From Ceratodon purpureus (taxonomy: Eukaryota > Streptophyta > Bryopsida > Pseudoditrichales > Ditrichaceae): DNA of 64,000 bases. Position numbers and translations under genes: made by a program. The stretch is from positions 19,457,690-19,521,689 of the forward strand of contig CM026423.1 in the NCBI GenBank assembly GCA_014871385.1. The letters run 5' to 3'. Below, piece by piece: positions 1 to 64,000 of the stretch. Numbering within the stretch: position 1 is the first letter of the stretch; each line of letters begins with the position of its first letter. The notes under the pieces were generated by a model, which searched no databases, was not told the origin of the DNA, and worked only from the letters and a program-made list of their open reading frames with translations.

Positions 1-463
1 CCCCGGAGTAAACTAACTTGTGGGACTTGTTGTTTTTGTAGGTAATTAGGAGCACCGCGCTGTTTGTTCTTGTTCCAATAATATGATTGTGAGTATTATC
101 CATTATTAGGGTAACAAAATATTTATTTTGTTTAGGCTCTAAATTTTTTTTAATTTTTTTTTTATGATTTCTTAAATTTTACCATCAAATTTATCAAAAC
201 ATCAATCATAAACCTTATTTTAAAAAAAATTATTATGGCTTTAGAAGATATTTTATTAACTCTTTGTGATCACTTAATCTATTTTAAAAAATGCTAATGA
301 ATCTAGATTCGTCATCCATTTTAGATCTCTTTTAGGGCTCCATAGTAATAATTACAATTAAAACATATATATGAATATAGAGTGTATATACAATAATTGT
401 ATGTCATTGATCAAATATGAAAACAAATCATTTCTACATTTGTATGGTTGTATTTGATGTAAC

Positions 464-496
<33 letters not shown>

Positions 497-1720
497 TGTA
501 TGTATATGTATATGTATATATATGTGTAAGAACATAGAGTAATTAAGCAAAGTTCAAATTTATAAATAAAAAATATGTCTAAAAATAAATATAATTAAAG
601 ACTAAAATGAAAGTTTAGTTTAATTTGATTTACCATAAAAACAAAAGTATATTCATAGCAGTTTTTAAATTTTTTATTTAAGGAAACTAGTTATACTAAT
701 TTTTTTTTAAATAGTTAAATTTCCTTAAATTTTAGAATTGTGATCATTTAATTTTTTTATAAAATGAATTGAAATGCCTATAATTATACAAATTTCAAGA
801 TAATTATATGTTATTAAGATTCAATAATTAAAAACATGAAACTTTATCAACAATCAAATAATTTTCTACAAGTTATAAGTAAATCAAGAATGTTAAAATA
901 AACAAGGAAAACGTAACTTATGAAATAATATTCCATTTAAATTTTAATTACTTAATCATTGAAATGTCAAAATTTACCATTAAAATATATATAAAAACAT
1001 CTTAACATTGGATAGTATTTCACAAATCATAAATTATAAAACATTGGACTGACATTTATAACATTTACAATGTTAATAATTCAAATTCAAAAATTAAAAA
1101 ACAATTTAAATTCAGAGATGGGGGTTTAAAGTGGCGAAGGAGGTAGAGATGGGAAGGAGGCAAAGGGGTAGAGTAAGGGAGAAGGCTAGGGGCCCGACAA
1201 GAGGAGGTGAAGGGATCGAATAAAGGAGGTGAAGTTGTGGACAATGGGGACTTGTAGCCAAGTTACTCCACCAATGTATAATGGAAGGCTTCAGCACTTT
1301 TGCTTTAAAAGATATGCAAAAACCTCTCAATATTAGAAGATTTTTGGATATTTATTTTTTATCTTTTATAAATGCATTTAAATCAAAGGACTTTGTGTTT
1401 TGAATGTATTATAATAATTAAACAATTGAGTATGGTACTCCTACTATCTTCATTCTTTTGCATCGTTTGTAGCCATTTTGTTTGAATTTTTGCCAAAACT
1501 TCTTGAATTGAGACTGATGTCAATTCTTGCATTTTGATTCTAGTATGTCCCTTGCAGTAGTTTCATCTTTCAAACAAGAAATTAATTCCGACTTTGAAGT
1601 CGATTCCTAGTCTTGTTGGAATCATCATAACTTTACATGTGCCCTACACAAAATATAATAGGCCATGAGTGGCAATTGTAACTTAGACATCGGACGTTCT
1701 TAATTTAAATATGACAACAT
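1..1720. other. AT-rich noncoding DNA, no gene seen
   Basis: No open frame here shows recognisable protein features. The stretch is strongly AT-rich with many T- and A-runs and holds one TATG microsatellite near 466-505. Around 1120-1260 a less AT-rich patch is purine-rich on the plus strand (GGAGGTGAAGGG-type runs), but it encodes nothing that I recognise. Confidence 0.6.
466..505. repeat. TATG microsatellite
   Basis: About ten uninterrupted copies of the tetranucleotide TATG, running into an imperfect TATA/TATG tract to about 525. It is a simple sequence repeat with no other signal. Confidence 0.9.
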
Positions 1721-1722
1721 TA

Positions 1723-2163
1723 GGGGAAAAATCAGGTCTCCAACGGGCCTTGTAAGACAGCCCGGATTAGGTGAGCTTCCTGCCCGCTGACACTTCTCTT
1801 CGAAATCTCATTGGTCGATATCCTGCCCGCTGACAACAAAATTCGCCTCGCTGACAGCAGGATTCGCTGACAACAGGATCCGCTGACAACAGGATCCGGT
1901 ACTGTCCAATGGGGTGATAGCAGTGGGCACACGGTCGGTGACAGTGTCATTACTGCTTATATTGTCCAATGGGGGGGTGGGGTGGGGTGGGGTGGGGAAG
2001 GGAAGCGATTGGCTGGACCCCCCAAATGCCAACTGCTGTCACTGCTGGCAGCATTTGGCGACCTGCTGGCACAGTTGGTGCCAGCAGGTAAAGTGCACGG
2101 GCATGGCAAAAATTTTGGCACAGAAAACATGGAAAAGGCCCGTTGGAGACCCCAAACTTCTCC
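1723..2163. mobile_element. MITE-like element with 29-bp inverted repeats and TA flanks
   Basis: Terminal inverted repeats at 1723-1751 and 2135-2163 match at 23 of 29 positions by eye, including a perfect 17-bp inner part (GGTCTCCAACGGGCCTT). Both ends are flanked by TA (1721-1722, 2164-2165), as expected for a TA target duplication of the Tc1/mariner type, although TA is weak evidence in AT-rich DNA. The 441-bp interior is much more GC-rich than its surroundings and has no coding capacity. It contains short direct repeats of the type GCTGACAACAGGATCC (about 1850-1895) and a GGGGTGGGGTGGGGTGGGG run near 1975-1998. It is probably non-autonomous. Confidence 0.65.
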
Positions 2164-2385
2164 TAATGATTAACACATTGTCATTGTTAATGCCTCAGCA
2201 TTGCATGACATGCATAGAACATTGTTCTCTTCATTTTCCCTCTTATTTGTTATAACATAGCAAAACTCTTCTCAAGCTATAATGTCGCAAATTGCATATA
2301 ATCCGCTATGCGAGAGCCACTTGGATGTTGTCTTTTCATAAGCTTGTTATATCAACAATAGTTATTCAATTATATATTGTTTAAT

Positions 2386-2475
2386 CACTAGTGGAAACGG
2401 TATGTGAATACACCGAAACGTACACCGAAATCTGGTGTGCTCTGGAGCGCTTGGCTTCGGTGTTCATGGATTCAT
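2386..2475 (+). repeat. CACTA 5' terminal and subterminal repeats
   Basis: The 8-bp end CACTAGTG is followed by an imperfect inverted repeat that regains identity at TACACCG, 24-30 bases in. ACACCGAAA occurs twice (about 2409-2430), followed by inverted copies (TTCGGTGT) near 2456-2463 and 2475-2482. This dense array of short repeats in both orientations is the usual binding platform for the element's own TnpA/TNP1 protein. Confidence 0.85.
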
Positions 2476-3386
2476 TTCGGTGTAATAGTGAGCCTGCGTT
2501 TGCTATTGTTGGGGCTCATCAGTTTGGCTCGCGATTCGATCCTGGGACCCACTGCAAGTCTGGATTAGCTTGCTGGCACCCACGCGGTGCATGTGATGGC
2601 TGGGCATTACCGAGGGGGGTAAAGTTATAACCATCGTGTGATTCCCTGGACGGATGTTAGGCGAAAGATGTTTTCATTCGAGTGCGCTTTTAATCCGATT
2701 CACTCGAAGTTACTCTTGCTGTATCAAGTTACTTCGTCAAACGACGACGTTTGATGACCATGGGTACATAGTGCGGGTATGTGCCGGTGATATACAGATC
2801 ATGTCCGTTTGGGAGGACCGCATTGATATCCTACTTTTGGAGATAGGGTATAGGGAAAGGACACGTCACCATGTTCATCCGGATATAAATGTCCATTCCT
2901 GTCGGTACGTCCGTGAAAATTATATTCATTGATATCCGGTCTATAACTGTCCCATGATATCCGGATCATGTATTTATACACTGATGACAGCTATACCCGG
3001 TGCATCCCTTATACCCGCTATCGCTATTCTGGTAATTGTATATCCATGGAAAGGGAATATCTATTTTTGGTTGCTGTAGCCGGAATCGGGAATCCTAATC
3101 GCGACGCGGGGTTCTCGGAATGATATGAGATCCGGGCACATTAATTGTCTCCAACTGAACCGCAACTGTCGTAAATCTGTGGTGAACTGAATTTAGAAAT
3201 TAAATCATTGCTCTCATGCTCTGTTATTTGGGAAATATCACACGTGTATTGAAGACCGAGATTGTTATAATTGGATTTCTGAAATGGTAAACCGGGTGAG
3301 TCTCTAAACGGACTTCCGTACTACTCATATGCAATCCATGATTGCATGTGCTATTCACCAAGACACATCCTACGAAGGAGAAAACA

Positions 3387-6300
3387 TCAAGTATCACGTA
3401 TTCTAACTAGGTAACGAGCAGACCATTTCACAAATACAGTTGAACCTGTTTTTTTGACGACAGCGTCATCTAACACCGTGAAAGCTTGGCGTTCCTCTAC
3501 ATGGAGCAGCCTGCATTTCTGAATCTTGATAACGTGCACTTGAACCATCTGTTCGCCCTTCGCACAAAGATGCCCTAGTTTCTGCGTCCTCGCTTTCCAG
3601 CTACCTCCAGATTTTCCTTCGGCGACCACTTTGTCGGGATGATCAGGGTGTAAAATGTATACCGGCTTGTTGCATGCGACTGGATCTTCAGACAGACGAG
3701 GCATCATTAACAAGCCGTGCCGAATTCGTTCGGAATGCCGCTCACCACGATCAACTACCTCCAAGTCTGCGTTGGCTTGGGCTCGGGTGTGAACACGAGG
3801 TGCCTCTGTGAAGGTCGGTGGAGCAATTGGTGTGCATTCGGAAGGGCTCTTCCTTTGGCGCTCACTCTCGCAAGATTTTCTCCAACTTGTATCCTCTCCG
3901 AAGTAAATGTCCAGAAAGGGCTGCAACGGATCATGTGTTACCGATGGAGTCCGTATCGAGTCTGATATGTCTGTTGAAATGGCGCTGGGAGATCGCACGC
4001 TTCTCTCGCCAGGTCTACGGAGGTCCATGCTCGGCGTAATTAGGACAGTGGAACCAGACATCCACGAGGGAGGTGATTCTTCATGCGTCGGGATGTAGGC
4101 CGCTGCTGTTACAACGTTTACCTCCGGCATGGTGGAAGGAGCCTCTGTGTCGTCAGCAGTCCTCTCGTTTACGGGCGAAGCAGTAGATTCACCAAGTACT
4201 GCGCTTCGAGCTGCAGCAACCGGAGTTGAGTCTGGTAAAGGTGCTGCTGAAGAAATGACGACGGGGGGGTCCACTGCCTCTGGGCCAACGACCTTCTCGT
4301 GAGAGTCCTGTGCTCGAGCCATCGGCATGCGCGTATCAAAGGGACCTGGTGCCATGGCATGACCGCGAGATAACATGGACTGAGAATTAGACGGCGCGTT
4401 GGTGATGTTACCTTGGTCGGAATCCGAGTTCAGGCATCGCATGAGAAGCTGGGCCATGAAATTCTGACCATTGAAAACTTGTTTCAAGGATACTTCGTTG
4501 TCACCCACCTGAGCTGAAATCTTGGACACAACACTCTCTAAGGCTTTGATTCTCGCGGTGTTGTTAGAATGTGGATTTGATTGTGAAGATAGGGCACCAT
4601 TGGCGCGTGTGTACTCCGGCGTAGCAGGATTCTATTAGGGATACAATACAATTCAGTTAGAGAAAGGGAAATGTAAACATTTTTGACATGAATGATAAAT
4701 ACAGTCCACTTCATAGAGGAGTCAAGTACGTACTGGGGGGTATAAGGGTGCAACGTCGGGCCCAATTGGCGCATTCGCAGAAGCTGTTGTGAGTGGTGTC
4801 AGCTGAGGGGAATCTTCGCTCCAGGTCCCGACGGAGGAGTGGCCTCGACGTGCACTTGGGCAATCTCCGGATTCGGAAATCGGTGCTGTGTTATTGGGAT
4901 CCTGAAGCAAATGTTTTCCATGATAACATTAAATGGATTAGTGTTGATTTCGTGACATTACTATGCCCTGCTCTCATATTACAATTATGGAATAGCGTCG
5001 TGCCTCAGATATATTGACTCTGACAACAGTCTACATCGATGTCCATTCGCAAAACCCATTCAGAAGACCAAAGAAAAAAAAATAAAAAAAACACGAGGTA
5101 TGTACATTCACCGCATGCAGTTACGGTTCAGGGGAGAGGGGAATTTGAAACGGGGAGTTGGAAGTGAGAGAAATGAAGGTCAGGGGGGTTTAGATGAGAA
5201 GGTTAATAAAAAGGAGAAAGGGATAAGGAGAAAGATAGGAGTGGAGATAGGCGGACTGTACAAGTGATGAATTACGTGAACATTGAATTATTTACAACCT
5301 CCTCTCGACCCTCCGACCCCTTTTAATCGTACTGCTTAGCAAATGTACTTTTATCTCGTGCAAAAAAATGTTTGACAAACCGGGGCTACTGGGTCGATGT
5401 TGACGGTGTCTGAGACAATATTGTTCAATATTGCAAGAGCCATGCTCTATTGAATCGCTATCATCATTGGCACGACGTCCACATATATTTGAGAATCGGA
5501 CAGGAAGATATAGAAATTGAAGACGGAACGAGTACCTGGGAAGGAGCCTGGTCAGAGCTAGCCGCTGCTGTACAAAACGAATCCGAAGCCCGAACCTTGC
5601 TCATCATCTCTGTCATCTGTTGTGATTCCTCCTTTCCAACTGTAGATACCCAATATTTTGACCACTCCTTGAATGCCTCGTCAGGACACTTAGCATGTTG
5701 AAGACCAAAATCTATGAAATGTTTTTTCCAATGTTTCCTGTCCGTTTTTAGTGCTGTGCGCAAAAATTTGCCGAGATACGCATTGGAAAGTGGATTCGAG
5801 TATATGAACTTACTACTCAATTTCGATGCTATCAATTCTATTTGAGAATTCCAATACTCTGTTCTAGCCTTATAACTCCTAATTTTGAAATTAAGTGTCT
5901 GACGAGCACAGAGCCGGGCCGCGCGATGCCATGGAGTTTTCATGCCGAGAACCTTACCTGCAGGACAGACCGGAATTTCGATGACGGGTTCTCTCTGTTC
6001 CGCGTGAGCTGCCTTCATTTCCCTCAAGTATGGACGTTTGTAAGACAGAGCTTCCGCTGCACGTTTGCGACTGGCTGCACGTCGCTCCTCCTCGCCTTGC
6101 ACCATGCACGATGGGTTTAATGTTTCAATTACGTTTTCCGAAGCATTCGGAGGGCGCAGTGTTGATGTAGAGGGGCCGGCAGCACCAGGACTGGAGCGAT
6201 TGTCCGCAGTAGGACAAACTCGAGCACCAGCGACCTGCATGTGGCTAGGTCCCAATCCAGGCATATTCCAGAATGCTCGTGGGCTAGGCCGCATGCTTGC

Positions 6301-6746
6301 GTTGAAGTTTAGGTGAGCGAAGTGTGCTGGGCCTGACTGGTAGCCCTGTTGCATCATTGCAACGGAGCTCCTGAGAAGCATGATAATGGCATACTTTGCA
6401 TGAACAAGAAGGATAGGGTGAAGCACTCATAATCTGCATTACGGGAATGGTGGAATAGAAATTTCGGCAGTAGACTTACCTGCTGAGTGTTGCTGCGATC
6501 TATCCCATCTGCGTCAGCGTCCTCAGGGGGCATTTGTGCCGGAAACGAAGACATCCCTCTCGACCCGTCGAGAGTGCAAAATGCGAAGCGACTTTCTACG
6601 ACCACCGAGGAGGAGGAATCGCTACAAGATATGACGCTACGAGAATCGTCCTCCAAACTACCTTGGAGACTGGCATCTGAGAGAGGACTGCTTGAAAGAG
6701 TTGCACCCGAGGACGTTATGGTATGAGATGGAAGCATCAACTCCAT
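3387..6746 (-). CDS. TNP1-like CACTA accessory protein (Transposase_24 + DUF8039-like)
   Basis: Four-exon model on the minus strand, all phase 0, about 829 residues: 6746-6480, 6345-5536, 4901-4734, 4631-3387. Donors are CAG|GTAAGT, CAG|GTACTC and CCA|GTACGT. The acceptors at 4902 and 4632 are good; the one at 6346 has a poor pyrimidine tract, so the first junction is the least sure. The start ATG lies in GCCATGGAG. Exon 2 carries a Transposase_24-like (Ptta/En/Spm) segment around residues 240-325, including HWKKHF and CPDEAFKEW. The start of exon 4 is a likely coiled coil (ALESVVSKISAQVGDNEVSL). The last ~95 residues, from KPVYILHPDHPDK to SARYLVRI, resemble DUF8039. By analogy with TnpA it probably binds the element's subterminal repeats and partners TNP2. 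It is transcribed away from TNP2, unlike maize En/Spm, where both proteins come from one transcript. Confidence 0.75.
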
Positions 6747-8096
6747 GGCGGCTAAGATCCAGATCCAAAACTCGGGGATGAAGTGCGATCGACAGAAAAT
6801 AGACCTGTGTCACAGGGTGGAAAGATAGCTCCGGACGTGCATGGAGTTAGGGCAGAGGGGATAAGGACAAATGTTTTCGGAGCGCAGGGATGTCAAAATA
6901 GAGAACTGTCCGGGGATATTGGTAAAGCAGACTAATTGCGGACTTAAAGCAATCTACTTGTCTCCGCACTAGATACATCCTTCAGGTAGGGTTCCTTTAC
7001 GTGTGTACTGAATCCTTAGGAGACTAGATTGTGCACATAAAAAAACGGAGCCGACATTTAACAGTTTCAATTAAAGTAACTAATCTGACATGCGAAGAGC
7101 ACAAAAATAGGTTACTATTGTATCTGTTACCTGTATAATTCAAGGACGACAGAGCGATGCGCCTCAAACGGAGCCGTCACTTAGGGTTTGGAGATGCACC
7201 TGGCATTATGTTACGAGTCGTCGGTCTACATTGCGCTTTACAGACTCCCACCCCCGTCAAGTGTCCGCAGTCAGGTGCGCCTCGTCTGTCTCCAAGTGTG
7301 GTCTTTGCTCTTTGCCTGAAGTCCTGCGTTGCAGTTAAAGTTCGTATTCGATGTTGAGTGCGTGCTAGTCTTTGCAGAGTCCTGGAGGTTCTGGAGTCGT
7401 ACTCGATGGATGAAACGGACAATGACGCGGCTGTTAGAGACGATGAGCCTCGTGAACAGCAGGTTACGGAGGGAGATTGCGAAGAAGATCCCGCGCTTGA
7501 ACACTCCAAACAACGAGATTTGCGTGAGATGATCGAGGAATGCCTGAAGCATGTGGAACCAAAGGGTCTGGATTGTAGCAAGCGATGTAAGTGTTCATCT
7601 GATAGCGAGCAACTTCAGAGGGAATTGATCCAGGGCCTACTCGTTATGTTGGGAAACATTTCACGACTCCGTGATCTTGAATGCGACTGTGGATAGTAGA
7701 AAGAGGAGGCTTAGAATTGAGCTGTCCATACTGGTCCAAATTACTGAGGAACTAAGAGTGATTGAATTGTAGAGATTCTCTGTATTACATGATACAGGCG
7801 GAACCAATTGTCCCGTTCTGTGTCGGATGTAGGTGATGAGAGATGCAAACGCTTGGAATCGTTTTCCAATGTTATCATCCGTGGCGACGTCTTTTTTGAG
7901 GCCACGTAATGAATAAAGAGGATTCATCTGAATGGATGATAATTTCCTATCTTCGTTTCAGGAACACATCTTTCCCGCTGCTAGGCGTTCCATACACTGA
8001 AATCGAGAGCCGTTGTGTTGTTGTGCTAGTCCGTTTCTCTTCCCTGTCTTCTCGCTCTTCCTTACTCGCACACAGCAAGTCTACAACTCTAGAGCA
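6747..8096. promoter_or_regulatory. Divergent intergenic region between TNP1-like and TNP2
   Basis: The 1,350 bp between the two start codons must hold the promoters or 5' leaders of both transposition genes. I see no convincing TATA box that can be assigned to either gene. A small open frame (7406-7696) lies inside it. The assignment as regulatory DNA rests on the head-to-head arrangement alone. Confidence 0.4.
7406..7696 (+). CDS. Small acidic cysteine-containing ORF, unknown
   Basis: A 96-residue frame from an ATG at 7406, lying between the divergent TNP1-like and TNP2 genes. The protein is acidic at the N-terminus (MDETDNDAAVRDDEP) and ends with a cysteine-rich part containing CSKRCKC and ECDCG. 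I recognise no domain. It could be an upstream exon, a separate small CACTA protein, or a chance frame. The coding-like composition (few stops, GC-rich) gives only weak support. Confidence 0.25.
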   Translation: MDETDNDAAVRDDEPREQQVTEGDCEEDPALEHSKQRDLREMIEECLKHVEPKGLDCSKRCKCSSDSEQLQRELIQGLLVMLGNISRLRDLECDCG

Positions 8097-11000
8097 ATGG
8101 ACGTAGAGGCCACTTTGCATGTCACGGATCGATTCAGGCAGATAAGAAGAGATGCCAAGTTGGACGCTAGGGAGGAAGCGTTGGCTGATAGGCGCCGGGA
8201 TAGAAGAAGAATTTGTCCATGCAATATATGCCTTGGTGAAAACCACTCAATTCGACCAAGGGCGCAGGTTCAAGCCCACCTTGCAACGTACGGGCGTCAC
8301 CCTTACCACCGGAAGTCGACACAAGTACGTTTTGGTTCCATCTCTTCTTCTGTCAATCAAGAATTTTTTTAATCGTTGCTAATCGGAACTTCAGCCGAAT
8401 CGAGGTTACGGCGTCCAATCACATTTCTGAATATTAGGCCCCTCTATACGGATTAGGGTTTGGCGGATTCATACCTGGGCTGCTGCTGGTGCTGTCGGGA
8501 TTAATTAGCCATTCCCCGATGCAGCCACCCTAGTCCTCTTCGGATTAATTAGCCATTCCACCATGCAGCCACATTGACAGAGAACAGGATAAGTCTAGGG
8601 TAAATTTCCCACAATGTAGTGATTTTTAATTTTTTTAAACATTACCGTGAACAGGGCTTCCCCTTGGACGAGTCAGACGACGAGTGGGACTCGTCGATAC
8701 GTGAGGAGTTTGGTGCTCGTGGACCCAGAATCTTTCCCACAGAGGGCGCGGGCGTGGACGTTGGACTGGATATGGTGGGCTTGGTGGAACATGCTTTCCA
8801 GGTATACGATGGCCTAGCGGGAGGGATTGGAGTTGACGAAACGGAACTACCTGCTAACGATACCGACGAGGTGATGCCGGACCCCATACCAAACGAGCCC
8901 TTGCCTGAAGACGAAGGCCACGACAATGGAGCTACAGCAGAGGAAGGCGATAGAGTGGACGATGACCTCGAAGCAATGGACATCGGCCCACCGTCCTTAC
9001 GCGAAATGCTAGAGTCAAGTGCGACGACACCATTATATGCAGGGGCGAGTCTCACAACGCTGGGCGCTACATTGATATTGCTGAACTGTCTCCGCACACA
9101 TGGAGCATCAAATGTACTTATCAACGAGTTGTTTGGCATTTTATCGAAAAGTATCCTCCCATCTGTCAATTCGCTCCCGACCTCCGAATACACGGCGTCC
9201 AAGACCTTGAAACAGCTCGGTTTGGCGTATGACACAATTCATGTGTGCCCTGGCCCAAAGGCGTGCATCCTTTTCCGTGGTGAGGCTCACAAGGATTTAC
9301 AGCAATGCCCGGAATGCGGAGCTCAAAGATACAAACAGGTTGGAAAAGCAAAGGTACCTGTAAAAGTTCTTCGACATTTCCCATTAATTCCACGCTTGAT
9401 TCGAATGTATAGTACCCCGTTGCAGGCGTCCTTAATGACTTGGCATGCTAGTAACAAGAGCGAACCAGGAATAATGAGACACGCTGCAGACAGCTTCCAA
9501 TGGAAGTTTGTAGACAGTAAATACAGGGACGAGTTCGCACATGAAGACAGAAATTTGAGGTTAGGTCTGGCTACGGACGGGGTGAATCCCTTTTCTGTGA
9601 AGAGATCCACATGGAGTACATGGCCGGTACTAGTGTTGAATTACAATTTGCCTCCATGGATGACAACAAAACGTCATTTTATCATGTTAAGTCTTATTAT
9701 TCCTGGAAAGAAGTCCGTATCTGGCGAGAATTTTGATACCTATCTGCAACCCCTTCTTGAGGAATTAGAGATATTGTGGAATGAGGGTGTAAAGACAGAT
9801 GATGCGGCTATGTACCGGGGTTCACGTGAATTTAGTATGAAGGCTATTTTACTTTGGACGATACATGACTTCCCAGCCTATGGGGTAGTGGCTGGGTGTG
9901 TCACCAAGGGATACAAAGGGTGCCCTATTTGTGCTGAGAATACGATATCACGGAGGTCAAGGGCGCTACATAAAAATGTATACGATGACCAGCATCGACG
10001 CTGGCTTCCAAGTTCACATCCATGGAGGTCGAATGTGAGTGATTTCAATGGATGTGAGGAGCACAGGGAACCACCGAGGAGGGTCACGGCCAGCGAGATA
10101 TTGAGGTGGGGCAACTTGAGGGAGTCATTTGTACAAAGGGGTGGTGGTCATCCAGCCGAGGATCCTGCTAGGCAGTTTGGGATAAAAAGGGTCTCTGCGC
10201 TTTTCAAGTTGCCTTACTGGAAGGTAACGCTCTTTAAACACCTTGATTTAATCTGCAACCTCTCCTCTGTATTAATTTAATTTTATGTGTAACCTTTGTA
10301 ATATCCTCGGATTGCTCGAATGTTATGGTCTGTCTGTACTGCTCGGTAGCAAACTCCTTTGTACAAGAGTCGTGTTTCTCTTACTAACGATGGAGGGATT
10401 TTGTATCATGCCGGTACATCATACATGCGCTGTTGTCAGAAATCATCGCGCTAGATGAAGCATTTATAAAATGTAGAGTAGAACCTTTAGCACCTGGTTA
10501 TTGCAAGCCTTCTACCACCTGCGTGTCGTCGTCACTTTCAGTCTTAGACGTAGCCAGTAGTCCTATCACAGTCCACTCTGTCGGTTGTTGCCGAATGCAG
10601 AAGAATGAAACGTAGAATCAAAAAAGCGAGCAATGTCAAGACGAGTCCGGCTGACTGTATATGGGAGTTAATGACTGATTTGCAAGTCATTTTGTTCCCA
10701 CACAGTATTGGACTAGTGTAGACTCTCTGCGCCTAGTCTGTACAGTATTGCAGAAAATCTAACAGGAAATAACAAGCCAGAAACGATTCCCCAAGCCTCT
10801 CTTTAGTGTGACACATCTCTAATTTGTTACATATACCTGATGGCTGTGGAGTACAGTGTTGGGTGACGGTATACCGTGACCATTTATTTTTTTGAAGTGT
10901 ATGTTGACATGTGATGAGCTAGGATTTTTAACCGATTTGCCTTGATATTGTTTTCGGGTACGATGTAATTTTAATTCGGTCCCAATGACGGTGGGCTGTT

Positions 11001-12852
11001 TTCAGGAATTACCAGTCAGGAACACTCTCGATGTAATGCACATCGAGAGGAATGTTTCAGACAATATACTGCGTCACTTATTTGGTGAGAAGGATACTCT
11101 GGCAACGCGACAAGATATGGTTGAGGCTGGGAAAATGGCGCACCTACACTTACAGCCAGGACCAGGGGAAACTACATAAAGCCGAAAGCTCCCTATGTTT
11201 TTTCTGAAGAGGAGAGGTCCACGTTCTTGCGACTTGTATCCAACACTAAAGTGCCGACGGGTTATAGTTCTACTCTAACGAAACATATTGGTGAGAGTAG
11301 ACTAGGAGGACTGAAATCTCATGATCACCATGTTTTGATCGAGCAGATTCTACCGGCTGCTGTGCGGACTTTACTCAGTAGAGGGGTGCGAGAGACGGTG
11401 ATACGTGTGGGAAACCTCTTTCAACGAATCTGTGCGAAAACAGTAAGAGTGGATTCAATTCCAGAGCTTAGGACCTATGCTGTTGAAACCCTTTGTTTGC
11501 TGGAGATCCACTTTCCACCAGGTTTCTTCGACATCATGACTCATTTGGTCATTCACCTGGTTGATGAACTCGAAATTTGTGGTCCCGTACATTCGCGCTG
11601 GTGCTACTCCATCGAAAGATATCTGGGCGTTCTGACTAAGTTCGTCAGGGACACGTCGAAGCCTGAGGCCGGAATGGCGACCGGTTACATGATTGAAGAA
11701 TCCCTTGGTTTCTGTACGGAGTACTTTTCGCTTTATCCTCATACTAGGCGACGTATGTGGGACCCTGAGGAAGAAATGCGCGATAATGGAGAGGTGTTGT
11801 TGGGCCGCGGTGTGCCAAAGACGTTGCCGCATCATATGCTATTACATGCACACGATTATGTTACAAAGCATTCAATCCATACGTCGGAACTGCTAAGGTA
11901 TGTAGCCTATCATGATTTAAATTAATATCGATTTCTGCATCACAAGTCTCTCGTACTGTTGAACTATACTCTCTGAATGAAACACCGTTACGTCCCTTGC
12001 AGTGAGTGGAGCAGCCAACGCCAAATCTTTCAAAATGCACGAGCCTTGCATAGAGCAAGTGCCCGCGGCAGGGCTGGACCATTTCCCGAGCACCTGGCGG
12101 AGCCATTTCCGAAGTTTCCTCGGTGGTTGTACAACCATGTCAGAACCCTCAAGGAAGAAGGGTTCCCTATGTCGACGGAGCTCGAAGCTTTATCATGTTT
12201 GCCTTCTGAGCATGTGACCAGCTATAACGCAATGTGGGCATATGGAGCCCACCTAGTCACGACGCAAGAGACCGGCTCGGGCTATGTTACATTTGATAGC
12301 GGCATCGCAGCCATTCCCCCGGATAATTCCGTTTCAGCTATAGACGTTGGAATTCTTAGAGATATAATACTTATTTCGTATGGTTCGCTAAATTGCGTAC
12401 TTCTTGAAGGGTCTTGGATCAAGTCACGTGATCAAGGCAGAAGCGTCGTCAAACGCGATCAATACGGGTTCTGGACAGTCTCCTTCAATGCCAGGGACGC
12501 TCCTAATCATAATCCTTATGTATACCCGGCATCCATATCACAAGTATTTTTCATGGACGACCCAAGCTGTCCAGATTGGAAGGTAGTTATAAGACATGAC
12601 CCACGGACACGGCGAGTGATAGAAGACCGGGAGGAACTTGAATTTGGAGCCTCAGGTTCTGTTGCCGGGTTCGACCGCACAGACGGCGCTACCGCTGCCG
12701 CAGATGAGAGAATTGGTCCCGAAACTCGGGACGAGGAGATCCCCTTCGAGCAGTACACGACGCTTGCCGCACAAGTGGAGGATGTATTAGATGAACGGCA
12801 TCTAGACGATACACAATATGAGGACGAATTCGAACTTCTTTACGTGGAGTGA
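8097..12852 (+). CDS. TNP2-type CACTA transposase (Transposase_21, DUF4218, DUF4216), one probable frameshift
   Basis: Catalytic transposase that cuts and moves the CACTA element in the nucleus. Model: exons 8097-8324, 8655-10223, 11006-11897, 12003-12852, with junctions CAA|GTACGT, AAG|GTAACG and AAG|GTATGT and acceptors ACAG, TCAG and GCAG, all preserving frame. About 1,180 codons. Exon 1 has a conserved N-terminal cysteine motif (CPCNIC...VQAHLATYGRHP). Exon 2 has the Transposase_21 core: LATDGVNPF (about residue 384), LPPWM, YLQPLLEELEILW, and WTIHDFPAYG (about 481). Exon 3 opens with LPVRNTLDVMHIERNVSDNI (about 600) and continues into DUF4218 (GGLKSHDHHVL...). Exon 4 holds DUF4216 (QYGFWTVSFN...VFFMDDPSCPDW) and an acidic tail. 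Near 11165-11168 the frame breaks: one extra base in the GGGG run is needed to enter the next conserved segment, so this copy or the assembly carries a 1-base deletion. Confidence 0.9.
8496..8572 (+). repeat. Short direct duplication in TNP2 intron 1
   Basis: The phrase GGATTAATTAGCCATTCC followed by ATGCAGCCAC occurs at 8496-8528 and again at 8541-8572. It is a local duplication of about 45 bp inside the first TNP2 intron (8325-8654). Confidence 0.8.
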
Positions 12853-13469
12853 ACATTTGACCGTGCAGCGAATATGAATGTTATTTCCCGCAGGTATGTT
12901 TTTTTCTCTATAGAGCCTCTTTCAAATCCACAGTACATGTTCAAATGGTTCTGGCTCTCCTTCCGAACGTTGTTTTTATTTGACTGGTATAATGGTTGAC
13001 GTTTACAGGTAGGGGCTTGGTTGATCATCATTATTTTTTCCCATGGTTCGTTGAAATTCTCGCTACAGCCGTTTCGCTCGGAAGACTAGTCCAGGGATCC
13101 TTGCGACATGTATTACTCATGCTTGTCCATAGTGAACCTGCAGGCATGTTTTATTTTACTCGACTGGTTTCCTTTTCATAACATACGATTAGTATCTTTA
13201 TGTTGTCATCGCCCAATGGCTTCCGACATTCAGCAGTATTGTTTTCCGAAACTCAGCAGGTAACGCTATCGTCAATGCCTCGTCGTCCTCTACTTTTTCA
13301 TAGTTTCAGCGTACTCAAATGTCAATCTGTTATAGTACGGGGGGATCGTATGGAATGTATTGAAACACGCTCATGAAAACCATGAATTCCATGGCCGAAG
13401 TGGAGTGTGTTGCAGTGAAGCTACCAAACAGAGGAACTCGTATGGTTGGAGTACTGTACTCCGCGGTTG
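12853..13469 (+). other. CACTA sequence between TNP2 and the nested element
   Basis: This follows the TNP2 stop codon. No domain is seen. A frame opening at an ATG in good context (CCATGG, about 13394) is still open when the nested element begins, so this may be a first exon of the third gene, split by the insertion. Otherwise I see nothing. Confidence 0.4.
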
Positions 13470-13479
13470 ACGGACTCAC

Positions 13480-13534
13480 GGGGAAAGGTCGTATGTGAGC
13501 GGAGAGCGAAGAGCGGAGAGCGGAGAGCGGAGAT
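13480..13534 (+). repeat. Left terminal inverted repeat of the MULE-like element
   Basis: Starts GGGGAAAGGTCGTATGTG and continues into a purine-rich array of GCGGAGA/GCGAAGA units. The inverted partner is at the right end. Confidence 0.75.
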
Positions 13535-15977
13535 TGAAGAGCAGAAAATAGACATTTATATTGTCATTATAAATTCAATCATCCCCTATGACCGTGGATA
13601 TTTTGCTGAATACTTTTATTATTTTTCAATTTTGAGATAAATTTAGTATATAATCTGTTGATTTAGATTCTAAATATAGCAATATTTTGGCATGTTTCAA
13701 GCAAGTTCAATCTCCATGGATAGAATTCCTTTTCTTCACTGTGAATAATTTAGGGCTGACGTCATCATGACATTAGTGTATGGTCAATAATTGTCTACTT
13801 TCAATAATCTGTTCTATTTTCTTTTTAATCCTTGTTTTGTATTAGATAGCCGTCTAAATTTTTTTAATCTTTTCCTTAATATATCTTATCTCATATTATC
13901 TCATCTTATCTTTCTCATGTTTTTATATTGGTTTTACTGTTCCTGTTATTTACATTTTGCTTGACTTTTAAAAGAATTGTTTATGTGAGGGTGTATATTG
14001 TTTGTATGTGAATGTATATGAACCTAGATGCTCTGTGGAATTGCCTCGTGTGCAAACATGTTTGCTGGTGTAAGTGACTTTGTATTTGCAAATGTTGGTG
14101 AGTGTAATTTGAGCATGTGTGATATGTAGTGCATGTTTTTCAAACTATTAAATCAAAGAGCACAATGTGTTACGAAGGAATTGTTTTTGATTTAGGATTT
14201 TATAATAGAATTGACGTACATCTTTTTAACTTTCATCGCCATCAAATTCTATTTCATGAAGTTCTATCTGTAATTGCATTGTTTTTGTCTAATCATAAAA
14301 ACCGCACTACTCTATATAATGGCAAGGACTTTGGAAATGTCAAGATCAATGTTGTCAACTATAGTAGCTCCAATGCAGCACTTGTATCCTTGGATAAAGA
14401 TCTGTACTGTAGTAAAGATCTATCATCTAAGCTAAGATTGTTAGTAAGTTCATACTAAAAACATGTGTATTTGAATGATAATTGTTGATACAATTGTCTT
14501 AAATCATTATAAGGAACAACCTCGGTGCAAGTGTGACTACATAAGGAGTTTTAGAATACACTTGAAGGCATGCATGTGTGAGTATAAACTCATTAATACT
14601 GTGAAATTGCAAAAGGCTTTTTAAATCAGTTATAAATTTTTAATGGTTATCGGCTACTTTGATAAATAATAATGGGAATTTATCATTCGCCATGGATAGT
14701 CAAGAAAAGATAAATTATGGTGGTTAGAAGTTCAATAGTGATCATTTAAACACCTTTGCTATACATAGTAGCCGCTGATGATGTAGTATAATAACTAGAA
14801 AGTAACTAGGCACTGTTGGTTGGGCAAGAAGATTAAATGTGGTAGATATCTTCATTTGGAAATATAGGATTATATTAGGATCAGAAGAGAGAGGCGGTTA
14901 ATAAAGAAAAAGAGCTTTAGGGTTTTCTAGAAAGGATATGTAAAAAGCGAAAAGGACTGAAGACCATCCTTGTACAATGATTTTGATTGTACATTAACAC
15001 TTTTTAGAAAATGTAAGATAAAATCTCTTGAACCATTAATCTAGTGTAAATAAGATGGTGTGGAAAAAATATGATATAGAGATGGAATTCTAAGAATATA
15101 AGAACATGAAGTGCAATAAGCACAACGATGAAGAATAGAATAGATTCTTTATTTATGGTTTTCTTTGGAAGCATATAATGAGCTTTGAAAGATAATCTAC
15201 TTTTAACTATAATTGTTGAAATTTAGAGCAAATCCATAGCCAATTAGACTAGACTTTGCCAGCTAGGAAAAAAATGGTAGGATGCGAGCCAATCATGGTA
15301 GTTACAACTTATTGGTGACATAGAATTTAAGCTTCATTTAAAAAGTTTAAAATTTAAGGTATGCTTCTGTAGATATAAAAACTTTATTACAATAAAATAT
15401 ATAGAAAAGCTCATACTTGTATTTGCTTGTTAAAAAGGTGTTAACAAGACAATGATATCAATTTGTACTTAAAGTAAATCATGGCACTCCTTATCATCAA
15501 CTTAAAAAGGAAGATAGACAACAAAGATTTATCTAACTTATTATTACCAAATTGAGAAAAAAGTGAAAAAATGAAAATCCCTAAAAAATTGATACATTTT
15601 CAACCTCCATTTTTAAAGTGAAAACAACCTTTACCACAAAGATATTATTGCGTTTTTTGCTACAACAGGATAAAACATACAATAGACGCACGAGACCTTT
15701 TGCAATCATAATCATTATAAAAGAGATCTTGAAACAAAACGATACAACGTTCAACAAAAAATGAGAACATTGAATGCAAAGAAACTATTTGTACAACTAC
15801 ACAACATCATTAGACTTTAAAACATGAGACAAGCCAATCCACAATAACGTTCGAATAATTGTAACTTAAATGTATGAACAAGCATACTAACAAATGCCAT
15901 CTCCTAAAAATTACCCAATTGCCATTATAATATTCCAAGAAAGTCCTCATCAACAAAACAAGACAGCATGCCGGTAG
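13535..15977. other. AT-rich left interior of the MULE-like element
   Basis: No gene recognised. The longest frame (14129-14458, plus, 109 codons) shows no known domain and has AT-driven composition, so I do not call it. Confidence 0.5.
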
Positions 15978-16377
15978 ACAAAGAACGAAAACAAGTAAAA
16001 CAAAACAACCCAAGTTGCAAAAGATACAGCGCAACACTTTCATATAGCTTTTTCCTCCAAAAGTAAACAAATCTCACCATGCTTGATGCAATCAATCATT
16101 TCAAAAAAACATAAACAGAGAACTTCAAATAAGAGTATGAGCAAGCTTCAACCCATTCTAACAAAACATTATTCCATGGTCTATGTACAAGACATTCACT
16201 TGGTTTGGTCAATAACTATAAAAGCACTAAACCACTACATACACTATAAAATCCAACTAAAACAATCAAAGTGATAACAAAAGAGGCTCCCAAAATGCAT
16301 TCCATCTCACCTCTAAACATAATCATGAAGATTCATACTACCATTCAAAGGCGGCCTAGATTTTCAAGGTTCTCACA

Positions 16378-17365
16378 CCCCCTCATGTTTGAGATCCAAT
16401 ATCTCCCAAACCAAGCAAAACCAAGGCTTCAAACTTCGTACACACATGTGATACCTCACAAAGTAGCCTTCCACGAAATCTCATTTCCAAAACCGTCGCC
16501 GATTAGCGTCAACACAATGGAAACCAAAGTCCAAAATCTGCCATTTTTCCCAGAAACCCGACCGCCCCCTGGAGGCTGGGAAGGGGCTCTCGGTGCCGAG
16601 AGCCCCTTCCCAGCCTCAAGGGCGCGGTCCTAAAAGGGCCCTTTTCAAGCCCATGATGTGGCTCTCGACACCGAGAGCCCACAATTGGACTCCAAGTGGG
16701 TGGCATTAACATGGCAAACAGTGGCAGAATGGATGCCAAGGTTTTCAGACCCCCTCATGTTTGAGATCCAATATCTCCCAAACCAAGCAAAACCAAGGCT
16801 TCAAACTTCGTACACATATGTGATACCTCACAAAGTAGCCTTCCACAAAATCTCATTACCAAAGTCGTCGCCGATTAGCGTCAACACAATGGAAACCAAA
16901 GTCCAAAATCTGCCATTTTTTCCAGAAACCCGACCGCCCCCTGGAGGCTGGGAAGGGGCTCTCGGTGCCGAGAGCCCCTTCCCAGCCTCAAGGGCGCGGT
17001 CCTAAAAGGGCCCTTTTCAAGCCCATGATGTGGCTCTCGGCACCGAGAGCCCACAATTGGACTCCAAGTGGGTGGCATTAACATGGCAAACAGTGGCAGA
17101 ATGGATGCCAAGGTTTTCAGACCCCCTCATGTTTGAGATCCAATATCTCCCAAACCAAGCAAAACCAAGGCTTCAAACTTTGTACACACATGTGATACCT
17201 CACAAAGTAGCCTTCCACAAAATCTCATTACCAAAGTCGTCGCCGATTAGCGTCAACACAATGGAAACCAAAGTCCAAAATCTGCCATTTTTTCCAGAAA
17301 CCCGACCGCCCCCTGGAGGCTGGGAAGGGGCTCTCGGTGCCGAGAGCCCCTTCCCAGCCTCCAGG
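16378..17365 (+). repeat. Three tandem 372-bp units (left arm)
   Basis: The landmark CCCCCTCATGTTTGAGATCC recurs at 16378, 16750 and 17122, exactly 372 bp apart. Each unit ends with a GC-rich hairpin (GGCTCTCGG/CCGAGAGCC). The first and second units also contain a second, smaller GGCTCTCG hairpin. The third unit is shortened after about 17365 and passes into 150-bp units. Confidence 0.95.
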
Positions 17366-17675
17366 GGGCGGTCGGGTTTGGGGCTTGATGGGCCTTCATT
17401 GACCAATTCTTACTTGTAAAGGGACCGGTTAGGACCCCTTAGGCCAAATCTCCGACCGCGCCTTTGAGGCTGGGAAGGGGCTCTCGGTGCCGAGAGCCCC
17501 TTCCCGGCCTCAAAGGCGCGGTCGGGTTTGGGGCTTCATGGGCCGTGATCGACCAATTCTTACTAGTAAAGGGACCGGTAAGGGCACCTTAGGCCAAATC
17601 CTCGACCGCGCCCTTGAAGCTGGGAAGGGGCTCTCGGTGCCGAGAACCCCTTCCCGGCCTCAAAGGCGCGGTCGG
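17301..17675 (+). repeat. Three 150-bp-spaced long hairpins (left arm)
   Basis: Hairpins centred at 17338, 17488 and 17638, exactly 150 bp apart, each about 74-76 bp with stems of roughly 36 bp and a TG at the tip. The stem contains CCGACCGCGCC...GGGAAGGGGCTCTCGG. The linker between stems is conserved (GACCAATTCTTACT...GGGACCGGT). Confidence 0.9.
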
Positions 17676-17875
17676 CTTCTACACCTCTAGGGTTCATAAG
17701 GGTCCCTTTTTATGTAAAAACGCGAAGGTAAAGGGTCATATGGGGACCTCTTCTCAAAAAAAGGGCTCTTTGAGGCAACTAACGACCCATCTACATACAA
17801 ATGCGGGTCTTTAGGGGCGTAAGTGGCTGATTCCTAAAAAAAAAAGGAATACGAAGGGCCTATATCCCCCCAATC
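17676..17875. other. 200-bp spacer at the centre of the palindrome
   Basis: The only sequence in 15978-19573 without a mirror partner. It is mixed in composition, has an A10 run, and encodes nothing recognisable. Confidence 0.85.
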
Positions 17876-19573
17876 CCGACCGCGCCTTTGAGGCCGGGAA
17901 GGGGCTCTCGGCACCGAGAGCCCCTTCCCAGCCTCAAGGGCGCGGTCGAGGATTTGGCCTAAGGTGCCCTAACCGGTCCCTTTACAAGTAAAAATTGGTC
18001 GATCACGGCCCATGAAGCCCCAAACCCGACCGCGCCTTTGAGGCCGGGAAGGGGCTCTCGGCACCGAGAGCCCCTTCCCAGCCTCAAGGGCGCGGTCGGA
18101 GATTTGGCCTAAGGGGCCCTAACCGGTCCCTTTACAAGTAAGAATTGGTCGATGAAGGCCCATCAAGCCCCAAACCCGACCGCCCCCTGGAGGCTGGGAA
18201 GGGGCTCTCGGCACCGAGAGCCCCTTCCCAGCCTCCAGGGGGCGGTCGGGTTTCTGGAAAAAATGGCAGATTTTGGACTTTGGTTTCCATTGTGTTGACG
18301 CTAATCGGCGACGACTTTGGAAATGAGATTTTGTGGAAGGCTACTTTGTGAGGTATCACATGTGTGTACGAAGTTTGAAGCCTTGGTTTTGCTTGGTTTG
18401 GGAGATATTGGATCTCAAACATGAGGGGGTCTGAAAACCTTGGCATCCATTCTGCCACTGTTTGCCATGTTAATGCCACCCACTTGGAGTCCAATTGTGG
18501 GCTCTCGGTGCCGAGAGCCACATCATGGGCTTGAAAAGGGCCCTTTTAGGACCGCGCCCTTGAGGCTGGGAAGGGGCTCTCGGCACCGAGAGCCCCTTCC
18601 CAGCCTCCAGGGGGCGGTCGGGTTTCTGGAAAAAATGGCAGATTTTGGACTTTGGTTTCCATTGCGTTGACGCTAATCGGCGACGACTTTGGTAATGAGA
18701 TTTTGTGGAAGGCTACTTTGTGAGGTATCACATGTGTGTACGAAGTTTGAAGCCTTGGTTATGCTTGGTTTGGGAGATATTGGATCTCAAACATGAGGGG
18801 GTCTGAAAACCTTGGCATCCATTCTGCCACTGTTTGCCATGTTAATGCCACCCACTTGGAGTCCAATTGTGGGCTCTCGGTGTCGAGAGCCACACCATGG
18901 GCTTGAAAAGGGCCCTTTTAGGACCGCGCCCTTGAGGCTGGGAAGGGGCTCTCGGCACCGAGAGCCCCTTCCCAGCCTCCAGGGGGCGGTCGGGTTTCTG
19001 GAAAAAATGGCAGATTTTGGACTTTGGTTTCCATTGAGTTGACGCTAATTGGCGACGACTTTGGTAATGAGATTTTGTGGAAGGCTACTTTGTGAGGTAT
19101 CACATGTGTGTACGAAGTTTGAAGCCTTGGTTTTGCTTGGTTTGGGAGATATTGGATCTCAAACATGAGGGGGTGTGAGAACCTTGAAAATCTAGGCCGC
19201 CTTTGAATGGTAGTATGAATCTTCATGATTATGTTTAGAGGTGAGATGGAATGCATTTTGGGAGCCTCTTTTGTTATCACTTTGATTGTTTTAGTTGGAT
19301 TTTATAGTGTATGTAGTGGTTTAGTGCTTTTATAGTTATTGACCAAACCAAGTGAATGTCTTGTACATAGACCATGGAATAATGTTTTGTTAGAATGGGT
19401 TGAAGCTTGCTCATACTCTTATTTGAAGTTCTCTGTTTATGTTTTTTTGAAATGATTGATTGCATCAAGCATGGTGAGATTTGTTTACTTTTGGAGGAAA
19501 AAGCTATATGAAAGTGTTGCGCTGTATCTTTTGTAACTTGCGGTGTTTAGTTTTACTTGTTTTCGTACTTTGT
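17876..19573 (-). repeat. Right arm of the 3.6-kb palindrome
   Basis: Mirror image of 15978-17675. Homology ends just past a shared ACTTGTTTTCGT-type sequence near 19560-19573, after which the flanks are unrelated. Confidence 0.95.
18186..19173 (-). repeat. Three tandem 372-bp units (right arm)
   Basis: The complement of the landmark recurs at 18425, 18797 and 19169, again exactly 372 bp apart. The hairpin tips read CA instead of TG, as expected if the whole arm was inverted as a block. Confidence 0.95.
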
Positions 19574-22407
19574 TTGAAGGTTTGTTATGGCTCTTTTAGC
19601 ACTTTGGGTTAATCAATTCTTTTAAAATTCCTTTATATTATTTAATTACACATGAAATTATGCATGATCCTATTGTATGCTTTGTGTATTGGCAATTGCC
19701 TTCTTTTTTAGAGTGCACAATTTGAGTTAGAGTTAAGTCCTTTACATGTTTATAGTACTGAACGTATGTCTTTTCACATTATTTTTTGATGATTGGTGCC
19801 GGAGATGTAGAGCTTTTTTGTAGAAATCACATAAAAATTGACATCTCATACATTTCTCTCTTTAGTTATGGGGTTCTTTTTCTTTGAGCAATCACCCTAA
19901 CATTTTGGAAGGTGCAATTCTACACTAGATTGCTTGCAGTTGAAGTTAGTCATTGATGCCTTGAACAATGCATTTTGATCCATTGACCACTGTATTGAAA
20001 TAGAAACTCTGACATATGACAAAGCACCTCACTCTTTATGACCTCGCTCTTTATGACAGTTCTATTAGATGAGACACTTATCTAGCAATAGATTTAATAG
20101 ATTATCATCATCGATTATGTTTTGATTGATTTTTTCTATATGTTGTTGACCAACATATTTATCATGTAATCACTTTGCAATCTTAAGATCCACAGAAACA
20201 TCCTCATGAGCTTTTAGATGTTGACTATACACACGTGGTTTTCGGCTTTGCTTGTTTCTCTTGCTCATTTCCTTGTGTCTTTTCCACAGTCTAAATGTAT
20301 TTTTTTTCTTAAAATACGCTCCTCAACACTTTTGATTGTTTCTTATGAGGTTTGACATATTGGCTTAGTTTTCATGTCCTTTATCTTAGCCTGCATTACT
20401 GCTCTCTCATCTGTTTCTTTACTCAATTTTGTCTCCATATTATAGAATATAGCTAAATAATTATCAAGCTATAAATTCTTTAATCAGCCATTGAAAACTC
20501 AGAGTCCTATGTTTTCAAAGACAAAGACACTTTTTTAATAGATAATCAGTGTGTCATCACGCTATCTTTAAGAAACCTTAATTTTTGAATTCTAATCTAG
20601 TGATTTTAAGTAATGTATATGTTAATAACTTAATACACACATAAACTCACTTCCAAGCCTCAACACATAAATGCAATTTCAAAGTACACACACTTTTCCA
20701 ACATATTACAAATAAATTTTGAAATCACTTCTTCAATCTCTCCTACAAAAATGCACAACATACTATGCCAAGAGGCAGACTCAACTTGACTTCAATTTCT
20801 TCAATTAGTGGTTGTGACTTTCTTTGACTCTTGCTTTGGCTCTTTATTTTCCACCTCTACTTATCGTTACATCAGGCCATCATAGTCATTGCATAAATTC
20901 GTAATAGTATGCATTTCTTTAATGACACAAAGTCCCACAAAGAAGTGTCACCTATCTTGTAAATTTATGTATTAAATATAAATTTGAAAGGATAACGCTT
21001 CCAAAAAAACTTCATTATCTATGTTTGAACTAGATTTTGCATCTTTTATGTCACGTCATGAACTAAACTTTGTACTCTAATAATGAAATGTTTGACAAAA
21101 ATCATCAATGAGAGCAATAAGAATATTGATCACGATGCATTATAATCTATATCCATCTAACTTGTTATCTTTTAAAGGACAATTGTTGAAATTGGCTTTT
21201 TGAAAGTTTAGGCAAGTACTTGTGATGTCAAATTTAGATACGATTTTTAAAAAAATTGTGAGAATTTTTTCCCTAACAAATGTTTTGAAGGAATCTATTT
21301 TCTTTAAAAAATTGGACACGAAAAAAAAATAATAATGGTACTTGAAGTGGAATTTTGTGTTGTGTAGGCAATTCAGGGAGTTGTGCTAAATACATATGTT
21401 ACCTTTCAGACTTTTTCTATAAATATTCAATGTTTTCATCTTTGAGGTTTTCCAAAAGAGAATTACTTTTAGTACAATGTTCATTCCGCAAAAGATCAAA
21501 GTTTTTTCACTGTTTCAAACAATGCACCAATAAAACTGTTTCTTTCTTTTATAAAAGTTAGAAACTTTGTTTTCTTAGGTTTATTCTTTTTTTCACTAAA
21601 ATGATGAATATTAATCTTTATTTTGACAGTTTAGATTGGGACTTTATAAAGTAATGGAATCTCTAGGAAAGAAATTATATGAATTGGACATTCTTATGTA
21701 TTCAACTTTATAAAAAATATTGTTTTCTGCATGCTACACTTGTCTTCTGTCTGTAATTTATTTTGGTACAATTAGCTATCTTAGAAGTCTTTGTCAAGCA
21801 TGAAAACCCTAAAATCCACAATGTAAGAAGCCTAAGAAAAAAAGTTAGAGTGAGTCAACCTAATTAAAAGTCAAGCTAAGAAAGTTTGTTTTTGGATTTC
21901 AATTGTTATGATCATCTAAACTCTACGGTCAATTCAGATGATTTTTTTTGTCCTATCTACAACAATAATCTTATTAAAGATCTTATAGTTAGAATTGAAA
22001 ACTGATGATTTTTTAGTCATTCATTCTTTCTACATTAGAAATGGCAGTTTTGAGAGTTTTTAGTGAAATATAGTCAAAGAACTTTAGGGGTTAAATTGCC
22101 CCTACAACACCACTAAACCAATGTCCAACATAATTTCTTATTAGAAATGGATCAAATACTATCTACTATACAAAATAATCTTCATCCATCTATTCGTGTA
22201 ATACATAAAATATTGCGTACTTGCAAGAAAAATGGAGATCAAAACTGATAAAATCAGACTTCAAGCCACGGACATAGGACCAATTTTTTTACTAAAATTA
22301 GGAATATTCTAAAAAGATTCGAATATTCTAAACACAGATTCTAATTTTAGAAAAAAATTTAACTATTTTTAGAATCTGCTCTCCAATTTCTGCTCTCAGA
22401 GCAGAAA
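19574..22407. other. AT-rich right interior of the MULE-like element, with a possible element relic
   Basis: No gene seen. From about 21171 to 22094 the sequence resembles the TTAA-flanked elements elsewhere in the window: its left part has AATTGGCTTTTTGAAA and GTGATGTCAAATTT, as in the element at 57728. Its right end is CTTTAGGGG followed by TTAA (22091-22094). The left terminus is eroded. It is probably an old relic of that family. Confidence 0.4.
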
Positions 22408-22462
22408 TTCTTTGCTCTCCGCTCTTCGCTCTCCGCTCACCGCTCACATACAAGCTTCCCTC
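22408..22462 (-). repeat. Right terminal inverted repeat of the MULE-like element
   Basis: On the minus strand it starts GAGGGAAGCTTGTATGTG and enters the same GCGGAGAGCGAAGAG array as the left end. Just inside, GAATTTCTGCTCTGAGAGCAGAAATT forms a further small hairpin. Confidence 0.75.
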
Positions 22463-22472
22463 ACGGACTCAC

Positions 22473-22929
22473 CCTATGACCGAGACAGCCGACGGTCTTA
22501 CGTATAACATGCACTGGGCGGTCACGGGTCTACTTCTACATGCGGGTTTCGACGACCGCGGCTGTCTCGTAGACCTATTACCATGCCATGCAACGAGTCA
22601 CGTCAATTCAACTCTGAAATTATGATTCATGAAGGTGGCCGCGGAATTGATTGCTTGAGGCTTAAGGATGGGACGTTTTGCCCTAAACCAAATCCTAGGA
22701 AATCCAATCTGCGCCTCCATCATGGTAGAGGTCCTTGCAGATGTCGAATCAGCCTCAGCAGCACTCAATTTGCAGCTGTATATATCACTGGGTGACCTAA
22801 TCTCAGGTTAGTATGTCTTTGTAATTTTCTTTGGAACAGGAAGTGATCCCCTTCTCCTTGGCACTGCTCTCTCGTATGAGTTCGTCTTGTTCTTAGTCAT
22901 TACCGTCTGAGTTTCCTTCGCGCTTCATG
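22473..22929 (+). other. CACTA sequence right of the nested element, possible 5' exons of the third gene
   Basis: Two overlapping open stretches are GC-rich and coding-like. One runs from an ATG at about 22482 (MTETADGLTYNMHW...FDDRGCLVDLLPC). The other is 22583-22795 (MPCNESRQFNSEIM...). I recognise neither and cannot place the splice sites with confidence. Confidence 0.3.
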
Positions 22930-24492
22930 TACACCTGCAAGTCTTGAGTTCCGCATTTCTGATCAAGTGCTCGACATCCCATTACAGCGATCCCCATCGT
23001 CTGAAGTACCTAAGTTCGTCTCATCAACTCGGAGGGCCAGGAGGTTAGTCCGACACAACGAAGATACCACTCTTGCCAGATCGCTTGTCTTTGTAGAGAC
23101 ACAGTAAGGAGTTCATTTCGTTAAGTCCCCTTATCCGTTGATGAGATCATTGCGTTATTTCAGTACGTATGCCGTTGTGTTAATTTCCTTTCAGTAGCTG
23201 TATGGGCCCTAACGTCCGGAGTGCATTGTTCAGCAGGATGGATACAATAACGGATTTGGCGTCCATTAAATGGTTCGCGGAGTATATGGGCCTAGAGAAT
23301 TCAGGATTGGTTCCGTCAGTGTCTTCAACAGAGCTCCTACCAACGCGGGAGGCCATGGCGGACTTCCTTGGCGCTAAACAGGGCGCCGGGTACGAGTTTG
23401 ATAACCATGGCTCTTTGGAGTACGAGGAATACGTGAAAGAACTGCACATGCGCGTGCTACAGTTGAAATGGCCACTGTCGGGTGTCATACCATTCCACTT
23501 CGCTCGTGGCCTCGTGGCGGAGGCATTGGGTAATGAGATTGATTGGGCAGAATTTGCTTATATAAAAACACACCCACATCAATCTAATACGAAAATACCA
23601 CGAGTGCTTCCAGAGTTTCTGACGATTCATGCGCCACTTCCACGTCTACAGAAGATCATCCCTCCTCCTTCGCAACAGGTGATTTATCTTACGTTTCGTG
23701 TTACTGCTTTCAGTCTATAAAATTAAATAATGTTTAGTCCTCGCATGGTAGTATAAATCATTTTAAGTTCCGTTTGTATCGTAGGCTCCGGTCATTCACT
23801 TGCCGACAGAGCGACGTTCGCCTCGTGCTCCCGCATCTCCTGATGTGCACCCCAGAAATGAGAGGACTCCACAGTGCAAGCAGGGTGCAGGTCCTTCCAG
23901 AGCAGTAGATGAAAAAGACGGAATCCAACCCCGCGCTCGTCTTATCCCGGCGTTGACGATCCCTGCCGTGGAAGCAATGAGAGTAATACGCCCGGCAATG
24001 GTTAAGAGCATAGAGACCGAGCGCATGCGATTGAGGGCAGCAGCACATGACGTCAAAGGGGACCTGGAGAGGGCTATAACGCATCTCAATCAGGAACGTG
24101 ATCACCTTAAATTCATATCCCGTAAGGTGGCTGAGAAGACCGACAAACTTGACCGAGCGGTGGAGGAACACGCTAAAGCGCACGACATGCTCGTAGCTAC
24201 CAAGTCGAATGATAACTCTGCACCAAATTCCACAGGCAAGGAGCTTGGCCCGGGAAAAAATCCTATGATTAAGATCTGTGAAAACATTGTGCCCACCTGT
24301 AGTGAGAATGTGGAGAAATCTCATCGATCTCTTTCTCGAATGGAATTCAAGAGAAAACGACAGGCTGTCATCGTTGATAAAGCAAAGGAGGAGGTTCAAG
24401 AATCGGAGAAGGCGAAACGCGACAATGCTGCTCAGATTGAAAACGAGACTTTCCAGATGGTAGCACTCTCAGAGTTTGTCAAAGATCTTTGA
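22930..24492 (+). CDS. Third CACTA gene: unknown protein with C-terminal coiled coil
   Basis: Spliced model: an exon open from at least about 22930 to 23103 (donor CA|GTAAGG), then 23195-23678 (acceptor TTTCAG, donor CAG|GTGATT), then 23785-24492 (acceptor CGTAG). All junctions keep one frame; the true 5' end is not resolved. The middle exon encodes a globular segment (KWFAEYMGLENSG, LPTREAMADFLGAKQG, EYVKELHMRVLQLKWPL) that I do not recognise. The last exon is proline/arginine-rich, then alpha-helical and charged, with heptad-like stretches (ERMRLRAAAHDVKGDLERAI, KRKRQAVIVDKAKEEVQESE). It lies on the right side of the CACTA element, in TNP2 orientation, beyond the nested MULE-like insertion. 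Some plant CACTA elements carry Ulp1-type proteases here, but I see no His-Asp-Cys protease motifs. Function unknown. Confidence 0.5.
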
Positions 24493-25323
24493 ATTTCTCA
24501 TGATTGCTACAGTTTCGTGAACAGAAGAAAGTTTCAATGGACCTTCTAGCTTCGAAGTAGTGAATTCAATCAAGAGTGACTGATCCCTACTGTGTTAGGA
24601 CCGAGTGTTACTTGGAACCTGGATCCCCGATCTTGCTTCACCGGGTGACATTTAGAAGCTACGCAAACAGTTAGCGCTGAAAGGCAAACAGTCGTGGTGA
24701 TTTGTTTTGTACATGTAGGCACAGCCGTTTTTCCTTACTGTAAATCAAACTGCAATGTGTATACGTCAGATCTGGTATAAGACAATGGAACTTACTGATA
24801 ACGTTTTGCACTTCAAGATATTTCAATGTCGATGATAAGTTGTATGCGTCGTGGACCTTAAATATCGAACCCAATGAAAATGACTCACAAGCTTTTGCTC
24901 CGGGTCCAGTATTGAAGCCCGGTGTCGTGGCGGGTATGCACCCCAAACACTTGTAAGAATCCGTTGCAACGATTTTACTTACCCAGTGATAAATAACGCG
25001 GAAATTTCTAACCGCAGTGATCGAGTAATGGATGAACAAAGGGATAACGGTAAGATCTAAGTCTAACAGGTAAAACCCCTCCGCGGTACAAAGTCCATGT
25101 TACTGAGCAAAGCAGCGAACTATTATAATCTGGACGCGTGTCATAAGGGGACACGTCGAAATTTTTTTCTCTAAATTGGACGGACACAGTGGCCCACTGT
25201 ATCTGATTTTCGACGCTCCCTCGCACTGTTCACAGTGGGGCCTTTTGGATATTCGCGTCCTCCAATCAGGTCGCTTGGTGGGAATAGAATGAACACCGAG
25301 AACACTGGTTTGGTGTTAAGGCC
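24493..25323 (+). other. CACTA 3' untranslated and subterminal region
   Basis: Between the last stop codon and the right terminus. It contains GC-rich patches such as GGGTCCAGTATTGAAGCCCG (about 24901) and subterminal motifs of the CACCGAG/GGTGT type from about 25290. No further gene is seen. Confidence 0.6.
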
Positions 25324-25353
25324 CGGTGTACTTGATGGCATTTTGCACTAGTG
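25324..25353 (-). repeat. CACTA 3' terminal inverted repeat
   Basis: Read inward on the minus strand it begins CACTAGTG, then AAA at the same place as at the left end, and TACACCG again at positions 24-30. It is immediately followed outside by the AAT duplication. Confidence 0.9.
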
Positions 25354-25356
25354 AAT

Positions 25357-28300
25357 GTATAGTGGATACATTTTAATTTTTTGAATTTAGGCAAACTTTT
25401 ATTGTGTATATACAACAATAATATAAAGCAAATAGTTGAAATATATTGTTATTTTATTATTTATTACATAATTTGTTTCTTGATTACATGTCTTTTCTTG
25501 AATTTGTTCGGAAAGGTTGTAGCATAAGTTTGACATATGTGAGTGATAAAAATATTTAAAAATAAAAAAGGTTTGTAAAGTTAAAAACAATGTTCTTTGT
25601 TACAATCATTATATTAACTCTTTCATGACCATTCTTGTTTTTAGAAGTTGAGGTTTTTTTGAGGGGTCTGAATGTACTTTGTAGTGCATTGAACAAATCA
25701 AGGGTCAAAAATGAGATCCAACCGTATAAATGTGTAGTGAACTTAGTATACATGCTAGTGGTTAGATATGGGTGAAATCTACCATATGAACTAGAGTATT
25801 ATGATGTTCTTGGTCAAGTCTAGTACACAACGTATACATGACCTTTGAGTATTTCACTAGAATTAAAGACTAAGAGATCCAAATTTGGGCAAAACACATG
25901 AGATCGATATTGTAGAGAGTTTGAAGATCTATTCAAAAACACCACGAGCGTTGCATTTCAAGCATTTATGAAACGGAAATCGTCAAAAGGGACCAAAAAC
26001 TAGGTTCCATGTATACGGTAGCATTCGAAAAATAAGGGAGGTAATGGAAGCGAATACAATCTAATTGAAAAATCGGACATGGTTGCATTGAGCAGAGGCC
26101 AATCCTTGACGTAGAATCATCGTGCAAACAACCTAAGGCTGATTCTTTTTTAGGGGATTTTAAGTTGTACATATACATACGGTTTGATAGATGGTGTTGG
26201 GTTGCCAAAGGAAATCAACTCCTTTTTTGTCGACGGAGCTTACTAGCTATCATATTTCAATTTCATCGCCATTTATAATTAGCTCTACCGGGCGCAATAC
26301 GAGTCCAACCGCATCCCTATTTTGTGGAGTAGATTGAGCACACATTTGTCCTCCAACATTGTTCTATACCATTTTGTTATTTCTATATGGATTTTACTCA
26401 ATTGTAGAATAACCACACTTCAACGACCATATTTGGTTGATTGGTCATGAAAAGGTTAAATAAACCAATAACAAAATTTATAACACAATACTACAAGGCA
26501 ATTTTTTTTGGACCAAGATCAAACTATTTAGTGTTGTTTGTTCCACCACTAAACCTATGTTTATAGGACAAAGAAGTTATTATATGGATTAATTTATATA
26601 AGATTCATGAACATATAATATATTTGGATTACTCTAGATTTCAAATATGAAAAATGCCATTCTTTATAATTATGCTTATACATTCTTCTCTTTACCTCAT
26701 ATTATAGATATTTTTTAATAATTATCATTTTTCTATTTTGTACTGTTGTTAAAACAATGAAATCAAAAGCTCATTTATACCAATTTCAAAAGAAATAACA
26801 ACATTGAATATGTTTTTGTGCCATTTATCTTACATAATGTGAATACATCAAAATAATAGCATGAATTTTCAAGTGCATCATTCATTTATCATTTAGAAGT
26901 TTTTAATTTTGTATCCCTATATTACATATAATTTCTAAAATGACTTCAATTTTTGACTTGCAAATTGAATCCTAAATTTTACACATACACACACATACAT
27001 ATATATACATAAATAAATACATGGCTATAATAATTTACTAAAAATGAAGAATTATACCTACAATAATTATAAAAGTTTTGCAATATACATAATGCTTATA
27101 CAAATATATTACTGATTCAGAATAAAATACAACACCAAAAACTTATAGCCTTATATATCTTTTTAAAGTGCCATTAAGTGGAATTAATTTGCATTGTACA
27201 TAAGCCAGTAATGCCACTACGTCGATTCAAATTCTCTATCAATACACATGACCAAATGTATTTATAAAAATACATAACTATGTAAATATAAATATATAAA
27301 TAACCAAATGTAAATATAAATATAAATACCATTCAATCACATCATGATGGACATTATTTAAAACTCACAAGGCAAAGACAAGTGTCAATGATGTCACTTC
27401 CACTCCTGCCCCTAATATGATCTAACCCTACTCTCTCTCGCGCCAAAGTTAGCTCCTCCACGTTTCCCCCAGCAATTGGCTTTGCAGTCACAGCCAGCCA
27501 TGCTGCCCATGACCCTGGACGTTCATGCAAACATATCCTGGCATGGCCCCATGCAGCACTTGCACCAACGATCTTTCTGTCAATCTGGGAGCTCGGCGAA
27601 GATCCACCCCTGATCTCACACTTCCTCTCAGAAAGTGGGGGCCTCCTCGTCTGACTCATGCACACCATGGTCCATGGTGCTCACTCTGATACTCCTGTTA
27701 GCCTGACTGGACGTACTACGTGTGGGAGCTTTCTGTAACTACAAGACTAGACTAGTATGTGCATCACTTTGCAAACACACCGAAGACAGGGCATAACTTA
27801 GCTCTTCGTTGCGTTGTGCCCTGTCTTGGGATTGGAAGGGATTGGAACTTAGCAGTGAGAATATAATTTCTGGTCTTAGGGTTCACTCTGAATAGTTAGG
27901 AACTTCGAACAGATTTGTAACGTTGACGGTTGATTAATTAGGGAACAGGTTGTGATGTTTTGCGGTGTGACGTTGCAGTGAAACGTGCAGGGTGAGTTGT
28001 AACGTGGTTTGTGAGGTTGGTTTTATTCAGTTCGAATGTGTACGTGTTTTTAACATCAAACTTATTTTAGTCTGCAAGTTCTATTTCTTAGGTTGTTATC
28101 ATCATGCTCAGCTGTTTCAGTATCACGGTGCAGAGAGTGTTGCAGGGAGTATCGAAAAATTTATAGGTCATCTTGGGCTTCATATTGTAGTTGGAGAGGC
28201 TGAAAAATCGTGACGCCTTCGAGAAATTGAGTAGGTTTAATTTCAGGCAATTGTATTTTATGTGTTTGATAGTTTTGTAAATGGCTTTGTGGAAAGAGGC

Positions 28301-29336
28301 TGTGCAGTTCGTGTTGAATGATTTTATAACTTTATTAAGTGACTTGATAATTGTCAGGTCGTTTTCCACGAACTTGAATTTGCTGGTTTGATTAATCCTG
28401 CAGATTGAAGAGTTTGGATTAACACAAACATTTAGATTTCAACTTGTTTGCTATGAAAGGTAAACAGATTTTTGCAAGTGCTGCTGCCCATGCGTTTGTG
28501 CTAGATCACGAATAGCTGAACTATAGTGCTATGGTATTTCTAGTGTAGAGTTTCAAAATCTGTATTTTATGCCGGCACAGGCAACGATTGTGGGGAGACG
28601 GTTCTCTGAATGCGGCGATGCACGAACACCACTTTTGCTCTTGTAAGTTTCACCTTTACCACCTTTTCTTAAACTTTAGAAACCCTAAGATTAAACTGTA
28701 CATGTTCTTTCACAGTCCTAGTCTCCCGTTTCTGTGTCAATTTGATGTCTTTATTCTGCACTATTTTGTTGATCTCTACTTCTAAGAGATCGCTCTCTCG
28801 TAATAAAGTCCATTTATCTTTGTTTTCAAAATACAAGAACGCTCTGTCTTAGCAACCTTGTCAATTTTCAGATTGCTTCTGCCTCAACAACCCAGTGTCT
28901 CTTACTCTGTGCGAAAACGATGACAATCTGTAAGACCAATAAGAGTACCGGTACTGGGCCCTGTCACAGCAGAAGCTAGCTGACATGTGTGAAATTAATC
29001 CATACTCGTTAACTGAATCATAGCTCAACAGAACATGCATGGAAAATGGAGCATATTTAACTTAATAGTATCAAGAATTAGGAGTGTAACATAAATGATG
29101 TCACATGGATATCAGAATGCAGGGTGCATCTCACCACTGAGCTGTGCAAATGAAAGTAGCCAGACCAATTAGTGCTATAATCATGTAAATTAGAGCACCT
29201 AATAACGACGACTTCATCATGCAGTGCACAGTAAAAACGTTTCTAACATGATCTCCAAGCAGCCCAGTTGCCAGATCAAAATGGCAGATCATGAAGGATG
29301 AGCTGTAAATGTACCCTCAAATATTCATAGGAATAA
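25357..29336. other. Noncoding DNA between the CACTA element and the FPF1-like gene
   Basis: 25357-27350 is strongly AT-rich with nothing recognised. From about 27380 to 28950 the composition is more balanced and contains CpG, as in genic or promoter DNA. A minus-strand frame at 27354-27668 has no recognisable domain and I do not call it a gene. A noncoding transcript or a diverged gene remnant is possible. Confidence 0.4.
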
Positions 29337-29379
29337 TTAACAAGTACTCTCGCTAGAAGGTTCAATCCCCAAGCCCTCA

Positions 29380-29721
29380 TCAGGAATCTCTGACGCTGAA
29401 GGAATTGGGGACCTTAACCACAATGTCATACATGTGCATGGTTTTAATGTAGGCGAATGACTTGGGTAAGGAAATGAGATCGTTACTGGAGTCGCTCTTG
29501 TGGTACTGGCGCAGGTTGGAGTCACCGGCGTAGTAGCGAGTCCATCCCTTCTCCCTCAACCTCTGCTCCAGTTGATCGTAGTTTGTGATGGCCTCGTTAG
29601 TGGCAACATGCACCAGCACCTTGCGGCGCACGCCTGTCATGTTCCTGTTGTCTACCGGCTCGGCCAATGGATTCTCAACCAGCCTTGTAACTCCATCTTT
29701 GAACATCCACACTCCACCCAT
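29380..29721 (-). CDS. FPF1-like protein (flowering promoting factor 1 family)
   Basis: A complete single-exon 113-residue protein, the usual size for the family. The conserved blocks are in order: MGGVWMFKDGVTRLVENP at the start, then RRKVLVHVATNEAIT, a W-RYY segment (GWTRYYAGDSN), QYHK, LISLPKSFAYIK, MHMYDIVVKV and a short RDS end. In seed plants FPF1 proteins are small proteins linked to flowering time, gibberellin responses and growth. What they do at the molecular level is not clear. The gene is intact and has no transposon within 3 kb on either side that I can recognise. About 2 kb upstream on the same strand is a CTATAAAG motif (near 31812-31818), which could belong to a distal promoter only if a 5' leader intron exists; that is speculation. 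Confidence 0.92.
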   Translation of the reverse strand: MGGVWMFKDGVTRLVENPLAEPVDNRNMTGVRRKVLVHVATNEAITNYDQLEQRLREKGWTRYYAGDSNLRQYHKSDSSNDLISLPKSFAYIKTMHMYDIVVKVPNSFSVRDS

Positions 29722-32670
29722 TCAGTTGATCTTCTTTTATCAATGTCTTACTGTTGAATGTTGTCGATTTTCACCTCGTAACTAATCCTGCACAACATTA
29801 ATCTGAGAGGAACATGCATGGCTCAGTACTCCCAAACGATCGGAGGGCTACAACATTGTAATATGCACGACAAGTAATGATAGATACCGGGGACACTGCT
29901 TGTGAAGGGTTACGGCAAAGTTCATGAACTAATAATTTCATCAAATTTCTTGAAGGTTATTTAAAAAATTTACTAGTGCGGAGATAAGACTGTAATTTAT
30001 TTATTAAGTTCTCACAAACCAAACAAGTTGCTCTTTCAGTCTCGCGAAAGATTTCCGTTCTCACTGGTAGTGCCGATGACAAGGCAACATGACGACGCAT
30101 GTTACTGTCAGTCTGTGTGTGGTGGAGTAAGCAACATCTTCGTTAGGTCTCGTCAATGAGAACCATATGTTCAAAATTTCTAACTTATTTATGAAGCTTC
30201 AACAAGCTTCACAGCGCCTTAATTAACCCTCTTCCATGTTAGTCATATGTTACAACCGAGTCTAATAATAGCCAACAGCTTGAGCGCAAATTTCTCGAAT
30301 CTTTATCTGACAAAACAAACTTCTGAAACTCACCGCTAAAATTCAAATTTCATAATCTTACATATAATCTAACAAAACCATACTGGTACCAAATATGTTC
30401 CAGAGTTCGAACTACTAACAACTCCCATCAAAATCTTGGAGAGTTTATATATTTCCCAGAAGGGAAAAGATACCAAACTAAACAGTATACAACCCATTTC
30501 AGAGAAAAGCAACCCTTATCAACCCAGATTATACCAAAACCCATCAACAAACGTCCCACCAGTAGCCTACAGTCCCAACTCAAGACTCGCTAAAGAACGC
30601 TGTACAAGGAAATGGCAGGAGCTGGTTTACATGAGCCGATGAGCCGACGGTTGAATCTTTCTCCCGAGGCAGGTAGCACCGCCGCTCCAAACTACTACGA
30701 TATCATCCAACACCATGAGACTCACGACAAAGACTCAAAACATGGCACTTCCATGCCAGTCTGCAAGAATCAAGGGGATCCCATCTCTACTTCTACTAGT
30801 TGGCTGGTACCTCCCGACTCATAATTTCAATTCACACCATCTCCGGGGCGCAGGCTAGCCGTGTGGAATGAGTCCACGCCCACCAACAACTTGCTCTTTG
30901 TACTTGTACACTACTACTTCTACTTCTACAAAGAACTACACTACCGGTACCCCCCGCGCCAGGCATCAGGAAGCGGCCAGTCTAAGAATCCATCCAACAC
31001 ATCTAGACATCTATCGGCGCATAATCAAACGGAGCATAATCTTTACGATGAAAGTGGTCACGGCTCACTGTCACGGCAGTCAAAGGGGTCACACTCCAGC
31101 AGTCCAGCCCAACCTGAGAGCCTGCTTTTGAGTAAGCCCAGCCAAAACTATGGATCGACTCACAAGGCACAACCAGTCATCCATCTAATGCTTGCGTCTC
31201 CCGCTACGATACCAAAACAAAACAAACTCCTTTCACTTTCCTAGCTCCCCCTCCCTCCTTCGTAGCACCCCAAACTTGCACTCACTTCGGTTCTCGAGGC
31301 CATCACGGGACACGCGGCAGCGTCCCAATGTGCTTCTCGCCAGGACTAAGGCGGTCGACGGAACAGAATTCGCTCGCACTGGCATCGATGTTACCGATCG
31401 AACGCTGTTCTCTCCTTCCGAGAGCAACCCTGAGTGGTCGCTGTGGAGACTGGCGTGATTGGATCATGGCCTCGGTTGCATGGCCCCGAAGCCAATCCCC
31501 TGCCAGGAACACATTAAATTGGATCCACTTGCATGAATATCAAATCACGGATGAATCTTTTCTGAGTGTACTTTGGGGGCCCTTTGGAGACAATTAGCCT
31601 ACCGTAGATCACAACTTGAATTGCTCAAGAGGTGTGTGTGTGTGTGTTTTGTTTTCTAACTTAGATTCATTTCCATTCTTTCATGTGGGGGACGGGGCAA
31701 TCTACACCTCACCTGGGCAGGAGTTTCAGGGAGGGAGGGGCTTGGTCTTGTGCAAATTTGGGATTTTGGGATATTGGGAGCCTGGGAGGGGACCAAAGAA
31801 GTGGGGGTTCCTTTATAGGGAAGGGGGTGGGATGGATGATTGATCAAATTGCATATTGCTACCTTGGAAGGAGCTTACCTGGCATTGCATGTGCCATGTT
31901 GGTTTCAACTGGGTTCACTTTCCATGCAAGCCAATGAGGGGGAGCCTCTTGCATTGTTCTTCGCCACCCGCAGTTCAGATTCTTATCCTAATGAAACGAA
32001 CCCCACCGCCTTTCGCCCTTTTCCCTTTACCATTTTCGTTGAGTTAAGTTCTGTGCAGATGGCTGCCCGTTTCTCAGGGGCCGGGGGGGGCAGAGCGCCT
32101 GGGCTGCTGCTGGGCAGCGGGCAGTAGCACGGGGTTCTTGAGTCGATTTCGTCTCAAGAAAGGTGATACCCCCCACGTGACATAGCTTTGTTTCACCTGC
32201 TAACCTCAGAAAATTCCAAGGTTCAAGCGTACTGTCCTTGTATTGATGAAACTTATTACCGAAAGTTTGCATCTGAGACTGGTATCTTTATACTTTTTCC
32301 CCTCTTTCCCATTCACCACCTATCCCTTGAAAATTCCATGAAAATTCCAAGCTTGAAGCATCCTGTCCTTGCATTCATGAAATTTGTCACTAGAAGTCTG
32401 TATCTAATGATCCTTTCCCACCTGGAGGTGCGAAGTAGTTAACAGTTCAGCTATGTGAGTCTGGAAATGAATGGTCTCGAAATGAGCGTTCACACTGAAA
32501 ACGAGTTGTAAGACCTGTACCTAACTTGCAACAAACATGGTGTGATGTGGTATGATTAATCAACCTTGGTGAGACATTGGTGGCACGGTGGTGGGAAGTG
32601 TTTCAGAATTTTAAAACTTGGCATTAATAGTTTACAAAAGGATGAAGAGAGGAAGGTATGGAATAGTTAC
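29722..32670. other. Upstream region of the FPF1-like gene, no other gene seen
   Basis: 29722-30400 is AT-rich. 30400-32450 is more balanced, with CpG, a GT microsatellite near 31632-31647 and a G-rich run near 32080-32120. Several short frames on both strands overlap here, none with recognisable features. It may be promoter or untranslated leader of the FPF1-like gene. Confidence 0.35.
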
Positions 32671-32674
32671 TTAA

Positions 32675-33599
32675 CCCCTAAAGGACCAAGGTGTTTTGGC
32701 ACTTCCAAAACCGAAAACTGCAGATTTTGACCACCGTATGGAAATTGATGTAGGTTTCCAATAAAATTTACATTTCTGGTATTTCCAACCGTAGGATCTT
32801 CAACCTAACTACTTGCATTAACACCATGTCAAATTTCAACTGTTGGATCTTTACCATTTGTGAGATTATAACGTCCAAAGTTTACTGTTTTTTTTTTTGG
32901 GATTTCCTTGAAAGGCATAGTCTAAATAGTGCCAAGGGAGACTTGATGATTGTTACCCCAAACATTTTGCTCATATTTTTTTCCATGTAGGTACCTAAGT
33001 TGGGCACCTCTGTGCAAAATTCTGAAGAATTATTTTGATTTTTTGGCCTTCGTGCAAATTATTTTCCAAAAGCAGATACAAAATCGTCAATATGGTAAAA
33101 CTTACATAACATTAAAGTTTTTTGGTTTGGAAAAAAAGTGAACGGTGAAAAGTTACATCTATGAGTTTGTAAATTTTGGGAAATTTTTTTGGAAAAATTC
33201 CTAAATCTCAAATTTTGACAATTTTTGAAAGGAGAAAATGTAAAATTACAGAAAACTTTGAAGCTTGTCCATATAATTTTTGGAGGCTGACCTTGTAAAA
33301 TTGGTAAACTTTTTGGCTTGGGTCACTTTAGATTTTGAATAATGATTTGGTTATGAACATATTTATAATTTTTTTTTGAAAAAAACCTAATTTTAAGCTG
33401 CCCTAATTTGACTTGAAAGCAAAAATTTCTATATGAAGGTTTTAAAATTGGAATTTGACTTTGAAAATTTTACCACGTACACCTTGCGGTAAAGGGAGCA
33501 TTTAGTAAAAATCTTAGTCAAAAATATTACTTTTAACCCCTTCAACTAGGCTGCCCGAAATAGCAAAAACCCAAATTGGGTTTCCTGGACATTTAGGGG
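32675..33599. mobile_element. TTAA-flanked element A, CCCCTAAA termini
   Basis: Flanked by TTAA on both sides (32671-32674 and 33600-33603), with ends CCCCTAAAGGAC and, inverted, CCCCTAAATGTCC. The inverted repeats are short (8 bp perfect). The 925-bp interior is AT-rich with no protein seen. Shares its terminus with the element at 51666-52479. TTAA duplication with CCC-type ends is the signature of piggyBac-like elements, but TTAA is common in AT-rich DNA, so class assignment is tentative. Confidence 0.5.
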
Positions 33600-33639
33600 T
33601 TAACCACATCTATTAACTTTGACATTTATATGTAACAAT

Positions 33640-35004
33640 AAACAATGACAATATTGGAGATCAAGGGATGTTGCTCGTCCCAACAAGCACCAACATGCAC
33701 CGAGGTCAAAGCTCTCTATTTACACAAGACTCACTATTTACACAAAAGTTTCAACTATTACAACTATTGTGGTAATTTTCTCTATAAAGATTTAAATTAC
33801 TGCAATAGTTGTACTAATTTTATATCAATTTGATAAATGTAGCGTAGAGACTTATTCAAGATAAAGAGAGGATGGACTTTAAAGTAAGTAGGCCTAGTTA
33901 GTCAATTTTACAAAATAAGATTTTTGCTACATTTGCATGAATTTAATAGAGTATGTAGGTCATTTTTTTATATTGGTTATTCTTGACCGTTCAAATACAT
34001 TAAAATTGGGGGGAAGCACAATAAAGTGGACCACCAAGTGCAATATGTGATCACTAGGAAGTGAATATGAAGTGTGCTGTTTTTTATAGCTCAAAGCTGA
34101 TTTTGAGCATTTTGGTGTAGTTTTTGAGCATTTTAGTCACTTTTTAAGGTGTAATAAGGTATCTTACACACATCTCCATGAAAAAAACATCTCCAATTGA
34201 AACTTTATTTGACCCCTAGTTCTAAATCATGAAAATGAACTTTTCCAAAGTCTTGATTTCTTCATTTGGGGCCCTCTATTGTCTTTAGAGGATGTTTTTT
34301 CCAATTTAAAAAACAATGTTTGATGAAAAAAACCTCACAAAAAGTTTCACCAAAAACAGTGTTTTAAAAACGTCCCGGGGATACTTTTCGCCAATCTAGG
34401 ATTGCAAACACGGCCACCCGGATCATTTCTACAAGCGTAATGTACAAACGAAGGACCCCACAAAGTCAAAAGTGATTTCTGTCAAAACTACAATGTAATA
34501 CGGTCACTTTTCCAAATGATTGCATTCACTTTGTTCAACTTTGTGGTGTTCATAGAGGTGTCTCAACTCAACAACTACGAACGCAAATTTCGGAAGTTGT
34601 AGTACATCAAGTCTACTTTCGGTATCTCAAACTTAATTTCCCATCAAGAAGTTTTAGATGCCACTTTCTAGCGTGTTTACACAACATGCTGAAATTGGCA
34701 ATGAGCTAAGCACTTTTCTGGTCCACTTTATTGTGCTTCCCCCCAATTTTATTAACCAAACGTTGATTGAGTCAAGAATTTGGCTTATTCTAAGTGCCTA
34801 TAAATGGGTGTGGTTGTTGATGTCATCTTATTTTGTGCAATGGTACTTGGTCTAATTGTTATTGTTCAATTCATTCCTACACACCCACACCACCTTATTC
34901 AATGATTAATTTTTATACATGCTATGCAAATGAGAGAATAATGAAAGTAGTGCACATGGTTTTTCGTTGGACACAATAGTTCATAAGGCATATTGTCCAG
35001 ACAT
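33640..35004 (+). mobile_element. Copia-like LTR (5' LTR, interrupted)
   Basis: The right boundary is supported: the sequence ends CCAGACA and is followed after two bases by a primer-binding site complementary to initiator methionine tRNA. A TATA box (CTATAAATG, about 34797) lies about 200 bp before the end, as in an LTR promoter, and AATAATGAA further on could serve polyadenylation. The left boundary near 33640 is a guess from composition. The inverted-repeat element 34001-34751 interrupts it, leaving an LTR of about 610 bp. No second complete LTR is found in the window. Confidence 0.5.
34001..34751. mobile_element. Inverted-repeat element nested in the LTR
   Basis: A 33-bp inverted repeat, essentially perfect, at 34001-34033 and 34719-34751 (begins TAAAATTGGGGGGAAGCAC). 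The 751-bp element has no coding capacity. I cannot identify a clear target duplication; the flanks offer only short AT matches. The superfamily is unknown. Confidence 0.7.
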
Positions 35005-35180
35005 GTGGTATCAAGAGCACTAAAGAAGGCTAGAGTAAGAAAGAAACACAAAAGTTAAATTTGGGTCATTGATCAAGATAGTTATTTCAATTAGTCTAAA
35101 GCATGAATACTTGCAGTTATTGATGCTAAGAGGTAAGAACACATGAAGGAAATGACAGTAGAACTTTTTTAAGAACCTAT
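34779..35180 (+). repeat. 402-bp direct repeat, copy 1
   Basis: Nearly identical to 43773-44174 at a constant offset of 8,994 bp, with five substitutions and no gap by eye. It spans the LTR TATA box, the end of the LTR, the primer-binding site and the start of the leader, so it is not itself an LTR. Confidence 0.95.
35007..35019 (+). promoter_or_regulatory. Primer-binding site (initiator Met tRNA)
   Basis: TGGTATCAAGAGC closely matches the common plant Copia primer-binding site TGGTATCAGAGC with one extra A, and sits 3 bp after the LTR end. A second copy is at 44001-44013. Confidence 0.7.
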
Positions 35181-35654
35181 ATAGAGAGAGAGAGAAACTA
35201 CGGTCTCCGGAGGAGACCGAAGTGAATTAAGTGTTTGTTCGATCCCCCACCAATCCAATGCCCACAAGACAAAGGTATGGAAGTAAAGATCTACTCCCCC
35301 CTTTTGAGAGTAGACACTTTAGTCACAAAGTAACCAGTAACCAGTAACCAGTTAAAAGTAACAAGTAAGAGTAGTGATTATCTTCTCAATATTCATTTGA
35401 TTATGATTTTGGACACCAAGCCACGAGCTCATTGTTGGTTGGAGGTGAGCGTTTGTCTCATTAATCTCGTCCGGGTTCGAACCCTGATGGACTCGTTTGA
35501 GTGGATGTGGGGGATGAAGTGGCTTGGTACTGCTGAGTGAGCGATCGCAGGCAGTAGATGAGTTGTGCCAACCAACAGCCCCCTTTGCGAGAAGTTGACA
35601 AGAGACTTCACACCCATATGCTAACAATTTAAATAAAGTAGCTTTAGCTACTAA
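35181..35654 (-). mobile_element. SINE-like element, minus orientation
   Basis: On the minus strand it ends with CTTAATTCAC, a hairpin (stem CGGTCTCC, 35201-35219) and a CT tract (35183-35195). The same order of landmarks closes the SINE-like element at 48187-48535. A tRNA-type B box (GGTTCGAACC, about 35470) is present, but it is palindromic and so does not orient the element; the A box is unclear. It abuts the A-rich 3' tail of the LINE. The 5' limit is uncertain. Confidence 0.45.
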
Positions 35655-35718
35655 ATTTTTTATTTATTTTTATTTTTTTATTTTATTTTTTTTATTTTAT
35701 TATAGTTTTGGGTTTTGA

Positions 35719-36282
35719 CTATGGAGGATCTAATGTTTCGGGTAATGGTTGGTGGTTTTCAATTCTTCTTTTGTGGAGAAGAATAGACATGGCATATTGT
35801 ATGGCAATAGTGTCTATGTTTTTAAAGGTGTTTTTGATGGTAGGCAAAGGTATTTTGAAATTGTCTACAAGTAATTTCATTGATGGAATGTATGAGGTAG
35901 CTCTGGCGCCTGCTGTGATGACAATAACGGGGTCAACTTTCCATCCTCTAGCGGTAATACTGGCAATTAATGGATTGTATTTGTTGGTTTTAGCTTCAAA
36001 TGTTTCTGGTGAGAATCTGTCATTACAGTATGTGAATTCAATGAATTGTATGGTAAGATTGGGGTTTATTTCTGTAAGGGGATTGCTTTGGTATGGTAAA
36101 CCTTTAACGCAAAGAATGTCTGGTCTAAATCTAGAGTTACAATGGCGTCTTTGTGTGTCACATGTGCATGGAAGTAACCAATTGGGAACGGTGTTTTCTG
36201 AGGGTTTATCATTGAAGGTGCCCGCGTTCATTAAAATAAAACAACAAGATTTTTCGGATGAGATTAGTAGTTTTCTAATTTT
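35719..36282 (-). pseudogene. LINE restriction-like endonuclease segment (PD-(D/E)XK)
   Basis: Continues in frame from the RNase H/finger frame after a single stop at about 36282 (TAG where the family would be expected to have Trp). Motifs fit the restriction-like endonuclease of R2-type and Dualen LINEs: a CTCD...RRHC segment, FRPDIL (the PD), then IQFIEFTYC (acidic residue in a strand), then a KTNKYNPLI lysine/tyrosine motif and GWKVDPVIVITAGARAT. It would nick target DNA to prime reverse transcription. The catalytic acidic and lysine residues are present. Ends at a TAG/TAA just before the A-rich tail. Confidence 0.7.
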
Positions 36283-37392
36283 CTATACTGCTTTGATGTG
36301 TCTTTTGACTCGGAGGGAGTGTATATGTTGTTGTTGGCATGTGAGTAATACATGTAACCATGTATCCGGTTCGTGTGAATTGCAAATGGGACATGTGATA
36401 GATGGAAATCTTTCTCTTCCAAAAAACATTTGTTTTCTAGCTTGGCCCATGTAAGTTCCCGTACGGAATTTTATGAGGCATGATTTTTGTTTGTCAGTGA
36501 TGGCTGGATTTTCCCAAAATTTGTTAGAAAGTACATTGTCTATGTCTACATTTTCCGTCCATTTGCAAATGTTGGGGGTTAGTATGGCCATGTTTTCTAG
36601 ATTGTTTTCTCTGTCATATTTTTTGATTTGTTTTTCTAGAGTTCTAACTGGTCCTTTATCTGGAACATCTATTCTCGAAGGCCAGTTATCTTTTTGGAAG
36701 TAGAAGGGAGTGGCATGGGCATGTTCGTATGAGTGTAGGGCTTTTCTATGTCCTAGCTTTAGGCCTTGTTTTGCTAAGTAATCTGCTTCTTCTTTGCCGT
36801 CAATGTTGATGTGTGCTCTAACTTTGTATAGTGAAATTGGTTGTGTTCTTTGTTGGAGTAGTTCTACTATGGAGGCAAGTGTGGTTTGATCGGGGTGACT
36901 ATTATGTAGTGTGGGATGTTTTATTTGTGTATTAAGTAAGTATAGTACATTTAGACAGTCAATAAATGTATATGCTGGTTCGTTGGGGAATTGTGTGTTG
37001 ATAATTCTGAGTGTTTTGTGTACTGCCATCATTTCTGCACGTAGTATACTTTGGTGTCCGTGGAGTCTTTTGGGGATATTGAGACCTTTGGGGCTGTAAA
37101 TATCGTATCCAGCTCTTTCTCTTAGCCATTTACCGTCGCCAATTTCTTTTGGAGGTTTAAATGATCCATCTGTGTAATAACTGAATTGGGGGTGGAATTT
37201 TAGTGGTAGATTTGTTTGGTAATTTGGTAGTTGTGGGATAGGTGTTGAGTTATTTGCGGGGGTGTTTGGATAATATAATTTGGACCATTTTTTACTGGGA
37301 TTGACATGGGTGTTTAAGGGAGTCGGGGATGCAATTTGTGTGTGAATTTGTAATATTTGGAGATTGTTAATTGTATGAAGGAGTTGATTCAT
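36283..37392 (-). pseudogene. LINE RNase H and zinc-finger-like segment
   Basis: Degrades the RNA strand of RNA:DNA hybrids during element copying. Active-site landmarks are visible: YTDGSFK (first Asp), LRAEMMAVH (Glu), YTFIDCLNVLYL (second Asp), and RAHINIDGKEEADYLAKQG (His and last Asp). It is followed by a conserved LINE segment: FRTGTYMGQARKQMFFGRE and a CCHC-like finger, CPICNS-x11-H-x4-C. The frame then meets a stop (RHIKAV*) in place of Trp and continues in the same frame into the endonuclease. The upstream junction with the previous segment needs a 1-base shift near 37395-37430. Confidence 0.85.
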
Positions 37393-37406
37393 TTGTTCGT
37401 GAGTAC

Positions 37407-38855
37407 CTATGTTGTTGTTTTGGTGGTGGATACAGAGTATTCTGAGCGTAGAAAGTTCTTTTCTTTCAAGTTTAAGTTCGGGGGAATTGTTGGCTCTTCA
37501 TATTTAATGGTGTCTGCAGCAAAATGGGCAATAATATGAGCGTCCGGGAATGGGCCGGTGTAAGGGTTAAAGTTTTGGTACCAGTTAGTATCGGGAGAGA
37601 TGAGTATGGTGATAGTGTTTGGGTCATTTTTTGCCGCAATCCAATGAATGGCTTGTTGTAAGTCGGTTTCATTGTGGGGGTGAGTGTAGCCAATTCCTTT
37701 CCATTTATGATCAAATGCTTTCCCTAGGGAGCCAAATATTATATCTCGTGAAAAAGGTGAGTAAAATTGGGTAAATTGTGTAGGGCATGTAACTGGTGAT
37801 GAAAAGTAAGATTGGTGGATGTTGAATGTTGCTATTAGTAAGTCTAGTATTTCAGTTGGTATTGTATATTGAGCACATTTAAGTGGATCATTTTTTGGAA
37901 TACGATATTTATATCTTTGATATAGCCACACAATTTCAGTTTCAAATGATTGGGTGGATGGCTCAAGGCCATGTGGGGTATTTTTTGCATGTTGATATTG
38001 TTTCAATAGCCAAAGTAGTCTGGTTTTCGGGATGGTGATGAGGTGCCGGCCATTATCTTTGTATATATGTACGACGTCATGTTGTGTTTGGATAATGTTC
38101 GAGTCCGTTTCGATGTCATTTTCTGGATTGCATTCATTAATAGAGACATGAGCTAGTAGAATAATTGTGGCCGGAGTAATGTATCTTGTATCTTTTTGTT
38201 GTTCTATGGAGAAGTGTTTTTTGATGATATTTAAAAAATGTTTATGTTGTTGTTTAGTGTAGTATTGGGTAAGTAATTCAGTATTGTGGAGACAATTGTT
38301 AGTGTCACTCCAAGGGAAAAGTTCGCTTTGACTACGCCATTTGTTGTATGTGTTATTATTTGGCGTGGTCCATTGGCATAAATATGTTGTATCTTTATAG
38401 TTTATCCCATTTGGATCTTTGATTTTATGTTGTTTGTGGTTTAGTATTGTCTGTATGGGAAATTGTCTTGGATATTTAAGCATATTGTTGGGAGGAGGAG
38501 GAAGTTCGGGAATGGGAGGGTGTATTGGAGGGTTCAGTTGTTGTGGTAGGATGTTGTGGTTTAATAATATGTAATCATTTTTTAGAGTTCTTGGGGGGAA
38601 GTGGAATCGGCATGGTATTTGGCATCTTTGATGGCAAGTGGGTTGACAGAATAATTTATTAGCGATATTTAAGGCACTTTTTATGATTTTTGTTGGGTTG
38701 GAGTGGTATATTTTAAAATCGTCTAGATTCATTAGGGTGGTACCGTTAGGCATGGTTATTTGTTCTAATTTTATTATATTATGTAATAATAGTTTTTGTA
38801 GTAGTTTGAAAGAAGTTTTGGGGTTTAGGCCATGTAGATATTGTGCTTTTTGCAT
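37407..38855 (-). pseudogene. LINE middle segment: Cys cluster, chromodomain-like, methyltransferase-like
   Basis: A 482-codon open stretch between reverse transcriptase and RNase H. Residues 70-82 form C-x3-C-x3-C-x3-C. Residues about 135-200 read like a chromodomain: ILNHK, then TTYLCQW, then TYNKW, then ELF and LLTQYY. That would match the YLVKW...TWE..E.L pattern, although the usual aromatic cage is only partly kept. Residues about 337-450 (FTQFYSPFSRDIIFGSL, GYTHPHNETDLQQAIHWI, ITILISPDTNWYQN) recall phage-type N6-adenine methyltransferases, in which a D/N-PPY motif would be expected; here it reads THPH. That part is a weak resemblance only. The 3' end (STTKTTT*) is caused by a frameshift before the RNase H frame. 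Confidence 0.55.
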
Positions 38856-39016
38856 CCAGGCAGTTTCGAGTGGGGATGGGTTTAATAGAAAATTTTTCTA
38901 TTGTGCTTTTAAGGTGGACTCCAGCTTCATGTTTAAGTAAAAACAATGTCTAGTGATAGGGGATCTCAGACAATTTTGATATTTGATGCGGTCTATTTCT
39001 TCGGAACCTCCAAATT

Positions 39017-41209
39017 TTAGCCAAAGTATATTTTACCGAGTCTGCCTTTGTCATTGAGAGCATTTTGTAATTGTTCTCCAATGCATCGTAGATAGCCATT
39101 TTCTAATGAAAAGGCTTCCATTCCAAATAGATCATGTGGGAGTTGTGTAGCAATATTAGATGTACTTTTTGGTAGTCCACATATTGTTTTGTGGAATGCT
39201 ATGATCTTTTTGTCAAGTTTTTTAATGGCTGGCATAGAGTATGGTACTGCGTAGAAGCTGTATGCAATACCGGCACGTATGACTGTATCGGCCATATTGA
39301 TTTTTTGTTTCATAGTGGCTGGGCAAGCCACTAGGGCTTGGCATTGCTTGATGACTTTAGCCATGGTGGTGTTTATTTGTGTTTTCCATTTAAGTGATGG
39401 TACAAGGTTTATTCCAAGGTATGTATAAGGATCATGTTGGTCCAAAACTGGTATTGGTTGGTTTCTATAGTTTATATTGGTGGCTTGGATCAGTGCTTTG
39501 AATGCTATGGGGTTCATTTTTGATTTATTTGGGCATCCGGTCACTGCACATTTAGGTATACCAAGATCCATTCCAGCCCATTTGCAGAATTTGTCTAATT
39601 TATTTAGTTGTATTTGTAATGATGCTAATTTGTTGGCAATAGCTGGTAAATCATTAGCATATGCTGCAGATGAGATTGTAACTTTGGATGTACCAAAAAT
39701 GTATCCATTGTCACCTTGTTGTAACCATCTAAGGAGTGGTTCTAAGAATATTATAAATAAATACAGACTAAGAGTATCTCCTTGTATTGTTCCTCTTTGG
39801 ATGGAAATAGATAGAGTTTTACCGAAGTGTTCTCCTGAAAATATAGTAGAGGATTGTGAGTATATATTTCCTATCAGGTTTATGGCATCTGTTGGGTATC
39901 CCAGATCTTTCATTATGGCTAAGAGTCTCGCATGGTCAATGGAGCCAAAAGCATTTTTGAAGTCAATGTAGAGAATATATATGTCTTGATTTGTAAATCT
40001 TGCATCTTCTAAGGCTGCAATGAGTAGTTGAAGTTGTCTGGATGTTCCTTTTTCTGCTCGGAATCCTTCTTGGCTATCATGCAGAATTGGATGTCTTTCA
40101 ACGTAAGTAGAAAGGATAAAGGTTAATGTGCTAGTAAAGAGTTTGTATATAATGTTCGCTAAAGCGATAGGCCTATGGTTTGGAAGTTGTGATGGATCAC
40201 TTTTTTTATATAATAAGACAGTTAGACTGGTTTTCCATGTTTTCCATGTTGCAGGTATTTGTTTTTGTTTGTAGCAGCGTTTAAAAAATAGAAATAGTAG
40301 TTTGTGGAATCGTGGAGGCATATTTTTCATAATAGAGTTAGGTATTTTGTCTGGGCCTGGGGTTTTGTTATTTCCTAGGTTTTTGAGGCATAAATCGTAA
40401 GTTTCTTGGTCAAAATATGTGTGTAGGGGGATTTGTGGTTCTCCACGTTGATCAATTGTGAATCCGTCCATGTCATGCCATGGGTATTGTCTAACGCTGC
40501 ATGTGCATTGTGGAGGGTGTATAGTTTGATAGTGACATGTGGGGACTATTGGCCGGTTACTAATAGACTGTTGGATGTATATTTCTTGAGCAATATCTTC
40601 CGGACTAGTTAAGATGTGGTTTTGTCTATCCATTATAGAGTCAAGAGGTGAAGTTTCAGAGTTTTTGAAGACTTTTCGATTTACTTTTTTGGAGCTTTTT
40701 TCATACAGTTGTCGATATTTTGATACAGCTTTGTAGATGCAATCTTTAGTGTATTTTGTGGTTATTTTCCTGGCTTCTTTGTTAGCAGTTTTTGCGATAT
40801 TAGCTATGTCATCGATCCATTCGTTCGGTATAGAATCCGTTGCTGGTGGATGTGGGATTTGTACGTATTGGTGGTTACGTATTTCGTTCAATATGGGGTG
40901 TGTTTGCCATTGGGGGTTGTTTTTCGCGATATATATAGTTTTGTTGATAAGGTGGTATGTGGCAAGGTGTTTTTTCCATTCTTTGGCTAGTTTTCGAGGT
41001 AAAAAGCCGCCTTGTTGTCTTGTTCTATTTGTGAGTTGTGGTAATGGGGGTGCGTTACATGTTTTTTCAATGGTTTCTGAGATTTTTTCTACGATTTTGT
41101 CTAAGGATGTGCAAGCTTCTTGCCATAAAGCGGGGGTAAGATGGTCATTATTTTCTAAAAGTCTGGTTAATTCATTTATTTGTATAGAGTTTTTTTTCAA
41201 AAAATTCAA
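39017..41209 (-). pseudogene. LINE reverse transcriptase
   Basis: 730 codons. Typical non-LTR reverse transcriptase order: NNKTPGPDKIPNSIMKNMP, NHRPIALANIIYKLF, DSQEGFRAEKGTSRQLQLLI, ILYIDFKNAFGSIDHARL, IQRGTIQGDTLSLYLFIIFL, and the catalytic box. That box reads YANDL, where YADDL is required: the first catalytic Asp is replaced by Asn (GAT to AAT). LSLYLF probably replaces LSPYLF. The start overlaps the endonuclease frame across an A8 run (minus strand, about 41191-41200), a likely slip. Downstream, 39016-38856 has at least two further frame changes and a stop before the next segment. Confidence 0.95.
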
Positions 41210-42467
41210 TATTAAATTTTTCTAAGTTTTCTGGAGGTATTGGATTTAAAATTCTAATTGTTGGGGTATTGATGGGGGCCGGTGGTCTGGCTATCAATAG
41301 GTTTTGTAGAATGTGTAAGGTGACTGGATAATGATCTGAGTTTGGATTCAAATTTGTGTTTGTCGTGGAGGTGAATCTGGTATTGTCTAGGGATTTTATG
41401 TAGAAACCATCTATGAGACTAGTTGATGTGTAGTTGTAGCCACCTTGTCTAGAGAATGTTGTGTTTGTTGGGATGTATTTTATATTTAGTGAGTTTGTAA
41501 AGTTTTTCCATTGAATATCTTCTTCTTGTGGTGGGGTGTTGGTGTTGTGATTTTGTCTTCCGTTTAGTGCTATATCACGATTAAAGTCCCCACACAAGAT
41601 ATATGTATGATTAGGGTGTGTATTTATTTGGTTTGTGATTGTATTTTGAATGTGGGGGATGAGGCGGATGTCTTCTAGGTGTGTGGGCATATATAAGTGT
41701 ATAATTAACCATGGTAGTAACGGATGGTTGTTTATTTTTATTATTGTAGATATGGGGAAATGTTTGCTGGTGTAGGGATTTTGGTAATATTTCCAGGGAA
41801 AGCATATTTATTGTGTATAAGTGTGAGTAGGCCTCCTCTTCCGGGGGTGTAGGGCATTCTTTGTTGCATGCATCTTGTGAGGGCGTGTATGTTATTAAAA
41901 ATGAGTTTATATTCAGGAAATAAATTTTGTATCCATTTAGTGGATTTGGTTGCTGTGAGTTTTGTTTCTTGGATGTTTATAATTGTTGTATTCCTTGAAG
42001 AGTTGTATACGAGGTTTTGTAGGTTTGATAAAGCTGTATTAAGCGAAGATACATTCCAAGTTATTATTTTTGTTTCGTCATTAGTGTTGATGTTTATTCT
42101 CGGTGGATGTGTTGGGATGTTTGGGAGGGGTGGTGGATGTGAGTATTCATTTAGACTTTCGAAACAGCGTAGAGCTTCAGTGATTAATTTATTTGGTAAG
42201 AGAGGAAATTTTCTTTGGAGTATGGTAGGTGTTGGTGGTGTATCTTGGTTACGGATATTTGTATAGTTCATCATGAATTGAGTTTTTTGGGGATATTAGG
42301 TTTTGGTTCATTTCAATGAATTTGGTATAAGGGTGTTGAGTGAGGATGTGCCTTTCCGGAGGGTTATTTAGGTTGGCTCGTCTAATCATTACAATATTAG
42401 TCCAAATATTATTGAAGTGGTAAATGCGGGGATGAGCTAATATATGATTACATGTATTTATTACATT
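41172..42467 (-). pseudogene. LINE APE-type endonuclease
   Basis: Two frames joined by a frameshift. The first part (to 41741) holds IITWNVSSLN, IINIQETKL (catalytic Glu) and GRGGLLTLIHNKY. It breaks after ISPYLQ, where one missing A near 41744 would restore IIKINN. The second part (41690-41172 and the bases just upstream) holds LIIHLYMPTHL, ILCGDFNRDI (the GDFN motif), SLIDGFYI and NSDHYPVTL (the SDH motif). All key residues of the exonuclease-endonuclease-phosphatase fold are visible. It would nick chromosomal DNA for target-primed reverse transcription. Upstream, between 42467 and 42274, a linker frame runs with another shift (NCIHDELY/MMNYTNIRN). Confidence 0.85.
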
Positions 42468-42468
42468 A

Positions 42469-42859
42469 GGTGCAAAACGGGGTCTGGAAAAGGCCGTGTA
42501 AGCGGCACGTGAGAGAAAAAAATGGCCGCTGCCCGCGTGCTTTTTGACATGGCACGTCCAGTGCCACCGTGGTGCCAGCAACCGCCACGGGGGCTGGAAC
42601 CAATGACCTCCCCGCTAGGCGTGTGGAGGGCACAAGCTACAGTGGCAGGCTGACAGCATCTGCCCACTTGGGACCAAACCCCGAGCCAACGCATTCATGT
42701 CTCAACTATTATTCCGAGGACCTTTGTTCACAGTGCGCCACGCAGTTCTGTGCGGGCAGCAATTCTGGCATCCGCTGCCAGCGGCAAGGGCGCTGCCCGC
42801 AGGGGGTTCACCTACTTTGGGCAGGCTTACACGGCCTTTTCCAGACCCCGTTTTGCACC
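42469..42859. mobile_element. MITE with perfect 35-bp inverted repeats, inserted in the LINE
   Basis: Inverted repeats 42469-42503 and 42825-42859 are identical over 35 bp (begin GGTGCAAAACGGGGTCTGG). TA flanks both ends (42467-42468, 42860-42861), consistent with a TA duplication. The 391-bp interior is GC-rich with no protein and contains GCCGCTGCCCGC-type motifs. It splits the N-terminal part of the LINE, so it is younger than the LINE. Confidence 0.9.
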
Positions 42860-42882
42860 TAATGGTGGGTGTATGGTAACGA

Positions 42883-43558
42883 TTAATGCATATAATATGT
42901 GAGGTAGTGGAGATTGTATTTGTGTTTGTATATATCGGTGTAGGTGTGGAAATTCAATGATTGTTTGATGGTGTAGATGGTGTTAGTTATTAAAATTGGA
43001 GCAAATGATTTTGCAATATGTTGGTAATCCGGGCGCAATTTAATTGTGCTAGGGATAAAGTATCTTCTAGCTCTTTTCTTATGTTCGGCTGGATGAGTTC
43101 TAAGTATGTTGGACATTGGCCCTGGGTTTGATTCAATGTCCCCGCATTGAAGTAGGGCTAATTTGTTTACAAAGTAGTATCCTTGGTAAATACTAGTTTT
43201 AGGGTTTTTATAATTTAATTTATAATATTTTGTTATTATGAATTTTGTTGTGTTGAATAGGTTAGGTAATGCAGGTATTATTTGTTCTAAGATAATGTGA
43301 GGTTGTAGTGAATTTGGGTGATTGGTTTGTAATTGAGTTAGCAAACCAATTGTATATGTGTTGGTTTGTGTTTCTTTCATTTTCTAATTTCTCGTGATAA
43401 AGATATGCGTATTCTATTTGTTTGAGGTGTTGATAGGCCATGGTCGTCGACTGTTTGTTTAAGAGATTTTGTTCTTGTATAGTGCCTAATATTATGTGAG
43501 TTTTAGGTATTAAGTGAAATCTTAGTTTGGGAAGACTTTTGATTTCTAGATGAGACAT
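42883..43558 (-). pseudogene. LINE N-terminal frame with a 2A-like peptide
   Basis: Two overlapping frames (43558-43262 and 43380-42883) joined by a shift near the end of KLENE/MKETQ. The second frame contains LALLQCGDIESNPGP followed by Met at about 43117-43147, matching the 2A consensus D-x-E-x-N-P-G-P. 2A peptides make the ribosome skip one peptide bond between Gly and Pro, splitting a polyprotein during translation. Such sequences are known in several non-LTR elements, for example L1Tc and CR1-like ones. Here the N-terminal ~90-150 residues would be released from the endonuclease/reverse transcriptase part. No other domain is recognised. Confidence 0.75.
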
Positions 43559-43772
43559 ATGGTTTTGGTAGGTTTTAAGTTTTGTATGTATTTTAGGATG
43601 GATTTTAGATTGGGGGTGTAATATGTATTTTGGATAAAATCTGAGGCTTTGATGAATTTTGAGTTTTGGATCAATCTTGTCTTCTGAGTGAACTTTGAAT
43701 TTTGGATGAATTTTGGATTTTGAATGATCTTTGAAGATTGGATGATTTATGGATTTTGGGTGAATTTTGCAT

Positions 43773-44174
43773 TTTGGCTTATTCTAAGTGCCTATAAATG
43801 GGTGTGGTTGTTGATGTCATCTTATTTTGTACAATGGTACTTGGTCTAATTGTCATTGTTCAATTCATTCCTACACACCCACACCACCTTATTCAATGAT
43901 TAATTTTAATACATGCTATGCAAATGAGAGAATAATGAAAGTAGTGCACATGGTTTTTCGTTGGACACAATAGTTCATAAGGCATATTGTCCAGACATGT
44001 GGTATCAAGAGCACTAAAGAAGGCTAGAGTAAGAAAGAAACACAAAAGTTAAATTTGGGTCATTGATCAAGATAGTTATTTCAATTAGTCTAAAGCATGA
44101 ATACTTGCAGTTATTGATGCTAAGAGGTAAGAACACATGAAGGAAATGACAGTAGAACTTCTTTAAGAATCTAT
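43773..44174 (+). repeat. 402-bp direct repeat, copy 2
   Basis: Matches 34779-35180. It begins directly after the LINE 5' end and continues on its right side into sequence not found after copy 1 (CTCTGAACTTCGCAAGC...). That downstream sequence is probably the original internal leader of the LTR element. Confidence 0.95.
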
Positions 44175-47100
44175 GTACTCTGAACTTCGCAAGCAAAAAA
44201 AGATAACCTTAATTCTTAGTACCACCAAAGAAGAAAGAGACGTAAAGTGTTACCAAAATGCTTCTAAATATGAGTAGAGCACACCGTACTTATTTTTTTT
44301 AAAGATTTAGAATTTGCAAAACTAATCTAAGCGGAACGCATAGGAATGCTTTCAGAAGACAACAACGAAAGAAAAGAAGCAATTTAAGCTATCCAAGACA
44401 TTCTATACAATAGATTTCAAGAGATGGAAAAGTGGTTGAAAAACAACGCTATTATGAATTTTCCGAATGCAAAATTTATTATAACGTGCAAAAAACAATA
44501 CAAAAAACTTATTAATGCTCCTTGAAGCAAAGAGTTTTGTCATATTTAGCAAGGGCGGGATTAGATTTGTTGAACAGGAATTCGGAGAAGAGGAAATATT
44601 TATACTTGCATCTTCAAGCATAAAATTTTGACCTAAATCTCTCAAAGATCATACATTGGAAAAAAATTATGAAAGTTGAGAACATAGATTAGAGGATTGT
44701 AACATATTAAGTGAAGAGAAGATATTTTTTTCTTCCTTATTCACACATAATGAGTAAAATTTGATTTTTCTTAATGCCAAGTTTCTGCACTATAAAATAT
44801 CTAGATTCTTTACAGTTACTCTATAATTGATGATAATTTCTTGCATACCAAATTTTAAGTGTAGCAGAGAAATGTGGCATTTTTATAGAAATCTTGTAAA
44901 AAATGAAAATTCAAAACATTGCTAATGCACATTTTTTGGCGACACAAATCTTTGTAGAATCTATATTCAAATAATCAAAACAAAAATTTATGTATTTACT
45001 TAAAATAGAGAAAAATACTCTATGATTTCTAATGATTTTTTAATACTTTCCTCAATCAAGTGAGACACTAAAAGAAAGAAGGCTCAAGTACACCAAGTCA
45101 CTACACCAAAATTGTCAAATGGTGTTCATCTAAAAGTAGAACTACAATCTTATTGGTTGATGAGCTTCTTTGGTGTTCATTGCGTAGGGTGCTACCAAGG
45201 TTCTATGATTATTGAAAACATAATGTCAAGTGAATTACGCATGTCTAATGGAAATAAAGTCTCTTTTTGGGCAGTGGGAGGATTTCATACATTGGCTATT
45301 TTCAAACTTAGAAAGTAAAGTGACGTTGTATTTAAAATTGAGATGTAGTGCTCCAAAAATAGCGGATCTTAAAAGTGCGCATCTCCCTTGTGAATGAGGG
45401 AAGGAGGAGAAGCATTGGCAACCATTGCAACTCAAAGTGCACAAAAGGTAGTTGTGGTGGTTGCAGCAGCTGTGGTGGTCGTTGCGACTATATAGTGGTG
45501 TAGTTGATGGTTTGTGCATAGAGCAGTTGGCAACATCCCGCCTATTTGAATCTAGAGATTGTCCAAACCCGCTGGGTTTGAGGTGAAGGCGAGCTAATAG
45601 CCAAGTTTTCAAGTTCACTGGGAAGCTATGCATCCATGACTTGCAAGTTCCACTTCTTTGTTAGGGACTTGTTGTGGAAAGTCAAATAGGTGAGTGTTTT
45701 GGAGTGTTTTGGGTGATGGTTATTAATTTTGTCACTTGACCATTCTACAGAGTTGAATCTGGCATCCACTAAGACATTTTTTGTAAAGCTCCGCAAATTT
45801 ATTTTTGGAAAGGAGCTAATTAGGATGGTTTGTAAAGGAACTCGTTTAGAAGCATATTGAACTCGTGATTTGAGTTTGGTGTCATTCAAATATACAATTC
45901 ATTGTATTCATTATGTCGTTTATGCCAGCCGAGCTAGAGTTTGTAACAGAAGAGGAAGAATTTCAATACCACCCTCTCCGCCACTGATTTCTTCTTCTCG
46001 CTTCATTTTCTGACTAAGACTTAGAAATGACTAGAAGGCTGATTTGTCAAATACACATGTGTTGGATTCTGGTGCTTTGCAAGTCGGTGGTGTTGTGACA
46101 AAGGAAAGTGTTGGAAGTACATCTAACGTCATATTCAAACGTGCTACTATAATAAGAACGCAAAGAAATACAAATCATGCAATATGTGTCACTCAATATT
46201 ATTTTACTCACCCATAAATTCTCTATAACAATTGGTCACCACACTACTTATATATAGGACGCAGGTCACGTAGGTGGAGACACCATTTATTATGGAAGTA
46301 GAGCCATACAAACTGTAAATGCTCTTTTCTAGATGCCCTGAAATAGGCATGAGTGCGTTGTGTCCAATTACACTAAATAGAAATCTCACTACACCATTTG
46401 GAAAAATTAAAACTATGCATGTTTTTGGTATTCATCCTAGTGTAGTTGATTGGCTTTTCTACTAGTAAGAAAATTTCAACACCTTTTTGACTAAATTTTT
46501 TCATTGAAGAAATGTTTTTTTATTTAAATTTCACAATCTCAAAGAAAATCATGTGGTTTAGTATTAATTGTGTTTTCAATGTGTCACTAAGCCAAAATTT
46601 GGATCTACATATTTTGAATAATCAAAATCAATTTGATATTAAATTTATTGAAATTATCTATGATTCAAAAATTGAGAATGATGTTTTAATGCCACCTTTA
46701 ATTTTGAGGAAGGTTGGAATTCAAAAAAGAATAGAGATGAAAACTACATATTTTATACAACTAATACTTCAAAAACTACATTCATAAAAAATAAAACATG
46801 TTCATCTCTTTGATACAAATCAATCATACTTTGATTTCTAAATAAAACTTTTTAAAATATCTTTTTATAGCATGAAACCTTTATCATCACTTAAAATATT
46901 TCTTTAAATTTTTTGAGAGTCTTTGAATACTTATTTATGTATTTTTGGCACAACATTCATTTAATATATATTTATATCACATGATGATTTTTTTATAAAT
47001 CATATTTTTTAAATGAAATAAACAAAACTTATTTAAATAGTCTAAAACTTTAAATTTCATGATTTTTTTTATAATATGACCTCTAAAGCCTACAAGTAAT

Positions 47101-48186
47101 AAATTAAATGGTTTTTTATTTTTATTTTTTATTTTTATTTTTATTTATTTTTATTTTTTCTTTCTGAAAAGGTTATGCAAATCTAAATAGTCATGCACAT
47201 GTTTCCAACTTAAAAATTTTACATGATTATGAATGCATTTCAGAAAATCTACAATGAATTTATACTTTTCTTATAATCATGAAAATATTAAAATTTTGAA
47301 TTTTAAATTTTAATGTTACTAGATAATGGGATGGCATGTCTTCTACAACAAATCATTAGCTCTTACAATACTAATGCATAATTATTTCTATAAAGAGTTA
47401 TGAATCTATAAAACAATGAAATTATAAATTCACCAGAAAAAATACATGTTTGCATTGAAATGGTAGTCATAGCTTCAAAATATTTTTATTGTAATAGAAT
47501 TATGAAGTCTTACGTTGTTTTTTATCTAATTTAATTATTTTTTTTGATAATAAGAATTTCAAAAAAACAAAAAAACAAAAAAACAAAAAAAAAAAACCAT
47601 ATCAGTCAATCAATGAGATGCCGATTGCACATAAAACCAAATATGAAACCTAATTCATGTGCCTTTTCAAATCATACAATACCTTCTACTACTTGAAAGG
47701 TTGTTAATGTGTTTTTTTAAATTCTTTAAATATCTTCTATATTTGTTTTTTTGGATACAATCTACATTTGATATGTTTGTGTAATTGTAAGACAATGCAA
47801 GTTATTAATGCATTCATGATTATTTTCTTAAACATTGCTTAGAATATGAATTTCTACATAGGTCCTTTAAGATATCATAGAATAAGACAAAACTTAGATA
47901 ACATCAACATCAAAAACTTCTGTGTTGAGATTGTTTTATGAAACACATTTGTATCTATCAAAAAAGATATTGTAAAACAACAATTTTATTGAACTTGTAA
48001 ATAATACATTTTCTTTCATCATAGTAAAACTTGAATATGGGAAAAATTCTAATATTAGAACTAAAATTAAATACAACACTCTTTATTAGATTTTTCATGA
48101 GGTGCTCTACAATTACACAAGTAATTTTTAAAATATAAAAATAGACGTATTTATTTCAAAATGGTTCGAAATGACTTTAAACAATC
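44175..48186. other. AT-rich DNA, probably decayed interior of the LTR element at its left
   Basis: No gag, protease, integrase or reverse transcriptase motif is recognised. 45350-45650 is somewhat more balanced but encodes nothing known. From 46500 to 48100 the sequence is very AT-rich, with T- and A-runs (for example TTTTTATTTTTA near 47115-47155). Confidence 0.45.
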
Positions 48187-48535
48187 AGAAGGCCTTTGAG
48201 CAATGGTTGGGCTCGTGGCATTCCTCTGGGATGACCAAGGTTCAATCCCAATGCCGCCCGGGGCTCTACTACCATTGATCCATCCAATCTTGGTGGGGGG
48301 TCTTTTGACCTTGTTGTATGGGTACCCTTTAAATGTCATAGGGGTAGAGAACATGTCCGTTCTTTCTAATGGTACTTAGCTCGAGGCTAGGTAGTTATAG
48401 TGTTCACCTTTGAAAGAAGGCATCAAGGTTAGCATGCACTATGTAGGTCCTGGTGGCATACTTAGTATCACTATCCCCAACAAATGCTTAATTCACCTGG
48501 GCCTTCGGCCCGAGTTACTCTCTCTCTCTCTCTAT
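48187..48535 (+). mobile_element. tRNA-derived SINE-like element
   Basis: The head resembles a tRNA: an A-box-like GAGCAATGGTTGG (about 48198-48210) and a B box GGTTCAATCCC (48239-48249) at normal spacing for an internal RNA polymerase III promoter. The 3' end is CTTAATTCAC, hairpin GGGCC-TTC-GGCCC (48499-48511), then GAGTTA and a CT tract (48518-48531). The body is noncoding. It shares the tail arrangement with the element at 35181-35654. Confidence 0.55.
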
Positions 48536-51661
<3,126 letters not shown>

Positions 51662-51665
51662 TTAA

Positions 51666-52479
51666 CCCCTAAAGTTTCTGAGGGTATTTTTCATCAAAAG
51701 TGCCTCAAAACAGCCCCTCTTCAAAGCAAGGTGGATTTTGCAAACTTGGGGTCTTTTTTAGAACATCTAACCGTAAGGTCTTGTAGCTAATTTCTATGTC
51801 TACATGTTCACCAAATCTCACACACTCATTCTTCACCAATTGCAAGATCATAGCATTCAAAGAAGAAAAACAAGTTTTTTTTCCTTGCAAAAAAAGGGGC
51901 CCAAAAAACCATTTTTTTGCATTATGGATTTTGAAAGTTTTGATGCATGTCAAAGAAGACTAAGTTAGCTAATCGTAGTAAGAAAATTATATTCAAAAAA
52001 GTTGTGGAAAGTTGCCAAAAAAATCATTTTCCGCTAAGGGTTAAACTGAAATTCACAAACAAACGCCGTTTATGGACAACAAAAATAGCATATGAAAAGA
52101 ATTTGGATTAAAAATCTGAACGGTGGAAACATGCTCTACTGCCTTCTCTATACATAGAAATTTTTATTTTTGAAAAATATCAAAATCTCAATTTTTCAAA
52201 GTTTCGTCTTTGGGCAGTTTTGGGCAGTTTTGGGCAGAATTTGCTGCATTCACAGTGGCTTAGAAAAATTCAGCAGCTGTCCAACGAGCAGCGTTTGACA
52301 CTTAAACCTTCATAACTTTTGATCCCGATGTCGGAATTGAAAAATAAAAATACCCACACGAAGATCTCCAAACGGCCCACCTTCAGTAAAAATTTCAGAA
52401 AATCCTGATATAAATTGCATTCATAGGTAAATGCCCAAATTCCAAAAAAGCCCAAATGTGGCAGATTGTCCTTTAGGGG
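51666..52479. mobile_element. TTAA-flanked element B, CCCCTAAAG termini
   Basis: TTAA stands at 51662-51665 and 52480-52483. The ends are CCCCTAAAGTTTC and, inverted, CCCCTAAAGGACAATC, so 9 bp are perfectly inverted. The right end shares CCCCTAAAGGAC with the left end of the element at 32675. The 814-bp interior is noncoding, with a GTTTTGGGCA triplication near 52205-52240. Confidence 0.55.
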
Positions 52480-52483
52480 TTAA

Positions 52484-55400
52484 AACATAACTTTTGAGCA
52501 CAATAAATAGTATTAAGGTTTTTTAGTTGTCATATACATCTATGGTAAATATTTCGTAATTTTTTAGTATAACCTATATTTAATATGAATTTTCTTTGTT
52601 TGTTTTGATCTGAAAATTTATAATAATTACATAATGAAACCATTAATTTTGATAAAATTACTGTCTGTAGATAACATGTGTATTTAACTAAGAAAAATAA
52701 AAATTCATATTTTACATTAGTTACAGTAGCCAAATAGAGCATCCAAAGTTAAAGTCTATTCCCCTGGTCATGGGCTCAGGCATTTGGGGTTAAGTAGGAA
52801 CTTGGTTAAAAGCAATTTACAATTTATTTTTCAAAAATAAATACTTTTTAAGCTACCCAAATTTGGAGAGAAAACAAGTTCTTCAATGAAAAATTCCCCA
52901 AAAAATCATAAGTTCACCAAAAAATTTCACACAATTAGGTTACAATAAAATCTTGCTTTGTAGAAAATTTTACACCAAATATCAATTTTAACTACATCTA
53001 TGCTCCTTGGTATGCATTTTCTAATATGGATTAACCAATAGGAGGTTAAAAAGAGAGTAGTTCTAACACAACATGTAGATAAGAAGTTGCTTTTAATACT
53101 CAAAGCAACCTAAAAATAAGATTGAGATTCTGAATGGTTTTATTAGAGAATCATTTCTTTAAAATATCATAAACGTCTTCTAGAACATCATAAAAGTCCT
53201 TAAAAATACCAAATTAGTCCTTCAAAATATCTTCTCAATCCATTCAATGACAAATTTTAGATGCCAATAGCTAGCTTCAACTAAAACCCCTTGAGACTAA
53301 TTTCCATATTTTTATCTATTAGAGGTTCACATTTGGATGTTTTAGACATGGCCCTTAGCCTCTGGCTCACATGAAAACGAGCCATACTTACACCAAAAAA
53401 CTGATAGTTCTAGATGGTCGCTGCCCCCTTACCCTTACCTAAAGCATTCTCAAGAAATTTCTTTCCCTTTTGTCGAACCCTTCACCAGCGAGAGATACCC
53501 CCAAAACCCCCTTACATAGCAATTTTATTTTGCCCTATGAGATTTCCTCACTGTGCAAAAAAAAATGCACAGGCAGTCAAAATGCACGGGCAAGTTCGAA
53601 AATTTCACGGGCAAGTTCAAAAATTTCTCGATGCGTGCCACATTAGGCCGGTAGAGACCCTGCCTTCGGGCTTGCGCGCGTGGTGAGAGACCTTCCCGGG
53701 CTCCTCCGGTCACCACGCATGAGGCCCTCCGGCGGGTGCCTCTACCTTTACATAGGTGCCAGCCCGACGAAAGGGTACTACAGGACTATCACCTGAATAT
53801 CGCCCAGATATCAATCGAGAATTGGGCGCAGAAATTGAAACCTTGTTTTGCAAAACTCAGCCAGCGATGGCGCCAGGACGGTGCTAGACTGATGCAGCCG
53901 CTGGATGCGGGAGCTCGAATGATATCTCATTTGAGGCTTGTACTGTCTTGAGGTTCGAACCCAAATTTATGATCTTGATATATGGAATGTTTGCGAGGAC
54001 TGTATTATGTTTTTCATATTAATATTAATGAATCACGAATGCTATCCTTTGAACGGTGTAGGCCGATTGATGGTGTTAGCTTTCTTGTCTTTGCTGGGTG
54101 CAGGTCACGGCGAAGTAGCCTTGGAAGTATGCATGACGATGTTGCGTCTCTCCAAGGTTGGGCCTCGATGGTTTTCTTTGAAGGTGATTCCTTACAAAGC
54201 GATGGACATCTCATGCATGCTCATTTCTCTTATGTATTTTCCATTGGAAAGCGAATTGTTGTAATCAAGATGTATTGTTAACAGCCAATGTATGTCGAAC
54301 CGGGAGTAAAGGAGCCAGTGCCATTGCAATAGGATTGTCACCAGGTATATTTCCATTGGCAACTCCCATCACCGCACTGTCAATATTAGGACAAGGTCAG
54401 GAAATTATTCATTGTTGGCACATTTTTGAGAAGTGGAAGTTGTGTGTTGGATCTGGTGCCATTAGGTTCAAAATTTTGAGAAATCTGATTATTATGCCCA
54501 CAATTACCTAAAAATTAGTAAACACCAAGTGAAGAGTTTCAGATCTTCAAATCCTCATAGCACACTAGTTGCTTTGAGTTAGAAGATTTAGTATAGGTTG
54601 CAGTGGTAATATGCTCTATTTCACATAGAAATGTGCACTCCATTGAGGGTTGCAATCTCTTTCGGTGGTTCACATAGCTCTAGCGTTTCTGAGGCTGTTT
54701 AAATTAGGGTTCTTGCTTTTTGCACTGTATGTCAAGAATGAGGTAGAAGCACACCGGTTAATAATTCTTTTTTGAAAATGAAGGCCAGAGTTGTGATTAA
54801 TTTGATTGATCATCAAGGATGCTTATGTCAAATCTGAGATGCCCTCATAGATGAATTCAAATAAGGAAGCAACTAACATGTGAATATGAAAACCATTCCT
54901 TGCGTTTTTAAGATCCTATGAATGGTTTAGATCCTATGTACAGCTTTACTAAGCCGAATGATTTCCTGGTGCTGAAGAGGAATTCGAATCTAGCTTCAGT
55001 ATCTGAATGTGAGTCATGAAGATTACGGTATATAGCTTGCTATTTTATGGCTAGCAGGGCCATGATGCAGAAGGGTTGGAATCTAAGTAACGATAGATTA
55101 GGAGGAGGTGGTTTTTTCACGGATCGGGTGTTTGCAATGTACGTCCGTTGGCACTGGGCAATCTGCTTAGATTTCTTGCTGGATCGCCTTATGTTTTTGA
55201 TTATTGATTGGCGAGAGCTCGACCTTTTCCGAAAAAAGCAACGGCAGAGTATTACTCTTATTCTGCTTCTGAAGTTGTATGAGACAATTCTCTGAAGCAT
55301 TTGAATTAGAGGTTAAATCGAAGACAATTTCTGTTCCAGGTGCCAAACTTGCTGGAAACGCCATGGACGACATTACAACAGAAGGGGCATGTCGATGACG

Positions 55401-56668
55401 CTTGTGTCATCCTTAAGAGAACGGCATGTGCGCCATTTCCTTAGAAAAACGACTAAGTTTGTGTCCTTCGTCGGGGCAACTTCTACCCATGTGAGGAGAT
55501 CCGACTGGGATCACGCAGGTTCATGTCAGCCAAGTAAGAGCTCTAATTTTTGCATCCTTACGTAAACTTTGGTGCTCGATAAGGTGAGACTTCATTAGGC
55601 TCGTTATGTCTACTTACCCGCTTGTATGTATTGCTTTGATGAAAATACATATTCTCAGTTTCAGTAGGAGTTACATCAAGTCGAGGAAGTTGCTGCAAGA
55701 AGAGTGAGGATTTCGGGTGAGTTGAAGTTATAAGAGTTTGGAGCTAATTGACTGGTGGATTTTGGACTTTGATTGCGGTAGTCGTAGTGGATTTCTGAGA
55801 CGTGTTCCCCAACTGCTGCCATTGTACAGTATAATTCAACAACTGCAGATAGAAGATTTAAGTTATAGCGTGCAAGTCATGAGTCTAATTAAGTAAAATC
55901 GTACCTGCTCCATTTCCCATGAAATAACGGTAGACGGTCATCAGTAATTGCTCTCTTTCACCCAACTTTTGAGTCATATTTAGATAGCATATGCTCATCA
56001 GAGAAACCATATCTAAACCTCCACAAAAGTTGAAACAATTAAGCTTCTTGGATACCATATGCGTGGATAAGATATATTGATTTCTTGATGTTTTAATCCC
56101 GATTGTACGACCCGGTTGGTGACCACGTCTCAAACTCGGAACTTGCACTAATACCGAACAAAGAGGCTGGAATTTGGGATATGCATTTGAGATCCAATTT
56201 ATCAAACTTCTGGTTTCCATTAATGAATTAGGAGAATCAGTGGCTGCACTGTAGATGTGACGATGAAGTATGGGATGGAGCGGCACATGTGACCCTTCAG
56301 GTAACTCTTTTGTGTCTGTTCCAACGTTCCAACATGCTCATACTCAAGGTTCTGTTCAAGAAATTTCGAAACCCCATTGCCTCTGAGTGAGTGAGATTGC
56401 CCATGTGCGCGGCATTCTACATTTTTCCGAAAGAGGACTATGAGTTTTGCGCATATTCCTGACCTCTTTGCCCGACTGGTTCTTGCTGCCGTATTTTTTG
56501 GCTGGCTATCTTCGGTATGAGCATATCCAAGAGGATTATTGCAGGTGCTGGACCTGAAACTTGAATCATGTCAACGATGTGAATCTGTGGTGAAATCTTG
56601 TTCGCAGAAGAAATTTGGCTTGGAAAGCTCCGATATATTCATTCATTGAGGTTGCAGTCCTGGGACCC
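52484..56668. other. Intergenic DNA with a GC-richer unknown patch
   Basis: 52484-53400 is AT-rich. 53400-54330 is clearly less AT-rich and contains CpG. An imperfect inverted repeat (GGTAGAGACCCTGCC at about 53650 against GGTGCCTCTACC at about 53735-53747) and several short open frames lie here, none with a domain I know. 54330-56668 has mixed composition; frames at 55047-55295 (plus) and 55885-56286 (minus) are unrecognised. A decayed gene or transposon is likely, but I cannot name it. Confidence 0.35.
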
Positions 56669-56671
56669 TAA

Positions 56672-57088
56672 AGGTATGTTCCCACTTGGCCTTAGAGGGG
56701 GTCTTAGGAGGGGGTGTTATCTCCATTAAAAAGTGTGTGTTCCCACCTACATGCATTAGTAATTACCAATCCTACATGGATGTCCACATGGCACACTTTC
56801 AAGAGTGGGTATTAGTTAATATTTAAGAAGACAAAAGAGCTTTAAGAGATAGTAGGCAATACTTATGGGGCCTCCAATATTGGAAAGATTCTCTAGTTTT
56901 CCTCTCATAAGAGTGGTCTTATGTATTGTCCCATTTGGGGGACCATTACATAATCCCCTTCCTATTGATAAGGCCTTTACGAACCTCATTGATTACACCT
57001 TTTCCAAAAAGAAAGCATTGCTCCCCAAATTGTGGAGTTGTTAAATTTTTAAGCATGCTCTTTGCTAAGGCCAAGTGCGAATGGGCCT
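56672..57088. mobile_element. Tourist-like MITE (PIF/Harbinger type)
   Basis: A 24-bp imperfect inverted repeat: left AGGTATGTTCCCACTTGG..., right (inverted) AGGCCCATTCGCACTTGG..., both continuing CCTTAG, with about 19 identities. TAA lies outside each end (56669-56671 and 57089-57091), the 3-bp duplication typical of PIF/Harbinger. 417 bp, no protein. Confidence 0.75.
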
Positions 57089-57091
57089 TAA

Positions 57092-57723
57092 TGGACATTT
57101 ATTCCATAGGAGATAACAAGCTTACATCAGAACCAGGAACTGAGGGAAACTTCAGTGTTATCTTGATTAATTCTAGATTTTTTTACGCTTCTAGGACCTT
57201 CACCAGTCTTATATCATCTGAGGTTGTTTCTCCTGTACCATATTCAGAAGTTATTCACAGATGAGAGCTATCCTTAAATTCACCTTTAGTTTGTAAAATA
57301 TCAAGAATTTTGTTTTAATGAATTATTATCTTTTACTCCAAATAGTTGAGAGACATAGAAGACTTTGATGGCTATACTACATTTGGTGTATAAGAGCTTC
57401 GTGGTCTCTTAACTCAAGGAAAACTAGTTATATTGTCATCCCATCCTTGAACTGTGATTTTCTTTGAGCTAAGTACCACCAAGCTCTCAAACACTAAACA
57501 TAACAATACCACCAAATTCCTCTATGCCTCCCATCTATTTAGAATAAATAATAATAATAATACAACAAAGAAAACCAGATGATATCTTTTAAAACTCAAG
57601 GTGAATTTAAATTGGAAGTATCAAGCCTTACCTCCATGGAGTAAGAAAGTTAATCCAAGTAGTAGGTCAATATTTTTTAACTAGCAATATGAAACTACAA
57701 AAAGGCTAAAAGAAATGTCAAGA
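57092..57723. other. AT-rich spacer
   Basis: No feature seen between the Tourist-like MITE and the TTAA-flanked foldback element, apart from a short ATA/AAT run near 57545-57565. Confidence 0.5.
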
Positions 57724-57727
57724 TTAA

Positions 57728-59956
57728 CCCCTAATTGGCCTTAGTCCTAGAATGGGCTTTTTGAAATTTTGGGTAGCTTCCTATGATGTCAATTTTAAAT
57801 ATGAGTTATTGAATGTTTTGGTATAGATGATTTTTATTTTATTTATTTAATTTTATTCATTTATTTTATTTTTTTGGCACTAGACATTGGAAAACATATT
57901 TATGGTCCCCAAAGCGGTTTTTCCTATTCCTTAGGCAGCTTCCAAATTTTTATATGTCCTTCAACGACATTTGGGATTTTTTTATGCAAGTGATTAACAT
58001 GATTGGCTTTGAGACTGTAACATAAAAATTCTTATATTGCAGAAGATCTAAAATTTTCTTCATCTTTTTTGGTCAAGTTGAAAAAACAAATTCTCTATCA
58101 CATAAAAGATATAGATTTGTTCTTTTTTCTCTTCTTTTTTCCTACTTCAAGAATAGACATAAACCTTTTTTTTCTTTTTTTTTTACTGCATGGATTTGTA
58201 CTCAAACAAAAAATGGTTTATCCAAAAAAAGAATGAGTATTAGCAAAAACATCAATCCATTTTTCTTATATAAACTTTTCACAATGCTACACCTTTTTGT
58301 TAATTCTAAAATTTGGTGTACAAGTACCTAACATCATGTACATCGTACTAGAACAAAATCTCCAACATGTATAGTACAAAACATTTACATAAAGAGAAGT
58401 CAAAGTCTATTGATCATATTTGAAAAGGATGAAAAAAAACAATGATTCTTACTTCAAAGTCTATTATCTTCTAATCTACATAGTCAAATTTCTTGAAATT
58501 TTTTCTGCATGATACTCTAGAAGTTTTAAGTCAGATTCTACTGTTAAAGATGCAAAGAAAGCTTTGGTTTTTATTTGTTTACTCTTGCTTTAGAAATGAC
58601 AATTTTTTTAGTGTTTTTGGTGGAAAACGGTCACAGCCGATTAGAGGTTGAGGTTTCAAATGATAACAAGATTTCTCCTCTTAATGTACTTTAACTTCCA
58701 ATTTATTTGAGCTTCCAATTTGAAGATAACTCTATTATAGAGCTATTGTGCATCCTCCGGTTCCACACAATATGTTTAGAATGATTGTAGTGTAGAAACC
58801 AAACTGCTAGCTTGGTACTGGTGTTTTCTTCTTTGTTTATTGAGGTTGATTACAACAGGTCTGCTATGAATAACATCTGATGTACAAGAGGAAATACTTC
58901 AGTCTCGTTTAAAGACCTATATGAATGAAATATCTATTTGTTTTAAATGTCTTCTTTTTGTATGATGTTTTTTGATATACCAAGTATGTTTGAGTATTGG
59001 GTGTTGTTCTCAATCCCAAAATTTCCATCAAATGCTTTATTAAAAAACATTCCGCAAAACACTTCAAAATTGTCATTTTTTATTTTGGATCAAATTAGTT
59101 ATTTGTATATCAAATCTCAAAGGTAGTAGAAGGACATAGCCTAATTTTGTGAGTTTAATGGCACCAAGAAATCTACTTGAGATATCATAAATCATTTTCT
59201 TGTTCAATGCCAAAACAATACCACTACAAGGTCCTTGTAATTCTTCAAGTCTAAATTATTAATAAATTGAGACACAAATTAATGTTTTAGAAAACTTGAA
59301 AAAAATGGCAAAAATCCATTTTGAAACAAATATACTTTCACCTCAAATTGGATGTGACCATTTCTCACCAAAAACACTCTAAAAACTATTATTTCTAAAG
59401 CAAGACTAAAAGAACCAAAATTAAGGCATTTTTTTGCATTTTTGATTGTAGGGTCTTACTAAAGACTTCTAGAAAATCCCGCATAATTTGTTTTTAATAA
59501 ATTTTGCCGCGCTCATTGTAAGACTATAGATTTTGTTTAAATTAAGAAATATCATTTTTTTTATCATTTCTAAGCTAGATCTACAGACTTTGGCTTCTCC
59601 TTGTGTCAAATTTTTTGCATTACATAAGTTGAAGATTTTACAATAATTTTGTATAAATGACATTTCGGACATGAATCCAAATTATTGCTTATAGGAGTTT
59701 TATTTTTTTCGACAAGCCATTTATTTTTAGAATATGAAATGCAAATATGATTGAACAGCCCAACAGTAGAAAAACCGACATGGACTCCATAAATATTTTT
59801 CCTCATGTCTAGTGCCAAAAAAAAATTATATAGCTACAAAGCTCTTGCAATGGCCTACATCTGTAAAGAAAAAATTCAAAAATCACATCCAAATTTGACA
59901 TCATAAGAATTCATCAAATATTCAAAAAATCCATTCTAGAATATGGCCAATTAGAG
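57728..59956. mobile_element. TTAA-flanked foldback element C
   Basis: TTAA stands outside both ends (57724-57727 and 59957-59960). The ends are CCCCTAATTGGCC and, inverted, CTCTAATTGGCC. Homology between the two sides does not stop there. TCTAGAATGG, TTTTTTGAA, ATGATGTCAA, GGCACTAGACAT (57878 and, inverted, about 59815) and AGTGTTTTTGGTG (58610 and, inverted, about 59370) all pair. The arms are thus about 620-930 bp long, diverged and with gaps. No protein is encoded. The left arm alone resembles the ~925-bp elements elsewhere in the window, so C may be two copies head to head. Confidence 0.6.
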
Positions 59957-59960
59957 TTAA

Positions 59961-61220
59961 AGAATCAAGAAGGTTAAAATATTTTTAAGTGTAAAAAAAG
60001 GTCTTGAGCTTTATGACTTGTACAAAAAGTAGTTATAATATCAAATTTATTTGTTATATTTTAGACTACCATAACAAATTTGATATAAAGAAATTTTCAA
60101 ATTAATATAATTAATTATTTATAAACTCAACATTTTTTCATCCAAAATCTAATTTAAGGCTTTCAACAAAAACATTTAGTTAGTAGAGAACAACATTAGG
60201 GCTATGCTCTAATGGATTCTATCCCTTTCACATTATCTGAATTCAAGATTGAAGCACATATTTAATGCACTACTCTTGAGCCACCTCTCAAGCAAACATG
60301 ATGCGTTTATAAATCTATTTTCTATTTTTTATCATAAGTGTAAAAAATTTGTAGAACTTGTGGGTGCTATGATAATCCCTAAATGAGCAGCCTGAAATGC
60401 ACACAAATTTGGATTCTTTTTGGGTTTTGAAAAATTATTTCAAAACATATTTCTTGCAATGAAAAAAAGTGGATTTAAAGAACATATGGTAAATGAAAGT
60501 CATCTATTTCTATAAATGTATTGAAAATTTAAATATTCTATTGATATAGGTACAACATACTGAACTTATAATGGCAATAAAATTCTCAAAATTAGAAGAA
60601 AAAGAATTTAAAAATTTAAGTAAAGTCCAGATTAGATTTTATATACATTAAATATCATTTTGATGATAGAAATCAAATTTTAAAGTATTAAAGCCAATAT
60701 TTGCCAAAAAAAATACATCACAAACTATTTCAGATAAAGACACCAACATATGTGTTTTCTTTTTTTTTTAATTCTAGGAAAAATTAGAAAACAGAAATTA
60801 GAAATTTTATACTTTTAAGTTTTGACCTACTTACAATTCAAGTATTTTTATTTTTTATAAATATTATATTTTGTGCATACACTTGATTTGACAAACTACT
60901 AAGCACCCACCAATTTTTTGTATATCTAAGAGTAATATAAAATGAGCAAATGGAAGTGTAATTTGGCAAAATCCATGGTATTTAAGTTATATTTTGGATG
61001 TCTTTAGAGCATTGCCACCAGTCGTGGCCTCCGCACTCAAAAGCGACTTACAGGCCACTCTAGCACCTAACACCACCTTACCAACGGCAAGATTGTGTCG
61101 CCAAAGAACTGCGGGGCTCTATACAAATAGTGCGGCACTGAAAAAGGAGCTTCTTTCAAGTGCAAAGGCAAGCAACTGTAGCATCAGAGATTTGGTGCAA
61201 TCAAGGCTTATTATCTAACC
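59961..61220. other. AT-rich DNA before the NAM-like pseudogene
   Basis: 59961-60980 shows nothing. 60990-61215 is an open, GC-richer frame (MDVFRALPPVVASALKSDL...) without a recognised domain. It is in a different frame from the NAM-like pseudogene that follows and could be its eroded leader. Confidence 0.4.
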
Positions 61221-62170
61221 ATGGCTCCCACTCTCTCCTCCCAGCATCCATCGCAAGTTGAGCAGACTCTAGAGCCTGCATGTCGCCCCAATGAGTCTCG
61301 CTCTGACAACTTGTTGTCATTGCAATTCTCTCAGCTTCACACCCAACCTCATAGGTCAAAGGGTAGAAATTTCAAAGCAAATAAGGAGTTTCAATTGTGT
61401 AAGTCTTTTCATCATACGAGTCAAGATCCTTGTGTTGGAACAGGAAATGAAACTTTTTGGGTGAGGATTACTTCTCACATGAACAATGTTGCTCCATCTG
61501 GCAAGCGTCTAGAATAATCTTTAGAATCCAAGTGGTCTGCAATTAAACATGATGTATCCAAGTTTGTTGGATTTCATGCACAAGTAGAGAGTTTGCATCG
61601 TAGTGACACCTCTGATGCTGACATTTTAATAGATGCTTTAGATTTGTATAAGATTAAGAAACGTAAGGGTGCGTCCTTCACATACTTCTACTGTTGGTAT
61701 GTGCTCAAGAACGTGCCACTGTGGAATGAGGGAAGCATTAGTGATAGTAGGAGATCACCGTCACTTCCATTGTCATCACAATTGTCGTTCTAACAAACTT
61801 TCTAGTCGTAGTAAGATCGAATCACATAGTACCTCATTCCACGCACAATCATTGCCTTTGCTACAAGTACCTAGTTCATGAACAAGAACGAGACCGCAAG
61901 GAACTAGAGCTGCGAAGGAGGATCACAGACTCATAAAGACTAGAGAATGTGCGATTCGAGTACAAGCGGCAGCCACGAAGGAAATGGGGATGCAACAAAG
62001 TGCAAGGCAAATCCGCAAGAGGACCAAAACCTTATCATGCTCATGAATGCAAATGAATCTCTTATTGAATGAGGATGCTCGAGAGTGGGTCGTTTTAAAG
62101 AGGAAATTAGAGCTTCGGAAGGTGCGAAGAAAATTGGCGGACGAAGAGGATTTTGATATGGAGGATGGAG
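61221..62170 (+). pseudogene. NAM-associated / Myb-SANT-like protein, broken
   Basis: The first frame has the plant Myb/SANT-like and NAM-associated signature: FWVRITSHMNN, then SLESKWSAIKHDVSKFVGF, HAQVESLHRSDTSDADI, ALDLYKI and FCWYVLK-type ending (YFYCWYVLKNVPLW, about 61670-61730). A TAA at 61515-61517 interrupts it just before SLESKW. The C-terminal part reappears in another frame from 61891: RPQGTRAAKED, RECAIRVQAAATKEM. After a TGA at 62044, MQMNLLLNEDAREW and VLKRKLELRKVRRKL follow. Such proteins are often annotated as glutathione S-transferase T3-like and are related to DNA-binding partners of PIF/Harbinger transposases. With a shift and two stops it is not functional as read. Confidence 0.7.
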
Positions 62171-62419
62171 CACGAAGCGCTGTAGCAGGAGATCCAAGCA
62201 AAGACAAAGCGCCGGGGGCAAGGCGTGATGAAGAGCTTGCGATCAGGAGCCGGGCGAGGGGAGCAACGACCATCATGACCGGGGTAGGGGCGGTGATCAA
62301 AACGAGGTCGAGGCGGGTAGTTTGGCTAGGCTTAAGGCATAGGCGAGGAGACCTACACCCGCAAGCAAGGTCCATCAGACTTGAGGCAACCGGGAGGAGG
62401 CTCCAAAGCAGGTGAGTCT

Positions 62420-64000
62420 CATACTCATCATCTCATGTTGCTCATCGATCAAGACACGTGGTTCAATGGTCACCTCTCTCCAGCACCTTGTCGATCATTC
62501 TCTCTCCAACACCTTGTAATGCATGCAAGTAATCTCATGTTGTATTTGGAAGTCAGCATTGGAAAGAATATAACTTTCTTTTTATTTTTCAAAAGTGAAA
62601 AACAGGAATCGGAAATTCATTCTCTATGGATATTAATCATCTTTACATTACCCAATTTGACACTTGTAAGAATATTACAACACTTCTTTCTCATGCTCAC
62701 ATCATAAGTGCTTCACTTTTGTGTGCTTTGTAAGCTATAAAGGTTATGTAGCTAAAAGTACATTTGACCTTGTGCCATGAGTAATATGGATTGATTGAAT
62801 CATCAAATGCTACAGAAGACATATAGAACTACCGTAAGGAAATCTTTAAGGTGAATCTATGAACTCTTTGATACAAGTTTAAACTTGACATTAGTATTGT
62901 ATCATCCTTGCATACTTGTCGTCTTATGCAATGCTTTGAGCATTAAGCTTAGAGGTTCTGAATCTTCTATCTTAACCCTAGTGCTTGGAAAGGTTACTCT
63001 AAGTCCACAAAAATATAATTTGACATAATGAGAAGATCTTCAAGTTGATTTCTTTTGTGGCATTTGGAAGTTGGCATTACAGAGGCCTCAAACTCATCTT
63101 TGTTTTTTGATTGCAAAGACTTCATCTTATAGTAGAACATTATGTTAGGTCCTCTTCTCAATAGTGTTGGCAGTAGAGATGTTTGGTTCAATCAGTGATT
63201 TGGCGGCATTGGGTTTGCAAGAATAGATTTGACCTTGAATCCTTCTACTGTGGCCTCTAGTCTAGAATTCACGAGCTGTTTTTTTCGCCTACAATCATGA
63301 AAATGTTTCCTATTCTATGCAATTTTGTCATTGAAGCTGAAGGGGCTTAAGCATGGGCGCGGTAGAGACAGCCAATTAGTTCTGGAACATGCTTTCTTGC
63401 CCGATGCTCTGCAAAAGTTCAGATGGGCCCTTCAGTTTCATCAATCACCCGGAGATTTTTTTTTAATTGTTTTTTGGACAAATGGTATTTTTATTACCAA
63501 TGGAATAAAACAATCAAAAACAAAAGCACTCACTGAACCGAGTCAAGGCCGAGGGCCCCAACTGGCGAATGAAGAGTGTGAGAAACAACCCCTAAAACAA
63601 AAACCTCCGCGTCCGCTTGGAGATTTTAGAGGTTCTCAAATAAATATCTCAGTTCTGCAATCTCACACAAAAACAATATACAAAACTTTGTCAATAGAGT
63701 TAGAGGAATGTCAGTGATTAATGGTCAATTGCAAGTGTTTTAGATCAACGCACCTCGAAAGTTAGTAGCAAATCGTGTTGCTAATCTCATTTTTTCTAGT
63801 ACATTCTATCACCTTTGAGCTTCCATAGGTGCTCAATTAAATCTCTTCTCAAGCTAAAATGCTCATCTTGATTCTCTAGTTGTTTAGTTTAGCAAAAAGA
63901 TCTTAGAAGGATAGGCCTCTTCTAATTTGTACTTACTCTTGATTTTGTAATAAGGGCTCTAATCCTTCTTCTCCACTTTCATTCTCAATGATCATGTTGT
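62420..64000. other. Noncoding DNA at the right end, no gene recognised
   Basis: Mixed to AT-rich sequence. The frame at 63325-63717 (plus, 130 codons) includes FFLIVFWTNGIFITNGIKQS and GRGPQLANEECEKQPLKQKP, which I cannot assign. Its composition does not clearly distinguish it from chance or from an old retroelement fragment. Confidence 0.4.

Follow-up and report, generated by a model that had tools for sequence, protein, structure and literature searches.

The palindrome at 15978-19573 of the window (the whole stretch of DNA analysed, 64,000 nucleotides) is the core of an 8,983-bp non-autonomous DNA transposon, which is itself nested in a CACTA element. It is very probable that this transposon (13480-22462) is one copy of a Mutator-type family with an internal palindrome, that it is moved by a larger family with the same ends, and that its two arms recombine with each other. 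The sequence features point to a palindrome that moves as part of a Mutator-type family and undergoes conversion between its own arms; they are not evidence for a trans-silencing locus.

Alignment of the left arm (15978-17675, forward strand) with the reverse complement of the right arm (17876-19573, reverse strand) gives 1672 identities over 1698 gap-free positions (98.47%); at this length, a chance match is excluded. The arms enclose a 200-bp spacer (17676-17875, forward strand), the orientation of which varies among copies. Two near-perfect 1,698-bp arms without a net length difference had been described around such a spacer in the sequence-only reading; the coordinates are exact and there are 0 indels. 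The 26 differences between the arms are all substitutions (16 transitions and 10 transversions), and five of them are found in the outermost 40 bp. Repeat analysis finds a 372-bp tandem repeat in 2.7 copies in each arm (16365-17373 on the forward strand and 18178-19186 on the reverse strand) and a 150-bp tandem repeat in 2.5 copies (17301-17675, forward, with a mini-palindrome in each copy; 17868-18249, reverse). Each arm has five mini-palindromes of 70-82 bp and two of 20 bp. The best of these (17298-17379, 82 bp) is perfect except for two central bases, and its fold energy is -94.9 kcal/mol, whereas shuffled sequences average -40.7. Equivalent repeat positions of the two arms share diagnostic bases in the window copy; the tandem arrays therefore cannot be younger than the pairing of the present arms. 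The inner ends of the arms lie within 1 bp of mini-palindrome boundaries.

A long double-stranded RNA had been expected if the palindrome is transcribed, and this stands as a prediction: the RNA fold of the whole palindrome has 1678 in-register inter-arm pairs. Transcription across the centre would produce a hairpin RNA of about 1.7 kb, which would most likely feed silencing of the element's own family. Scans of the whole window for Rfam families (at the gathering threshold) and tRNAs gave no matches; nor did exact motif scans of viral_contigs and genome_contigs.

The enclosing transposon and its host

The limits of the transposon (13480-22462, forward strand) are defined by its terminal repeat, its target site duplication and the homology limits of other copies. 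Both ends are immediately flanked by the 10-bp sequence ACGGACTCAC as a perfect direct repeat (13470-13479 and 22463-22472, forward strand); among 2000 pairs of 60-bp stretches drawn at random from the window, 13 had a 10-mer in common. The element is bounded at 13480 and 22462 by a larger inverted repeat, in which GAGCGGA sub-repeats of 7 and 14 bp occur. This terminal inverted repeat scores 144, against 59 +/- 8 (maximum 84) for 200 shuffles and 99 for the best unrelated 400-bp window. The left terminal region (13480-13549, forward strand, 70 bp) begins with GGGGAAAGGTCGTATGTGAGCGG and is 90% identical to the left end of a larger partner element. The right terminal region (22338-22462, reverse strand) reads inward from GAGGGAAGCTTGTATGTGAGCGG and has 90% identity to the right end of the partner over a 127-column alignment.

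Between these ends and the palindrome lie a left outer segment (13480-15977, 2,498 bp) and a right outer segment (19574-22462, 2,889 bp), both on the forward strand and both without a credible Pfam domain. No recognisable coding domain was found in the Pfam scan of the palindrome element, which covered 85 of its 121 stop-to-stop frames of at least 38 aa; the other 36 frames are all within the arms. The 85 scanned frames gave one weak match to a bacterial domain (E 0.038). No similarity of the arms to the element's own ends was found.

The host element occupies 2386-25353 on the forward strand. It is bounded by CACTAGTGGAAACGG and CACTAGTGCAAAATG with a 3-bp duplication, AAT; of three candidate end pairs, this is the sole pair with matching 3-bp flanks. 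The region 8604-12849 matches Transposase_21 (1.3e-74) and DUF4218 (1.9e-32), and DUF4216 at 2.5e-6 (28.4 bits, under its cut-off of 30.6). With CACTA ends, a 3-bp duplication and a TNP2-type transposase, the host can be classified from its sequence as a CACTA (En/Spm-type) transposon.

FARE and FB are foldback elements, one of the known kinds of element closest to this one. The foldbacks Tetris (PMC4079207) and Tm1 (PMC3169594) are described as having tandem repeats in their terminal arms. The palindrome element resembles such foldbacks in its long inverted repeats with internal tandem repeats and in its target duplication (8-10 bp in foldbacks); its 7- and 14-bp sub-repeats near the ends are like the 14-bp ones reported for Tm1. 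However, the long inverted repeats of foldbacks form their ends, whereas the long inverted repeats here are internal and the terminal repeats are short: the palindrome stops 2,498 bp and 2,889 bp short of the element's ends.

An independent foldback could instead have inserted into a Mutator-type element, giving two nested transposons, and the long inverted repeats with internal tandem repeats ascribed to foldbacks such as Tetris (PMC4079207) would fit such an origin. It is nevertheless very improbable. The same two outer segments are present, at least in part, in all 16 two-armed copies, and matches to the 372-bp unit (the best 40 of 98) are all in family loci. The ends of the palindrome are not flanked by a direct repeat of at least 6 bp; a separate foldback insertion was rejected on this lack of a target duplication. 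A longer inverted repeat was not found in the 1-kb flanks of the palindrome (alignment score 75.5 against 71.9 +/- 6.5 for shuffles). The palindrome is better read as an internal part of a single Mutator-type element.

Copies across the genome and probable recombination between arms

The genome assembly searched comprises 362 Mb in 151 contigs, one of them of 110.5 Mb. Long matches to the outermost 423 bp of the arm number at least 40 (the best 40 of 43); they form 16 facing pairs, including the window copy, and 8 singles, two of which belong to one element. Sequences were compared for the 15 other pairs and five of the eight singles, all but those at C6:55.69, 79.53 and 60.07 Mb; L019 and L020 were read without their far ends. 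The family has inserted separately into at least 11 numbered contigs. Both arms were read through in the 15 other paired copies, so the palindrome is not a one-off inverted duplication.

In most copies in which the end is present, homology to the window stops within 3 bp of 13480 or 22462; L021, L023, L027 and L028 each have a frayed or truncated end. A perfect 10-bp target duplication flanks 12 of the 14 copies with both ends read, and each of the 12 has a different sequence. L018 and L023 do not have one; L021 and the composite copy on contig C5 do. The left and right terminal sequences are nearly invariant in the copies read, with rare changes. The palindrome spans 1.7 to 5.0 kb, and the number of 372-bp units is unequal between the arms in 10 of the 16 two-armed copies. 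Both outer segments are kept at least partly in all 16; L014 retains just 323 bp of the right segment, and in L019 and L020 the sequence read stops before the element does. The family very probably moves as a unit, with gain and loss of tandem-repeat copies inside its arms.

Palindromes are a classic artefact of long-read libraries, and an unsplit hairpin read or a false inverted duplication would also give two matching arms. Such an origin is hardly credible here, because the arms differ by substitutions only (26, without an indel), because other copies recur with differing length, repeat number and target site, and because an intact, perfect 10-bp duplication brackets the element on both sides.

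Concerted evolution was examined in the 387-bp outer unit of both arms in the 16 two-armed copies. The arms of one copy diverge by 0.94% over 387 bp and by 0.35% at positions 51-387; arms of different copies diverge by 2.5-2.9%, and by 2.54% at positions 51-387. In a permutation test over the full 387 bp, none of 20000 re-pairings of arms was as close as the real pairs. Beyond position 50, 37 minor alleles occur on both sides of one or more copies, and 15 are confined to a single arm wherever they occur. Alleles private to one copy (n=32) are in both arms in 17 cases and in a single arm in 15. The outer 50 bp of the arms hold 39 of the 58 left/right mismatches, as is expected where conversion lacks further flanking homology. 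A point against a simple reading is that, over the full 387 bp, a copy's own other arm is the nearest for just 11 of 32 arms, ties included; the outer edge differs by side, and copies of recent origin hardly differ from each other. By-eye inspection of the variant table gave no clear GC bias of conversion.

The variants are concordant between arms and differ between lineages, and the palindrome can on this pattern be considered gene-converting. Gene conversion would keep the arms alike except at their outer edge. Conversion appears to be incomplete, because 15 of the 32 private alleles are one-armed and the 372-bp counts differ in 10 of the 16 copies. It should be noted that short-read polishing could be an alternative source of arm homogeneity in the assembly. 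Between copies, the arms diverge by 2.6-2.7% and the outer segments by 1.6-1.8%; the excess is without explanation.

The likeness of the arms could also come from rebuilding of the whole palindrome, by template switching at replication or transposition, and not from repeated gene conversion. The mini-palindrome boundaries at the inner ends of the arms are plausible sites for such a switch. This is an unlikely account, however: the outer 50 bp show side-specific differences in copy after copy, whereas variants further in are the same in both arms of a copy, repeat numbers are unequal between arms in 10 of 16 copies, and the window copy keeps its diagnostic variants at matched repeat positions. 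Repeated gene conversion is the preferred explanation.

The spacer is consistent with exchange between the arms. Its orientation relative to the outer segments, read by eye in 19 elements, is plus in 9 and minus in 7, and it is lost in 3. At least five flips are needed on a tree of the left outer segment, some nodes of which are weakly supported; the spacers of L011 and L027 are partial in this count. We infer that crossing-over between the arms flips the spacer. It is gone in L015 and L021 and half gone in L011; L028 has lost both the spacer and the right arm. Hairpin processing or slippage may account for the shortened or missing spacer in 3 of the 16 two-armed copies.

The copy at C5:3747572-3792704 carries a sibling element with the same ends, inserted at one 372-bp-unit position in both arms. 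In the left arm the insertion is 34.3 kb long; in the right arm it is a 95-bp remnant. Both are flanked by the 10-bp duplication CGTCGCCGAT, with one base changed on the right side in the left arm. The doubled insertion is best explained as a single insertion that was copied across the arms. Taken with the spacer flips and the arm concordance, it points to arm-to-arm gene conversion plus inversion.

Palindromes of the willow W sex chromosome and the human Y are reported to undergo arm-to-arm gene conversion (PMC7023750). The moss palindrome is like them in that the two arms of a copy match while lineages differ; it differs in being far smaller and transposon-borne, with separate insertions on at least 11 contigs. 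Among the titles and abstract openings listed from the open-access literature, none describes a DNA transposon with a gene-converting palindrome in its interior.

Long palindromes have mostly been studied locus by locus. Here the same palindrome is present at at least 16 sites of one genome, and the outer segments can serve as a clock for each. Comparison of copies and individuals would make the conversion rate, decay of the arm edges, inversion rate and deletion of the centre measurable; the family thus offers many natural replicates in one genome for the study of palindrome survival.

Partner elements and the probable transposase

The 34.3-kb insert in the C5 copy is the partner element referred to above. 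Nested in it is a Ty3-type retrotransposon, the two 642-bp LTRs of which are identical. The partner and the palindrome element have 127 bp in common at the right end and about 70 bp at the left end, with a further stretch of 25 bp. Two open frames, P0002 and P0001, are close to the right end of the partner; tblastn found no similarity to either in the whole window at E 1 or better.

P0002 has at least 67 matches in the genome, its own place included (the best 66 of 3233 candidates). Of the 67 listed, 34 (own place included) are 99-100% identical and 31 of these 34 are stop-free, which suggests recent spread of the partner. Distances from P0002 to the right end were taken for 18 of the 20 matches on C1-C5 (C5:5540568 and C5:15713359 were left out); right-end positions among the matches listed reach C5:3789193. 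A listed right end lies within 16 kb downstream in 15 of the 18, at 2404-2407 bp in 12 and at 2379 bp, 2740 bp and 15.9 kb in the others; the P0002 match at 2740 bp ends at residue 559 of 670. Of the remaining three, one is without a listed right end for 16 Mb and two lack one altogether. Four pairs of ends are 16.4-17.6 kb apart (C1:9796952, C2:2295309, C3:14563921 and C4:9335793), and a listed P0002 match is found inside three of them.

The P0002 motifs D, D, CxxH, E and CxC..CxH are kept in all three diverged homologues. By eye, we assign them to a DDE transposase that also has a C2H and a SWIM-type zinc motif. A Pfam search of P0002 found SWIM alone, below threshold (E 0.056), and no MULE match; nor did any of the 93 MULE matches listed in the genome lie within 5 kb of the 67 listed P0002 matches. 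The predicted structure of part of P0002, with a mean pLDDT of 35, is of too low quality to be informative. The larger element with the same ends probably encodes a DDE/SWIM transposase, and its family is the likely driver of the palindrome family. The two families have shared ends and 10-bp duplications, and the larger one, with P0002 at a constant distance from its right end, would be the transposase source; its enzyme is presumed to act on the palindrome family.

Mutator-like elements (MULEs) have target duplications of 8-11 bp (PMC6446971). The palindrome family is like MULEs in its 10-bp duplication, its inverted ends and its ends in common with elements that have a probable DDE/SWIM-type transposase. 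It differs in its long internal palindrome and its lack of a recognisable transposase, and the partner is without a Pfam MULE match. A Mutator-type context had been proposed, and it is likely to be right given the 10-bp duplication, the ends that start with G and the related elements with a probable transposase. The label is well supported by structure and moderately by protein, since the protein evidence comes from motifs and a sub-threshold SWIM match, with no Pfam MULE.

Shared mini-hairpins and the silencing hypothesis

The partner and the palindrome arms share about 1 kb of 150-bp-like units with roughly 68-76% identity. The only homology found between arms and partner lies in GC-rich modules that bear mini-hairpins. 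The 22-bp mini-hairpin cores are 100% identical between arms and partner, and 21-mers of the palindrome match at 10 positions of the partner. The core GGCTCTCGGNNCCGAGAGCC has 446 sites (a control has 0). In the seven elements for which both are listed, it starts 1110-1127 bp from the left end. The core motif was not found in the papers searched.

Mu killer of maize, which had been named as a precedent for the palindrome, is reported to hold duplicated sequence from part of mudrA and from the terminal repeat TIRA (PMC3440606). It has in common with the moss locus an inverted duplication of more than 1 kb in a Mutator-type element. The likeness does not extend to content: mudrA- or TIRA-type sequence was not found in the arms, and the palindrome is a dispersed family. 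Arm content of the Mu killer type was rejected on sequence, as the Pfam scan of 85 of the 121 frames, tblastn with P0001 and P0002 and the comparison with the element's ends found neither a transposase nor a terminal repeat there.

A similar locus would be one at which hairpin RNA from the palindrome silences autonomous Mutator-type elements in trans. The predicted fold with its inter-arm pairs would supply such an RNA, and the exact 22-bp cores, the 150-bp-unit arrays, the shared 21-mers and the position of the cores, which in seven elements begin 1.11-1.13 kb inside the left end, would supply target sequence in the partner. However, the arms hold no transposase or terminal sequence that could be found, the near-identical P0002 matches suggest that the partner has spread recently, and the locus is one copy among many, within another transposon. 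Silencing in trans is thus quite improbable. The Mutator-type context can be separated from Mu killer function; the sequence-only reading had joined the two.

For the mini-hairpin core, a role as a cis signal, or an origin as a by-product of hairpin-driven repeat growth, is more likely than a silencing device. A tentative extension, which is on balance doubtful, treats the palindrome as a self-maintaining part of the transposon: the hairpin arrays would serve in cis, as signals for replication, for docking of the transposase or for the making of small RNAs, and conversion between arms would preserve the arrays. If true, this would be a case of repair by self-folding inside a mobile element. 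The hairpin units of the arms are 70-82 bp long, and the 20-22-bp cores of the partner keep a near-fixed position about 1.1 kb from its left end.

Element ends and the giant partner element

In its own 362-Mb genome, the end pattern GNGGNAAGNTNGTATGTGAGCGG marks 1,122 element ends (559 forward and 563 reverse; the control gave 0). Many left ends among the matches listed carry the variant GGGGAAAGTTCG; this variant was not found in the palindrome copies read, which are dispersed copies of the inserted element's family. The giant element with the same ends (C5:3750601-3784919) bears a probable transposase. It contains two arrays of the mini-hairpin, the module common to the palindrome arms and this partner. 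Nested within the giant element is a Ty3 element with identical LTRs of 642 bp. A separate version of the mini-hairpin core, centred on GGATCC, occurs elsewhere in the genome at single or paired sites (e.g. C1:3031141 and C2:1389890).

CpG content of the CACTA host and the inserted element

The CpG observed/expected ratio is 0.93-0.98 in the CACTA element (2386-25353), whereas it is only 0.38-0.61 in the inserted Mutator-type element (13480-22462) and its palindrome.

LINE and other repeats in the window

A minus-strand LINE, with frames for endonuclease, RT and RNase H, lies between 405-bp direct repeats which are 98.5% identical (34779-35183 and 43773-44177). Inspection by eye found no LTR-type ends on these repeats; they may be a target duplication of unusual length. 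Frame 37410-38897 also has a PCIF1_WW match (1.9e-10). The LINE 3' region includes a tRNA-like B-box, GGTTCGAACCC (35474-35484), possibly a SINE; a second tRNA-like B-box is found at 53952. Other repeats are a TA tract of 57.5 copies (50058-50172) and a ~300-bp inverted repeat with 72% identity (58355-58648 and 59340-59639).
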